DNA of 64,000 nt. Source: Utricularia gibba (taxonomy: Eukaryota > Streptophyta > Magnoliopsida > Lamiales > Lentibulariaceae). Position numbers and translations under genes: made by a program. The DNA lies in contig NEEC01000004.1 in NCBI GenBank assembly GCA_002189035.1, positions 3,968,001 through 4,032,000 on the forward strand, given 5' to 3'. Every line of letters begins with the position of its first letter. Position 1 is the first letter of the stretch. The notes beneath the pieces are model-generated. The model searched no databases. It was not told the origin of the DNA and saw only the letters and a list, made by a program, of their open reading frames with translations. Positions 1 to 64,000 of the stretch are shown here, piece by piece.

Positions 1-450
1 TCCTCCCTGAGTCAAGCATTAGAGAAGTTCCATTCGGTCACCCGACATCAGATTCAGACACTATCCGAAGAACCCGTAAAGAGCAGATGGGCTGTAACCA
101 AATCATGGAACCCATGCCCCATTGGGATGCTGCCTCATCATGTAGGCTTCTCTGGTAGGTTGCCGAATCTCGACAACCAGAGCGATGAAACCTGTTTCCC
201 AGGTATGAAAGAGAGCAGTCAAGGGAGGCCAGGTAAAAGAGAAGCAGACAGTGAGAAGTGTGACAAGGTATTTGCTAAAAGAATGAAGGAGACAGAAGCA
301 GATTATTCAGGCAACTGCTCAGAAACCGTTGGTGGAGATTGCCCTGTGGGTCGTATGTTGATAGGCGGAGCATGGAAGAGCATTGGAGAGCAAGAACTTT
401 TGGGCATTGCCTCTACCATAAGACTGCTTGTCGAACCAACAGACATTTAA
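1..450 (+). CDS. C-terminal exon of a gene cut by the window edge, possibly LAS1-like
   Basis: Frame 1 is open from the first base to a TAA at 448-450, giving 149 residues with no start required, so this is the 3' end of a gene entering from the left. It contains a Trp-Asn-Pro-Cys-Pro-Ile-Gly-Met-Leu-Pro stretch (about residues 36-45), then a charged Lys/Glu-rich segment and a final Gly-Gly-Ala-Trp-Lys segment. The WNPCPIGMLP-type motif reminds me of the C-terminal tail of plant LAS1-like proteins, which process the ITS2 pre-rRNA spacer with GRC3/NOL9. That is recognition from memory of one motif and is tentative. Coding status itself is fairly secure, from the open frame at the edge and its composition. 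Confidence 0.45.
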   Translation, partial: SSLSQALEKFHSVTRHQIQTLSEEPVKSRWAVTKSWNPCPIGMLPHHVGFSGRLPNLDNQSDETCFPGMKESSQGRPGKREADSEKCDKVFAKRMKETEADYSGNCSETVGGDCPVGRMLIGGAWKSIGEQELLGIASTIRLLVEPTDI

Positions 451-720
451 GATGACGCATGTTCAGATTATGTAGTAACTTTAGAGATCAAGCTAGTTGT
501 CAGTAAGTTTTTTAAATCGAGTTTGTAAAACATACCCTCCAATAAGCAAGATCCAAACCAACTTATTCTTTGGGATCCAAAAAAATTTATAAATTTAATC
601 TGTGTTCTAGAAAAGTTCTATACTGAATTCATAAAACGTTGTTTCCTTTCGGACAGTCATAAAACGTTGTTTCTATTCTTGGACTTTGCTATGGAACCAT
701 AATGAAGAGAGATTGGCTTT
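451..720. other. 3' flank of the first gene
   Basis: No gene is visible. It contains a 16-bp direct repeat (CATAAAACGTTGTTTC at 630-645 and 658-673) and probably holds the 3' UTR and terminator of the upstream gene. Nothing else is recognisable. Confidence 0.5.
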
Positions 721-3700
721 CTTTATCGACTATGATTGGATTGGGTTGACCCATGATAACGGACTGGTCCGTGCCATGTTTACAAATTTGGGCAGGACCA
801 CGATAATGGCTTCGAATGGGCCACATGGCGGGATGGTCTGGGCTCGGCCACCTATATAGATTAGGCCCGCCCAAATCATAATATTAACAACGCCTAGCCC
901 AACTATTATGTTAGCCCAACCCATTTATTAATATTGGGCCACCAACCACTTTCCATGGCCCATACCAATAATTAATTTAATTCAAATGCATAAATGCCAA
1001 ATGAACTGGCCCAGCGCTTCACGTGCCCCTACCGATAACTTTAGCGAGGCGAAGACCATTACGTTAACGTGACCCAGCCCATAACACCTCGCCCAACCCA
1101 TTACTTTATATTGACCCAACCCGTCCCTTCTCTCGAGCCAAGATAATAATTAATCTTTGCCCAGTCCATAAACTAATCTTCACCCGGCCAAAAATTTAAC
1201 CAAGGCCCAGCCCATAATTTGATAAAAGGACCCGACATAACTAACAAAGGCTCATCCTATTAGTTCATGTCAGCTCAACCCACCACGTCACTGGCCCAGA
1301 CCATTAATAAACGTGGCCCATTCCATCAATTAACTTGACTCAGCCCAAACGTTAACCATGGCCCAGACCATAAACTGTTATATGGCCCAGACCATTAAGT
1401 AAAGTGGCCCAGTCCAACAATTAACTCAGCTCAACCCAAACATTAATCATAGCTCAGACCATTAATTAGCGTGGCCCAATCCATCAATTAACTCGGCTCA
1501 GCCCAAACATTAACCATGGCCCAGACCAACAATTCACGTGGCCCAGTCCATCAATTAACTCGGTCAGCCCAAACATTAACCAAGGCCCAGACCATTAGTT
1601 AACGTGGCCCAGTCCATCAATTAACTCGGTCAACCCAAACATTAACCAAGGCCCAGACCATTAGTTAACGTGGCCCCGTCCATCAATTAACTCGGATCAG
1701 CCCAAACATTAACCATGGGCCAGACCAATAATTAACGCGGCCCAGTCCATCAATTACCTCGGCTCAACCCAAACATTAACCATGGCCCAGACCATTAATT
1801 AACGTGGCTCAGTCCATCAATTAACTCGGCTCAGCACAAACTTTAACCATAGCCTAGACAATTAATCAACGTAGCCCCGTCCATCAATTAACTCGGCTCA
1901 GGCCAAACATTAACCATGGCCCAGACCAATAATTAACATGGCCCAGTCCATCAATTAACTCAGCTCAGCCCAAACTTTAACCATGGCCCACACAAATAAT
2001 TAACGTGGCCCAGTCCATCAATTAAATCGGCTCAGCCCAAACATTAACCATGGCCCAGACCATTACTTTACGTGGCTCGGTCCATCAATTAACTCGGCTC
2101 AGCACAAACATTAACAAAGGCCCAGACCATTAATTAACGTGGCTCAGTCCATCAATTAACTCAGCTAAGCCCAAATATTAAACATGGCCCATACCATTAA
2201 TTAACGTGGCCCAGTCCATCAATTAACTCGGCTCAGCCCAAACGTTAACCATGGCTCAGACCATTAATTAACGTGGCCCAGTCCATCAATTAACTCGGCT
2301 CAGCCCAAACGTTAACCATGGCTCAGACCATTAATTAACGTGGCCCAGTCCATCAATTAACTCGGCTCAGCCCAAACTTTAACCATGGCTCGGAGCAATA
2401 ATTAACGTGGCCCCGTCCATCAATTAACTCGGATCAGCCCAAACATTAACCGTGGCCCAGAACAATAATTAACATGGCCCAGTCCATAAATTAACTCGGC
2501 TCAGCCCAAACATTAACCAAGGCCCAGACCATTAGTTAACGTCCCAGTCCATGAATTAACTCGGCTCAGCCCAAACATTAACCATGGCCCAGTTCATTAA
2601 TTACCGTGGCCCAGTCCATCAATTAACTCGGCGCGGCCCAAACAATGACTATAGCCCAGACCATTAATTAATGTGGACCAGTTCTCAAATGACTCGGCTT
2701 AGCTCAAACTTTAACCATGAGCCAGACCAATAATTAACGTGGCCCAGTCCATCAGTTAACTTGACTCAGCCCAAACTTTAATCGAGGCTCAGAAACAGTT
2801 TAATTAATTTGTTCCCAGTCCATCATTAACCTGGACCCGCCCAAACTATAACCAAGGCCTAGACCATTAACTGTTTTATGGCCCAGCACATAAATTATGC
2901 TTGGCCCGGTGCATAAACTAGTTGTGGCAAAACCCACAATTTGAGCCAGGCCCAACCTTGCATTCCAGCGTGCCCATTCCGTAAATTCCACGTTGGCTGG
3001 CCTGCGTTGACTTAGGCCTGACCATCTCATTGCTGTCGGCCTTCTATGGAATTTATGGGCAGAGGATATTCTTGAATTGTGATCTGGGCTGACTGGGGGC
3101 AGCCGGTCAGGTCAATAGCTGGGCGGGCTCATGTTTAATTTATGGGTCGGCGCCATGATGGAGTTCTGGGCTTTCCATGACTATTTTATGTACTTGGCCC
3201 ATATTACTTATGGGCGGGGCCTAGTAACGCCACGAGCCAACATTAATTTAATGGTCTGGGCCGATTAAATATATGGGTCGGAACTTGGTTAAATTCTGGG
3301 TGGATCTAATCTTTATTTTAAGGACTGGGCCATAATTAATTAATGAGCTTGACCAAAATTAATTAATGGTTGGGGCCGAAGTTCTAGTCTGGGCCTCGTT
3401 ATAGTAACGGGCATCGCCAGGTCAAGGACGGGCCGGACAATATGGAATTAATGGGTTGGAACCATGATGGGCGGGGCCCTTATAATATTATGGGCTGGGC
3501 CATGTCAAGTGCAGGGCCACGTGGGATGGCTGTACAACCGACACGAGTTGGGCTGAACGACGTTCACAAATTAGGTTAGGCTAACGGAGATGGTGTGGGC
3601 TGGGCGACGGGACGGAACTATAATGGGCTGTGGTTTCGAACTAGTTGGGCCGAGAGCAGTTTGGTTTGCCCCATGATGCCGAACCAGTCCGACGACCATG

Positions 3701-3960
3701 TTGATGGTAGGGTGGGGCTCACGGAGATGGTCTCGACTCAGACATCGACCACGGGTGTGGTTGGCCCACGTTCTTGGGCAGGACATCCCACACGGACACG
3801 GTATGGGTTGGGTCACCTCCACGAACCGGGATGGTCCAATGGAGACAGCTGCTTCCCAATTTCAGATAGGAAAAAATATGAAGGTCCTCATCCCCCAGCG
3901 CCAGCGGTGGTGAACTGGAGACTGGACCATGGGGATGGGGTTAGCTTCAAAGCAAGCAAC
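720..3960. repeat. Composite GGCCCA/TGGGCC-rich repeat block
   Basis: The whole stretch is built from short GCCCA/TGGGC words spaced by ATTAA-type AT segments. At about 720-850 the plus strand carries mostly TGGGC, from about 860 to 3030 mostly GCCCA, and from about 3040 to 3850 mostly TGGGC again. The block is therefore two diverging arms around a strand switch near 3.04 kb, with a short reversed cap at the left. Short open frames here (for example 2800-3030 minus, 3595-3966 plus) reflect low stop-codon density in the GC-rich parts and match no family I know. A fold-back or long-TIR element is one possible origin. I see no clear target-site duplication or transposase. Confidence 0.7.
1322..2840. 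repeat. 67-bp tandem minisatellite, about 22 units
   Basis: The phrase GTCCATCAATTAACTCGG recurs with near-exact 67-bp spacing, for example at 1745, 1812, 1879, 1946, 2013, 2080, 2147, 2214, 2281, 2348 and 2415. More diverged units lie at both ends (1322-1680 and 2482-2840). Each unit holds three GCCCA-type words: GGCCCAGACC, GGCCCAGTCC and CAGCCCAAAC. The central units are the most uniform, as expected of unequal exchange. No open frame runs through the array. Confidence 0.93.
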
Positions 3961-4414
3961 TTATGAGAGAATTCAGACGGCGTGTCAGGAATATTCTGCC
4001 TATGCCAACCACATACAGATACACATCATACTCCTCTTATTTTTATTCCCAATTTATTACTTTATTTTACAGAAATAAATTAATTTAAAAAATAAAAAGT
4101 GGCTTATTGTTAAAAATTTGAAATTAATAAAATGATTCATTTTTCACAAGTGTTATTTTCGGGAATGAAAATATTTTTATTTTTATTTTTCTGTTATAAA
4201 ACTATATGGATTTATCTATTTTATTGGAAGTAACCTATTTACATAATTCTTTTTTTGATATTAGAAGTGATAATTAATCAAAAAATATTTGTAATTTATA
4301 GTAACAATAATTTATTTGAGAAAATAATATAACTTGACTGATCAAAATTCAAAAATTTTTTGAAGAAAAAACTAAAATAAATAGTTTTAGATAAGTATCC
4401 ACCTCCTTATTTAT
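3961..4414. other. AT-rich spacer
   Basis: AT-rich sequence between the repeat block and the MIR168 promoter. No gene or element is recognised. Confidence 0.6.
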
Positions 4415-4600
4415 TACGCGCACGTGCTGACGATTGTAAAACTGACACGGGGAATTTCAAACCGTGCGATGGCGCCCCTCGTAAATAATTCCAATTACAG
4501 GGTTCAATCATCAATGGGGTGGCTGCTTGATGGATGCAAGCCACGTGGCATAATCGCCACCGTGGGTTTTGGTTATAAATTGTCTCAGGATTCTCATTCT
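4415..4600 (+). promoter_or_regulatory. MIR168 promoter: two CACGTG G-boxes and a TATA box
   Basis: CACGTG palindromes lie at 4421-4426 and 4542-4547, and TATAAAT at 4574-4580. With TATA at that place, transcription would start near 4605-4615, about 100 nt upstream of the miR168 5' arm. The CACGTG core is shared by light-response G-boxes and abscisic-acid response elements. ABA/stress control of MIR168 is known in Arabidopsis; its extension to this locus is inference. Confidence 0.6.
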
Positions 4601-4708
4601 TACGTCGTTCTCCCTAGATGAGCTTCATATCTCGAGGCTTCTCTTTCTCCTGTTTAGTGTTCGCTCCTCCTCCCATGACGGCGTTGGTTCTTCGCTGCGG
4701 TTTCTAAT

Positions 4709-4729
4709 TCGCTTGGTGCAGGTCGGGAA
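4709..4729 (+). ncRNA. MIR168: mature miR168 (5' arm guide)
   Basis: A 21-nt segment identical, as far as I remember it, to the canonical plant miR168 with 5' U. It is embedded in a stem with the star at 4817-4837. Confidence 0.95.
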
Positions 4730-4816
4730 CAGATTGCGGCAACGGCGTCGATTCTTCTTAATTGAATCATGCTGATTAGGACTGCCACGAATCGACGCTC
4801 CCTTCTGCGGCGAGTT

Positions 4817-4837
4817 CCCGCCTTGCATCAACTGAAT
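4817..4837 (+). ncRNA. MIR168: miR168* (3' arm passenger)
   Basis: A 21-nt segment with the typical CCCGCCTTGC start of miR168*, about 90 nt downstream of the guide and complementary to it. Confidence 0.9.
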
Positions 4838-4850
4838 CCGACACCGCGGT

Positions 4851-5558
4851 GATTTTGAGGATTAATTCGGTTTTCAGACTAGGCGGATCTGAACTAGAAT
4901 CGGTGTTTTCCGGCCTAATATCTTGGATAACTACCTGGATCTACGACGGCTGAGCTGAGCAGATGATAAATCTTATTTCTGCTTGGGGAAGAATCATGTC
5001 TTTTTAGCTTTCTTTATCTGAAGAATTAATCTAATGTGCAGATTTGGATTCTTTCTTGAAAAGCGAATATGCTCTGGTTCTTTTTTCGTAGTTACAACTA
5101 CATATTGGATCTGATACTTCACTCTATTCGAATTGAAGCTTTTGGAATTCGGAATTGGTAGGAACATGTCAATTCATTGAAATCATGGAGTTTTCTTCTC
5201 TTGAAGGCTATGAACTTCTCCGAGCTTGTAGCTTTGAATGATGATAAGAATCCAGTGAGATGCATCAGGAGCGCTGCCTGCTCGATTTTCGGAAAAGTCA
5301 AGTTTCCACGGCGAAAACTGGAGCTAAAAAGTAAGCTTTGAACAAAAAGTCAAACAGGTTATTTAATTTGCGGTCTTCAAAGTCATAGCTTTCCCATTCC
5401 TGGGGAAAAATGTAGCAAGTACCCCAATTTAGTTCATTATTAGCAAAATATCTGAGTTTTGTAGGGATTTAATTGCAAATACATGATTAACAAATTGCAT
5501 AGACGTGTTCATTTGGTGAAGTAATAAGGTATGTTGTTGGTTGCACTTGAATCTTTTA
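4851..5558 (+). other. Probable rest of the pri-miR168 transcript
   Basis: Moderate-GC sequence with no long reading frame, grading into AT-rich DNA after about 5340. Its composition fits a noncoding primary transcript or its 3' part. The end is not defined by any signal I can trust. Confidence 0.35.
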
Positions 5559-5879
5559 GGGCGCGTTTGGTTGCTGGGTTTGGTTTAAACCCAAGTTTAG
5601 TTTATTTGGGTTTAGATAATCCGATTTCATAGGTTTAAAGGGTGAAATTCGTGTTTAGTTGATGGGTTTAGATTATTTGAGTTTAGGATGAATACACGAT
5701 TGGTAAGTGGGTTTAAAATTGGGTTTGTAATGATTTTCATATTAAATTATCAATATACCTTTTTAGTTAATTAAAAATAAATTATCATATATTTTATTTT
5801 TCTATATCATTTTATAAGTTCAATCGAGCACCGTATAGCATAAATTATGATGCTTAGTTGAAATTTTATCTTATAACAA

Positions 5880-5997
5880 GCACTGAGTAATAATATACAC
5901 GGTGCTTGTCTTCAAAACGAAAATTCACATTTACAGTAAGCACCGGATAATAATAGACGCAGTGCTCGTCTTCAAAACGAAAACTCACATTCAGTAC
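5880..5997. repeat. 60-bp imperfect tandem duplication inside the transposon
   Basis: Two adjacent copies share TCTTCAAAACGAAAA and CACATT, starting at about 5880 and 5940. They differ by scattered substitutions. Confidence 0.8.
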
Positions 5998-6057
5998 AAA
6001 AAATGAAAACCCAGAATAACATGCTGTTATTATTTTCATCTTTATATTTTTCTTTGT

Positions 6058-6163
6058 TTTCATCTTTTTCTTCTTTATTTTCTTATTCTTCTTCTTCTTT
6101 CTCTTCTTCTTCTTCTTCTTTATCTTCTTCTTCTTCTTTTTCTTCTTATTCTTCTTCTTCAAC
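6058..6163. repeat. TTC/TCTTCT microsatellite
   Basis: A long imperfect (TTC)n tract. It produces an artefactual Ser/Phe-rich frame on the plus strand and a Lys-rich frame on the minus strand. Confidence 0.9.
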
Positions 6164-6516
6164 AGATTTGGACAGATCTAAACAAATCTGTTACAGATCT
6201 GAATAAATATGCTACAAATATGTAGGAATTTTAACTTTCAAAAAATTGGTAAATAGATCTGTGCATCTGGTTTCTGATAAATCTACGTTCAAATATGGTT
6301 CACGTGAGGGCAAAAATGGAAGCACCAAGCTGGGTTTAGCTAAATCGACCCCCTCCCTCCTTGGGTTTAGCTAAACCCAACTCCATGGGTTACCGACTTG
6401 TTTATGGTCAAAAGGTGGGTTTATTTTTATCAACCTGAAATCCACGAACCAAACGTGGGTTTATGTCTAAACCCACGCCGCAACCCACCTAAATCCAGCA
6501 ACCAAACGCGCTCTTA

Positions 6517-9240
6517 TGGTGTTCAAGCGTGTGCCGGTTTCATCAATTATCATGGAGTCACTGTTATGTGCCAAGCACAATTCTAATTCTAGATATAATG
6601 TTCAAATTTGATTGTCGAATTTAGTAACAAAATACATATAATATTTCAGCCTTCACCAAAGTTTGTAGACATATCAGGCCCACATTCCCCATTTGCCAAT
6701 CCAACCGTTGTGATTGAGAATGACGATAAGGTCACGAGTCACCACCCACCCACTCACCAGTTCCATCCCACAAAACTGGTTTGTTCCATTCATGCTGAAT
6801 CCTTCATCATTTTCTCTTATAGGATGATGAAAACTTTTATTTAATGGCAGATATTATATGCGTTGTGAATTTATATTTTTACAATAAATTGATATATCTT
6901 AAAATTGATTAGATTATTGAAAAAAATAGCATATTCATATCTTATACTATTTTATTTTATGTATTGTAAAATAAAGTATGGGATCCGGTCGAACCGTGGG
7001 AGTCCATCCAAAATCAAACTGAAAATTATTTATTATGCATGTTGTTGATGTTCCATTCCCCATGTTATCATTAATCTTTTCGTATTAACTAGACACACAC
7101 CACAATGAACAATGGATCCTTCACAAGTACCTTATATTTTTGTGATAATTGTGAAACTTCATTAACCATGCTCCTTTTGTACATATTTTTCAATTAGAGT
7201 ATTCAACTTTCATGATTTTACGTTTTTTCTATCTTTGATTGAGAGTTTTTTGGATAATTATCTATTTTGAAATTACCCTGAACCAAGTATGCTTAACTTT
7301 GGAATTTCTACTAAAAATCTTCCAATTTGTTCATGAAAAGTACTTAAATAAGATTAGAAATATTTTTCTATTTAGGTATATTTCCTTTTTTATTCGTAAC
7401 CAATGTGAAATATTGTAATTGGATCTTTAACTTTACATTCTCCTCTTCTTAGATATTTAGTTTCTTCACTGAATACCTCTTTATTCCACTATTCGCATCG
7501 GTAAATAAAGGAAATATTATAAGATTAGGGACTTAGTCACAATACATCACATTATTTAAGGATGAAAGAGTAAATGTCTCTAAATAAAAAAAAATTCTAA
7601 TCTTGTATAAGATATTTTCTTCAAACATAGAGAATATAAAAATGTAAAAATTGAGTATCTAAAACAAACAATATTGTGTAATTAAAGAGTAGATCGTGAC
7701 ATTTGGCATCAATACACTTGAATCATTCCCGAAATTTGAAAATTAAATGAAGAAGATAATTAAAAAAAAGCCATAACACTCATGCATCAGAATACCATAA
7801 CGAATGTATTTTGTATAATATTTTACTTCATATTTTCACATATTTTATGGCTTAAATCATCTATTAAATTTAACATAGTGTTTGATTGATAATTCAATTA
7901 ATTATTTATTTAAATTATTTTTTTTATAAATATAAATCATATAATTTAGATTGAGAATTTATTTGATATTTAAGTTTCGTATGTAGTACTTTAAAATGAT
8001 ATTCTTTTTAATAGGTGCATTTAATATAATAAAATAAAATAATCGTATATTTAGGAAAACTCACCTCTTAAACATGGCTAGAAGAGCTTGTTTGGTAGGA
8101 TGTGAAAATTTATTTTATAACATATCTTCATTACATGCTTCGTAAGTAATGATGTATAACACCATCAATTAGATGTTATTCCAATTTGTTATTTAATATA
8201 TTATTTATAGTGAAAAATAAATCCATGTGTGACATAGTTTTAGTGAATCATACAACAATAAAATATGATATTTATTTTTTTCAATTATATAATAAATAAT
8301 TAATTATAAGTAGTTTAATAATTTATATGTAAATTCGGTTATAAACTTTTCTACTAAATACATGATAAATAATCGTTAATTAATTATATTTTCAATAAAC
8401 ACACATTAATATTTTTTTTTCAAATCAATCATTATAGTGTAAATTAATATTATTGATATTTAATATCATTTAAAATATTATTTTTTAACCAGATGAATTT
8501 GAGTCTACCGAGAAGAACAATATTTGGCACACAAGCTGTTCTGTTTTCTTAATTTTATATTTACATATATAGAATAAAATCAGTTTTGATATTACATCTA
8601 TAAAGTCGGTTTGAGATTGTAAAACTGTTTTTTGGAATAATATAAAATTATATTATAAATTTAATAAAATAAAATATATTTTTTAAATTTTAATATAGTA
8701 ATTAATTATATAATTTAATATTATGATATAAATATATTTTTAGAATAGATAAAAATTGAATTTTAGAATTTTTCTAATTAATATCTTATTTTATTCTTGA
8801 AATAGTTATTTAAGAAATTTAATAATTTTTGAAGTTAATCACAAAATTTGAATTTTTAATTTTAATGCACAACGACTAAAGATTATAATCTTTAAAAAAT
8901 AAATACAATTACTTTAAAAAAATTTATAACACACATCACGCTCATAGTAGTAGAGTGCAAGATTTTTTGATCATTCCAATACTTTGTATACACAATTGGT
9001 AAGTTTTTTTTGAAGGACTTGGTTGAGTAGGAGCCTTGTAGATGGACTGAATGGGGGGACATTCCCTATCCCTCCATGAATTATCAGGTGTAATGGAAAC
9101 CACATGAATTCTCTATATCTACAGCTATGCATGCCTTGTTTGTATTGGACATGACAAGATTTTTGCTTCAACACCTTCCTTCTCTTCACCACACATTGAA
9201 AATGAAGGTAATGTGCTTGCCAATTCTTCTGATGCAGCAA
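6517..9240. other. AT-rich intergenic DNA
   Basis: Long AT-rich stretch with no convincing gene. Around 8090 there is a GCTTGTTTGGTAGGATG word that resembles transposon-end sequences, but I found no inverted partner. Small frames near 6398-6844 and 8971-9240 look fortuitous. Confidence 0.6.
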
Positions 9241-10520
9241 TAAATGCTACCATTTAATTCCCCTTCTCTCTCTTTTCCTCCCGTCCCACATGCACGCTCT
9301 GCAGTTAATCCATTTTATCTTCTTCTACTCTGAATTCCTCACTCCCCCATTGATTATGTTGCGAGAGCTCCCCCACCCCCTTTTCACCGTCTTCTGTTGC
9401 CTTTCGTTGGGTGACTTTTCACCCCCTCGCCCCACTACCCTGCTTTACATTCTCTCTTCTTTCATCAGCTTGTATAACTCTGCTGCAGAGAGCCCCTCTT
9501 GTTGAAGGGAGCATTTATTTTTTGGTTCAAAGCGGAGAATGAGTAAGTTCTGCTGCTCCTTCTTCTTCCCTATTACATGTTTTGCTTATGTGGGTTCTCT
9601 TGTTTCGAGGTGAAATCGCAAGATTTGTTGCCAGAGTTTCAAGCTTTTTTTTTTTTTTTCTTCTCGTGAACCCAGGCTACCCTTCTTCATTTTCTTCGGT
9701 TTAGTCGTCTCGTGGATATATAATACACATATTAGTACATGGATAAAAGAAACTGGTTCCGGTAACTGCTTCTGCAGAACTGACGTACTACAAGCTTTTC
9801 TCATTTCTTCCCTTCTGGTTCCTTCAGGTCAAGGCTCTGGGCTCAGTAGTTTCTGTTTTCCTCCCCTTCTGTTTCATTGACTGCGGTAGTGTTATTGTGT
9901 TCATTTTTGCACCATCAGTCACCCAGATCTCTACCTTCTGTTACCACTCTAACACCTAGTTTTCTTGCATATTCACTTCCTCTCAGGTTCCTGATCGATA
10001 CACCTTTGCCTTGAAAATGTCTATATTAAAGAGGAGACTCGCGTGCTGCTCCTGGGACACGCGACACGTCAGTGTCGATTTCGACCGACAAGAAAGTGAG
10101 TTCCTCAAAACCTGAAGAAAGTAATCGTAAACTGATATGTTAAATCTCTCAAAGATTGCATCTTTTGTTCGCTTGGGATTTAAAAATGTGATCTTTGTAG
10201 TAATATCACTGTTCAAAATGGTCCAGCCCCATCTGGAATTTTCCTTGTCTATTCGCTGAACTGTTTCGTGAAGAAAAGACATTTGTTTGTAGGGTAGCAT
10301 ATTAATTATTTGAATTATGGCAGTGCCTTCTTCTACTGATTTTAACCCAAGTTGTATGGATTCATTGTATCACTGTTCCAAGGTGTTCACTGTATGACGA
10401 ACTACTGGTGGTCCTGCTGTGTTTCTGAATGTGAATTCCCTCTTGTCCCTTTGGAATATTCTGCTTCCCGTGTCTCCAGATTTCAACCTTTACGCTCAGT
10501 AACATTGAAATGCACCAGGG
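9241..10520 (+). promoter_or_regulatory. Promoter and likely 5' UTR with intron of the RopGEF gene
   Basis: Pyrimidine-rich, gene-like sequence begins about 9260. A strong splice-donor match (GTAAGT) sits at 9543-9548. The first PRONE-gene ATG lies at 10521, so a 5' UTR intron is plausible. No coding frame with family similarity is seen here. The exact transcription start and intron end cannot be read from the sequence. Confidence 0.35.
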
Positions 10521-12396
10521 ATGACGACGTACAATGGACTGGAGAGTTGTATTCTCAACAGCCAGCCGCTGGACAACGAGAGTGGAACCAGCAGGGGAGA
10601 CGGCTGCGCCACTGACTCATTTGACGGCGACGATTCCAGTTGCTCCTCTAGCATGAATGGGTTCGGATCATTCTCCTCCCTCTGGACGATAATGAAGAAG
10701 GACGATGAGTGTGGTGGCGAATACCATCCGATATCGGATGTGGAGACGATGATGAAGGAAACGTTTGCGAAGCTGCTGCTTGGGGAGGATGTCACCGGAG
10801 GAACGAAGGGGGTGTCCACTGCAGTAGCTTTGTCGAATGCGATACTAAACGTTGCAGGTATGAATGACACTTCCCATCTGGTGATGGTTTCCATGGATAC
10901 GACGTATCATGCAGGTGCTGAGCTGATTCTCGTGTGCAGCTACTGTGTTTGGTGAGCTATGGAAGCTTGAGCCATTGCCGGAAGAGAAGAAAAGCAAGTG
11001 GAGACTTGAAATGGAGTGGCTTCTCTCCCCACAAACTACATGGTTGAGTTGGTTCCTGCTGAGCAAAGTTGCAGCAATGGAGGAATGTTAGAGGTAATTT
11101 TGATTGATTAGCAACTAATGAATGAAGGAAATGCTGTTTAACCTGAAACTGATAATATGCTCAGATAATGAGGCCCAGGGGGAGATCAGACATCCAAATG
11201 AATCTCCCTGCTCTGAAGCAGCTGGATTCCATGCTTCTGGTATCTGCTTTTGTCTCATCTGTGCGACACTTTGCAGCTTGCATGAAAAGCTCAAATGCTT
11301 GCCTGGTTTCTCCCTCCACAGGACGTGCTTGATTCAATGGTCGATACTGAATTCTGGTACGACGAGATGGGAAGTCGAGCGGAAGGAAGAAGCCGGAGAT
11401 GGTGGCTTCCGTCTCCACAGGTACCCAGCGCTGGGCTCTCGGACAGCGAGAGAAAGAGGTTGCTCCATCAGGGAAGATCGATATATCAAGTATTCAAAGC
11501 TGCCAAACTGATAAACGAAAACGTGTTGCTGGAAATGCCCATTCCCTCCACAATCAGGGAAGCTCTTCCCAAGGTGAATATGGTCTTCTTCACCACCTGC
11601 AACTTTCAGTGCAAATCCTTGTTGCTTATTTCCGTTCCCTTGTTTCAGTCCGGGAAGTTGGGTCTCGGAGAAGAACTCTACCGCCTACTGTCGGAAAAGT
11701 CTCTGTCCGGCGAAGAAATGATCAACCGCCTAAACCTGAAATCTGAACACCAAGCACTAGAAACCATCAACCGCCTGGAAGCCGCCATATCTGCATGGCA
11801 CATCAGAATCTCCGCTCAAGAAGCGAGCAGCAGGTCTCCAGCCAGAGCATCATGGTCGTTTATGAAAGATCCAGTAACAGAGATGGACAAAACAGACACA
11901 TTACTGAACCAAGCTGAGTTGCTTGTAAAGCATATCAAATGCAAGTACCCAAATCTCCCCAGACATTCATCGATGCAACGAAAATCCGATACGGCAAGGT
12001 AATGAACAACTGGAGATAATGAACCAATGATCAAATGAAGGGATTCCTGATCTGTTCTTGAAACTGCAGGATGTTGGGCATTCCATTCTTGAAGCCTACT
12101 CGCGAGTCCTGGCGACTCTAGCCTTCAGCATTCTTACCCGGATCGGAGACATTCTGCAAGAAGACATATTGAGCAATCCCAAGTCACCTGTGGCGATGTC
12201 TCATTTGGTCGGAGCCAGAATCCCTGGAATATCAGATAGCCCCATGCTCGACAGAGTGAGGCACTCCCTTGTTCACCAGCTGCATGATGCAGATGCACAA
12301 GCTTCTGCTTCTGCGCAAAACTCCGAAGATGCACCTGATGCAGATTCAGTTCATGAAGCGCCATGCTCGAGGCGTGTCTGGTGCATGGGAAAGTAG
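10521..12396 (+). CDS. Rop guanine nucleotide exchange factor (PRONE domain), two frameshifts as sequenced
   Basis: Six coding exons: 10521-10857, 10940-11093, 11165-11239, 11322-11573, 11649-11998, 12070-12396. RopGEFs activate plant ROP GTPases at the plasma membrane, in polar growth and receptor-kinase signalling. The PRONE domain is clear: [18 protein letters not shown] and [19 protein letters not shown] in exons 1-2, NLPALKQLD in exon 3, [16 protein letters not shown] and [17 protein letters not shown] in exon 4, [18 protein letters not shown] in exon 5, and [19 protein letters not shown] in exon 6. N- and C-terminal tails are variable, as in the family. Exon phases close only if one C is restored in the run at 11027-11030 and one in the run at 11957-11960; the protein is then about 498 residues. 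Both breaks are in C homopolymers, so assembly error is likelier than a pseudogene. The start is the first ATG in the open exon. Confidence 0.9.
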
Positions 12397-13485
12397 GATT
12401 CAATCCTGCTCTCGTAGCTAGATGCATATATAAGTTTTGCACAAACATACGATGGATTCTCATACATGTTTTAGGTGCTGGTTGCGTTGGAATCCCCTGT
12501 TGTAATCTAAAGATGCCTACTTTGTACTGTAATTTCAAGAAAATAGTTTCGAATAATTGTCTTTCTGTAATAGTTACTTCAAAATTTCTTTTTTGTGACA
12601 CGCTTTTTTTAGAATTTAAATGTTTTTTTTTTTTTGGAAACGAACCATTTGGATTTCAAAAATATTAAAAAACATTGGTTAAGTTCACAAATAAAATAAT
12701 TGTAAAGTGTTTGATAGATGATTTAAAATTTTAATTATATGATTTAAAATTTAAAATATATTAATATTATTTTATATAAGTTATATTGTAATAAATTAAT
12801 AGTAGCACAATGTATTTCTAAGGATAGAATATTAAAAGAATTAATAGAGTACAATTTTTTCATATTCATGTTTCTTATCAAATAGATTTTTTTTGGGAAT
12901 AGAATAAAAATAAAAAAATAAAATCCAATAATTTATGAGGAAATTTTTTTGTATATTGTGATGATTAGTTATTTTTTTAAAAAAAAATTTATTGTGAACA
13001 TAATCCTTATTTTGGGATAAATAATTTAAAATTTTGATATCCTTTTTTTTTTATGAATAAGTTGTTTGATATGGATTTTGCAACAAAACACCCATTTTTG
13101 TGTATCCTTTGCTTGCCGCCCCAATCTGTTTTGCAACGAAACACTCGATTGTTTCTTGGAAAATTGAAGCGGATTAGCTTCTTCCTTGTGGGACATTACC
13201 GGCAGAAATCTCCATCCATGCTTTAGCTCAAAGGTCGTAGCTTGATGTGTGTGTATTTTTTGGGCAAACGTGATTGTTTGTTGTTGTTAATGGTCTACGA
13301 ATATTCATGTTTAGTTTTCTGGATACAGATATTTGTTCAATTGTGTTTTCTAGGCAAGAGATATTTTTCTTCTATGAAAATCAGTTTTCTCTTCTCTGTT
13401 TGGAACTTTGGATGGTCAAGAATGTTTCCTTTTGTTTAGTGTTTTGATGTCTCTGTTGATGCTGTTGGCAGGGATAATTTAACTG
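12397..13485. other. Intergenic DNA and 5' leader of the next gene
   Basis: 12600-13080 is AT-rich without features. From about 13085 the sequence becomes gene-like. A 3' splice site ends at 13471 (TTGGCAG), so the leader of the ALKBH8-like gene is probably spliced just upstream of its ATG. Confidence 0.4.
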
Positions 13486-15337
13486 ATGGGTTTGCCAAGA
13501 TTTACTCGTCTGAAGGAAGGGAACAAGGGAAGTAGTCTCCATCTTTATGTAGCTAATTGTGGACCTGCAGTTGGGCTGTCTTATGAAGCGATTGAATATG
13601 AATTTGGTAAATATGGGGGAATCCAAGGAGTCTACGCAGCTGATGATACGGGTACTCGTGTTATTGTCTCCTTCAAGGATATCATTTCTTCTCAGGCTGC
13701 GATGGAGGCATTAAATGGTAATGAGTGTCCTGGTCTTGGAGGACGCTCCCTGCAGATTAGGTATTCCATGGAAACCCTTGGTAAGGTACTGAGTTTATGC
13801 GATTAGTCATGTGAAATTCTTAAACGACAAGAATAATTTAAGGGTGTAGTTGTCCTTTTGGTTGTCTAAAGTTTCAAGTTTCATTGGAAGTAAAAAAATG
13901 GAGCCAAGTTATGGGAATGCTTAAAAAAGCTAGCACAGTTCTCTTCAGATTTTTCCCAAAACGTTTTTTTGGCACATATGTAAGTGTCTCCCATCATTGT
14001 CAGGTCAAGAACATTGCATCATTTCCTGTTTCAACTTCGGCTGCAGAAGTGGACATTCCTGGACTAATTCTATTGCATGACTTCGTTACTGCCGACGAAG
14101 AGCAAGTTAAGGGTTGATTTTTTATTCATATATCATCTTATAGAGATAAACTTGGAACTCATATCCAGAATATCTTCCTTTGCCCCATCTCAGGATCTTC
14201 TTACTGCAGTGGGTGGTAGACAATGGCAACATCTTGCAAAGAGAAGGGTTCAACATTTCGGATATGAGTTCTGCTATGATGTGAGTCCAGTGCTGGACTA
14301 TTTCTTCTATCTGCAATATCATTGCATCGAATCATTCATCTGTTTTTCTGGATAAACCACAACCCATAATGATGAAAGATTCAACCTCAACGTTCAGGAA
14401 GTTCATAGTCTCTATCTTCATTTTGCAGATAAGGAATGTTGATGCAAACCAGAATTTGGGCAAGCTTCCATCCTTCGTTTCTCCAATCCTTGATAAGATA
14501 ATGTTGTTGAACAACATTATTGATGGCATTGATTTGTCTTTGGATCAACTGACGGCAAGTGAATGCATGCTAACATGTTCCCAGTATATTCCTATGAATG
14601 CAGCTTGTGTATGATTAATGCTTAGAGCAGCTTCGCCTCTTTTTGACAACAAATAGGTTAACGAGTACCCTCCTGGTGTCGGTCTTTCTCCACATATAGA
14701 CACGCATTCAGCATTCGGGAACCTGATTTTCAGCCTTTCCCTGGCTAGTCCTTGCATCATGGAATTCAGAAAGTACACAAGCGGTATTTGGCAGGAAATG
14801 CCTATCCCTATTTCAGATGCAGAAGAGCAACTTCAAGAATTGAGGACAAACTTTGTGAGGAAAGCGATATATCTTCCTCCACGTTCAATGCTGCTGTTGT
14901 CTGGGGAAGCTCGATATGCATGGCATCATTATATTCCACACCACAAGGTGCTTGCTTTGTTCCCCAATGCAGCTGCTGAGAGTTGCCATAAGCTTTCACT
15001 TTCTGTTGACGTCTTTACCATGTGAGGCCTCTGAACGTTCATATAATGCAGATGGATCAAGTCAATGGTGAATCCATTCGGCGGGGTACAAGAGTCTCTT
15101 TCACATTTCGGAAGGTATGCTGATTAAATCTAGTAAGAAGTGAATCATGAACTTCCTGTTGCATTTCCTGTTTTTGTCAACAAGAGTTTGGTCTTTGCAG
15201 TTATGAGCCTTTCCTTATTTCATAACCCATACGTCAAAACTTGTGTTTCTTAGGTACGAAAAGGTCTCTGCGAATGTGAATTTTCTCAGTATTGTGACTC
15301 CCAAAGACCTGAAAGCTCACAGCAATCTACCACCTGA
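13486..15337 (+). CDS. ALKBH8-like tRNA wobble-uridine hydroxylase (RRM + AlkB dioxygenase)
   Basis: Seven coding exons (13486-13785, 14004-14105, 14194-14280, 14429-14554, 14657-14947, 15052-15114, 15254-15337) give 350 residues, all in phase. Residues about 18-95 form an RNA-recognition motif (LYVANCGPAVGLS onward). Then comes an Fe(II)/2-oxoglutarate AlkB domain: GLILLHDFVT, KRRVQHFGYEF, the HxD metal motif at His218/Asp220 (SPHIDTHSAF), distal His296 in AWHHYIPHH, and the Arg-rich RRGTRVSFTFR that binds 2-oxoglutarate. A Cys-rich tail follows (LCECEFSQYC). Plant ALKBH8 lacks the methyltransferase domain and works with a separate TRM9 to make hydroxylated mcm5U in tRNA-Gly; that is family knowledge. 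Intron 4 starts with GC (ACG|GCAAGT at 14555), a GC-AG intron. No frame breaks are seen. Confidence 0.93.
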
Positions 15338-15969
15338 GCAGAAAGTGATTCTTTTTTCATATTAATCTAGCAAGAGCAGTTTCCAGTTGTCGCCAATTCC
15401 TGCTTGTTCTTTTTGGTGGTATTTGAAGACACGCAGCCATAAACTGAAGCATTTTTAACGGATGTGATGACACAAATCCGATTATTTTTTCTCAAATATT
15501 CTCCTTGTTTGGCCAAACTCATGAAGTAGGTCAGCGAAACATCAATATTACAAAGGCAGTCGCCTTTATAGTGTGTAAATGGAGGCATTCGAAAACAGTT
15601 TCAGGTTGATGATGGATCATGCAGGCAAATATCTCCCTGGCAAAGCGGGCATACCCCCAGACAAGAATCATGATGAGTAAACAAATTTACAGGAGTGATA
15701 TGCGTTTCTCCTTGAGAAATAACACAGATAAACATGGATGCGTGTCGTTTGGAGGGAAGGTCAGAGACAAAAAAGGAAGAGCCCGTGAATTTCTTTGAGC
15801 CATATCTCAACGCATATTCTGTGAAACTCGTGATGACAAGGTAATATTCTCGTGCTGTCTCCTTCCGCGTAGTCAAACAAGCTATGTAGCATCTGTTCAT
15901 TATTTTACAAAGGCAACATATCAGTCTATTGCAGTTAATTGAAATGAAAGAAAAGGAGACAAGATTGAT
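15338..15969. other. 3' region between convergent genes
   Basis: Holds the 3' UTR of the ALKBH8-like gene. A minus-strand open frame at 15601-15900 has two Cys-X2-Cys-like words near its end (CPLCQGD) but matches no family I know. It could belong to the 3' end of the unresolved minus-strand gene. Confidence 0.3.
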
Positions 15970-17760
15970 TTACAGTGCAGTGTCTTCCGTGGATTTCTTT
16001 TTCATTTTACTAAAAGACTCCTGTGGGAGGGAATCAACCACATCACTGGGGGCTAGAATGGATCTGATTGCTGATGAATCTGGTCGAAAACCTGATAATA
16101 GTGGTTCGTAAATATTTGTATTGAAAATGATGGAGAATAAGAGCCATTGATCATGGGTGGGGAACGCTTACCTCAAACAGTGCCTCTGTTGACTGTTAGC
16201 ACGACGCTTCTTGATACACTGGCTGTTGCATTTCCATCAATATTCACGTTTGCTTCCTGTGGGGTTATTTGGCAGTAACCTGGGCTCCGGGGTGTTGCCC
16301 AGATAAGATACATGACCTTTCGTGACTGGAAAAGCTCTCAAACTGCATTCCAGCCGCTGAACCCCATGCACCTGAGAGAAGCAGGGAGTTCTATTGAAAA
16401 TCTATACTGGTGTTCAACGTGAACCAAAACAATTATTGAGAGAGGAAGATATAGCTACGTGAGATATTATTCTTCTTCGGCGCCCAGGTGAATGTGATCT
16501 ATGTTCCAGGAAATCAGGATACCCGACCTCTCTTGCCCTGTATCGTGTTGTTTCCTGACAACCAGAAGACGCCTCCTGAATAAAGAGACGAGGATTTGTT
16601 GCAGCGTCCTCTTCTTCAAGGCCTTAAGCTTGCCTTGCAGAAACCTGACTATTAAGCCTCAATTCCTCAAATAGGAGAACTCTGAGCCAGGAGTTGTAGC
16701 TCGGCGGAGAAGTCTATCACAGAAGATGTCTTCCGATACTCGGTGTTCTACTAAAGTGAACATTTCGTTCTAAAGGTTCTCTAGCAGCTAGCTAATCTTC
16801 TGTCACACTCCCTACTTCCAGAAACATCAGAGTGATCTTGATTGAACTGAGGCAATGAATTCAGGCAATACCCCTCCACCCTTGGGTTGCTTCTACTCCC
16901 CAAGACATCATGAACATGTGAACGGTGATCTTCATCTTTGAAGGTGAAGGGCGACTTCGCATACTGTGGGTAAAACATCACAAGCTCGTGATCCAGCACT
17001 CTTTCTATGAACTACAGCATCAGCGGAGACAGTGAAATCATCTTTCTCATTTGATGCCCCAAAATCTCCTGCGGAGTTCCCAAATTGCGAGCTTGGGACA
17101 TACGAAGGCTTAAGTTTCTGAGATAGAAACTTAACTGAGAAAGGAATCCACTTCGAGGATTCAGTGTGCATGATGAGAATTCCCTAGAAGCAATCCCGCC
17201 TCCAGATTCAAATGAATTTGTGCAGTTTGTTTCGTTACACTGCTGATAATAACATGATTTGCGCTTTCTTGGGCGTCTAAGATCCTTGCGATTCTCTTTG
17301 CACGAAAATTCCCACACCTACGGTTTGCATTCAGGAGAATTGAAACATCATTTTAAAGAAGTTATGATTACTGATTGTCCAATATAATTCCAATCATATA
17401 TAGCTTCATGATTCACAATCGGGTATCTCCCGTGACAAGGAATGACATCAAAGTTACTAAGTCATCAAACACGTAGAAAGATTCTCATCAAAACTGGATC
17501 ATCAGAAAAGATGAAAAAAAGGCACTGTAACATCACCAGTGATGAGAAACACCCTGGAAACGAAGGGAGGCACAAAACTGAAAATCAAATGGCGGCTAAA
17601 GAAATCACCTTGGCATCCTCAGCGTCAAAAATAGGGACCGAAGGCAAGAAGAATTCAACCCCATACTTTGGGCGGATCCGCCTTCCATAGAAACGAACCA
17701 CACTACAGCGCCGGAGACGAATCGGAAGAGCCCAGCGGCATTATGCTTGCCGCTGCTAAG
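15970..17760 (-). pseudogene. Unresolved minus-strand gene with several readable exons, broken as sequenced
   Basis: I do not recognise the product. Coding-like pieces read on the minus strand in order. One piece ends at 17609 with AAG|GTGATT and contains RFYGRRIRPKYGVEFFLPSV. The next starts after a 3' splice site at about 17318 and contains a basic KRKSCYYQQCNETNC segment. It is followed by pieces that change frame near 17150 and again near 17000 (KLKPSYVPSSQFGNS, then MFYPQYAKSPFTFKDEDHR). Another exon begins after a good 3' splice site at about 16370, and its donor is GAG|GTAAGC at 16171. The last exon is 16091-15970 with stop TAA. The 80-bp intron 16092-16171 is GT-AG and joins in phase, but an in-frame TGA lies just before it. 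It could be a real gene with sequencing indels or a decaying one. Confidence 0.35.
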
Positions 17761-18257
17761 ACCTACTTCTAACAATCAAAAATTGAAACTTCCTTGCTGG
17801 AAACCGCATTCTCCCAACGGGTAAAGCAACTCACTTCGGGTCCAACTCCAGGTCATCTTTGTACTTGTACAAAATATACCTTAGCCCAAAATAGAACACT
17901 CCGATAGCGTTTTCCTTCGAAACATGAACAATTTTGCAATTCATTTATCGACTAAGCTACATGTGATGGCTTGAGGTGCCAAATTGAGGATCAAATCAGT
18001 TTCTGTGTGAGGCTAAAACGGCCCATGTTGAATACACACTTAGAGAATCCAACTAGACAACCAACATTCAGCTATGAGATCTCAATGAATACATTAGACA
18101 GTCGACGTTCAAAGAAGTAATCACCTAAGGAACCCTGGAAACAAAATCTAAATCCCGAGTCCGATGAAAAGACAGCTAAATAGCGACAGTATCACCAGTC
18201 AAAGCCTTGAGTGATTGTCCCAGAGGCCCATCATACTGAACAGAAGCCATTTGGACT
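17761..18257. other. Region between the unresolved gene and SNU13
   Basis: Moderate-GC, gene-flank-like DNA. It would hold the SNU13 3' UTR and the 5' part of the unresolved minus-strand gene. No separate gene is identified. Confidence 0.4.
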
Positions 18258-19168
18258 TCAGATGAGGAGTTTCTCAATTGCATCCTGCATGATAGTAGAC
18301 GCGAGACAATTTTAGATTGATAAATAAAAGGCAATTCCCATTTCACTATCACCATGAAATCTGAATGACGAAATACCTTCAGCTGCACTATCTGGGATTT
18401 TAACTGGCTACCTTCGTTACTTGTGACCGAACAAGCTATGACTGGTCTCGTCACTCCACACGCTCGACCTAGAGCTTCCTTCGATGGCACAAAAACATAT
18501 GGGACATTCTGGAGAAGAATAATATGTCAACACGCATCAACTCGGAATCATCAAGCTTACTACAATTCACACCTTTCAATCATGCTCTTGTATATAGAAT
18601 TACAAAAATTGAAAGAAAAAAACAGAATTTAGTGAAAAAGCTCATATCCAATGGGCCATAATGTAATGAGGACAGCCAAATATAATATCCACAAAGCAGC
18701 AATTTATTATAAGCTGACGTATTCGCGATACAGTAAACTTCTCCGGTCACAGCTGGTTACCTTGTCTTCAGCCAGGAGTGGTAGGTGAAGAAGTATTTCA
18801 AGAGGCTCAGTATCCGCTGCCATGACAACGAATTCGGATATCCCACGATTCAGCGTCTTTGTGGCTGCACAACAAAGAATCATTCTGAAGTTAAAAAATA
18901 TGTAACTTATAAGACGAAACAACTTTCATGATGCGCGAAAACTTCATTGTTTACCTTCATTCGCGCCCTTCTTGAGCTGCTTGTAATTAGTAGCTTGTTG
19001 AACCAAGTCAAGAATAGTTATAGTTAGCTGCGCATCAGCGAGAGGGTACGCCTTTGGATTCACAGCTTCCGTAGTCTATCTTACGCCAAAAAGATAATCC
19101 ATAAACCAAAAAAAAGTTACAACAATGAATTTGAAGCTTGAAGAGTCAGCGTGGTCAGAGCTTACCAT
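18258..19168 (-). CDS. SNU13: SNU13 / NHP2L1 (15.5K) box C/D snoRNP and U4 snRNP protein
   Basis: Five coding exons on the minus strand: 19168-19166, 19075-18955, 18864-18761, 18508-18377, 18284-18258. They give exactly 128 residues, the size of the family. SNU13 binds the kink-turn of U4 snRNA and of box C/D snoRNAs and so seeds both spliceosomal and snoRNP assembly in the nucleus. Diagnostic words are [48 protein letters not shown] and RPVIACSV, ending DAIEKLLI: the L7Ae/L30e fold. The ATG is the last codon of exon 1, and intron 1 begins immediately after it (ATG|GTAAGC). All phases close and there is no frame break. It shares its 5' region with OST4 on the other strand. Confidence 0.96.
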
Positions 19169-19836
19169 TGCCGGCGAACAGAAGTGCAAGAACTTCCAAT
19201 TTCCAGGACCTGAAGGATGAAGGTTTTTCGTTAATAGGGTTTCGCGGTCTGAAGAGGAAGTGGGAAGGCTAATTTGAGAAGTAATGGGCTGATAGCCCAA
19301 AACTAAAAGGCCTCCTCGAAAGCTTTCGAGCGTAGGCCCTTATAGTATACCTTTTGTACGGTCCAATACAAAACGACACCGTATTCTCTGTCTCCCCAGC
19401 CCTCTCAATCGGTGAAACGTAAAATGGTGTACAATGGGACCTGATTGCTCGCTCAATTTGCTGGGATTTGCGGCTAGGTGGTCGGTTTCGACTTATTTTG
19501 GATCCGATTAATCGAGGTGAGATGCGTATGCTTTCAATGGCTGCGTGAGTTTTCGATTCTTTTTTGATGTTGAATCTTTGCCTAGAATGCTGCTGCCAGT
19601 TTTTCGTGTTTTTGGTCTATCGATCCCAATTTCATGTCTTGTTTGGTTTTTCGCTTTGCATTCGTGGATTCCGATTTTGGGTTTCTTTTCTCTGTTTGAT
19701 TATGCGAGTCATTCATAAGTTCGTGTCTTCTCGAGCAGTTCAAAACAGGTTCCTTTTCGCTGTTCGTTGCTGTTGTGTTTATATTATGGTTAAGATCTTA
19801 ACCTGCTAATCGCGTCTCGTTTGATCAGATCATACA
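19169..19836. promoter_or_regulatory. Bidirectional promoter of SNU13 and OST4, with OST4 5' UTR intron
   Basis: Telo-box TAGGGTTT at 19235-19242, and site II-type TGGGCT at 19285-19290 with its inverse AGCCCA at 19294-19299. This pairing is typical of plant ribosome- and snoRNP-biogenesis genes. On the OST4 side a donor GTGAGA at 19517 and an acceptor ending CAG at 19828 define a probable 312-bp 5' UTR intron, ending eight bases before the OST4 ATG. Confidence 0.65.
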
Positions 19837-19947
19837 ATGGATGATCAAGACCTGGGCTTTTTTGCGAACTTCCTTGGGATCTTCATATTTTTGCTGGTGA
19901 TTGCTTACCATCTCGTGATGGCAGATCCCAAATACCAGGGGAACTGA
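19837..19947 (+). CDS. OST4: OST4, oligosaccharyltransferase subunit 4 (36 residues)
   Basis: A complete 37-codon frame reads [20 protein letters not shown] and continues through one hydrophobic helix to end ADPKYQGN. This is the plant form of OST4, a single-pass ER membrane mini-protein that stabilises the STT3-containing oligosaccharyltransferase for N-glycosylation. Length and near-complete similarity to the known plant protein make this secure despite the size. The transmembrane helix spans about residues 8-29, with a short charged cytosolic or lumenal tail on each side. It is below the usual length cut-off for gene calling. Confidence 0.95.
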
Positions 19948-21540
19948 AGAGTTTTCCGTCTAAAGATAGTTCCATGTAAGGTTGTTTTGTTGGAGCATTG
20001 ACTTAGACTTTGCTGAACATACAATGATCGTGTATCATCATGTATTTGATTAAGGAACTCTGGATCTGATGAATTTCAATTTGGCCATCATCTCTGCCTT
20101 CTTGTCAGCAGCATTCTTAGCTCTGAAAATTTTTCATTAGCTCAAACTGTGTTACAACGGTATTCTGCATAGCTCTAGAATACACATTTTCATGCATGTC
20201 TCCTAGTGAAAGGACTTAATGTAGTTTACCATATCCTCATATGTCATGCCTTGTTCATTTGCTTCTTGGTGTAGATGCGGCAACTGCATCTTTAAACCCC
20301 AAATCCAACTTCCTTCCTGCAAGTAAACCACTGTTCCTATGTGTCCACCATGTATTTCAGAGCAGAAGTCCCATCTCTTATGGGAACTCGGGGCCTGTTT
20401 TGGACAGAAGTCACATCTCTTTAGTTCGAAGTAGGGTTTGTTCATGGATCGAATATCGAGAACCCACTAGAACAGAATACATTTAACAGTTGACAAATTG
20501 GAGCCAACATGGGTATAGATTAAAAGTTCTAAAAACAGATTTTAAATGGTTCGGATGTAAATTTGAATTTTTATAAACTTTATTTGAATTTGAATCGATT
20601 ATTTTTATTGTTGTATAAATAATTTTTATACTATTAATTATGTAATATATTTGATGGGGTATAAATCGATGGAGTAAAATCGATTTCTGAAAAACTGCCA
20701 AAAGGAACTTTGACAAGATAACGCCAGTCAACAGACCGATATATGTCAAAAATCTGACAGTGGTGGTCGTATGACATAGTTTGAAAAGCAGCCGAATTAC
20801 GGCAGAACAGACGGTCGTTATCTGAAAGCGAGATCACCTAGCAGGCGCAGAAAACAATCGGCGTCTGCAGAATTCAGGACTCGGTCTAACCGACCTCTTT
20901 TATAAATAAGAGAAATCATAATGGAAAGGGGGTTCGAACCTAAACCTCCCAACCTGTATCTTTCTTCACCATCTCTGTCTAGTAAAAGCTTTCTTCGTTG
21001 AGCTCCGATAGCTTCGTAGTTTTTCCGTCCTCCGGCGGTTTCCACGTAAAAATCTCCACCTACCCTTATTTTTGTTGATCAAATCGAACAAATCGCAAAA
21101 AAGCATAACTAGGTGCGATATTTCCGGTTGCACCAATAACCCAAAAATTGACCTCATCTCAGACACCGATTTCCACCCTTAACAATATTATATTTTTATG
21201 AGTAAATATATATTATTTAAAGTTAACAATATAACTTTATTATTTATACATCAACAAAGTATAATATAATTGATATTGAAGGTTATTAATATTTAAAATT
21301 TAAAATATAAATAAATAAAATTTATAATCAGTTCTTATTTGAAATCTGACCGAAACCAATTAAAAATCAGACCGATATCGATTAAGAATTAGACCAAAAT
21401 CGATGAAAAATCGAAATTAAGGATTCGGGTAAAGAACCGATTAAATGAATATTTAATCGGGATTATGGTTATTGCTGCTATATCCTCTATTCAGACAAAT
21501 TGTTTTGTCCGTGCATTTATAACCATTAAAGCGAAAGCAA
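19948..21540. other. Intergenic, with a GC-richer island at about 20650-21180
   Basis: Contains the OST4 3' UTR. From about 20650 to 21180 the sequence is GC-richer than both flanks. Read on the minus strand it has a TATA-like TTTATAAAAG and a GGTTCGAACC word, which looks like an old retroelement or SINE-like insertion, but I find no terminal repeats or coding domain. 21181-21470 is AT-rich. Confidence 0.35.
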
Positions 21541-21668
21541 AAACGGTGAGGGGGCTTGGGGGCCCAATCCGAAGAAAGAAATATAGCCGTTACGGTTGGG
21601 CTGGAATCCTCTACTAATCATAAATACAATCGCTGGACGGAAAGCTTGGAAAACCCTGTGCCGGAAAA

Positions 21669-22301
21669 ATGGTTGATTTCTTCTCCGACAGCGACGACGA
21701 CAAAGCGGTGGAGGAGATCCTCTCTCAGGCCACGGACATGGTGGTTCTTGAGCAAGTCGCCGCCATCAACTGCGCCAGTTTCGCCGATTCCGATCTCCCG
21801 TCACACCTCGAAGCTCGCTTTCGGAAGCTCAAATCTCTTCCATCGAGCCAGTCAAACTGCCTATCCTCACTAAAAGGGGACTCCAAAGTTTCACCAAAAC
21901 ACCTGGGATCTGAATCACAATCGCATTTTCCAGAAATCCCACCTCTTAAACCCCTTTCCCCAACATCAGAACTACATCATCTGAAAATCCCATCTCGAAA
22001 ATCCCCTTCAAGCTCTTCGTTTTCAAGTAGATCTGTTTCCGTTTCTCCACCGGCGAGAAGGGGCTGCTTTATGTGTTCTCCCTGTAAGTGGGGATCCGGA
22101 AAAGGAAAAAAAGGCCCTGATTTGGAGAGTCACTGGGTGAAATGTGAGGAATTCGTGGCAGATTTGAAGAAGAGCCAGAGGAGAATGATGAAGAATGCCA
22201 TGAAAGGGGAAGAAAAGATGATGAGGAAGGCTGAGAAAATCATCAACTGGGCTGATGAAGCTTCTGCCAGGATGAGGGAGAATGCTCTCAAGTTTCGTTG
22301 A
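21669..22301 (+). CDS. Uncharacterised plant protein, 210 residues, single exon
   Basis: The ATG follows a gene-like leader, and the frame is complete, ending TGA at 22301. The N-terminus is acidic (MVDFFSDSDDDKAVEEILSQ), followed by ILSQATDMVVLEQVAAINCA, a Ser/Pro-rich middle (about residues 60-125), a small Cys motif (RRGCFMCSPCKW, about 128-139), and a strongly basic, probably coiled-coil C-terminal helix (KKSQRRMMKNAMKGEEKMM). I believe related proteins occur as single-copy unknowns in other plants, but I cannot name a domain or function. No signal peptide or membrane segment is seen. The acidic start with basic coiled tail suggests a nuclear or nucleic-acid-associated role; this is inference. 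Confidence 0.75.
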   Translation: MVDFFSDSDDDKAVEEILSQATDMVVLEQVAAINCASFADSDLPSHLEARFRKLKSLPSSQSNCLSSLKGDSKVSPKHLGSESQSHFPEIPPLKPLSPTSELHHLKIPSRKSPSSSSFSSRSVSVSPPARRGCFMCSPCKWGSGKGKKGPDLESHWVKCEEFVADLKKSQRRMMKNAMKGEEKMMRKAEKIINWADEASARMRENALKFR

Positions 22302-22439
22302 TTCCTGATGTACTTCCACCGTTTGGCCCTTTTTCCTTGAAGCGATAATCATAATATATCTTAAATTATTATTAGTAATCATTTTTATTCAATTTTTTAA
22401 TTTTAATATTTGGAATAGAATATTTCATGAGTTATGGGT

Positions 22440-22669
22440 CACCGCTGGGCCCATCCAAAATTGGGCTTCAGTAATTGGGCCTACGATGGGTCCTGACCAT
22501 CCGCCAGTGTCCGCTGTCCCGTTCGTTTCTCCAGTTCCGAATACAAAAGCAAAATGATTTTTGGACTCGCGGGTTCGATTGAGTAGTTGAATGTCGATTT
22601 GCACGCTCTAATTTCTATACAGTATCTGTTTTCTTGACAAGAAGCTGAATTGCAGAACAGCAGTGGAAA
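22440..22669 (+). promoter_or_regulatory. RECQL2 promoter with three site II motifs
   Basis: TGGGCC at 22446-22451, TGGGCT at 22462-22467 and TGGGCC at 22476-22481, within 230 bp of the RECQL2 ATG. Clusters of TGGGCY are usual in promoters of dividing-cell genes bound by TCP factors. Confidence 0.55.
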
Positions 22670-26921
<4,252 letters not shown>

Positions 26922-27761
26922 CCAGTTAAGTATAGTTTATCTCCTACAAATGCCACGTTATTCTCTTGGTAATGACGTTTGATATGAGATTTATTTATTT
27001 TGTTTTATCTATTTTTGCATTTTTTTTTAAAACTTTCTAGTCCATATGTTGGACCACGTGCTGTGTTTTCAAACTTGAAGGTTAACCAGCGATTGAAAAC
27101 CGTTAATCGGTTTTGTAGCAAGTTGTGGGTTAATTGCATAAGAGATTTTCAATTTTGTGAGATATGATATCTAAATAATTAGTATTATTACGACCCACTT
27201 TTGTTTAAAGTTATCATTTTTTTATTGATCAAAACCCGATTTTGAATAGAAATGGTTCGTACCATCGATTCTGATTGTAGGGGCATCCACATCACTATTC
27301 GAACAATGTAGATGTAGTAAACATGTAGATAAACGCAAATCTCTTTACACGGACAACAAAGTATTTTTTATATATATTTTTAATTTTTTTAACATATTTA
27401 ATATATAAACCCTAATTTTTCATATTCAATTTTATATCTACATTTTTTTTCCAATGTGGTGGATCTGTTTTCACAAAAGATGAAGAATAATCTGCAAATT
27501 TTTGTTTGTAACTAATGGTTAATATAGAATTTTTGTATTTTTGCAAGTTATCAAAGTTTCTATTTCATCTTCTACATTAATTATATTAATTAAAGGATTT
27601 GAAAAATTTCTAAACATTGTACTTTTTTTATGTTTTGGAATAACTAATATTTGGTAATGTTTAATAGTTTAAATTATAGTGTTTTATAGAATAACTACGT
27701 TATATATCATAGTATAGAATTATAAATTTGATTAAACTTAATTAATATTAAATATTTATTA

Positions 27762-27833
<72 letters not shown>

Positions 27834-27960
27834 ATTTTGTTTTTGAAATAATTTTCTTATTTTTTAGAATCATTTCGATATATTATATTTGGTTTTTATA
27901 GTATTATGTTAAGTGTATTTATTTAAATATTTATTTGATCATTTTTTCAATAATACTTTT
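26922..27960. other. AT-rich intergenic DNA with an AT microsatellite
   Basis: No gene is visible. A pure (TA)n run occupies 27766-27829. The rest is AT-rich. Confidence 0.65.
27766..27829. repeat. (TA)32 microsatellite
   Basis: Uninterrupted TA dinucleotide repeat of 64 bp. Confidence 0.97.
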
Positions 27961-27984
27961 AGATTAATATGGGTTCAATGACAA

Positions 27985-28215
27985 GATGAATAGATGATAA
28001 AGTCAACATATTCGTGTCAGCTTGGTTAAATACTTCAATTGATCTCATTATCGATAATTTCCAAAAATCAAAGTTATTTTAGAATGCCATTGATTTTTTC
28101 TATTGTGATGCAATCAAGACTTATGAAACAAATGGAAAAATTTGTAAACCTTAAGCTTTGAGGAACAAGTGGAAAAACTTAAGTACAAATGTTCAAATTT
28201 TTTTTTAGAATATGT
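27985..28215 (+). pseudogene. Harbinger Myb/SANT-like (trihelix) protein remnant, copy A
   Basis: Reads AWLNTSIDLIIDNFQKSKLF, a stop, then further segments such as ALRNKWKNLSTNVQIF. This is the classic SANT/trihelix domain of Harbinger-associated DNA-binding proteins (WLNTSID, then LKxKW). Stops interrupt it. Confidence 0.65.
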
Positions 28216-29494
28216 GATAAGATTTCATGATAGGATCAAAACGATTACAGCAATTACGATTTGATTGATATGAGCTTGAAGTTATATACATAAGAATTTC
28301 GTAAACCTTTTACATACTTGAAAGCTTGAAAGATATTACGAGATTAACCAAAATAGATGAAATTAAAATCTATTGCTATTTACACCTTATTTTATTTTTA
28401 CTAACTCATTATTTTGTATGAAAACATAATGTAGAAAATGAAAGTAAGAAGAAAAAGAAAGTACTCATCGCATGTGACTCATCATCGGTCCAATCTGATA
28501 TAACTTCTAATATAATGAAACAAATGAATTTAAAGGTTACAATTATACAACGTCCTAATGGATAAAAGAATGCTAAGAAACCACGAATTCATAATAGTAA
28601 CTCTAGCATAATTTCTCAAGAGAAAAAGATGATATCAAAGTAATAATTGATAAATTGGATGAGTATAATGATGGATGGATCCCTCCACAAGTGGAGCCTA
28701 CAAAAGATTAAAGAAACATGCGATTGATGGCATTGGACGATGAGGATTGGTGGCATCAGCTAGGGGGTTGGTGGGGAATGCTTTCCTATAGAATCATCCC
28801 ATCCAATCTCAACAAGAGCTCGTAGCTCTTAGGTGTTTTTGTGTGAGTTCGGTAGAATAGGAAAAAGGAGAAAGATAATATTCTTTTGTATTTGTGTTTC
28901 TCATATGATAGAGTTTTCAGAAAAACGATAGAAAGAAAGAGTAAAACTTAGTAATTTATTAAAATAAATTTCTTTGTATTCACTGTGATAAATAGTGAAT
29001 TTTCTTAGAGTTAGGTGTGGATGTAGTCCTTATTTTGAATGAACCACATTAAATCTCGTTATCTATTTTCTTGATTTTTTATGTCAAATTTATTATTTGG
29101 TAACAATTGCACACAACATATAAGATAAAAATGGTAAGACACAATGCACTATACCAACAATATATTGTAGTGAAGAATACAAAAATTGTAGTGAACTCTG
29201 CATACGAGTTGAAGTTGTTGATCGAGATCAATGGGTCAAAGATAGATAACTTTCAAAGAATGCTATATAATGAAGAATATAATCATGTATTATCTAGTAT
29301 GAATTTAACAGAGTTCACTTCCTATTCAGACTTATTCGCTTCCACCTCAGCCTAATTTTCAAGAACCACATAGTGGTTTTAATGATAATTGTTGATTCTT
29401 AATATTGTTTATTTTTAAATACTGCAACTTTTATCAACTATGTAACTTAATTTTAGCTTATTACATCGTATTGAACAAATTATTTAACTTATTA

Positions 29495-29765
29495 AACCTA
29501 CCTCATCAATCATATAGCACAATTACTAATTTATCATATCAACCATACCTTACAACTTCCAATTTATCGCATCAACCACACTTTATAACTACCAATCTAT
29601 CACATCAACTATACCTTATAACTACCAATTCACAACACTGACCAAACCTTACAACTATCAATTCATCACACTAACAATACCTTACAACTAACAATCCACC
29701 ACACCAATCATATCTCACAATTATCAATCCACTATACTAACTATATCTCACAACTAACATTCTAA
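29495..29765 (+). repeat. 33-bp tandem minisatellite, about 8 units
   Basis: Units of the type CAATNNATCACATCAACTATACCTTATAACTAC recur at 33-bp spacing, with substitutions increasing towards the right. 33 is a multiple of three, so a plus-strand frame shows an 11-residue periodicity (29405-29641). It lies just upstream of the copy A transposase. Confidence 0.85.
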
Positions 29766-29833
29766 CTCAACAATCACATCTCACTTATTATGTATAATTT
29801 TTATCATTTATAAAGAATTCATTCATCAATTCA

Positions 29834-30265
29834 ATGGATTTTCAAAACAATCAAGAGCATATTTCTTTTCAAAATGAGCATTTTGATCCAAAGGATTTTT
29901 CAATCATTTTGTCTCATCATAATGGTGAAATTATTGATGCAAATGAAGCTATTATTAAATATATATTCAAAAATGAGCCAGATCAACCTCGAAAAAATAG
30001 AGGAAATATGAATATATTGATACGTGAGTTTGGAAATACTCGCCTAATAATGGACTATTTCTCAATTAATGCCACCTACAATAATCATATATTCTGTCGA
30101 CATTTCATAATGTGTCATAGTTTGTTCGAACATATTATGTCCAATTTTTTGGAAATAATTACATATCTACAAGAGAAACCAGATGCAACCAGTTATGTTT
30201 CCTTAACAATAATGCATTACTACAATGCGAATGATGACATATATGTATGGTGTAGATGCTTGTAA
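29834..30265 (+). pseudogene. Harbinger transposase N-terminal fragment, copy A
   Basis: A 143-residue frame contains GNTRLIMDYFSINATYNNHI followed by FCRHFIMCHSLFEHIM. This matches the conserved N-terminal region of plant PIF/Harbinger transposases (dyfa-npty-ndrlFRRRFRM). It stops before the catalytic core. Confidence 0.75.
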
Positions 30266-30589
30266 TTAATATTTTCAAATTAGTGAGTCTACTACTCTCA
30301 AATACTTAAGATCTTTTATAATTGGAATTCATACAATGTTTAGATAGAATATATTAGATGTTTCAATTCAAGTGACGTTTAAAAACTTCTGTCATGAGAT
30401 GAATAGTTTCCTTGCCGAAACTATCTTAAAAACAGAGTAAAGCATCTATCGATTCAGAAGGATAGAAACATTCTCCAAAGTTTGGCATAGAACATAGGTG
30501 ACATGAATGTTGAGTGCGTGGTAGGTGGCACCCACCTACTTCCATCGTAGTGGTTATAATGAGTACGATTTTAAGCAACAAGCATTAAA

Positions 30590-31150
30590 ATTATACAAAT
30601 ATGAAGAGAAGAAAGATTTTGTAGACATCAAGTGTTGGAAAATCTTACGTTTAGAGCCGAAGTAGATGCCAGTACGTAAAATTACATTTTCTATTATTTA
30701 TCTACTACTTTATCATAATAGAGATGCATTTATATTTTTTTTGCTAGGTTCCAAAATCATCGAATGAAGGTTTCACAATGGGATCAAATGATTTAGTGAC
30801 TCAACCTTTACACACTTCATGTGTTGAAAAAGAAACAAGACATTTAGGATAAAAGGTGGCTAAACACAAATGAGAATAAAAATGAAGTGATGGACTCAAT
30901 TTCTTTCAAGAAGAAAGCATTTGGTAAATATATGAATAGTATCTCGGACCTTCTTCAGGATATTCAGAAGAAGAATGATGTGATGTGGGTATTTAATCAT
31001 ATATATTATGTGGATGTGCTTAATAAGTTATCTGAAAAAGATGTAAGTAAGATGACCCCTGAACAAAGGATCATGCATGAAATAGACTTTCAAGATTTTG
31101 CAAATGCAAGTTGTTAACTAGAGATAAATGTACATCGAAGGAGAACGTGG
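30590..31150 (+). pseudogene. Harbinger trihelix protein remnant, copy B
   Basis: Near 30600 the frame reads LKLYKYEEKKDFVDIKCWKI, then LRLEP and a stop. A later frame (30887-31117) gives a Lys/Asp-rich helical tail ending EIDFQDFANAS. Both are typical of the C-terminal half of Harbinger SANT proteins. Confidence 0.6.
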
Positions 31151-31559
31151 ACGATGAGTTTGTGGATCTTTCTGATGATTGATAAGGTTTATGTAGCATT
31201 TGATGTTTGTATTTTTTTCATTCGAACAATATATGCAGTATTAAGTATTTCATTATTTTAATTTTGTTTCTTTATTTTGTTGATAAATGCAAATAAAAAG
31301 GATTGGTACCAATATAAGTGGTGCGAATTAAAAGGTTTAGTTGCAATACAAGTGATTAGTAGAATTCAATCTATTTGCCTATTTAAGGTTCTTGTATCCA
31401 TATGGTTTTCTTACTCGATTATTACCATGAATCCATCATTTCCCAAACCTTTTCATTTTTTTTGCTGAGGATGACATAGATTATAAAGCAATTGTTCAAG
31501 AAGTATATAATTTCTTCTTCAATGACTCAGATGAGGAGCCACAAGAACAAGAACCTTCT

Positions 31560-32620
31560 TGACAATGATGTGAACACAATCGTGAATTAGAGCATGAAAA
31601 ATTGATGGCTAATTATTTTTGCAACAATTGCACTCTCACAGATGAACAATTTCGCAGAAGATTTCGTATGAAGCATTCTTTATTTAAAAAAATTGTTGAG
31701 ACTATCAAATATCAAGATCCCTATTTTCAAGACAAGGTAGATTACATAGGTCGTCTAAGCTTAAGCCCTTTACAAAAGTGCATGGCTGCTATGCGTTTAT
31801 TAGCTTATGTTAACGAATATATTCGAATTGAAGAGGCAATATCCATCAAATGTATTTGTCATTTTGTTACTGTCATTCTCTCTTGTTTTTTAGAACACTA
31901 TTTATGATCACTCACAATAAAAGATTTAGAATGTTTGCTTGCTTGGGGCGAGGCTAGGGGATTTCTTGAAATACTTGGAAGTGCGGATTGCATGCATTGA
32001 GAGTAGAAAAATTTTCATGTAGCCTGGCAAGGTCCTTCGTAAACCATCACTCATGTTAGAAGTGGTAGCATCTGCTGATACATGGATATGACATGCATTT
32101 TTTGGAATACCAGGTGCGAATAACGATATCAATGTTTTATGGCATTCTTATTTACTAAATGAGTTACATAATGAGATTGCACCACGAATTCACTATCAAT
32201 GGTAATTATTATGACATGGTATATTATTTGGCCGACGGTATTTATCCGGAATGAGCTGTGTTTGTGAAATCTATTACACTGCCACAAGGTCGAAAAGCTC
32301 GTTGTTTTGCTTAATTCTAGGAGAGTGCTAGAAAAGACATAGAACGGACTTTTGGAATATTACAAAGCCAGTTTGGAATACTAACATCTCCTGGAAGAGC
32401 TTGGAATCAAAAAACTCTTGGAGATATTATGTATGCATGTATCATATTATATAATATGATTGTAGAAGATGAATGTCATGTCATTCATGAAGATAATATT
32501 ATGGATGAATACGAAAGATTTACGACTGTTGAACCATCGGAAATTTATAGAGATGCTGGGATCAATATGCCAAGTTATTTTGATCGAATAGAGCATTCAT
32601 GTAATATTTACATACATTGA
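31560..32620 (+). pseudogene. Harbinger transposase, copy B, frame-broken
   Basis: Transposase segments in order: DEQFRRRFRMKHSLFKKIVE and GRLSLSPLQKCMAAMRLLAY (31602-31850), FLEILGSADCMH near 31965 (first catalytic Asp region), SITLPQGRKARCF near 32270, KDIERTFGILQSQFGIL near 32335 (catalytic Glu region), and MYACIILYNMIVEDE at 32429 to the end. Several shifts and stops separate them, so it cannot encode an active enzyme as it stands. Confidence 0.85.
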
Positions 32621-32929
32621 TGTCTAAAAAATGATTTGACCGAACATATTTGTACAAATTTTAATTGATTTTTAGATTGTTTAGTAATTTCATTTTACGA
32701 TTTTGTAATTTTATTTATCAATTTCAATGTTTAAAATTGAAATATATTTTGAAATCTTTATTTTAATATTAGGATTTCTAGAAATGAATACAAATATAAA
32801 GGTAACTTACTAACGAAAACTCAATAATTCAATCATTTTCGGAAATTGATAAAGATGTTCTTAAAATCGATATTTAGAATTATTTATTCAATTGTTCGCA
32901 TATGAGATCATTAAACTCTAGTTAATATC

Positions 32930-33115
32930 ATGCATGTTGGCATAATTTTATTTAATATGATTATTGAAGATGAAGTACATGATACTCAATCAAACCCTGA
33001 AAACTATGATCATATAACACAACAACCACATGATTTATTAAGACAAAATATTCATGCTTTTGATACATATATTTCTCGAGTTATAAAATTCAAGAAAACA
33101 AAATTACATAAATAA
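32930..33115 (+). pseudogene. Harbinger transposase C-terminal fragment, copy A
   Basis: Reads MHVGIILFNMIIEDEVHDTQ, homologous to the C-terminus of copy B at 32429 but clearly diverged. It is stranded without a core, which supports nesting of copy B within copy A. Confidence 0.75.
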
Positions 33116-33120
33116 TTGAA

Positions 33121-33632
33121 AACAGATTTGATTGAACATATTTGAAATTAATTTTGTTAATTTTATAATTTTTGTATTATGTATTTTCTAAATAATATTT
33201 TTTTTCTATTTTAAATAAAAATTATTATTGTATTTGATTAATGTGTAAATTAATATAAATTTAATAAATATAAATATTATAAAAGACATTGTTCAGATAG
33301 CAATGTGAATAATGATGAAAGTATGTTATGTATTATTTAATATTATATAATAATGAGATAGAATATAAAAATTATGAGGTGGACTATATATGGTTCGACA
33401 ACAATGTGGATGTCCTAATACTGGATTGAAAACATAGCCTACGTGTGTCTTAGTCAGGAAAAAGAAAAAAAATAATATTTTTTATTTAAACGTATTGCGT
33501 CGAAAGGAATTATTTCAAATTGGAAAATGAAATTGCCAAAATTGATAAAGCGTAATTCCTCGGCTGGTTTTTGGAGCGAATACAATTATCTAGGGCTGCG
33601 AGTTTCTATCGGCGTTTCTCTCATCGGACGGC
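33121..33632. other. AT-rich spacer and eIF4A3-A promoter
   Basis: AT-rich until about 33420, then a gene-like leader from about 33540 into the ATG at 33633. No distinct motif is recognised. Confidence 0.5.
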
Positions 33633-36218
33633 ATGGCGGCGTCGGGGAGTCAGAGAGGCGGTGGGGGACGGCGGATGGAGGAAGAAGACGCGAAGCTGGT
33701 CTTCGAAACTTCGAAAGGCGTGGAGCCGATACTGAGTTTCGACGAGATGGGGATAAAAGAAGATCTCCTCAGAGGGATCTACAACTATGGGTTCGAGAAG
33801 CCTTCCGCTATTCAGCAGCGAGCGATTCTTCCGATTATATCTGGGCGAGATGTTATTGCGCAAGCGCAGTCTGGGACTGGGAAAACCTCAATGATTGCGC
33901 TTGCTGTTTGCCAAGTCGTTGACACCAAATCTTCCGAGTATGTCTCGGTTCTTGCTGACTTTATTTTTTTCTTTTGTTTTTGGCTTGACCCTGAATGTGA
34001 TTATTTCCGACGCCCTCTTCAACTTTGGGTGGGTTAGGCTTCATTTTTTTTTCTTCACATTTAAAGCTTGGTCCTCAAATTCTCGTGATAATTTGATGCT
34101 TGCAACTGCTAATGAGTTTGAAGGCTGCATGAAGATGAGTTTTTATAAGGGGAATTTTATATATTGACAGTGGAAGAATATGCTTAAGGGGTCCTTTTTA
34201 TTTCGTTTTTGGAACAGAGTCCAAGCGCTAATATTGTCACCTACAAGGGAGTTGGCTGCTCAAACGGAGAAAGTGATACTCGCTATTGGTGACTTTATTA
34301 ATGTGCAAGCGCATTCCTGCATTGGAGGTAAAAATCTTGGAGAGGACATAAGAAAGTTGGAGCATGGAGTTCAGGTGGTCTCTGGAACTCCCGGTAGAGT
34401 TTGTGACATGATCAAGAGAAGAACATTGCGAACTAGGGCAATTAAGTTATTAATTCTGGTATGTACCCTCATTAGCATTATCTGTTACTCCTTTCAATTG
34501 TTTTACTGTTCCGAGTCGACTGTTGCCATATTCTGATTTGTGAATTTATATGACGTTGTTAGGATGAGTCAGATGAAATGTTAAGCAGAGGTTTTAAGGA
34601 TCAGATATATGATGTTTACAGATACCTTCCTCCCGAACTTCAGGTGATTTTTCCTTCCACCCTCATGCTAGTTGCTTTTTTTTAAGTTTGTTTATCTGCA
34701 GAATGCCCATCAGTATGTATGGTTTGTTTGTTTGTATGTATGTTTGGTGACCGCTTACAATTGTACTCGATTTCTTTATGATTTTCTTTAATATAATTGC
34801 TTTTCTGTTTATTTCAATTATACCCCTTTTATTCCCTATATATCTGTTTCACAGTTTCAAATATCATTCCCACATGTTGTAACTTCAGGTTGTCTTGATA
34901 TCAGCCACCCTCCCAAATGAAATTCTGGAGATGACGAGTAAATTCATGACAGATCCTGTGAGGATACTGGTCAAGCGTGATGAATTGACGCTTGAGGTGT
35001 GCTTTGATACTTTTCAGCTTGAAAATTGTTTTAAAACATTGTTTACTGAACATGGCATCCATTAGTAATACTTGCCTTCTTTTCATTATCTTTTCTTCTC
35101 AGGGGATTAAGCAATTTTTTGTTGCCGTCGAAAGAGAAGAATGGAAATTTGATACTTTGTGTGATTTATATGATACTCTTACAATCACACAGGCTGTAAT
35201 CTTTTGCAATACAAAGAGAAAGGTATTTTATTGATAGAATCAATTGATTCAATGACAACATTTTACTAAATGCCTTCGTGTGCGTATCAAATATTTTGTT
35301 TTATCTGCTTGAGTTGATGTCTTCATTCTGGAAGAATGCGAACGAATATCCCCAATGATGAGTTGTGATTTGTATGGTAATTTCTGATTCTGTATTTAGG
35401 AACTGTCTGATGCATGCTGCTGTTTCTTTTGTGTAACAGGTGGATTGGTTAACGGCAAAAATGCGCGAAAATAACTTTACCGTCTCATCTATGCATGGTG
35501 ATATGCCCCAAAAGGAGCGGGATGCAATCATGGGAGAATTTAGATCTGGCCAGACTCGAGTTCTCATCACCACGGATGTTTGGGCGAGGGGACTGGATGT
35601 TCAACAGGTAATCAATCACTCATGCACTGAATATTATCCCTCTCAGCCTTCCAGAAAATCTAACCATCCGCTAAGTTTGTCTGGCCACCACATTAATGCA
35701 TGTTCATGTGGCCGAACCCTTTATGGTGGAAAGCTATGCTTTTTTGTTATGTTTAGTTTCATAATATCATATATGCATGTATGCATGTTCAACATCTTTT
35801 CGACATTGTGCATATAGATGATTGGTATACATGAGAATGACAATGTTGTTCATTTGTTACCATCAGGTGTCCTTGGTGATTAATTATGATCTTCCAAACA
35901 ACAGAGAAAACTACATCCATCGCATTGGACGATCTGGCCGTTTTGGTAGAAAGGTGATTCATACATTACAGAATTTCCGAAATATCATGTTTTATCTGAT
36001 GTGGAGTTTTTTTTCCCTACTTGTGCACATTTGATGGCGTATTTGATCTCCTGCTTGCTCAATCATTCCTAAGCAAAATCACTTGGTTTTATGTTCATTT
36101 TCAGGGTGTGGCCATAAACTTCGTCAAAAGTGATGATATCAAAATCTTGAGGGACATCGAGCAATACTACAGCACCCAAATTGATGAAATGCCCATGAAC
36201 GTTGCTGATTTAATCTGA
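33633..36218 (+). CDS. EIF4A3: eIF4A3, DEAD-box helicase of the exon junction complex (copy A)
   Basis: Eight exons (33633-33937, 34218-34458, 34563-34643, 34889-34996, 35103-35222, 35440-35607, 35867-35953, 36105-36218) give 407 residues, all in phase. eIF4A3 clamps spliced mRNA as the ATPase core of the exon junction complex, acting in mRNA export, localisation and nonsense-mediated decay. Motifs: Q-motif [19 protein letters not shown] (78-85), [20 protein letters not shown] (183-186), III SAT (214-216), [16 protein letters not shown] (359-366), and the family signature C-terminus [24 protein letters not shown] instead of DEAD is usual in plant eIF4A3. This copy is the more conserved of the two. 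Confidence 0.96.
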
Positions 36219-36903
36219 TGGGGCATTTTTTGCCAGGAGAAACTCTCGTACTGCGAGTATTGTTTGCTTCCCATTGCGTGTAAGCAAGTAGCCTTGTATC
36301 CCATAGGTTTGATTTCAGTTTCCTTCGTGTTGATTACTGATCTACAGTAGTTAAATATTTGGCTAGTTTGAATTTCTTGACATACCTAAATTTTCCACAA
36401 TAGTTTTCGCCCACCACAATCAGCAGGCTGGTAATCATCCTAGATTTTGATTCAAACTTCAATCAACGTGTCGGTCCTTGGCTGTGTGCGGAGCTGAGAC
36501 ACCAAAGCATTCCTGGCCTCGTAGCCGAAACTACGATCGTTTGGAAGAGTTTCGGTAGGAACTGGTCCTTCTACTGCTGGACCTCCGAATGTTCCTTGGA
36601 GGCACCCCGGGATCAGTTATAAAAATGTCACCTCATCTCGAGCGGTGGTCAAAAGGCCTCCCGTGAAACTCTAAAACACTGAAGTAGTTTGAGCCATTAA
36701 CAGGATGAAGAAAGCATCAGGGGGCTTAATAACTTCAAAGGAAACAAGATTCAGCTAAACGAATCTCAAGACATTCAACACACTTGTATGAGAAATCACT
36801 GAAAAGGGCAAGAATTTGATGAAAAGTTGTACCCAACGAGTTCAATTTTACCTGGAATCTACACAATGCCATCCGCAGCAGCCCTATAAAGGAGTAGATT
36901 TTA
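36219..36903. other. 3' regions between convergent eIF4A3-A and MOS2
   Basis: Contains the 3' UTRs of both genes. A few short inverted repeats are present (for example TCGTAG/CTACGA near 36515). No gene is recognised. Confidence 0.5.
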
Positions 36904-38256
36904 TTAGGCAATTTCATTTGGATCTCCTGTGTACTCGGCAATCTGCTCAAGCTTCACATGCAGAAACTCTTGTGTGTCTGCATCTCGAACAACGCCTGTC
37001 TCCTTCTCCAAATCTCTTTCCACCAAACTCCCATAGACACCCTCGTGCTTACCATACAATATAAGCACGTAACCCCCACGTTTTGGAAGTGCAGTCTCTA
37101 ATAGGTCCTGTTCTACACCTTGTAACAACTCCCTGCTCTCATCCATTGAAATGTCACAAATTCCAGGCCCTACAACGTCAACAACAACCCCCTTTTTCAA
37201 GAAAAATTTCCCTTTTTTGAAGTCCTTGCTAATAACTCTTACTCTTATATGATTCCTAAGCCAACTTGCCTGCAGGTTTCTATCTTTTTTATCTTTTGGG
37301 CCCTTCTTCGAAGAAGAAGCTTTTTTATCTACAGTATCATCCTTCTCCTTAATTTTCAATTCTCTTAACTTTCTCAGACACTGCTGCTCTTCTACAGATC
37401 CTATCTCCGCAACATCAGCGCTCTGAATCTTGATCCTCTCACTGCTTCTTGTTGTCCTTATGATCAACAAATCTCCACCGCCCCTCACCTCCTGAATTTT
37501 ACCCTTCACTCCCATCTTACTTCCCTTCACAATTCTAACTTCCTTTCCCACACTAAATCCTTTGTCTTCGCTCCCACTAGCTACCACGTTTCCATTATCA
37601 ACGTTCTCACCCGCAACACCATCTGTTTTCACTCTGTTTTCTAAAACCTCCTCTGTAAAACCCAAACCACCTCTCCCCTTCTTCTTGGTGAGCTCAAAGA
37701 CGTTCACATCCTCTCTGGCATTGCGCCCTATTCCCATTCCCTCTTTCCAACCATAACCAGCCATCAGAGCAGCTCCAAACCCCTCCACCGGCACATCCTC
37801 ATACTGATCCATCCCCAAATCATCACGCAGCATCTTCATATCCTCCCTAAACTTCCTCATCTCCATCTCCGCAATCGTTTCACTACCCCGAGCCCTAGCA
37901 CCACCCTGCCCGCCGGCTGATGGCGCGCGAACATTGAGACCATAACTCATAGACGCATCAGATGGATCCGCATTCGACCCGGGATCCAACTCAAACAAAA
38001 GAGTGCCATCCCCGACACCCGGTTGATTAATGGGCGGGAGATTATAGAGATTCTTAAGCTTTTCGTTGAAAGGCTTGTCCGGGATTGGAGCAATAGGTTT
38101 GATCTTCGGTTCAGACGTCGGAACCTCAACGGGAAGAAACTCCGTAACGTACTTTTTGCTCGAAGAATCATCTCCCCCAGCATCAGATGCCGACGACGCG
38201 GGCCTCTTAACTCGATTAGACTGCGATTTTGAGCTGATTGAAAAGGAAATACTCAT
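36904..38256 (-). CDS. MOS2: MOS2-like G-patch/KOW RNA-binding protein (GPKOW homologue)
   Basis: A single exon of 450 residues, complete from ATG at 38256 to stop at 36904. The N-terminus is Ser/Arg-rich (FSISSKSQSNRVKRP), followed by DELIGH-like AIPDKPFNEKL words (about 55-70). A G-patch lies at about 156-200 (VEGFGAALMAGYGWKEGMGI, then GRGGLGF). KOW 1 is about 235-265 (VGKEVRIVKGSKMGVKGKI), and a basic linker at 300-328 leads to a second KOW-like segment about 335-420 (LRNHIRVRVISKDFKKGKFF; VLILYGKHEGVYGSLVERDL). Arabidopsis MOS2 is a nuclear protein needed for innate immunity and miRNA maturation. The human homologue GPKOW binds spliceosomal DHX16. MOS2 being intronless matches my memory of the Arabidopsis gene. 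Confidence 0.92.
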   Translation of the reverse strand: MSISFSISSKSQSNRVKRPASSASDAGGDDSSSKKYVTEFLPVEVPTSEPKIKPIAPIPDKPFNEKLKNLYNLPPINQPGVGDGTLLFELDPGSNADPSDASMSYGLNVRAPSAGGQGGARARGSETIAEMEMRKFREDMKMLRDDLGMDQYEDVPVEGFGAALMAGYGWKEGMGIGRNAREDVNVFELTKKKGRGGLGFTEEVLENRVKTDGVAGENVDNGNVVASGSEDKGFSVGKEVRIVKGSKMGVKGKIQEVRGGGDLLIIRTTRSSERIKIQSADVAEIGSVEEQQCLRKLRELKIKEKDDTVDKKASSSKKGPKDKKDRNLQASWLRNHIRVRVISKDFKKGKFFLKKGVVVDVVGPGICDISMDESRELLQGVEQDLLETALPKRGGYVLILYGKHEGVYGSLVERDLEKETGVVRDADTQEFLHVKLEQIAEYTGDPNEIA

Positions 38257-38575
38257 CCTGAAGAATGAATTCGAAGATACCTGAATGAATCAATCGAACC
38301 TTTCCGCTTGACTCGCGTGGACCAAGAAAACCTAATCAGTGTTTCCGTTTGGGGGCGAATTCAACGATCAAACAATTGTTGCTTGTGATTGGGCTTTTGT
38401 ACCTTTTTTCGGCCCATTGGGCTTGTGTTTGGGTTTCAACAGAACTGTTAACTGTTTCTCGCCCCCCTTGCCTTCCCTCTGAAACATTTTCAGTTCTCAG
38501 TCACGCATCAAAAGCTTTTGCTTTTCTGGTCTTATTTGGATTCAGACTCTACGAAGAATCGCTCAATTGGACGGC
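38257..38575. promoter_or_regulatory. Shared 319-bp promoter of MOS2 and eIF4A3-B
   Basis: Lies between divergent ATGs. Site II-type elements TGGGCT at 38390-38395, GGCCCA at 38411-38416 and TGGGCT at 38418-38423 cluster in the middle, suggesting coordinated expression of the two genes. Confidence 0.6.
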
Positions 38576-40992
38576 ATGGCGGCGTCGGGAAGAAAAAAAA
38601 TAGGTGGGGGCCGGCGAGTGATGGAGGAAGACGATGCGAAGCTGATCTTTGAGGCTTCCAAAGACGTGAAGCCGATACTCAGCTTCGACGAGATGGGATT
38701 AAACTGGGATGTCCTCAGAGGAATCTACAACTACGGGTTCGAGAAGCCTTCCAGCATTCAGCAGCGAGCGGTTATGCCGATTATTTCGGGTCGAGACGTT
38801 ATTGCGCAGGCGCAGTCTGGAACTGGAAAAACGTCGATGATTGCGATTGCTGCTTGTCAGGTCGTGAACACCAAGTCTTCCCAGTACGTTTTGGTTCATT
38901 TAAAGTTCTTCTTATTGTTTGTCCTTTTTTGCATTGTGGGGGGGGGGGGGGTAGTTTTGTTTATAGGTGACCCTGAAAGTGATTATTTGCAACACCGGCT
39001 TCAAGCTTACGCATCCTTCCATTTGAATAGTATCCCAATTTCCCGCCTGTAGCTTTGAATATTGCTGTCCTGAATCAGCATGATAAATTGGAAACCGTTT
39101 ACTGCTTATTGATTTTTGTGTAGCATGAAGTGTTATAGTTTTATGAAATGAGTTTTATATATGGGCGTTGTTTCTGTCGTAAAGGTCTTGTTCTTATTTA
39201 TTTCCTATTTGTAACAGAGTTCAAGCGCTTATATTGTCACCTACGAGGGAGTTGGCTGTTCAGACGGAGAAAGTAGTATTGTCAATTGGCGAATATGTCG
39301 GTGTGAAAGCCCATTCCTGTACTGGAGGTAAAAATCTTGGCGAGGATATCAAAAAGTTGGAGGGTGGAGTTCAGGTGGTCTCTGGGACCCCAGGTAGAGT
39401 TTGTGACATGATCAAGAGAAGAACTTTGCAGCCTAAGGCAATCAAGTTGCTAGTTTTGGTAAGCTTTCTACATGTTAATTTTATGAGTTCCTCCAACCTG
39501 CAATTGCTATACTGTTCCAACTCGATTTGTTTTGATATTCTGATGTTGTGAATTCATATGATGTTGTTAGGATGAGTGCGATGAAATGTTGAGCAAAGGT
39601 CTCAAGGATCAGATCTATTCTGTGTACAGATATCTTCCTCCTGAGATTCAGGTGAACATTTTTTTCAACACGTTAAAATGATTTTCCCTCATCAGAGTTC
39701 TTTAACCTGTTTGATTCTTTAGAATGTACCTATCCATTGTGTGTATGACTTCTTTATTGGAAATGTTGATGAATCGCACAAATGTCGAACCCCCTGTTTT
39801 TTTTGTTTCCCTTAGTAGAATTGTTTTCGTTTCGGTCCTTCTAATAACACATTCGTGCTCGCAATTTAATCATTTGGAAGTTTCTGCTTCAATCATCATT
39901 CGCTGAAATATATGAATTTCAGATTGTCATGATATCAGCCACCCTACCAGATGAAATAATGGAGATGACAAGCAAGTTTTTGACAGATCCAGTGAGGATA
40001 CTTGTGAAGCGTGATGAATTAACTCTTGAGGTGTGTCTTTCACCTATAAAAAGCATCCGAGACATTCTTTGCATCAACCGAACATAGCATCCATCTGTAA
40101 TTGTTGCTTGCTGTTCTGTCTTTTCTCCTCAGGGGATCAAGCAATTCTATGTTGCTGTTCAAAAAGAAGAATGGAAATTTGATACTTTATGTGATTTATA
40201 TGAGACTATTACAATATCTCAGGCTGTAATATTTTGCAACACAAGGAAAAAGGTATTTTGGTTGCCCATATGCTTTCATACCAATGAATTACAACTTCTG
40301 TGCACAGTTTCTGTCCATGGATTCAAAAGCTCTCTAAGCCTGCATTTTTCCCTTGTGTGATAGGTGGATTGGCTAACCAAAAAAATGCGAGAAATCAACT
40401 TTCCCGTGTCATCAATGCACGGAGACATGCCCCAGAAGGAGCGTGATGCAGTCATGGGAGATTTCCGGTCTGTCCGGACAAGAGCTCTCATCACCACAGA
40501 CATTTGGGCCAGGGGGCTGGATGTTCAACAGGTGCACTCATTCATCTCCAATGCCGCCAACATCCATATACGGCTGACCCTTTTACAATGGAAAAGCTAC
40601 TAGAGCAATGCTATATCATATGCTTGGTCCCCAGTTTCACAGATGACCACACACCATGCATTGTGGAACATCAATCACTTTACGTGGGAATGATGAAGCT
40701 GTAATTCTTATACCCTTTTCAGGTGTCCGTGGTATTCAACTACGATCTTCCAAACAACAGAGAAAATTACATTCATCGTATCGGGCGGTCTGGCCGTTTT
40801 GGGAGGAAGGTAGTTCTAGAATCTGGAACTAGAACTCATTTTTTTCTTTCCAACTCAATGTGGATCCTCATTTTTCAGGGTGTGGCCATAAACTTGGTCA
40901 AGAGCGATGATATGAAAAGCTTGAGGGACATCGAGCAGTTCTACGGCATAAAAATAGGTGAAATGCCACTGAATATTAACGAGTTAATTTGA
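38576..40992 (+). CDS. eIF4A3-like DEAD-box helicase, divergent tandem paralogue (copy B)
   Basis: Eight exons (38576-38883, 39218-39458, 39571-39651, 39923-40030, 40133-40252, 40364-40531, 40723-40809, 40879-40992) give 408 residues. Seven of the eight exons have exactly the length of copy A's, so this is a duplicate. Motif II reads DECD (184-187) rather than DESD. Other changes include FRSVRT for FRSGQT before motif [12 protein letters not shown] for [11 protein letters not shown], and a C-terminus [13 protein letters not shown] for [13 protein letters not shown]. Motif I, SAT, ARGLD and HRIGRSGR are intact, so ATPase activity is plausible. Whether it still enters the exon junction complex is unknown. 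The frame is intact, with no indels. Confidence 0.92.
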
Positions 40993-41797
40993 AGGCTTTT
41001 TGGCGAGGGAAAAAGGTGTTGTAAGTGGCTTTTGTTGCGCTAGGGGTATTTATTCTTTTTAAAATAGATTTATGTATCCATTTCAATAGCTAACTATTTA
41101 TTTTGTATTTTTCTAAAAAAGTGGATTTTCTCTTTTCAATAGGTAACATTTCAAAAATGATTTATATTTTTTAAATATAAACTAAATTCTCTTTTCAATA
41201 GGTAACATTTCAAAAATGATTTATATTTTTTAAATATAAACTAAATTCTCTTTTGTTCGAAGATTTGTTTTTGAAATTATTTCAATTCTATGAAATGAAT
41301 TTTATCAAAAGGGATTTTTGATAATTGATTATATCATATAAATTTCTAATTATATTCATATTTTTTATAAATTGTAATTTTAAATCATCTTGCTAGTATA
41401 AATCATTGTATTTTATTAATAATCATTGTTCCTTTTCTAACAAATTATATTTTATAATTTTAAATCATAATATTATTATAAGTCTATTTTAACTGTTGTA
41501 GTAATATAAAATATCATGGATTTATGGAATATTTTATAGTATGGATAATTTATAAAGTATAATTTGATAATATGTATAGATTCTTTATTTATTATTTTTT
41601 TTACTTTAAATTATTAAAAAATCATTTACAATATATGTATATATATATATATCTAAATGATTAGAACAAATATTAGAATAATTTTTGAAGTAATTTTTTC
41701 AAACGTTACGAATATATCCTTGTGAAAATATTTAATATTAAAAAAAAGGAAAATCCTGAATGACCAAAACAGTCTTTTTACGGATTCTGGGTATCAA
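40993..41797. other. AT-rich spacer with a 59-bp tandem duplication
   Basis: Contains the eIF4A3-B 3' UTR, the duplication at 41131-41250 and a short TA run near 41638-41650. No gene is visible. Confidence 0.6.
41131..41250. repeat. 59-bp direct tandem duplication
   Basis: Two identical adjacent copies start with TCTTTTCAATAGGTAACATT at 41131 and 41190, with the beginning of a third after 41248. Identity suggests a recent event. Confidence 0.9.
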
Positions 41798-42363
41798 GGC
41801 CCATATGATGACTTGGCCCAACCTCAACTCAAGTGTTTGGGCCAGTTTTTAGGTAACGTCTCTTCAGATCGGTGAGCTGCCTGCCCTTCGCAGTTCGATG
41901 TCTATGCCGTCGTCGTGACTCCCGCCGCCGCCGCATTCCCGCTGAAGATCAAAATCGTAATTTCTCTATATCGGTAAAACTCGGTCTTCTCCTCTTCCCT
42001 TTTCCATAATCTCACCGCCCCTGTCTGAGTTTGTTCCTCGTAGGGTCTTTTCTGCAACCGAGCTAGAAGATATAAATGTTCATGAAAATTTGGGTATTCT
42101 GCATCGCAAGTTTTCCTGGTTTCCCATGTCGAATTTCCTTGTCCTTTTAGGGTATTTTTATGATGACTTTGGTGAAGTTATGGTGTTTGATTTGGGAAAA
42201 TTCTCCAAAGTTTGGTTTCTATTTTTCTGGCGTTTGTTCGTCTGGTTTATGATTAGGGCATGCGGATTTTTCACGTTTGCATCATATTATGCTCAACTGT
42301 TGCTACCTATAAACAAAATGTTTTAACTCAGGTGGAAAGAAACCCGTTATTACTTAGCAAGAA
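41798..42363 (+). promoter_or_regulatory. Promoter and leader of the FAF1-like gene
   Basis: GGCCCA at 41798-41803 and 41815-41820 and TGGGCC at 41838-41843 form a site II cluster. A GC-rich leader follows from about 41870. A spliced 5' UTR ending just before 42364 is likely (GTTTTAACTCAG at about 42321-42332). Confidence 0.5.
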
Positions 42364-43255
42364 ATGGTGAAGGTGCACAAGAAAAGTGTAGAGGCCAAAG
42401 TGGGGTCATCAGTTTCGAATGGTGATGATGAGGTACCAAGGATGGACATCAAGAGCATCCTAAATGAGATCAACTATTTGGGTAGAATTTTTTTGTCCCC
42501 ACTGGATCTTAGGCGTTTGCTGTGTTCATGGATTATATTCAGTGAAATTATAGTTTTCTGGCCCGCATTCTGGTTGCATTTGACACCATTGCAAGCCTTT
42601 TGGTGTTAGTTGCGATCCGCCAAGTCCATTCACTTAGAGATGTTTTACTATCTCCTGCCGATCACGGATTTGTATTTCAGGTTCAACCCATATGACATGG
42701 AAGCAGAAGAAAGTACTGGAGAACAAGAGGGTGGTTTCACTTGGCGGGAAGGTAAAGTCCAGCCCCTTTTCTTTCTGGAATGTGTAGATGTGGAATAGCT
42801 TACGATACTGTGCTATAATATTCTTACAGCCTCCAAAGAAGCAGAGATTGCCGCTGAGTGTGGCTCGTCCAATCATGAAATACCAAAAGAACAGAGAAGA
42901 AAAATTGCTTCGAGATGTCAGGCATCATTATTACCATTGAAGTGCAATGTGAATTAACGAATATTTCTGATAACTGGGGTGCTTTGCAGAATGCTGAAAT
43001 TGCAAGATTCGGAGGCTATAGCAGCAGAAGTTCAAACAAAGTTGCAGAGAAGGCTCGAGGTGAGGACAAGGTTAAGCGATCCATCATGATAACTTCAGGA
43101 ATGGAGTCCTGAACGTCAAGCATCTACTACAGCCCTCTGCCCCTCCTCGCGTCTCGGACGACAACGAAAGGCACCCCTCAGCTAAAAGGAAGAAAAGCAA
43201 AGGTGGTAAAAAGGGCCATGGCAAGAGGAAGGGCAATGGAAAGAACAGGCATTAG
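42364..43255 (+). CDS. Small basic nucleolar protein, FAF1/C1orf131-like (DUF4602), one frameshift as sequenced
   Basis: Four exons (42364-42481, 42681-42751, 42830-42916, 42990-43255) give about 180 residues if one base is restored. Key words: MDIKSILNEINYLG, then HMTWKQKKVLENKRVVSLGG, PPKKQRLPLSVARPIM, AEIARFGGYSSR, and a very basic Lys/Gly-rich tail (RKKSKGGKKGHGKRKG) typical of nucleolar proteins. The LENKRVVSLGGKPPKKQ segment resembles the DUF4602 core of yeast Faf1 and human C1orf131, factors of small-subunit ribosome assembly. The family call is tentative. In the last exon the frame must shift at CC 43081-43082 (one C missing) to reach FRNGVLNVKHLL and the basic tail; without it the protein stops at 43112. 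Confidence 0.7.
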
Positions 43256-44252
43256 TTGCCTGTGCAGGGAAACAACACACTTCTCATATTGAAATCTATG
43301 GGATATTTTTTTCACGTGCTCCATTTTTTCTGGGCTGCTGGTGTTGTAGGATTGACCCAGCCTAGGTCTTGTAAGATCTATTACAGCTTTGGCAAGAGTT
43401 AAATTCACGAATTGTTATAAAAATTAATTTAAATTGTGATTTAAAATGTGGTTCTTATTAGGGTAGACTTTGTTCGTGATATCTGAGATTATAGTTAGTA
43501 TAAGGAATTTAATCTCTAAATTTTAAAATTATATCATTGACTTTTTAATTTACTTTTTTATAAACAAGTTGATTTCAAACTTATTAAATTATATATTTAA
43601 TCTTTTATATTATCAAAACTAATCAATTCTAATATTTAATATTATTATAATAGTACATCACTATTAAACAGTATCTATAATTTACATTATTTCTACATTG
43701 ATAGTTTTAACCTTATTAAACCTTGAAAATCATTATATGCAATTGCGATATAACCCTAACAAAGGATTTTGATTTGTCAAATTTCATATGCGAATATGAA
43801 AAATCTTATCATAAAATTTTATTGAATGTGAAATAAAAAATGATTTACGATGTTATGAATCATATCACAATTTAAAAATTCAAAAAAATTATTCAAATCT
43901 TACTTGAACGGCTCTGACAATTTAAGATATATCTTTTACAATGTTAAAATTTAGATATTAGATTCATTATACTAAATGAAATTTGAAGTAGTGTTTTTGT
44001 AATTTTTACGTTTTTATTTATTCAATTGTAATTTAATTATAATTTAATATCTTTATAATAAAAATATTAAAAAATGTAGAGAGAGTACTGTTGTGTTGTA
44101 CGTACTGGAAACACGCGAGTCTCACGTGCATTCGAAAAGCATTGGTGCGATGTCTAACCGGAGATGGGGCTTACTGGAACCGGTGACCTCTGGCTCGAAT
44201 TCCTCATTTGAACCGGGGTCTCATTAGGGGAGCCGAGCTGATTGGGTTGCCC
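43256..44252. other. 3' UTR, AT-rich spacer and rsmH leader
   Basis: AT-rich from 43400 to 44090 with nothing recognised. From 44100 the sequence becomes GC-richer and leads into the rsmH ATG. Confidence 0.6.
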
Positions 44253-46078
<1,826 letters not shown>

Positions 46079-46248
46079 AGCTTCCCACATTTCCGGTACA
46101 CTTAACTTGATTCCTTCATTTTGTATTGCAATGCAGATTTTGGTAGTTGTTTCAGATGCGGGATCAAGCAACAACACCATCTGCCAATTTGTGTCAAATA
46201 TTTGAAGATGGGATTAGAAGCATGCTGAGATTTTCACAATCCATCAGA

Positions 46249-46940
46249 TCATACAACAATGCTCTTCTCCCTTTCATCAAAGTAATCCTCCCTGACGTTG
46301 ATCACCACAACAAGTGACATCAACCAGAACAGGGTAGCATTCAGTGATACAAACGCGCCTCCACCAAGAAGGCCAGTTTTCGCAGTCGGGCAGCCGTATC
46401 CCAGACCAAGGTGAATGTTTGTGGAATGATGGAGCTGCTCCTCAATCGTCGGCCACATCAGAAACACCGCAGCCGCAAGCGACGTAACCCTGCATCAAAC
46501 CATCCCAGTCAGCTGCCTGCGAAACCCATCATCTGAAAGCAAGGGAAACTCATCATCTCACACAGCAGCAAGCATATGGGAGGTGAGCCAGGTTGAGCCG
46601 AAGACCGCTGCTCGTGGAACCGCCTTCCCGCCGTACCGGTAGAACAGGGAGTTGTATCCGAGGACGCTCGCGATCCCCAGAAGCGCCAAGGAGAGGTACC
46701 CCAGAAACGCCGTTGGATCGGAGGGATACCTGCACACGATTACTCCTTTCCCCGCACCCGGTACGCCCACTCCCGCCGGTGGCTGGCGATGATTTTGTCA
46801 GCCGAAACAGTTGTAGCAAAAAAGGCAAGCAGTAAGAAGCATCTATCTAACTTCTTGTGCTCGGCCAAGATCCCAAATATGAAGGATGCTACGCCCAGAC
46901 ATGCCACTGTTAAACCGTAATGCGTAGGGGTGACAGCCAT
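46249..46940 (-). CDS. DUF1218 four-helix membrane protein; first splice donor damaged
   Basis: Three exons on the minus strand: 46940-46851, 46782-46562, 46489-46249, total 183 residues. It begins MAVTPTHYGLTVACLGVASF, with four hydrophobic helices and the family words VICxYPSDPT (here VIVCRYPSDPT), WPTIEEQLHH, CPTAKTGLLGGGAFVSL and REDYFDE. DUF1218 proteins include Arabidopsis VCC/DEAL and MWL, linked to vein patterning, leaf symmetry and lignin. Phases require exon 1 to end AAG at 46851 and exon 2 to start CCA at 46782, but the intron begins TTAGAT rather than GTTAGAT: one G of an expected GG is missing. The second intron is normal GT-AG. It converges on rsmH. Confidence 0.85.
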
Positions 46941-47743
46941 TTTTTCCAGCTGCGGTTACAAAAGGGTGGAGTTGAAGGTGAAGTTGAATAAATAGAGGAT
47001 CAGATCAAAAGGGGAAGCAGTGAGAGCAGCAACAGACGGTAAAGCGGGAACTGGGCGTGATGACTGGTTCTCTTTGCATCCCCTTCTCCTTCACCTGATT
47101 CCTCACTTCTACAGTTACCCTACATCATATTCACTAAAAACGTATTAAAAATAGTTGAGTTTGCTTAATATACTAAGCATTTTTTTTAAAAAAAAGAAAT
47201 GGTCAAACGTTCTGAATAATTATTTTTTCTAATTTTGTAATAATTAGAAAGAAGGAGACAATGTCAAAATAGTGGAGAAATAATAATTTGAAGGAAAAAA
47301 GGCGTAGAGGAAGAAAAATATGGCTAATTGCTATGAAGAATTAATTCTAACTAGTATATTATAGTTGTAGATGAAAATTGCATCTATTATTATGTGGTGC
47401 TTGACAAATTATTTTTAGTAATTTGATAAATGGTTTGGATTTTGACTTGAATTTTGCTTTCTATAAAATAAAAATGTGAAACTGATAATTTCTAAAAAAA
47501 AACTTGATATTTATTAAATGAGATTTTTTAGTGATCATATGAAATTGCTTGTTTTTTATTTTTAATTTATGAGCATTTGATTTTTTTTTCATTCCTATTA
47601 TATCACAAAGAAAAGTAGCAAGTGAATCATGTATTATGGAGTTAGCACCAATGGAAGTGAAAGTTACATGATATATTTGTTTGGATATAATGATTTAGTA
47701 TTAGAAGATATTATTAAAGACAAATTTGACTTATAAATTCTAA
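46941..47743. other. AT-rich spacer left of the retrotransposon
   Basis: The promoter of the DUF1218 gene lies at 46941-47100. The rest is AT-rich with no features. Confidence 0.6.
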
Positions 47744-48343
47744 TGTAACCTTCTAATTTAAAGAGATTAGCAACCCACGAACAAGAGTTGATTTTGAAGC
47801 TTAAAAAGGAACACACCCAAATTTACTCTCAAGAGAAGTAATCTCTTGCAACCAGACTTTGAAATAAAAGGAATTCAGAGCCACACTTCAGAAGGAAAAG
47901 GAAATGGAAATGATAATCCTAGGACACCACAAGTTCAAAGTTTGATAAGTCAAGAGTGTTCAAACATTCAAAGAAGAGGAAACTCCTCACAACATACATG
48001 AAATGACTAAAAGGTTCTGAAAGAGTACATCTCTAGAGTATTTATACTTTAGGATTGGGCTCTAACATTACTTGGCCCAAACTAAATGAAATAAAAAAGT
48101 CTAACAAACCCAATGATCTGAGGTAAATCCAGCTTCAAGTAGTTGAACTCCTTTGATGGGATGTCTTCAAGGCCATGTTTGATTTCAAAAGTATTGAGTA
48201 GGGACTTAAGTGTATCTTCAAGCATCTTGCTCTTGCTCCTAGTCATTGGTCATGGTGGAATGATCTTTGTTTCTAATGTGTTCACTTGGACAAACTCCTC
48301 ATCATTATTTAAATACACTTTATTATTTTTGTGGGGCTCATCA
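47744..48343 (-). repeat. 3' LTR (left copy)
   Basis: 600 bp, beginning TGTAACCTTC and ending GGGGCTCATCA on the plus strand. It matches the right LTR throughout. Confidence 0.93.
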
Positions 48344-48365
48344 TCCCCCCCCCCCTTTCTTAAGG
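48344..48365 (-). other. Polypurine tract of the retrotransposon
   Basis: On the minus strand AAGAAAGGGGGGGG... directly abuts the 3' LTR (a run of 13 C on the plus strand at about 48345-48357). It is the plus-strand priming site. Confidence 0.85.
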
Positions 48366-48369
48366 AAGA

Positions 48370-49339
48370 TTCATCCTTGAATCTGTATCCATGTCAAAAA
48401 GAAACAAATCAGCAATATTGAAAGTTGAATGAACATAATACTCACCTAGTAAATCTAGTTTGTATGTATTATCATTCACGCGCTCAACAATTTGGAAAGG
48501 GCCATCTCCACGAGTTAGAAGTTTTGACTTCCTCTTGGTGGGAAATCTCTCCTTCCTGAGATGCAGCCAAACCCAATCTTCAGATTCAAATACAATTTTG
48601 CGTCTCCCCTTATTTGCTACTGATGCATACTTTGCATTATTGGATTCAATCTGTTATTTCACCTTTCATGCAATCTTGTGATTGCTTCAGCTCTCTTCTT
48701 GTCATCTAAACTAACTTTTTCATCACAAGGCAAAGGTAACATATCCAAAGGTGTAAGAGGATTAAAGTCATAAACCACTTCAAATGGAGATAATTTAGTA
48801 GTGAGATGCATGGTTCTATTGTAAGCGAACTCAACAAGTGGCAAACATTCCTCCCATGTTTTAAGATTTGGTTTAATCATAATCCTAAGTAAGGTAGAAA
48901 GTGTGCGATTAGTTATCTCAGTTTGCTCATCGGTTTGAGGGTGACATGTTGTTGAGTACAACAGCTTAGTGCCAAGTTTACTCCACAGAACTCTCCAAAA
49001 GTGACTGAGAAATCTTGCATCTCGATCAGAGACAATAGTGAGGGGCATACCATGAAGTCTAACAACTTCCCTAAAGAAGAGATCAGCCACATGAGATGCA
49101 TCATCAGTTTTGTGATAAGGGATAAAATGTGTCATCTTTGAAAATCTGTCTACAACAACAAAAATTGAATCTCTACCCCTTTGGGTACGAGATAAGCCTA
49201 AAACAAAATCCATAGAAATGTCCACCCACGGTTGAGAAGGAGTAGGGAGTGGAGTATACAAACCATTAGGGGCAGTGGTTGATTTAGCCTTCTTACAAGA
49301 GATATATCTATCACAAATTCTTTCAACATCCCTTCTCAT
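48370..49339 (-). pseudogene. Retrotransposon integrase
   Basis: Reads [20 protein letters not shown] (zinc-binding part), [13 protein letters not shown] with the first catalytic Asp, [15 protein letters not shown] with the second, and the [15 protein letters not shown] catalytic Glu region. The usual TDGQTE is TDEQTE here. A C-terminal beta domain follows near 48500-48380 (QIVERVNDNTYKLDLLGEY). No chromodomain is visible. Confidence 0.85.
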
Positions 49340-49345
49340 GTGTGG

Positions 49346-50284
49346 TCAAAAGAAATGTTGGGTGAGAGTATCAAAAGTCTTCTTAACACTAAAATGTCCC
49401 ATTAATCCACCACGATGAGCTTCCCTAACAACCAAATCACGTATGGAACAACAAAGAATGCACAACTTATCTTTCCTACAAAGAAAACTATCTTTCCTGA
49501 AGAATAGTCTAGATGGAGCAAGTTCACATGCCTTATAAATGTCTCCAAAATCATGATCATGAGCATATAAGTCAATAATGCTAGCAAATCCAAGAATTCT
49601 TGCATCAAAATTGGCTAAAAGTGTATACCTTCGAGATAAAGCATCAGCTACCACATTCTCCTTACTTTTTTTGTATTTGATCACATATGGGAATGTGTCA
49701 ATGAATTCCACCCACTTAGCATGTCTTCTATTCAGCTTTCCTTGACCCTTCAAATGTTTGAGCGACTCATGATCAGTATGTATCACGAACTCCTTAGGCC
49801 ACAAGTAGTGCTACCATATCTCCAAAGCCCTAACCAATGCATACAACTCCTTGTCATACGTTGGATAGTTGAGGGTGGCACCATAAAGCTTCTCACTAAA
49901 ATAAGCAAGTGGACATCCATTTTGCATCAATACAACACCAATGCCTGAACCTGATGCATCACATTCAATTTCAAAAGTATCAGAAAAATTTGGAAGTGCT
50001 AGAAGAGGTGTTGAGCAAAGCTTATCCTTAAGTTGTTGGAAGGCATGTTCCTACTCGTCTCCCCAATGAAATGGATGATTTTTCTTGATCAATTGAGTGA
50101 GGGGTGCTGCTATAGAGCTGAAATCCTTAACAAACCGTCTATAGAAATTCGCTAAGCCATGGAAACTCCTAACTTCACCAACTGATGCAGGTGTTGGCCA
50201 TTCCTTAATTGCTCTCCCTTTCTCTTCATCGACAGCTACTTCTGCATCACTTACAACATATCCAAGAAAAGAGATACTATTCAT
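49346..50284 (-). pseudogene. Retrotransposon RNase H and connection region
   Basis: Contains [72 protein letters not shown] and [11 protein letters not shown], all standard for Ty3/Gypsy RNase H. In-frame stops interrupt it near 50050 and 49810. Confidence 0.85.
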
Positions 50285-50873
50285 GCAAAAAAGACATACT
50301 TCTTGATATTAGCAAACAACTTCTCTTTTCTAAGAGTATCTAACACATTCTTCAAATGCCCTGCACGTTCCTCAAGACTCTTGCTATAAATCAGAATATC
50401 ATCAAAATAAACAACTACAAATCTACCTATAAAAGTCCTAAGAACATGATTCATCAATCTCATAAAGGTGCATTAATTAAACCAAAAGGCATAACAACCC
50501 ACTCATACAAACCAAACTTAGTTTTAAAAGCGGCTTTCCACTCATCACCTTCCTTCATTCTAATCTAATGATATCCACTTCTCAAATCAATCTTACTAAA
50601 AACACAAGCATCATACAATTCATCAAGCATATCTTCAAGTCTAGGGATAGGATGTCTATACTTCATTGTAATGTTGTTGATGGCACGACAATCAGTGCAC
50701 ATACGCCAAGTTCCATCAAACTTAAGAACCAATAACACTAGCACAGCGCATGGGCTCATACTCTCACGCACAAATCCTTTAGACATCAATTCCTCAACTT
50801 GTCCTTGTATTTCCTTCATCTCCTCTGGATTAGTTCGATATGCTGGTCTGTTTGGGAGCTGTGCTCCAGGCAC
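50281..50873 (-). pseudogene. Retrotransposon reverse transcriptase
   Basis: Reads [40 protein letters not shown] and [11 protein letters not shown]; after a break, FVVVYFDDILIYSKSLEE with the YFDD catalytic motif. A stop lies near 50562. Confidence 0.88.
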
Positions 50874-50939
50874 AAGGTTAATTTGATGCTCAATCCCTCT
50901 GATGGGAGGTAATCCTTGAAGTTCTTCTGGAAATACATC

Positions 50940-51761
50940 TTAATATACTTGTAAGAGAGACACAATACAAAATGGAATGAGTGGATCATTGTTAGAGAAA
51001 GTAGTAACTTTATCCTTGTACATAAGTAGAAGGAATGGGTGTCTAGTATGAAGTGATTGTCTAATCTCACTTGGCCTAGCTAAGAGACTCGCATTCTTCT
51101 TCTCAATTTCTAACACTCTTTTGTTTCCACTTTTTGTTTTGCACTCATTCTCACTCTTTTTTCCACTCAATTCCATCCCCTCTCTTCTTTCCTCTCCACT
51201 TTTTCGAATCTTTTTTTCACTCATTTTCACTCCACTCTCCTTTCGCTTTTCTCCACTCATCTTTTCTCCCTTAGACACGACCTCCTTGTGCTTTCCATTA
51301 GCACTATGCAGGGCTCTAACATCACTAAGGATTCTGGCTTGATCTTCATGTGCCTCCTTTGGAGATAATGGAGCAAGTGTGATGGGACGTCCGTTATGGT
51401 TGAAGGAATACTTGTTCTTGAAGCCATGATGGAATGCTCTTCTATCATATTCCCATGGCCTCCCAAGAAGAATGTGACTGGCATGCATAGGGACAACATC
51501 ACATAGGACTTCATCTTCATATCTCCCTATGGAAAACATCACAAGCACTTGTTTGGTAACCTTTACCTCACTTCCTTCATTGAACCACTGCAAATTGTAA
51601 GGCTTAGGATGCTTCACGGTTGGTACTCCCAATTTCTCCACCAAAATGTTGCTGGCAACATTAGTGCAACTACCTCCATCAATAATTAGGCTACAAACTT
51701 TCCCATTAACAAAGTACCGTGTTTGAAATAGATTTTCCCTTTGCTCATCATTATCCTTCAC
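50940..51761 (-). pseudogene. Retrotransposon aspartic protease and linker
   Basis: CSLIIDGGSCTNVASNILVE is the retropepsin-like active-site region. HASHILLGRPWEYDRRAFHH follows, then a Lys/Glu-rich low-complexity linker before reverse transcriptase. Confidence 0.8.
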
Positions 51762-51779
51762 TTCAATGTTAAGTGTACT

Positions 51780-52998
51780 TCAAGTGGCTAAAACTTCTCC
51801 ATAAACAGGCAATTCATCCTCATCACTCACTTCAACTTCTGTCTCCACGAGATCCTCCTCATCTTCACTAACCACTTCTCCATTGCCTCTGATCACCATT
51901 CCTCGTTTATTTGGACATTCCGATGCAATATGTCTATGCCCCAAACATTTGAAACATTTTATGTTCATGGTAGTTCCTTTTGGAGGTGTTATTCGCTCCC
52001 CTTGCTTGGAACTTGATGGGATATCGAATTTGAAGTTTTCCATGGATGACTTCCCTTTATTTCTCTCCAGCATCTCCTTGGTGCCTCCAAATTTTGAACT
52101 AGAAGCTCTTTTGTTGAAATCTCGAGCAAAGCTCCTGTTAAAGAGTTGTTTCTCAACTTTTGTGGCCATATGAATCATGTCCTCTATCTCAATGTAGTGA
52201 TGAAGCTCCACAATATTTGCAATCTCCTTATTCATTCCATGAAAGAACCTAGCCATAGTTGCTTCCCTATCTTCATGCACATTGGCTCTAATTATCAAGA
52301 TCTCCATTTCCTGCCAATATTCCTCCACTGACCTGGACCCCTGCTTGAGATTCTGCAAACGTTGATAAACATCTCTTTGGGAATGGTTTGGAACAAATCG
52401 CCTCCTCATGACTCTTTACATCTCAGCCCAAGTATGAATTAGTTATTCAGAGTCAATCCTTCTTTTAGCCACCAATTGATCCCAACAAATTACATCATAA
52501 TCACTGAATTTCATGAAAGCCAATCTTACTTTCTTTTCTTCAGAGAAGTTATTGAAATCAAAGACATGTTCTACTCTTGTTTCCCATTGGAGATATGCAT
52601 CTACATCATTCTTTCTTTGAAATTGAAGTATCTTCATCTTGATGTTGACATCCCTTCCAATTCTTCCCCTCATCTCTTCTACCTCCTTGATCTCGAAATC
52701 TTCTTGTATCCCCATACACAAAATCATTTTCAACATGTTCGAGGTAGTCATCTTCTTCATCTTCATTCAGGATTCGATCTCTTCTTCCAACTGTCATTTC
52801 ATTTCATTGATCACTGAAATCATGTTCAGTGTCAATGTGTTGAGGCATTTGAACACCTTGACCCCTTCTGGCAGCATAATTATTTCGTCCTTGGGCTCTT
52901 GCAACATTTTGTAGAGAGTTTTCGTTTTCATCCAGCCTGACATTTATATTTTCCAGAATGCGATGCAATCTTTCAAATTCTTGTTGCATAGCTCTCAA
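51780..52998 (-). pseudogene. Retrotransposon gag with CCHC zinc knuckle
   Basis: Contains the retrotransposon gag domain (RFVPNHSQRDVYQRLQNLKQ, SVEEYWQEMEIL) and a C-X2-C-X4-H-X4-C knuckle (CFKCLGHRHIASEC, about 51956-51915), followed by an acidic tail. Stops near 52410 and 52770 break the frame. Confidence 0.87.
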
Positions 52999-53729
52999 AG
53001 TGAACTTCTTGAATTTGATATTCTAAACAGAAGACAAAAAGAAACGAGCAGCAAAAGAAAGAAAAGAGAATAAAGTGAAAGAACAAATAAACACACACAA
53101 GGTTTACCACTCAATCCCCAAGCTTCATGTTCTTGATGCACATCATAACATCATCATGATTGACCTCATGGCACCTCAAGAATTAATCACTTCCAGATTG
53201 GTATTGATTATGGTGTTATGATGGGGTTAGGTGAGGGTGGTAGTGTTAATTGTCTCACGATAGAGACAAAGGGGGATTGCTTGAATTATGTTGGTTGCTT
53301 GTAGCAGCAGATAAATAGAAGGGATGGACAACAAGGTAAGAACAGATGAAAACAAAGGAATGGGCACTAAACACGAAATAGGTTGCTTGTGAAATTGAAA
53401 AAATACAGGAATAGGCAATCAACAATGAGAATAGTCAAATGGAATGATAGAGACAAGTAAATGATAAGGGATGGGGATTGAAGATAAGGAAAACAACAAT
53501 AGAGTGGTTGCTTCACACTCCTCTTTTTACACATTTGAAGTTGATATTCAAGACATTCTTGCTATTTCATTCAAACTCAATTTCGATCTCTTCCTCAAAG
53601 AACTTCCTATGCACCCCCTTTTTTTTTTGAGTCAAAGCCAAACGTAGAAGAAGTTTTTTTTTTTTTTTCAATAAGTAGGAATGGAAGAACTAGAAGAAGA
53701 ACAGAATACTAACAATGAGAAGGAACTCA

Positions 53730-53748
53730 AAGCTCTGATACCAAATGA
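53730..53748 (-). other. Primer binding site (initiator Met-tRNA type)
   Basis: On the minus strand TGGTATCAGAGC lies just downstream of the 5' LTR. It is complementary to the 3' end of plant initiator methionine tRNA. Confidence 0.9.
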
Positions 53749-54350
53749 TGTGACCCTCTAATTTAAAGAGATTAGCAACCCACGAACAAGAGGTGATTTT
53801 GAAACTTAGAAAGGAACCCACCCAAGTTTACCCTCAAGAGAAGTAATCTCTTGCAACCAGACTTTGAAAGAAAAGGAATTCGGAGCCACACTTCAGAAGG
53901 AAAAGGAAATGGAAGTAATAATCCTAGAACACCACAAGTTCAAAGCTTGATAAGTCAAGAGTGTTCAAGCACTCAAAGAAGAGGAAACTCCTTATAACAT
54001 ACATGAGATGACTAAAAGGTTCTGAAAGAGTACATCTCTAGAGTATTTATACTCTAGGATTGGGCTCTAACATTACTTGGCTCAAACTAAATGAAATAGA
54101 AAAAGTCTAACAAATCCAATACTCTATGGTAAATCCAGCTTCAAGTAGTTGAACTCCTTTGATGAGATGTCTTCAAGACCATATTTGATTCCAATAATAT
54201 TGAATAGGGTTATAAGTATATCTTCAAGCATCTTGCTGTTGCTCCTAGTTATTGGTACTAATTGAATGATCTTTGTCTCTAATGTAATACACTTGGACAA
54301 ACTCCTCATCATTATTTAAATACACTTCAATATTTTCCTGGGGCTCATCA
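53749..54350 (-). repeat. 5' LTR (right copy)
   Basis: 602 bp. Begins TGTGACCCTC and ends GGGGCTCATCA on the plus strand, partner of the left LTR. Confidence 0.93.
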
Positions 54351-55555
54351 AGTTCTTAACATTTTGATTTTCAAGAACTTGTGAGGAAGCACAAGTTTAA
54401 CTAAGGAGTGTGATTTGTGTTATATGGTGCTTGGTTGAACTAGTGAAGACATGCAATTCAATTGAGTACTATGATTTATATTATTTGATATTTAGTTAAA
54501 CTTGTGAAATAATGTAGAAATTAAATTTATTTTAATTAATTTTTAGTTTTTATAATTAACTATTAAAGTATATTGATAATTTTATAAAAAATTTAACAAA
54601 ATCATATTTTTATACTCACATTCCAAATATATTTTATTTTTAAACCCAAATAAATTACAGATATCAATCAAATATGAATTAATTTTAAATATTTAAAATA
54701 TATTAATTTAAATCCAAATAAACTAAACTCACGTTTAACGTAATATATACCAACCAAACGCGGCATTAATGGTGCATTCCAAACGCGTTTAACTTTAAAT
54801 TTACTATCGAATCGAGAACATTAGTATTGGTATCATGGCCCCCACACGTTCTCAACCCAAGAGCTAACCGAATCTAGCACCTAAGGCCTAGCGGTGTATG
54901 TGGTTGAAATTTCAGGAAATGGGAAACTATGCCCAATATTCAGTTGCAAAAACAAAAAATAGATATTAGAAAAATTAAAATTAAAAAAATAGATATTAGA
55001 TATTCAATATAGAACTTCGAAATTCGTATGAAATTAAAATTAAAAAAATATTTAAACCAAGAACCAGAATGGTAGACCCAACCCATGGAACAAAATGAGG
55101 GAGGGAGGGAGTACGGTACATGCAATTGTGGGTGAGTAAAGCTAAAGGCACTGTTGTCTGATTCCTTTCTTCAGCTGCGAGCACCACAAACCCACCCACC
55201 CAGTCACTGTCTTCCGTCCTCTTCCTCTTCCCTCCCACTGGGACGGGCTTCCACCCTGCAACTGCTGGCCTCCATTCCTTTCAAGTTTCAACTCATGGAA
55301 AGAAATAGCCGATTATTAAAACCATGATATTTTGCTTGGAATTTGTGAACAAAGTCAGAGAATGTGAGCGCCTCATCGATTGCTTCTGCTTGGAAGTCTT
55401 CGCACCGCCTCTTTCCCTTCCATTCTTCTCTTGGGCGGTCATCGGTGTCATGTCGTGTGTCCCAGCTCGTTGACTTGAATACCCCACTTCTCCCTCTATT
55501 CGATTGTTGATCGAAAACTTGCCTTCCCTGTAATAGGTTGCAGGTTCTGGATCTC
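54351..55555. other. Spacer with transposon remnant and glucanase leader
   Basis: AT-rich to about 54800. 54630-54765 carries sequence similar to one end of the Harbinger element at 5559. From 55130 the sequence is GC-richer and probably holds the promoter and 5' UTR of the glucanase gene. Confidence 0.5.
54630..54765 (-). mobile_element. Partial copy of the 5559-type Harbinger element
   Basis: The minus strand reads CGCGTTTGGTTG then GAGTTTAGTTTATTTGG, matching the left end of the element at 5559 (CGCGTTTGGTTG; AAGTTTAGTTTATTTGG). The other terminus was not found. Confidence 0.5.
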
Positions 55556-57093
55556 ATGGGGTTCTTTGTGAAGAAGAATCCGTACCTCGAAATCGTGTTT
55601 TCTGCGGTGTTTCTGTTGATGGGTTGTCGCGTAAACGGCATTGGTATCAACTGGGGAACGCAGGCGACGCATCCCCTGCCTCCCGATATCGTCGTGAGGC
55701 TTCTGAGGGATAATGGGTTTCAAAAAGTTAAACTCTTTGAGGCGGATTCTGCCGTTCTTAGTGCTCTGAGTGGCTCCGGGATTCAAGTTATGGTCGGAAT
55801 TCCAAATGACATGTTACCCAGTATCGCGCGCAGTGTTTCCGCTGCTCAGAATTGGGTCCGTACGAACGTGTCTGCATACGTTTCTTCCCACAGTGTCGAT
55901 ATCAGGTATGTATGTACCTACAAGGTGTTCGTGGATATGCGCCACTGAAAAATGTTGAAATCTGTATATGAATTGCTGCTTGAAGGTATGTTGCAGTAGG
56001 AAACGAACCGTTTCTACAGACATACAATGGGACGTATAACACCCTCGTCCTCCCGGCGCTGCAGAACATTCAGGCGGCTGTGATCAGTGCAGGGCTTGGG
56101 AATCAGGTCGCCGTCATCGTCCCCTTGAATGCCGACGTCTACAGAAGCTCATCTCCGCAGCCATCTACCGGATACTTCAGGGAGGATATACAAGAAATTA
56201 TGGTGCAGATAGTCACCTTCCTGAGTAACAACAATGCGCCCTTCTTGGTCAATATCTACCCTTTCATCAGTCTGTATGATGATCGGAGCTTTCCGGTCGA
56301 CTACGCTTTCTTCGGAGGCTACTCGAATCCGATCATCGACAACGGAAGAGTCTACAGCAACGTGTTTGATGCAAACCATGATACACTTGTCTGGGCCTTG
56401 CAGCGCAGCGGATTCAGTAACATGAGTATCATCGTTGGTGAGATCGGATGGCCGACCGACGGCGACATCAACGCCAACAATGCAAATGCTCAGAGATTCA
56501 ACCAGGGGTTCATGAGCCATGTTTCCAGGGGAACTCCGATGCGGCCCGGCCCTATCGATGCCTACCTATTTAGTCTCATTGATGAGGACGCGAAGAGCAT
56601 TCAACCTGGCAACTTCGAGCGCCACTGGGGCCTTTTTTACTACGATGGCACCACTAAGTACAATCTCAGCCTCTCTGCAAACTCCAGCCGCCTCATTCCG
56701 GCGCAGGGTGTTCAGTACCAACGAAGACGATGGTGCGTGCTCTCCTCCTCTGTGAACCTACAGAACCCACAGGTGGCACCAAGCGTGAGCTACGCCTGCG
56801 CCAATGCTGACTGCACCAGTCTTGGCTATGGAACTTCCTGTGGGAGCCTTGATGCAGCAGGAAACATTTCTTATGCATTCAACAGTTATTACCAGATACA
56901 GAATCAGGTAGCCGGCGCCTGCCAGTTTTCAAACCTTGCAGTGGTCACTGAGACAGACCCATCAGTTGGGACTTGCCGGTTCAACGTTATGATACAGACA
57001 CAGACACAGACAGCCGCAGCCGGTTTGGTGTCCTCCAACCTCCTCTTGGTCCTCTTGCTTCAGAGTGTTTTGATGGCAAGACACGTTTTGTAA
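55556..57093 (+). CDS. GPI-anchored glucan endo-1,3-beta-glucosidase (GH17 + X8/CBM43)
   Basis: Two exons (55556-55905, 55986-57093) with an 80-bp intron give 485 residues. Such enzymes cleave callose (beta-1,3-glucan) in cell walls and at plasmodesmata. Residues 1 to about 28 are a signal peptide, and the mature protein starts [11 protein letters not shown]17 catalytic residues are visible: acid/base Glu124 in VGNEP and nucleophile Glu269 in [11 protein letters not shown]. From Trp366-Cys367 (RRWCVLS) a Cys-rich X8 domain runs to FSNLAVV and TCRFNV ([13 protein letters not shown] inside). The last about 20 residues are hydrophobic ([13 protein letters not shown]), a GPI-anchor signal. The layout matches Arabidopsis endo-1,3-beta-glucosidases 5 and 6. 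The intron splits the codon before YVAVGNE, as in relatives. The start is the first ATG before the signal peptide. Confidence 0.95.
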
Positions 57094-60000
57094 TATTATG
57101 CACACAGAGCTCATTCTTTTTCTTATCACACGGGACATTTTTATCATGCAGTTGATGTAAAATGTAAGGAAATTATGTGCACTTGAGAGACAATACTGAA
57201 ATAATCACCATCTGTGTTTTTTTTCATAGAGAAACTGCATTTCCTGAATTAACTGTGACTGACTTCCGATTTACAGAGCAAAACAAGGACCACAGCAAAC
57301 TCACAGCAGCAGAGAGATGTCTAACACTTGATTGAAAAACGTAATTGAACAATGTCCTGAAAACTAAGCGAGCCTGCGTTTTAACTACTGAGCGATTGTG
57401 CAGTTCCCATACACTGTTTTCTGTGCCCACAGTGAGAAGGAAGATCAGCGAGAAGGGCAGCATGGGAGCCAATCCACATCCTGCACACTGCACAAACACT
57501 GAACGCCAAGATCATCGGAGCTACAGCACAACGGCGCAAGCAGAGAATCCCACATGCCATTGATATGTAACTGTATGATGAAACTCACAAGTATAGCAAG
57601 TGTGTCCACTCAGCAAGGAAGAAGAAAGAATACAACTTTTTTCTTACATGAAAACCCAAGCAGTTTCCGATGGAAAAGGAAGTGAAGAGACTACTTCAGT
57701 TTTCCACTGGAAAGGAGTACTACTTTGCTCCTCCAGAAACTGCATCCACATAACAGAAAAAGTAAAAAAAAGGGAAGGAAGAAAACTACAATTCGGCACT
57801 TACGACACACTGATGCATGCATCGCTGCTTCCTGTTCATCCATCCAGATGGAATAAGCACCCGCAACCTGTTTGTTGCTGAAAACTTGTGCATCAATCCG
57901 GTCGCAGCATTGAATCATTCACCCCTCTCACTTTTGTGTATATGAAAAACAATCATCTTTATTGATAGTTGATAGTTCAGACATAACTTCTAGTTTTCCA
58001 TTTCCAGAGGACTCAAAACAATTTTATTGACTTCATCAACCAAAGAATTCTGAACAAAGATCCCACAAATATATTATCCAGAATTCTATTCCTAGAACTA
58101 CATATTTGTAATACAAAATTATCATAAAAATACTAAAGTATGTCATTCTTACTTTAAATATTATTAATTAACATAATTTTTTTTCGCATGATTGTACCGC
58201 AAATCATTCATGATGAAGATTAGATTAAATTAACAAATTAAAATTCAATCATGATTAGAACTATAATCAAGCTATATATTTTTTTATCAGTAATTTTTTT
58301 AAAATACAAAAGTTAGATATATCTAGCTATAGTTATAAAGTTGAAGAAAAGCTTATTTTATAGAATTTTCCAGAATTAGTTATCCATTTATATAAATTTA
58401 ACATTTACAAAACATTAATTACTCGTAATTGTATTCATTGGTATCTTATAAATTGTACTTTTTCAAATGATTCTGCTAAAGAACATCCAATTTGTTTAAA
58501 ACATTTTTCATTCTTTCGACTCCAACTAACCCAAAATGCAATATATGATATGTCCTTTACAACCTGGTTTTTCAATTAGTCTCAATCTTAAATGTCTGAA
58601 AAATTTAAAACATAGATATTTATAAGGGTTAGTCAATTGTCTCAGATACAATGTGATTAAGTTATCTAACTTCAACAACTTCACAAGAACTATCTCAATT
58701 AAATTAATATTATTTATATATAGCATTTGGTGAAATGAAAAAGTGTACACATTAAACCTTGTTTTTTTTCTTGCAAGTAAAATATCAAAAATGATTTTTT
58801 TTCTAGTAAAAATATGAGTGTCTTAATCACAATTTAAATTATAATTGAAGCATCCAAATCAATTTAGTATTTTTATTGTCAATAAACCATTAGTTATTTT
58901 CTCAAAATATCTAACATTATTGTGATTCCTAGTGGTATCCCACATCCTATTACATTTTAAATCTTCTGGTTGCAATTTAATTTCCAAAAGTTATTTTGTG
59001 TGTCATAGAAATAATAACAATATTTTAAGATAACAATACAATTTCCAATTATTGTTATTGTGTACCTCTTCCATAGAATATATTGTATCAATATCAAACT
59101 TTATCTACAAAAATGGTATAATTTACTGATATAATAGTTCATATTAAAATACTTTTTATCTGAGAATGAATAAGACATGATTTTTAGAGTCAATTACAAG
59201 TATTCTATCTTACAATTAAAAGTTTTAAAAGTGTGATGAGATGTACAAATAATTTTGAAAAAGAAATGACCTAAATTGATAATTTTGAAAATAAATGATA
59301 AGTTTTGCAATTTCTCAAAAATTATTTTTATATAGATAATCAACGCTCTTAATGAATTTGTCGTTAAACAAATTATTCTATACAAAACATTGTTTTCAAA
59401 TATTAGATGCATAGTCATCGTTCCACATTGTATATTTACTTTTATTTTCCAAAATATTTTTAAATAATAAAGATATCCCATCGACACACGTTTCATAATC
59501 TAATCATATTTACTAGTATTATTATTATTATTATTATTATAACCTTGGGATGAGTTATATTTTATAAATTTAAATGTGATAAATAAATTTAATTATAAAG
59601 AATATTTGATTTTAAATGAATGATTTTATATCTTATAATACTACTAATTTCTAATGTTTCACCTTCCCTCCCTTATTTTTTAATTATAAAAAAGGTTTAT
59701 TTTCATTTTTTTGTTAATGAATTTTTCGATTTAAAGAATTGAAGGAATAACAAAAATTTCAAATAAATAACATTTTTCTCAAACTAATTATTTGAATAGC
59801 GCGTATGAAATTTTTGGAAATCAATTCTGTTAATTTATAATACAGTGGGAACCAATTTTGACATTGTGCTTGAAACAGTGGGAACTAATTATGTCAAATT
59901 ATTTAAATAGTGAGAATTAACGGTACGTAATCCATGGGACTGATCTTACAAAACATCCATAGTGTAAGGACTAGTGGTAACGAGTGATGTCTAGCTTTTT

Positions 60001-60600
60001 CAGAAGCATTTTTTTTTTAAAAAAATGAGATTCTATGGTTTTTCAATTTTTAGATACTAAAATAGAATTGATTCGTATTTGATAACAATGCAATCTATTC
60101 CATATAGATCCTCAAAATAAAAAACCACTCTTTTTTTATTGTTTTTCATAAAAACTCAAATGAAGTTTTAAATTATATAAAATCAGTTTTTAATCAAACA
60201 TTCACTTGAAGTAAAAACACTCCTCAAAACCATTTGTTAAACTACCTACAAAAATGTTGCCTTAACAGATACATTTGAAAAAATCACTTTAGAATTGATT
60301 TTAATAGAATTGAAAATTCTGATAGAATAATAATTGATATATGTTTAGAAGTATTTAGAAATTTAATTATGCGTAAAAAAATTAGTCACGTATTTTAATA
60401 TAAGATATGAGAGAAATTGACATTGACCATTGCGGCTTTCCCACTTGTAGTTTGGATTGGGCAGGAAGTGCAATGGGGTGGTTTGATGTGTGTTGAGCCT
60501 TGTTTTGGCAAGATATGAAACCAATTTGTAATATTTATTTATTTAAATTTGTGGCTTGAGTAATTCACGCGTGAGCTAATACTAATAGTAGCACTGACTG
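57094..60600. other. Long AT-rich intergenic region
   Basis: 57094-57920 is moderate in GC and may hold the glucanase 3' UTR. Beyond that it is strongly AT-rich. It contains an (ATT)n run at about 59517-59538. No gene or complete mobile element is recognised. Confidence 0.6.
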
Positions 60601-61234
60601 TTCATGGTGGCACCGAGTGAGCACGACTCTCCCTCCGGTCCGGTCAACTTACGCTAGCAGCGTCGTGGCGGTTGGTGCCTCCTCCACACCATTAAATGCG
60701 GAGAGCGTTGAAAGGGTTGAGTTGGTCAACCGTCTCCCGAGCCACGTGCTTCGGAGACCGGACAGACACGCGCATACCATAGCGTCCACTTCGGAATGAC
60801 TGGGGAGACATATTTTCTGATTTTATTATTCCGCCCCTCGGGAACCTCTTTATTACAGAAGGACCCCGTTCCGAACGCCACACCCGTGGGACGCTTGGTG
60901 GGGTGTACTCTCCGCATCGGTTGGCGTACGGGGTGTGTGAGGGAGGAAAAGGGACTGGCGACAGCAGGCCCTTGACTTTGAGCGCATCGCCATCTTGTGA
61001 ACAGAATACAGGGCCAGTAAATTGTCCTTTTCCCCATTGCATTGAAATCTTCAATCGCCGGATCTCAGCCGTTGGATCCAAAGACCTGTACTTTGACTCG
61101 TCACCGGCTACCTGTCCGCCTGGTCATCCCCCCCCATCTCTATTATTATATGTGCCCCCCAGCCCTATGCGGTAGTTCATCCACCCAGTTGCAGACGGGG
61201 AGCAGCAGCACAGAAGTGGGTTTCTTTTTGGAAA
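60601..61234 (+). promoter_or_regulatory. WRKY gene promoter with four W-box cores
   Basis: W-box cores TTGAC occur on the minus strand at 60643-60647 and 60725-60729 (both TTGACC) and on the plus strand at 60972-60976 and 61093-61097 (both TTGACT). Self- or cross-regulation by WRKY factors is common for such genes. Confidence 0.6.
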
Positions 61235-62320
61235 ATGGCGCTGGACTTGCTGGGTTACCCTGATAGGAGTGATCGGATTGCGATTCAGGAAGAGGCGATG
61301 GCGGGGCTGAAGTCGATGGAGCATTTGATTCGTACGGTTTCTCATCAGAGCCAGGCTGGTGTTGATTGTAGGGAGATGGCGGATTTCACGGTTTCCAAGT
61401 TCAAGAAGGTGATTTCGATTCTTGATCGGACGGGCCACGCTCGGTTCCGCCGGGGCCCGGTTCAGTCGCCGGCTCCGGAGGTGAGACAGGTGCCGTCGTT
61501 GAATCTGAACCTGTCCCCGCCCTCTGAGGTACCGGAGACGACGACGACGACGCAGCGGTTGACTATTGATTTTACGAAACCTAGCGGTGGGGTTAGTAAA
61601 GAAGGGGTAGAGGTGAAGGGCAAGGAGTTGTTTAGTTTGTCCAGTTCTGGGAACTCGTCCTCGACGTTTGTCTCGACTATTACCGGCGAAGGAAGCGTTT
61701 CTAATGGGAAGGGCATGTTTTTAACCGTTGCGGCTCCGGCTGTTTCCGCCGGCAAGCCACCGCTCTCTGGTAAAAGGTGCCGCGAACATGACCTTTCTGA
61801 TAGCAAATCTTCCAGATGCCACTGCAAAAAAAGGTTCGTCTTCCCTTGGATTTGAGTCATAAATCCCCAAGCCCACTGCAAACAAGAAACCCTAGGCCTC
61901 CATCTTCATCTCTGATTTGACTCAATTTTTTCAGGAAATCGAAAGCACGAAGAACGATAAGAGTTCCCGCAATCAGCTCCAAAATCGCCGATATTCCTCA
62001 AGATGAATATTCCTGGAGAAAATACGGACAAAAGCCCATCAAAGGCTCTCCATATCCAAGGTAATAAACATTCCATCCACCAACACCCCCCGCCATAGCT
62101 GGCTTCATTTCCCCTAATTCTGAATCTCGATTTCTGTTTTATCAGGGGGTATTACAAGTGCAGCACAGTGAGAGGATGCCCGGCGAGGAAGCACGTAGAG
62201 AGGGCAACAGATGATCCGAAGATGTTGATAATTACTTACGAAGGCGACCACCGACATACACCAGACACTATTCCAGACGGCGGAGCTCCGCCGCAACTGG
62301 TGGTGTTCGAATCTTCTTGA
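61235..62320 (+). CDS. WRKY transcription factor, group IId
   Basis: Three exons (61235-61833, 61935-62060, 62146-62320) give 299 residues. Group IId WRKYs are nuclear regulators of defence and senescence that bind calmodulin. Features in order: an N-terminal helix (residues 1-35, [17 protein letters not shown]); the calmodulin-binding C-motif ([20 protein letters not shown], about 52-71); a Ser/Pro-rich middle; the basic zinc-cluster region ([20 protein letters not shown], from about 194); then WRKYGQK at 227-233 and a C-X5-C-X23-H-X-H zinc finger (Cys247, Cys253, His277, His279). Intron 2 falls at the conserved Arg in PYPRGYYKC, the standard R-type position. Its closest Arabidopsis relatives are probably WRKY7/11/17/21/39/74; I cannot pick one. 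Frame and splice sites are intact. Confidence 0.96.
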
Positions 62321-63340
62321 GACTCCCGGGTTGTTGTGTAATTTCTGAACAGTTAGAAATTTGGTACTACCGAAATTGAAATTGTAGCGAAGCCTGATTT
62401 CTGGTGCCAGTCCATTAGCTTGCCTTTAATTTTAATTATAATTAATGAGGCTTAATCATTATTTAATATTATATTAAAGCATAGGATTTCTGATTTGGGG
62501 TGTAATTTTGATGCATGAGCATAGGATTCCTTTCTCTTTATTTGGAAAATAAAAAAACTGATATAAAAAAAGTCAAAAAGATTGGGCAACTGGAAAGAAA
62601 AGAGCGACTTACACGTCACTATCAGCGTGCTGGCTGTCTTTGACCACAACTGCCCGCTTTTACACCCATCTCATTTATTGTTTGTTGTATATGCGGCATT
62701 TTTTAACTACAAAAATGGCCACAATTAATATGGGTGTTAAATATCAAATCATCCAAATTTTATCATATTTTATTTTTTTTTTCACATTTTTCAGATTTTT
62801 ATTTATTTTATTAATTAAATAATAAAAAATATTTATATGAAATTAATGAAAAATAATTTCGATTGTTGTTATACCTTTGCTTCACCATGGAAATATGTTG
62901 TTATGAACACAAATTCATTTATATAAAAATTGTGGATTATATCATAATATTTTTTATTTGATAAATAAAGGTAATTCTAATATAATTTTCTAAATGTTTT
63001 TATAAAGATTATGGAATAATATTTATAATTAAAAATATAAAAAGTGGGATAGCCTGGAAACAAGTCTAAATTTTAATAATATTTTGATAATTTTTAAAAT
63101 AAAAAATTGTGAGCTTCTTGCTAGAGTGTGTTTTAAATTTTAGGATTGAATATAAATTTAATTCGATTTAATTCAAATCCATAATTATTACAGTAAAATT
63201 CAATAATTTTTATAAAAAATATTTTAGTTATTTAAAATATTAATTTTAATTATTTTTAATTTTAGTGAATGAAATCTGACATAAATTATTGTGAAAAAAA
63301 ATGATTTAAAACCTTGAGTAAATCAAAAAATACGGTAAAC
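62321..63340. other. AT-rich intergenic DNA
   Basis: The WRKY 3' UTR runs to about 62450, then strongly AT-rich DNA with nothing recognised. Confidence 0.65.
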
Positions 63341-64000
63341 TTGAAGTGATGCAATTGGGCTTCGTTTGGGCCCTAGAAGATTCTAGATGTTGCGTCGAAA
63401 GCTGCCGTCGCGCCATAGGATGCCCTAATCGGAGAATGGAATGGAAAGATGAAAAGGATGCATTGGCGAGCCAAAACTTTCGGTCTTGCGAAGGTTCTTT
63501 CTGCTTTTTCCATAATAATTTCTTACTTCCTGCCCCTTTCTTATGGTTTTTGGTACGCTTTTTTTTTTCTTTTTCCGGAAGGTATTCTGTGAGCATCGCG
63601 CTCGTGTTGCCACAGGGAGTGCCGCAATTTGCGGGAAGAACAATCGAATAGGATGATGGAGTACGGGTACTGTGAGATCAAGCGCTAGGGGATGCCAAAT
63701 TCGATGTAGAATCATAAGCCAAGCATCTCAATTCCCAGTGATGCTGAGCATCATTAACCTATCATTCTAACCAACTGAGCGATGCCCCTTGCCCAATGCA
63801 GAATCCGGATACTTGCAATCATCGCTTGAAGTTCCATCCTCAGATTCCAATCCGGATACCCAGTCCGCTTTCTCAGGTGATAAGGCGGAAGCTGGGAATC
63901 GAGCTTCTGTCTCAGGTCAGGGTACCGCGGGAGATGATTCATTCAATTTAGATTTGGAATGGGTTCGAGTCAAAATCGCTATTTCGATTTCGCTTTAATT
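63341..64000. other. GC-richer block at the window end, unidentified
   Basis: Composition changes sharply at about 63340 from AT-rich to near-balanced. Plus frames 63346-63651 and 63789-63998 are open but match nothing I know. The second is Ser/Asp/Gly-rich (SSLEVPSSDSNPDTQSAFSG). A perfect hairpin TGATGCT-G-AGCATCA lies at 63739-63753, beside a reverse-strand GCTCAGTTGGTTAGA that resembles a tRNA D-arm. No full tRNA fold can be drawn. It could be a gene continuing past the window or an organelle-derived insertion. Confidence 0.3.

Follow-up and report, generated by a model that had tools for sequence, protein, structure and literature searches.

The loop that links miR168 to AGO1 has been described in the literature, and a long lower stem has been noted as a feature of MIR168 (PMC2664809). 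In Brassicaceae, MIR168a has its start site about 100-150 bp before the mature sequence, and a 9-bp TCAGATCTG motif is found directly 3' of the MIR168 precursor (PMC2664809), and four ABREs were reported in the Arabidopsis MIR168a promoter (review PMC3856082). The typical spacer between guide and star in dicots is 50-80 nt, and tobacco precursors with long loops were expressed weakly (PMC4300679). Judging from its sequence, the locus described here, found in the window (the whole stretch of 64,000 nucleotides of Utricularia gibba DNA that was analysed), is an ordinary, probably functional plant MIR168 gene, and it almost certainly makes the small RNA that restrains the silencing protein AGO1. 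As a new addition to a well-known family, it brings little surprise.

The Rfam MIR168 model (RF00677) matched positions 4691-4854 of the plus strand with 93.9 bits (E 1.4e-21; gathering score 66 bits), spanning the covariance model in full (model positions 1-129 of 129), and this was the sole Rfam match above threshold in the whole window. The miR168 guide, TCGCTTGGTGCAGGTCGGGAA, occurs with 0 mismatches at 4709-4729 (+), where the chance expectation is zero matches; the mature miR168 sits on the 5p arm, and the star, CCCGCCTTGCATCAACTGAAT, lies on the 3p arm at 4817-4837 (+). At the sequence level, the complete MIR168 locus proposed by the initial annotation is borne out, with guide and star exactly where it had placed them. 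Folding of the RNA at 4690-4850, which it had also suggested, gave -73.4 kcal/mol, compared with -47.8 +/- 4.0 kcal/mol for shuffled sequences (z -6.47). In the predicted fold, 17 guide nucleotides are paired to the star, with single mismatches only at guide positions 4 and 15, and the pairing of guide nucleotide 1 with star nucleotide 19 and of guide nucleotide 19 with star nucleotide 1 leaves 2-nt 3' overhangs at both duplex ends. With two mismatches, exact overhangs and 0 of 200 shuffled sequences as stable, the foldback is as good as had been claimed, and the locus shows the structure expected of a plant miRNA, that is, a miRNA/miRNA* duplex with 2-nt 3' overhangs and few mismatches. Moreover, pairing extends below the duplex into a long lower stem. 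The spacer of 87 nt slightly exceeds the typical dicot range, a point that we count against a gene processed to miR168 and that, together with the weak expression of long-loop tobacco precursors, bears on how much of the miR168 pool this copy may supply.

Searching 100 Mb of the genome revealed three MIR168 loci above the Rfam threshold, one each on contigs C413 (which holds the window), C412 and C4. All three have the same guide, the same star and the same duplex geometry; their spacers measure 87, 45 and 102 nt, respectively. Minus-strand matches at all three loci (46-50 bits) fell below the cut-off and were discarded; they arise because the hairpin is near-palindromic. Only the precursor arms are common to the C412 copy and the window locus; the C413 and C4 loci form a duplicated block in which the promoter, the precursor, the 3' flank and the downstream PRONE gene are all alignable. 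C413 and C4 agree at 100% of guide and star positions, at 88-89% of those in the lower stem and at 53% of those in the terminal loop, a gradient that is the pattern of a selected precursor; outside the precursor, identity is 73% at -300 to -140 and 71% in the 3' flank, and it drops to 39% past 5080. The fourfold-site divergence of the PRONE gene pair in this block was about 0.58 (69 sites); this estimate, like the one for AGO1 given below, comes from alignments after removal of those containing stops. We regard it as very improbable that the window copy is a silenced or decayed duplicate, with a good hairpin and lost expression, and that the C4 or C412 copies are active instead. The mature sequence is common to three loci, and therefore the loss of one copy could be tolerated, and the long spacer would also suit such a fate; however, the window copy shows no damage to its guide, star or lower stems, and although the linked gene has diverged by roughly 0.6 substitutions per fourfold site, the promoter region from -300 to -140 is still 73% conserved with C4.

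For a MIR168 gene that is transcribed, candidate promoter elements are present. The initial annotation had reported a TATA box and two CACGTG elements just upstream, and all three are seen on the plus strand: a predicted TATA box (TATAAA) at 4574-4579, 135 nt before the guide, and putative G-box/ABRE-core elements (CACGTG) at 4542-4547 and 4421-4426, 167 and 288 nt before it. Given how often CACGTG occurs across the window, two of them per 300 bp have a P of about 0.001, which is a post hoc figure. In C4, both box sites retain the ACGTG core (CACGTG at the distal one; TACGTG at the proximal one, with the ACGTGG core kept), and the TATA box has an aligned counterpart (-168). The position of the TATAAA fits the start-site distance of the Brassicaceae MIR168a, and by analogy the upstream ACGTG boxes probably confer a response to ABA or stress. 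Besides, a block at 4469-4482, 5' of the TATA box (ATGGCGCCCCTCGT), is unchanged between C413 and C4 and could be a further promoter element. A sigma-70 promoter scan was set aside, having no meaning for a plant gene.

In keeping with the initial annotation's warning about reading frames, the ORFs overlying the precursor are short (<=68 aa), overlapping and distributed on both strands. The description of the stretch as gene-less holds locally and fails more widely: some 6 kb further 3', at about 10.5-12 kb of the window, the nearest recognisable gene encodes a PRONE (RopGEF) protein, and it is followed by a gene with a 2OG-Fe(II) oxygenase domain (about 14.7-15 kb). About 0.7 kb 3' of the precursor there is a 0.96-kb element (5558-6514) without a long ORF, which carries 24-nt inverted repeats at its ends (92% complementary, AGGGCGCGTTTGGTTGCTGGGTTT). 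About 40 sequences in the genome are related to its left 200 bp at 81-91% identity, so that it looks like an inserted non-autonomous DNA transposon.

The single less expected detail of the locus is a 10-codon ORF, MTALVLRCGF (4675-4707, +), that ends one base before the guide and has a counterpart of equal length and position, MTAVMLRGGF, in the C4 duplicate. If the primary transcript also encoded a short peptide, either from these 10 codons or from 29 codons starting at 4618, translation of the transcript could influence how accessible the hairpin is, or could produce a miRNA-encoded peptide, although we give this idea very little credence. The position is kept in C4, but the three amino-acid differences between the two peptides are all replacements (3/3) and the ORF is absent from the C412 copy among the three loci compared; because of this, no selection on the 10-codon peptide was seen in the C413/C4 comparison with C412 checked, and the peptide-coding reading was rejected.

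The AGO1 target site, which the initial annotation had recommended looking for in the same genome, was found in two AGO1 genes, on C1 and C321 (L017 and L018), where identical miR168 sites, CTCCGGACCTGCACCAAGCTA, lie in the frame SRP(A/P)APDLHQATQSA. The guide has three mismatches to the site (guide positions 2, 17 and 21), with a duplex energy of -36.5 kcal/mol; the Arabidopsis AGO1 site is also mismatched at guide position 2. Exons of the target genes match the Gly-rich_Ago1, ArgoN and Piwi domains, and the best matches of the Piwi exon of one of them were plant AGO10 and AGO1 structures. The two genes are duplicates of each other, lying in duplicated blocks with similar flanking DNA, and the next gene after each, as read from ORFs, codes for a ribosomal-protein-L1-like sequence. 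Their fourfold-site divergence is about 0.40 (149 sites), and the same duplication event is not claimed for the PRONE and AGO1 pairs because the fourfold sites are few (69 and 149). Other sites fit the target pattern with 3 mismatches: L011, L012 and L014 were rejected because they showed no AGO reading frame there, and one more was found on C451; a reversed-pattern control gave 3 matches, so weak matches of this kind are expected by chance. Since the sites are identical in two AGO1 genes and lie in the conserved frame APDLHQAT, the proposed role as AGO1 feedback regulator is well supported, and participation of the window MIR168 in this feedback is strongly implied by the sequences. It is practically inconceivable that the hairpin is a product of chance, or an inverted repeat derived from a repeat, and not a microRNA gene. 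The nearby inverted-repeat element (5558-6514) might speak for this reading, but it leaves the precursor outside; the z-score, the exact guide and star, the three loci and the AGO1 target sites argue against this reading, and the Rfam match and conservation already refute it.

With very high confidence, we consider that the locus is best explained as a plant MIR168 gene that would be processed to miR168 and close the AGO1 homeostasis loop. A Pol II transcript from near 4600 would fold into the hairpin, and DCL1 would cut the hairpin twice, first where the guide/star duplex has its base and then above the duplex, releasing miR168 (4709-4729) paired with its star (4817-4837). AGO1 would be loaded with miR168, and both AGO1 mRNAs would be cleaved or repressed at the APDLHQAT-coding site, closing the loop. 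We infer transcription, processing, loading, target cleavage and the ABA response from the MIR168 family.

The present locus leaves the understanding of the MIR168/AGO1 pathway unchanged, the gene family being well known. One plant genome now has a functional-looking MIR168 gene, MIR168 duplicates and AGO1 targets located, and the retention of both regulator and target as duplicated pairs makes it a handy case for dosage balance in the AGO1 loop. The Brassicaceae TCAGATCTG motif is not present as such at the window locus, which has GGATCTGAA at 4885-4893 instead. Unlike Arabidopsis MIR168a/b, the window locus has a longer terminal spacer (87 nt), and the genome has three loci instead of two. 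Overall, what is common to the window locus and Arabidopsis MIR168a/b (RF00677) comprises the guide and star sequences, the guide on the 5p arm, the long paired lower stem, duplicated loci, ACGTG promoter elements, an AGO1 target and a start site region, predicted in the window, that precedes the guide by about 100-150 nt.
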